Source: Flavobacteriales bacterium UBA979 (GTDB lineage: Bacteria; Bacteroidota; Bacteroidia; Flavobacteriales_D; Sanyastnellaceae). Taken from it: DNA of 5,404 nt. The notes beneath the pieces are model-generated. The model had not been told where the DNA came from and ran no database searches. It saw only the letters and a program-made list of their open reading frames with translations. The stretch is taken from contig DBBR01000047.1 in NCBI GenBank assembly GCA_002292325.1, positions 3,495 to 8,898 on the forward strand, in the 5' to 3' direction. A program made the position numbers and the translations under genes. Numbering within the stretch: position 1 is the stretch's first letter; each line of letters begins with the position of its first letter. Shown piece by piece: positions 1 to 5,404 of this stretch.

Positions 1-1
1 C

Positions 2-295
2 TACATCATTTTGCTCTATAGCAAAATCGGTCTCGGTCTCATTTCCATCGCCTTTATCCTGGGTTTTTTGCTGAGCCTGGTGCTCGGTCCTTTGGTCTTA
101 GAAGGAGTTCTTTCGCAGATTGGGTTAGGAGATGAAGCAGATCAAATCTCTTTTTCAATCAGCCGACCTCTCATAATTGCCTTGGCCTTTATCGCATTCC
201 CAATTACGGTGGTCTACTTCACGCTCCAATCGAAATTGAGCCAATCAAAACCAGGCGATTTAATCTATTCACGCGATAAAACAACCCAGCAATGA
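2..295 (+). CDS. small two-helix membrane protein, 5' end probably outside the window
   Basis: I do not recognise this family. The frame is open from base 2, and a TTG at 11 is the only early start inside the window. It has no visible ribosome binding site and the residues before it (YII) continue the hydrophobic character, so the true start is probably upstream and about 97 C-terminal residues are seen. Two hydrophobic stretches are clear. The first covers roughly residues 8-34, with a core like LGLISIAFILGFLLSLVLG. The second covers 55-76, with a core like PLIIALAFIAFPITVVYF. A short acidic loop (GDEADQ) separates them, and a hydrophilic basic tail with several Lys and Arg follows. By the positive-inside rule the tail would be cytoplasmic; this is inference. 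The stop overlaps the start of the giant surface protein by four bases (ATGA), suggesting co-translation. It could be a complete small protein or the end of a longer transporter-like protein. Confidence 0.7.
   Translation, partial: YIILLYSKIGLGLISIAFILGFLLSLVLGPLVLEGVLSQIGLGDEADQISFSISRPLIIALAFIAFPITVVYFTLQSKLSQSKPGDLIYSRDKTTQQ
292..295 (+). promoter_or_regulatory. ATGA stop/start overlap coupling membrane protein to surface protein
   Basis: The ATG of the giant gene (292-294) shares bases with the TGA of the upstream gene (293-295). No Shine-Dalgarno motif precedes it; the upstream stretch is A-rich, as is usual in Bacteroidota. Termination-reinitiation is the likely mode of starting translation. 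Confidence 0.7.
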
Positions 296-357
296 AAACC
301 ACATCGCTACTCCTCGTTGCTGCAGGATTACTCTCTTTTCACCATGCGGGCAATGCA
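292..357 (+). other. Sec signal peptide of the giant surface protein
   Basis: Residues 1-22 show a short basic start (Lys2), a hydrophobic core TSLLLVAAGLL and a polar end HHAGNA. Cleavage is likely after Ala22, leaving Gln23 as the mature N-terminus. There is no lipobox, so this protein is released from the membrane by signal peptidase I and passed to the T9SS rather than lipidated. Confidence 0.85.
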
Positions 358-3300
358 CAAACGGAGCTCACCCTCTGTGACAATGATTCGCTATCTCTGG
401 TTGCAACAGAACTGGACGAAGGACTTGACTCCCTCCTCTGGACCTGGAATTCCGGAGCTGTTCCGTCTGTATGGGAGGCCGAGCTGACTGATTCAGCATT
501 GACCATCGCATCCGCCTCGGCTGCCATGAGCGGCATCTATGAATTGGTGCAGTACACCACGGCAATCTCGGATACCGATACCGTCGTAGTTTCGAGCATT
601 GCAGCGGCGTGGAATGTCAGCGTTCTTGACCCTTTCCAGCTCATCGTTCCGGATCCCACACTCAGCATTTGTCCCGAGGTCGATTCAACAACCTTTTACC
701 CCATTCTCACCACGGGTGGATCGGGTGGGGTCCAATGGAATTGGTTCATCCAAACATCCGATTCCACCTACGCCTGGGACAACCCCAATTCCCCCGCTAT
801 TGCCATCAATGCCGCTTCCGACACAGCAAGCTATTTCGCAGTTGCTATGGACGCACAAGGGTGCGGAACCATTGAAGGCCCCCTCCTCAACTTGGACATC
901 CTAGATGGCATCGAAGCAGGCACACTATCTGCCTCGGGCTCAGGAAATGATACCGGATTCTGCTTCGGAAGCGATGTCACCGTGACATCAACACCACCTT
1001 TTACAAACACCGAATATGACGTGCTTTGGAATGTCCAAGACGAATCGGGCAACGCCATCCAATCACAACAAAGCGGTGATTTGGGAATCACCATCGAATC
1101 CCTCGATGCTGCGGCAACCGTGAACGTTACCTACACAACCGATGACGGTTGTTCTGCTGTAGAGCTCGCTACACTCGAAATCCCGGTCCTACCCGCGTTA
1201 TCGAATGTCACCATTGCATGGGATGAAGCCTTGAGCACGCTCTGCTACAATACTGCTCCAAGTACCGCTTCTTTGGTGATCAACCCCAATGAATTCACCA
1301 CCATGGATTGGCAATGGAATGCGAACAACGGGCAAGGTAGCGAACCCATTTTTGGCGCCACCACCACCACCATAACGCCCTCCGCGCTGACAGAGACCAC
1401 CTCCTTCTCATTGAGTGGTGTATCAGCAGATGGTTGCGGCGCGGTCAACTCCAACTTACTCATTGCCGAGGTGTTTCCTGAACTTGAGGCGCCAGTCATA
1501 GATTTTGAATTCATCGGGGAGAATGCCCCCATCTGCTTCGGATCGGAGACGCCGACCCTGGAATTGGTGACTCCTCCCGCGACAGGCATGGAGTTCACCT
1601 GGCAATGGGAGGCGGAGGGCACCGCCCTGGCAGGCCAAAACGCCCCTGTTCTTGAGCCGGTGGTATTGGAGACCACCACAGCATTTCAGCTCGCTGCAAC
1701 GTCCACAGATGGATGTGGAACTGTCACTTCGAATGCGGTTCCCGTTGAGGTGCTCCCGGAGATAACTCCCGGTGCCTTGAGTGCATCTACGGATACAACC
1801 TGTTATGGATCACCTGCCTTTTTGACTTCTACGACGCCCACGGGAGCCGATGGCAATTTTGATGTGAATTGGTTTTACGGAACAGGGTCCTCCCTTAATT
1901 ACCTGCCCACATGGCAAGGACTCGAACAAACGCTGCCAAATGCTATTGAATCATTCTCAACGTACGTCGAATACGAATCGCAATACGGATGTGGAACCGT
2001 TACCTCGGACACAATTAATGTTCATGTCTACGAAGCGCTTGAGTCTGGAATGCTTTCCGCATCACAAAGCATTTGCTTCGATACCTCACCTGACCCGCTT
2101 ACTCTGAGCTCGGCTTCGGGTGGAAATGGCGTTTTCGAATACACATGGCAGATTTTGACTGAAGGGGCAAGTGAACCAAGTACAGGAGCCTATGGCACGA
2201 TATGGAGCCCGGGGCCTCTGCTCAGCACCATGGAGGTGAGCGTTGTAGCTGAAAGCACTTCAGGATGCGGATCCGTTGAGTCGAACACGATCGAAATCTA
2301 TGTTTTCGAAGAACTGATTGCCGGAAGCATTACCACGTTGGAGTCTCCCATTTGCTATGGATTCACATCAGCATTTAGCGCCAATGATGCTCCGTCTGGA
2401 GAAAACTTGAGTTATCTGTGGTGGCTGGAAGAGCCTGGTGGGGATTTCACAGAAATACCTGGAGAGGTCAGTTTATCTGGATTTTCTCCAAGTCTCAATT
2501 CAACTTCAAACTTGGCCATTACATACACCAGCGAGGATGGTTGTGGGACTGTCTGGTCCGAGCCTTTACAAATTGAAGTGCTACCACAATTACAAGCACC
2601 TGAAATCATTCGCGAGGGTTCGACTGAGACAATCTGTTACGGATATACCGGGCCAACAATTTCGAATGCCCTACCCGCAACAGGTGGAACGGAATCCTTC
2701 CAATACGGTTGGCAGATTCAAAACTCTCTTCAGAATTGGACCACCGTTTCCACCAACCCGGACTTCTTCACGTTTGGCATCATGACGGAAACAACCTCTG
2801 TCCGCTTGGTGGCTAACTCCAATGCAGGCTGCGGGGTGGTTATCAGCAATGAATTGACCATTGAGGTTTACGACGAAATCACATCCGGCACAGCGAGTGG
2901 AGCGCAAACCCTTTGCTTTGGCGAAGAGGCCGATGCTCTATCCACCACGAACACAATTGGTGCCAACGGGCAATTCAGCTACCAATGGTATGCTGGGGCT
3001 CCACCCTCACCTCTGGACGCTGAAACAAGCCAAACACTGATTCCAGGTCCACTCTACGAAACCACAACCTTCTTCGTAGTCGCCGCGAGCGACATTGGTT
3101 GTGGGGCTGTCACCAGCAATGCTATAGAAGTTGCCGTTTGGGACGAACTAATTGCAGGCTCCCTCTCCGAGGGCAATGCAGACACGTTATGTTTTGGCAG
3201 CAGCGCTGTGTTCAATGCCAATCCTGAAATCAGCGGCAATGACATGATTTACCAATGGTATTTGGGTGAGTACATCGAAAACCAGCCTCCGGAAACGTTG

Positions 3301-5076
3301 ACGCCAATAGCCGGCGAAAACGGCTTAGCCTTGAACATCGATGATTTCAACGTCAGCTTTTGGTTAAGTCTGGAGTACATCTCTCCGTTCGGGTGTGGAA
3401 GTGAATTTGCGGTGCCCGTTTATTATCACGTCTTGCCGGAGATGCAGTCTCCGACAATCATTCTCGAAGGCGGAATCCAGGACACTTCGATTTGTTTCGG
3501 CGCTACACCTCCGGCCATGATTCAAACGTCTGGTGCAACTGGAGCAAACGGAGATTTCAGCTATGTTTGGGAAATCAGTTCCAATGGGGACGCCTGGAGT
3601 CTACTCGATTTTGATACGGATACCATTCAACTGGCAGAGTTACTCTGGAGCGATAACTTCATCCGAAACCTCGGAACCAATCCATTGTGCGGCAGCGTCG
3701 CTTCGGAGAACCTGTTCGTTCACGTCTACGATGAATTTGTACCCTCAGCCGCTGGAACATCCCAGTCAATATGCTTTGGATCGACTCCTGCTGAATTGGA
3801 AGGCCTCGGTGCACAAGGTGGAGGTGAAGAATACACGTATCAGTGGGTGGAACTTCTCGTCGGCGACACGCTGGAAATATTAGAAGCCACAGAAACCGTC
3901 TGGTCCGGTCCTGAACTTTATTCCGATGCCGCCTACATGCTCTACAGTGAGTCTTCAGTGGGCTGTGGCGCTGGGTTCAGTGACGTCATCACCATCAACG
4001 TAGCCGACTCCATGATGGCTGGTACAATCCAGATTGATGGACCCGCAGAATACTGTGCTGGTGAAACGGTCTCGTGGACAGCAATCGACGCAACGGGAGG
4101 GCTTGAAGGATTCTCAACGAATTGGTATTATTCAAACCCTGACGACTTGGATTGGACGGTATTTGCTGCCGACATGCTCGATGCAACAACGCCAACATTG
4201 TTAGACTCCACGCTCGTCTACTTGGAATACATCAATGCATGTGGAACGGTCGTGTCCGATGAAGCATTGGCCATCGTAAACCCACTGCCATCTCTCCCTT
4301 CTGCAGTTGGAAGCATCGAACCATGCATCAACAGCTCGGACAACCTCATCGAAGCCTTTCCATTCGATCCGGGATTGAACTACCAATGGGAATCGACCAC
4401 ATCCAATGCCGAAATAACCAGCGGAGAAATGGGGCATCAGATCCTATTCAATGTGGACTCATCGGCCGCTGAATTGAATTTAACATTCCTGTTAACCTTG
4501 GAAAATGATTCGACGACGTGCCTCAACGACACCGTCTACCAAATCACCACGTCCTCAGACGTGGCCCCAAGCCTCGGCGAAGTCATCAAGAAGCCCGGTA
4601 TCAATATTTTGGTGTGCAGTGACAGCTCGGACTGCGCTCAATACAGCTGGGGCGCAATCAACATTGCAACTGGTCAGGAGGAGCTCTTTGAGAATGGCGA
4701 TGAACAGTACATCTTCATCGAAGACTTGGATCCGGAGTCTTGGTATTACTTCGTTGACGTCTGGTACGATTGCGGTGACGGCCCCGGCTGCATCACACGC
4801 ATGTATTACAATTACGAGCCCTTCTTGGAGATAGTGGAAACCGAGTCGCTTCACTTTTCAGTGTATCCAAATCCCGCACACGACCAGCTTAATATCACCT
4901 CGAGCAGCATGTGGACACGTGGATGGGTTACGAATCCAATGGGGCAACGCATTTTGAATTTCACGATGAATTCAAAATCCCTCGATGTAAGTACATTGCC
5001 CGCTGGCCTTTACCTCCTTACCCTTCAATCTGCCACAGATAAAATTTCTACTCGAGCCTTCATTCGAGAACAATGA
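292..5076 (+). CDS. giant secreted multi-module (Ig/PKD-like) protein with T9SS C-terminal sorting domain
   Basis: A 1594-residue protein exported by Sec and then by the type IX secretion system, probably to the cell surface or medium. Residues 1-22 are a signal peptide (Lys2, hydrophobic core, cleavage likely GNA|QT). Residues 23-114 form a degenerate first module. Modules 1-14 start near residues 115, 207, 303, 398, 491, 583, 675, 767, 863, 953, 1051, 1149, 1241 and 1335. Each typically carries [IL]C[FY]G, then an aromatic-x-W strand such as YQWY, then GCGxVxSN and a V-x-V linker. The two cysteines sit 60-68 residues apart in all 14 modules, so an intramodule disulfide is likely. Residues 1424-1519 form a different domain with Cys 1442, 1448, 1494 and 1500. 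Residues 1520-1594 are the sorting domain (VYPNPA, LDVSTLPAGLYLL). Such CFG/CG modules recur in large Bacteroidota surface proteins, often annotated as adhesin-like. No enzymatic domain is visible. The ATG overlaps the upstream stop (ATGA), which supports this start. No frameshift or stop interrupts the frame. The mature protein is almost devoid of basic residues before 1433. Binding target is unknown. Confidence 0.95.
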   Translation: MKTTSLLLVAAGLLSFHHAGNAQTELTLCDNDSLSLVATELDEGLDSLLWTWNSGAVPSVWEAELTDSALTIASASAAMSGIYELVQYTTAISDTDTVVVSSIAAAWNVSVLDPFQLIVPDPTLSICPEVDSTTFYPILTTGGSGGVQWNWFIQTSDSTYAWDNPNSPAIAINAASDTASYFAVAMDAQGCGTIEGPLLNLDILDGIEAGTLSASGSGNDTGFCFGSDVTVTSTPPFTNTEYDVLWNVQDESGNAIQSQQSGDLGITIESLDAAATVNVTYTTDDGCSAVELATLEIPVLPALSNVTIAWDEALSTLCYNTAPSTASLVINPNEFTTMDWQWNANNGQGSEPIFGATTTTITPSALTETTSFSLSGVSADGCGAVNSNLLIAEVFPELEAPVIDFEFIGENAPICFGSETPTLELVTPPATGMEFTWQWEAEGTALAGQNAPVLEPVVLETTTAFQLAATSTDGCGTVTSNAVPVEVLPEITPGALSASTDTTCYGSPAFLTSTTPTGADGNFDVNWFYGTGSSLNYLPTWQGLEQTLPNAIESFSTYVEYESQYGCGTVTSDTINVHVYEALESGMLSASQSICFDTSPDPLTLSSASGGNGVFEYTWQILTEGASEPSTGAYGTIWSPGPLLSTMEVSVVAESTSGCGSVESNTIEIYVFEELIAGSITTLESPICYGFTSAFSANDAPSGENLSYLWWLEEPGGDFTEIPGEVSLSGFSPSLNSTSNLAITYTSEDGCGTVWSEPLQIEVLPQLQAPEIIREGSTETICYGYTGPTISNALPATGGTESFQYGWQIQNSLQNWTTVSTNPDFFTFGIMTETTSVRLVANSNAGCGVVISNELTIEVYDEITSGTASGAQTLCFGEEADALSTTNTIGANGQFSYQWYAGAPPSPLDAETSQTLIPGPLYETTTFFVVAASDIGCGAVTSNAIEVAVWDELIAGSLSEGNADTLCFGSSAVFNANPEISGNDMIYQWYLGEYIENQPPETLTPIAGENGLALNIDDFNVSFWLSLEYISPFGCGSEFAVPVYYHVLPEMQSPTIILEGGIQDTSICFGATPPAMIQTSGATGANGDFSYVWEISSNGDAWSLLDFDTDTIQLAELLWSDNFIRNLGTNPLCGSVASENLFVHVYDEFVPSAAGTSQSICFGSTPAELEGLGAQGGGEEYTYQWVELLVGDTLEILEATETVWSGPELYSDAAYMLYSESSVGCGAGFSDVITINVADSMMAGTIQIDGPAEYCAGETVSWTAIDATGGLEGFSTNWYYSNPDDLDWTVFAADMLDATTPTLLDSTLVYLEYINACGTVVSDEALAIVNPLPSLPSAVGSIEPCINSSDNLIEAFPFDPGLNYQWESTTSNAEITSGEMGHQILFNVDSSAAELNLTFLLTLENDSTTCLNDTVYQITTSSDVAPSLGEVIKKPGINILVCSDSSDCAQYSWGAINIATGQEELFENGDEQYIFIEDLDPESWYYFVDVWYDCGDGPGCITRMYYNYEPFLEIVETESLHFSVYPNPAHDQLNITSSSMWTRGWVTNPMGQRILNFTMNSKSLDVSTLPAGLYLLTLQSATDKISTRAFIREQ
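634..4560 (+). repeat. 14 tandem diverged Ig/PKD-like modules within the giant surface protein
   Basis: The modules are 90-98 residues apart, measured between the second cysteines at 191, 287, 382, 475, 567, 659, 751, 847, 937, 1035, 1133, 1225, 1317 and 1410. The first cysteines are at 127, 224, 318, 415, 504, 595, 688, 782, 875, 967, 1068, 1161, 1255 and 1345. Every module has a central Trp flanked by aromatics (for example FTWQW, FEYTW, FSYQWY, YTYQW) and most end in GCGxVxS. Module 11 has LCG and module 13 has ACG in place of GCG; module 14 has TTCLND. At DNA level the copies differ at many positions and no long identical stretch was seen, so the duplications are old. The fold assignment (beta-sandwich) is inferred from the spacing and the central Trp/Cys pattern, not computed. 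Confidence 0.9.
2038..4293 (+). repeat. higher-order repeat: modules 6-13 in a three-module period
   Basis: Modules 6, 9 and 12 begin with a short lead (LESGMLSASQSIC, ITSGTASGAQTLC, FVPSAAGTSQSIC) and share a GPL or GPELY turn. Modules 7, 10 and 13 begin LIAGS, LIAGS and MMAGT. Modules 8 and 11 begin LQAPEI and MQSPTI. The linkers before them rotate in the same order: VYEA/VYDE/VYDE, then VFEE/VWDE/VADS, then VLPQ/VLPE. The gap from the second Cys of one module to the first Cys of the next also rotates: 28, 29, 31; 28, 30, 33; 28, 30. The period is 278-288 residues, about 850 bases. Module 14 follows in the third slot but is degenerate. Module 4 (LEAPVI, gap 33) is of the third type, so the order before module 6 is less regular. 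Confidence 0.75.
4561..4848 (+). other. four-cysteine domain between the repeats and the sorting tail
   Basis: Residues 1424-1519 break from the repeat pattern. The stretch has paired cysteines at 1442/1448 (CSDSSDC) and 1494/1500 (CGDGPGC), a YSWG segment and an aromatic-rich strand ESWYYFVDVWY, ending TRMYYN before the sorting domain. The first lysines since the signal peptide (1433 and 1434) occur here. It may be another beta-sandwich that positions the sorting tail. I recall comparable CSD...CGDG...TRxYYN segments ahead of Bacteroidota T9SS tails, but that is memory rather than a search result. Confidence 0.55.
4849..5073 (+). other. T9SS type A C-terminal sorting domain
   Basis: Residues 1520-1594 contain the hallmarks of the type A (Por secretion tail) domain. 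These are VYPNPA at 1524-1529, an NPMGQ turn near 1549-1553, LDVSTLPAGLYLL at 1564-1576 and a basic C-terminus with Lys1584, Arg1588 and Arg1592. In this family the domain is recognised by the outer-membrane translocon and usually cleaved, after which the protein is released or attached to surface lipopolysaccharide. Confidence 0.92.
4951..4978. repeat. perfect 10-base inverted repeat, 8-base loop, inside the sorting-domain coding region
   Basis: attttgaatt at 4951-4960 is the exact reverse complement of aattcaaaat at 4969-4978, separated by tcacgatg. The stem has only one G:C pair per arm, so the hairpin is weak. It lies inside codons for about residues 1554-1562, about 95 bases before the end of the gene. 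No T-run follows, so it is not a standard terminator. Confidence 0.6.
5073..5076 (+). promoter_or_regulatory. ATGA stop/start overlap coupling surface protein to lipoprotein
   Basis: The ATG at 5073-5075 overlaps the TGA at 5074-5076 of the giant gene. A short purine run (gagaa, 5066-5070) precedes it but is a weak ribosome binding site. It is the same junction type as at 292-295, which supports a single coupled operon. Confidence 0.7.
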
Positions 5077-5294
5077 CATTCCGTTCCCTCACCCCCTTCA
5101 TAACCTTCGCTTTCCTCCTCTCCCTTACCGCCTGTGAATCCGAGGCGGAGAGGCAAGCGCGTGAGGCCGTGGAGGAACAAGCTCGGGTCGAAGCCGAAGC
5201 GGAGCGTTTGCGATTGGAGGAAGAGCGACGCATCATCGAAGAAGCGCGCCGAAATTCAATCATGGCCATGGGCTGCTTTTTCAGACCGATTTAA
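5073..5294 (+). CDS. small lipoprotein with charged helical/coiled-coil body
   Basis: A 73-residue protein of unknown function. Residues 1-20 are a lipoprotein signal (Arg4, hydrophobic core PFITFAFLLSL, lipobox LTA|C), with Cys21 as the lipidated residue. The residues after Cys (ESEAE) are acidic. In Bacteroidota, acidic stretches just after the cysteine can act as a surface-export signal, so outer-leaflet display is possible but unproven. Residues 24-60 are almost entirely Glu, Arg, Ala, Gln and Leu and should form one long amphipathic or coiled-coil helix. The last residues, from N61 on (NSIMAMGCFFRPI), are unlike the rest and include Cys68. Related-looking Bacteroidota lipoproteins are, as I recall, often longer after the helix, so this copy may be a short form or a truncated one. 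It starts in an ATGA overlap with the surface-protein gene, which supports a shared envelope role. Its 3' end appears to overlap a convergent frame by 39 bases. Confidence 0.75.
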   Translation: MTFRSLTPFITFAFLLSLTACESEAERQAREAVEEQARVEAEAERLRLEEERRIIEEARRNSIMAMGCFFRPI

Positions 5295-5404
5295 AGGAAT
5301 CTCAACAATTTGCTTATTCGCATGGCCGTGGGTCGTTGGCCAAATCATTTCAAACCCCACCCATTCCCCATCAATCAAGCCAATTTGATGGTCCCGAATC
5401 AATC
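5256..5404 (-). CDS. probable C-terminal fragment of an unrecognised convergent gene
   Basis: On the minus strand a frame is open from the right edge to a TGA at 5258-5256, giving 48 residues. No start lies inside the window except a late Met, so the gene would begin to the right. The residues look like a normal folded soluble protein (DHQIGLIDGEWVGFEMIW, then THGHANKQIVEIPLNR) and end in a His-containing tail AAHGHD. Codon choice (ATT, GAA, GAT, TTG, CAT) is unremarkable for the region. The end overlaps the lipoprotein gene tail-to-tail by 39 bases, with codons exactly in antiparallel register. I cannot assign a family. The main doubt is length: 48 open codons can arise by chance, and another plus-strand frame is also open here (from about 5165 to the edge), though its composition looks less protein-like. 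Confidence 0.5.
   Translation of the reverse strand, partial: LIRDHQIGLIDGEWVGFEMIWPTTHGHANKQIVEIPLNRSEKAAHGHD

Follow-up and report, generated by a model that had tools for sequence, protein, structure and literature searches.

Near absence of lysine and arginine from the probable exterior part of a predicted T9SS surface protein, and their scarcity across many other predicted T9SS cargo proteins of its genome

The window, as we call the whole stretch of 5,404 nucleotides analyzed here, encodes a predicted T9SS surface protein with 15 predicted Ig-like modules. We think it probable that selection excludes lysine and arginine from the outside part of this protein, and that a similar scarcity marks a large share of the T9SS cargo predicted for the genome and for the order.

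Architecture and composition of the window protein

The array ORF (positions 292-5076, plus strand, like all features below) translates into 1594 residues. It opens with a putative signal peptide (292..357; residues 1-22, including Lys2), judged by eye from the translation, as was the predicted start of the mature chain at Gln23. Gln23 as the new N-terminus would be consistent with the Bacteroidetes Q-rule (PMC5837995). The 15 Ig-like modules follow (358..4563; residues 23-1424), supported by Ig_7 matches and a fold model and carrying a Cys pair in 14 of the 15. Ig_7 (PF19081) matched four stretches of the protein, with 82.8 bits against a curated cut-off of 27.3, and the beta-sandwich model, which covers residues 398-680 only (pLDDT 86.9), predicts an Ig-like fold with confidence. 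A conserved C-terminal domain (4564..4836; residues 1425-1515), delimited by composition and by A1, an alignment of 11 homologs, contains Arg1503 as well as Lys1433 and Lys1434, which are invariant across the 11 homologs. The T9SS type A sorting domain (4861..5073; residue 1524 to the end) was matched by PF18962 (E 2.1e-9, 38 bits, cut-off 27) and by TIGR04183 (27.3 bits, cut-off 23). From this arrangement we infer that the protein is secreted and anchored at the surface, its tail presumably being removed after export.

Upstream lies the 3' end of an FtsX-like ABC permease gene (2..295), identified by frame reading, whose stop overlaps the array start; a full-length copy sits on contig C67, with a PF02687 match right at the cut-off. 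Downstream, the start of a short lipoprotein-like ORF (5073..5294; 73 residues, lipoprotein nature judged by eye) overlaps the array stop. Type VI secretion was rejected as a partner of the TssR-like gene, since VipB was not found in 22 genomes of the genus.

In the whole protein, lysine occurs at residues 2, 1433, 1434, 1562 and 1584, and arginine at 774, 838, 1125, 1503, 1543, 1553, 1588 and 1592. Residues 23-1432 (1,410 residues) therefore hold no Lys and three Arg (774, 838 and 1125), exactly as the original prediction had counted and placed them, along with 4 His; the base composition by codon position leads one to expect 39.7 Lys, 61.6 Arg and 29.7 His. A base-composition artefact was rejected, as this expectation is far off and the flanking genes on the same contigs are normal. 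The same segment contains 75 Asp and 107 Glu, and the charge of the Ig string is about -0.13 per residue. Thirteen of the 15 modules have no basic residue whatever; a remark that module 9 lacks them hinges on the numbering, because our boundaries for this module (762-854) enclose two of the three arginines.

The last 160 residues had been described as normal in Lys and Arg, which is nearly true of the T9SS tail (1516-1594; 7.6% K+R) but not of residues 1425-1515 (3.3%), nor of 1435-1594 taken together (4.4%). The neighbors had been described likewise, which agrees with the 4 Lys and 2 Arg in the 97 residues of the upstream membrane-protein tail and with the 11 Arg of the lipoprotein-like ORF, but not with the latter's complete lack of Lys.

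Predicted T9SS cargo and homologs

The type A cargo set began with 52 matches, of which 49 were scored (one was not fetched and two were too short) and 48 entered the final comparisons; the type B set began with 30, of which 29 were scored (one not fetched). ORF starts were taken as the first ATG, GTG or TTG following a stop codon. A crude hydrophobicity script assigned the signal and membrane classes, and the final control set is free of type B cargo, of one masked ORF and of the truncated C67 copy. With classes so defined, the median K+R is 10.2% in proteins without signal or membrane segment (n=135), 2.95% in type A cargo (n=48) and 0.91% in type B cargo (n=29). The cargo values are uneven, ranging from 0 to 10.8% in type A and from 0.2 to 8.4% in type B.

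It had been proposed that the avoidance is specific to the window protein and that a K/R count over the T9SS cargo of the genome would single it out as a far outlier. It is the 12th poorest in K+R among 77 cargo proteins, 26 of which lie below 1%; the longest stretch without Lys is exceeded in C37, and the longest without either residue in C32. Because the scarcity is so widespread in this cargo, it is a property of the secretome and not of one protein, and the outcome that the original prediction had named as its refutation has largely come about.

If positive charges impeded Sec or T9SS translocation and had been removed for that reason, the trait would track the T9SS route, which it does; however, the 59 signal-peptide-like proteins without a T9SS tail have a median K+R of 8.85% (although some are K/R-poor too, 6 of them falling below 4%), and the tails, which take the same route as the cargo, keep 8.0% and exceed their own cargo in 43 of 48 cases. 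Type A cargo outside the family likewise has a median of 6.1% and a maximum of 11.0%. An export charge barrier, one of the causes put forward in the original prediction, is accordingly highly improbable. The tails may keep Lys and Arg for their own recognition reasons.

Depletion in the cargo follows the order Lys > Arg > His (log2 -2.7, -1.9 and -0.95), while D+E rises little, from 12.9% in proteins without signal or membrane segment to 15.1% in type A and 14.4% in type B. Cargo is thus lower in K/R and higher in D/E than cytosolic-type proteins of the same genome, and the shift is chiefly one of lost positive charge, the gain of acids being small. Side-chain nitrogen drops from 0.35 to 0.19 per residue, as would be expected if nitrogen-rich side chains were avoided in residues lost by export, and marine extracellular proteins are reported to contain less nitrogen (PMC11928666). 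Such nitrogen saving nevertheless has very little to recommend it, because neutral nitrogen-bearing residues are not avoided: N+Q+W amounts to 11.05% in cargo against 9.60% in the proteins that lack both a signal and a membrane segment, with Asn and Trp up and Gln slightly down.

Resistance to trypsin-like enzymes in the water, also among the suggested causes, would fit Lys and Arg being the most depleted residues and the long uncleaved chain that results. We regard it as very unlikely because the remaining K/R are not enriched before Pro, where they would be uncleavable: of the 749 in type A cargo 34 precede Pro, at a Pro content of 4.8%, as do 2 of the 90 in the 18 proteins with the least K/R. 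Moreover, His is depleted too, and tightly folded Ig modules are protease-resistant in any case.

We found 55 homologs in which Ig_7 modules precede a Por_Secre_tail domain. This class of type A cargo, marked by Ig_7 (PF19081, 'Ig-like domain CHU_C associated'), shares both features with the window protein but differs in that K+R extends from 0.4% to about 10% and is below 2% in 22 of the 55. The fold does not demand K/R exclusion, since the other 33 have a K+R of at least 2%.

Plain salt adaptation is a serious alternative, to which we give a little less than an even chance: proteins exposed to seawater would turn acidic and lose K/R so as to remain hydrated and soluble, the cytoplasm being nearly salt-free and T9SS cargo the most exposed class. 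Marine extracellular proteins have more acids and less Arg and Lys than non-marine ones (PMC11928666), and the largest differences between marine-freshwater pairs are found in secreted proteins (PMC6706942). The habitat of the host may be marine, judging from the records of two relatives whose origins look marine. The K/R-poorest homologs are also the acid-rich ones, as salt adaptation predicts (median K+R of 0.85% in the 19 with D+E of at least 9%, and 3.46% in the 36 with less). Against it, the acid gain is small beside the K/R loss, and six of the 55 homologs are poor in both K/R (<2%) and acids (<5%), so that K/R exclusion is possible without acid gain.

Stiffening by divalent cations had been suggested as well. 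It could take the form of calcium clamps, with Ca2+ bound by acids at the junctions between modules to give a stiffer rod, in the style of RTX adhesin extenders. Such extenders are built from Ig-like or beta-sandwich domains in a row and contain few K/R, all of them conserved (PMC7493085), and the Foldseek matches of the window protein include SiiE. Asp and Glu are, however, no better conserved than the average residue in orthologs P0003 (0.53 and 0.55 against 0.59) and P0002 (0.73 and 0.71 against 0.76), and no invariant Asp or Glu was found in columns 23-1370 of alignment A1. Since the acids are not conserved in place, site-specific calcium stiffening appears improbable, although the ligands could also be backbone atoms or unconserved sites.

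A coat that collects cations is hardly more probable, though we place it slightly higher. In that case the polyanionic Ig string would concentrate cations such as ammonium at the surface, like the S-layer of Nitrosopumilus, whose Ig-rich protein has 1.7% Lys, 2.2% Arg and 10.9% Asp and binds ammonium (PMC11153153); the window protein has 0% Lys and 0.2% Arg. No significant rise of charge toward the cell-proximal end was detected along its array (rho -0.21, p 0.46) or in six of seven homologs, the exception being P0006 (uncorrected p 0.027). The array is also patchy, being present in 3 of 101 family genomes (a sample without G016, a genus relative that has an ortholog).

The clade comparison relied on one best-scoring cargo per genome, scored over at most some 500 residues ahead of its tail. 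Its type B part comprised 54 loci, one of them too short, with L230-L233 unscored; L173 was unscored in the type A phylum set. Cytosolic acidity of the relatives was tried as a proxy for habitat, but the stretches of at most 20 kb contained 2-9 usable genes each in 18 genomes and not enough in the other two of the 20, too few to bear on salinity.

Substitutions and a proposed surface-chemistry rule

Between the strain versions on C16 and C67, none of the 111 single-base amino-acid changes in the array altered K/R status, against an expectation of about 13 (12.4-13.8 for transition weights of 1-8). In three flanking genes, with codons trimmed to the true gene starts, 14 of 66 changes did so, against 11.4 expected (Fisher p 4e-7 for array versus flanking genes). 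Likewise, K/R were gained in 0 of 333 substitutions in ortholog P0002 and in 1 of 576 in P0003, and Arg774, Arg838 and Arg1125 are retained in both. At the sequence level, these counts show that selection keeps Lys and Arg away from the portion likely to remain outside.

Selection of this kind would act against positive charge on whatever remains outside, where each exposed Lys or Arg could become a sticking point for polyanions, namely the cell's own anionic lipopolysaccharide and acidic and sulphated algal polysaccharides. A long Ig string without Lys and Arg would stay soluble and extended, and would be non-adhesive except at its intended contacts. Net charge per residue lies between -0.123 and -0.136 across seven homologs, although five of these are just 26-34% identical and the acids are not conserved in place. 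Avoiding adhesion to seawater polyanions is the likely purpose.

A more sweeping proposal, which we put forward tentatively and hold at slightly under even, is that a whole bacterial order keeps its outside free of positive charge: strong and continuing selection would have purged Lys and Arg from the cargo left outside by T9SS while sparing the disposable tail and all other proteins, as a surface-chemistry rule of not sticking to polyanions, with about a third of the cargo nearly invisible to trypsin proteomics. Taken as a whole, the interpretation in the original prediction is partly supported.

Related systems and detectability

Several known systems resemble the window protein in part. Acidic proteins of marine secretomes (PMC11928666; PMC6706942) share the decrease of K/R and increase of D/E with exposure, but here a third of the predicted T9SS cargo lies below 1% K+R, with a sharp step relative to other exported proteins and a spared tail. 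The S-layer protein of Nitrosopumilus maritimus (PMC11153153) is similarly Ig-rich, K/R-poor and strongly negative and comes from a marine organism, as the window protein may, yet it is an archaeal lattice protein with 3.9% K+R, against 0.2% in the window protein, along which no significant rise of negative charge from the N- to the C-terminus was detected. RTX adhesin extenders (PMC7493085) are also tandem beta-sandwiches with few K/R, the remaining ones conserved; they differ in having conserved acidic Ca2+ ligands, where the acids here are unconserved, and the sorting tail here is T9SS, not RTX.

The best match in VIA was the Aureispira grappling hook GhpA (9flw and others), but the unrelated Ig strings of titin and CEACAM6 scored within 1 Z of it, a tie, and the function of GhpA is not transferable from a modeled fold. 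A sequence search of solved structures yielded one weak Ig match and one chance match, GhpA being absent.

That marine secreted proteins are poorer in K/R is already published as a direction; the extremity, the spared tail and the ban on substitutions were not found in print, and a literature search of titles and abstract openings, with subscription journals mostly outside its scope, retrieved no report of near-K/R-free T9SS secretomes. If our reading is correct, a Bacteroidota clade with relatives in the sea keeps its T9SS-exposed proteins almost free of positive charge, which would reveal what seawater demands of surface proteins and provide a sequence-only marker for an exposed protein class. 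It would also partly explain why such proteins may escape trypsin-based detection. In silico, peptides of 7-35 residues cover 2.6% of the mature window protein, in agreement with the predicted blind spot, and trypsin proteomics may miss such cargo more generally, because 26 of the 77 cargo proteins yield at most one usable tryptic peptide (7-35 residues) between signal and tail, compared with 4 of 194 other proteins.

Lysine and arginine across the T9SS cargo

The genome carries 52 matches to the type A and 30 to the type B (CHU_C) sorting tail of the T9SS, and in the proteins bearing them the median content of lysine plus arginine (K+R) between signal and tail is 2.95% for type A (n = 48) and 0.91% for type B (n = 29). 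The corresponding medians are 8.85% for signal-peptide-like proteins that lack a listed tail (n = 59) and 10.2% for proteins having neither signal nor membrane segment (n = 135). K+R falls below 1% in 26 of the 77 predicted cargo proteins, among which the array protein ranks 12th. Longer runs also occur in other type A cargo: the longest Lys-free run is 1518 residues (contig C37; 1430 in the array protein) and the longest run free of both residues is 936 (contig C32; 771). Because of these medians, counts and runs, the avoidance, which the original prediction considered special to the array protein, is largely a property common to much of the T9SS cargo of this genome. Judged by eye, four proteins that are poor in K and R and lack a T9SS tail match (C91:14820, C43:14305, C2:51112 and C19:5747) finish with a dockerin-like DxDGDG...DLL...FG stretch, which may be a further tail for sorting or anchoring.

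The expectation that the array protein yields almost no usable tryptic peptides was borne out in silico: the mature protein gives peptides of 752, 64, 287, 308, 70, 40, 10, 9, 22, 4, 4 and 2 residues, so that those of 7-35 residues cover 2.6% of it; cleavage after Glu would bring this coverage to 73%, and cleavage after Phe, Tyr or Trp to 78%. The suggested oversight by trypsin-based proteomics extends further than claimed, as 26 of the 77 cargo proteins (15/48 type A, 11/29 type B) yield no more than a single peptide of this size from the region between signal and tail; this applies to 3/59 of the tail-less signal-peptide-like proteins and 1/135 of those without signal or membrane segment.

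K/R scarcity is clade-wide for type B cargo: median K+R is 0.40% within the family (6 genomes) and 0.70% in the rest of the order (24 genomes), compared with 3.23% in other orders of the class (23 genomes; Mann-Whitney p = 2e-6). Type A cargo has a median of 2.8% across 30 loci from the family and of 6.1% across 28 loci from the phylum, one of which comes from the same order. The array protein itself is patchy: at E <= 1e-20, 3 of 101 family genomes have a match, its own among them. Two order relatives (loci L235 and L255) encode type B cargo stretches of ~500 residues with 33-34% acids, far above other type B cargo, and K+R of 0-1.6%.

Substitutions between versions of the array

The array locus occurs on contig C16 and, in a second version, on contig C67 of the same MAG (88% protein identity; 91% upstream DNA identity), probably reflecting two strains. 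The two array versions differ by 111 single-base nonsynonymous changes, not one of which alters K/R status; with transitions weighted from 1 to 8, chance predicts 12.4-13.8 such changes (Poisson probability between 1e-6 and 4e-6). Nor does any of the 175 amino-acid differences in total involve K or R. In the three upstream genes of the same strain pair, 14 of 66 differences alter K/R status, versus 11.4 expected (Fisher p = 4e-7 against the array). Two orthologs retain the three arginines of the array and gained K or R in 0 of 333 (P0002, 76% identity) and 1 of 576 substitutions (P0003, 58% identity). Judged by these sequence comparisons, K/R exclusion from the array is a constraint that is active and still continuing.

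Target and possible cause of the constraint

Sec export is, on composition, hardly the target, given that signal-peptide-like proteins without a tail mostly retain K and R (6 of 59 fall below 4%). Nor does the constraint appear to act on passage through the T9SS, since the tail keeps a median K+R of 8.0% and, in 43 of 48 proteins, is richer in these residues than the cargo that it carries. Both this value and the 8.85% of the tail-less proteins weigh against the weaker proposal that positive residues are avoided as a barrier to export. In Porphyromonas the T9SS tail is described as being cut off at the cell surface (PMC4560394), and a constraint on the part that remains outside would therefore fit.

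Depletion in cargo follows the order K > R > H (log2 -2.7, -1.9 and -0.95), whereas D+E, at 12.9% in proteins without signal or membrane segment, reaches just 15.1% (type A) or 14.4% (type B); positive charge is thus taken away more than acid is added. Among 55 homologs of the Ig_7 domain (PF19081), 14 are K/R-poor and acid-rich, 6 are poor in both, and 33 have K+R of at least 2%. Seven homologs, of which five share just 26-34% identity, have a steady net charge of about -0.13 per residue, although acid positions in the array are not conserved among orthologs, which argues that bulk charge counts rather than individual sites.

We settle on selection against positive charge on the exposed part of the cargo, an effect that the comparisons show; its cause is inferred. 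Most likely, Lys and Arg would act as sticking points for polyanions in seawater, candidates being algal polysaccharides and the lipopolysaccharide of the cell itself, and would hence be disfavoured. The strongest rival is plain salt adaptation of exposed proteins, which may be the same effect viewed from another side; as the two are possibly one and the same thing, our confidences in them overlap. Weaker candidates are a cation-collecting coat, calcium clamps, escape from proteases and economy in nitrogen. A marine host is suggested by two relatives: one of the same genus, whose probable isolate name resembles the sampling of a 2018 North Sea bloom (PMC10877868), and one of the same family, probably Crocinitomicaceae EAC32, whose "EAC" would fit the East African Coastal province of the Tara Oceans MAG set (PMC5769542).

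The direction of K/R loss is already known from trends described for marine extracellular proteins, with fewer Arg and Lys, more acids and less nitrogen (PMC11928666), for marine-freshwater pairs, where secreted proteins differ most (PMC6706942), for the Nitrosopumilus S-layer protein, with 10.9% Asp, 2.2% Arg and 1.7% Lys (PMC11153153), and for RTX extenders, in which K and R are scarce and the few present conserved (PMC7493085). Near-total K/R exclusion, the contrast between tail and cargo, and the substitution test were not encountered in our literature search.

Neighbours and conserved domain of the array locus

The genes upstream of the array encode a TssR-like VWA protein, an ABC ATPase and a permease resembling FtsX (its end lies at window positions 2-295; L045:8-4775 for the genes in the C67 version), in the same order as in Crocinitomicaceae EAC32 (L143:4922-9734). 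TssR belongs to type VI secretion, yet a search of 22 genomes from the genus detected no VipB, and the TssR-like protein may therefore work here with an ABC transporter and a T9SS array. The array family is marked by a conserved domain that precedes the sorting tail (window positions 4564-4836; residues 1425-1515), in which Lys1434 is invariant among 11 homologs.
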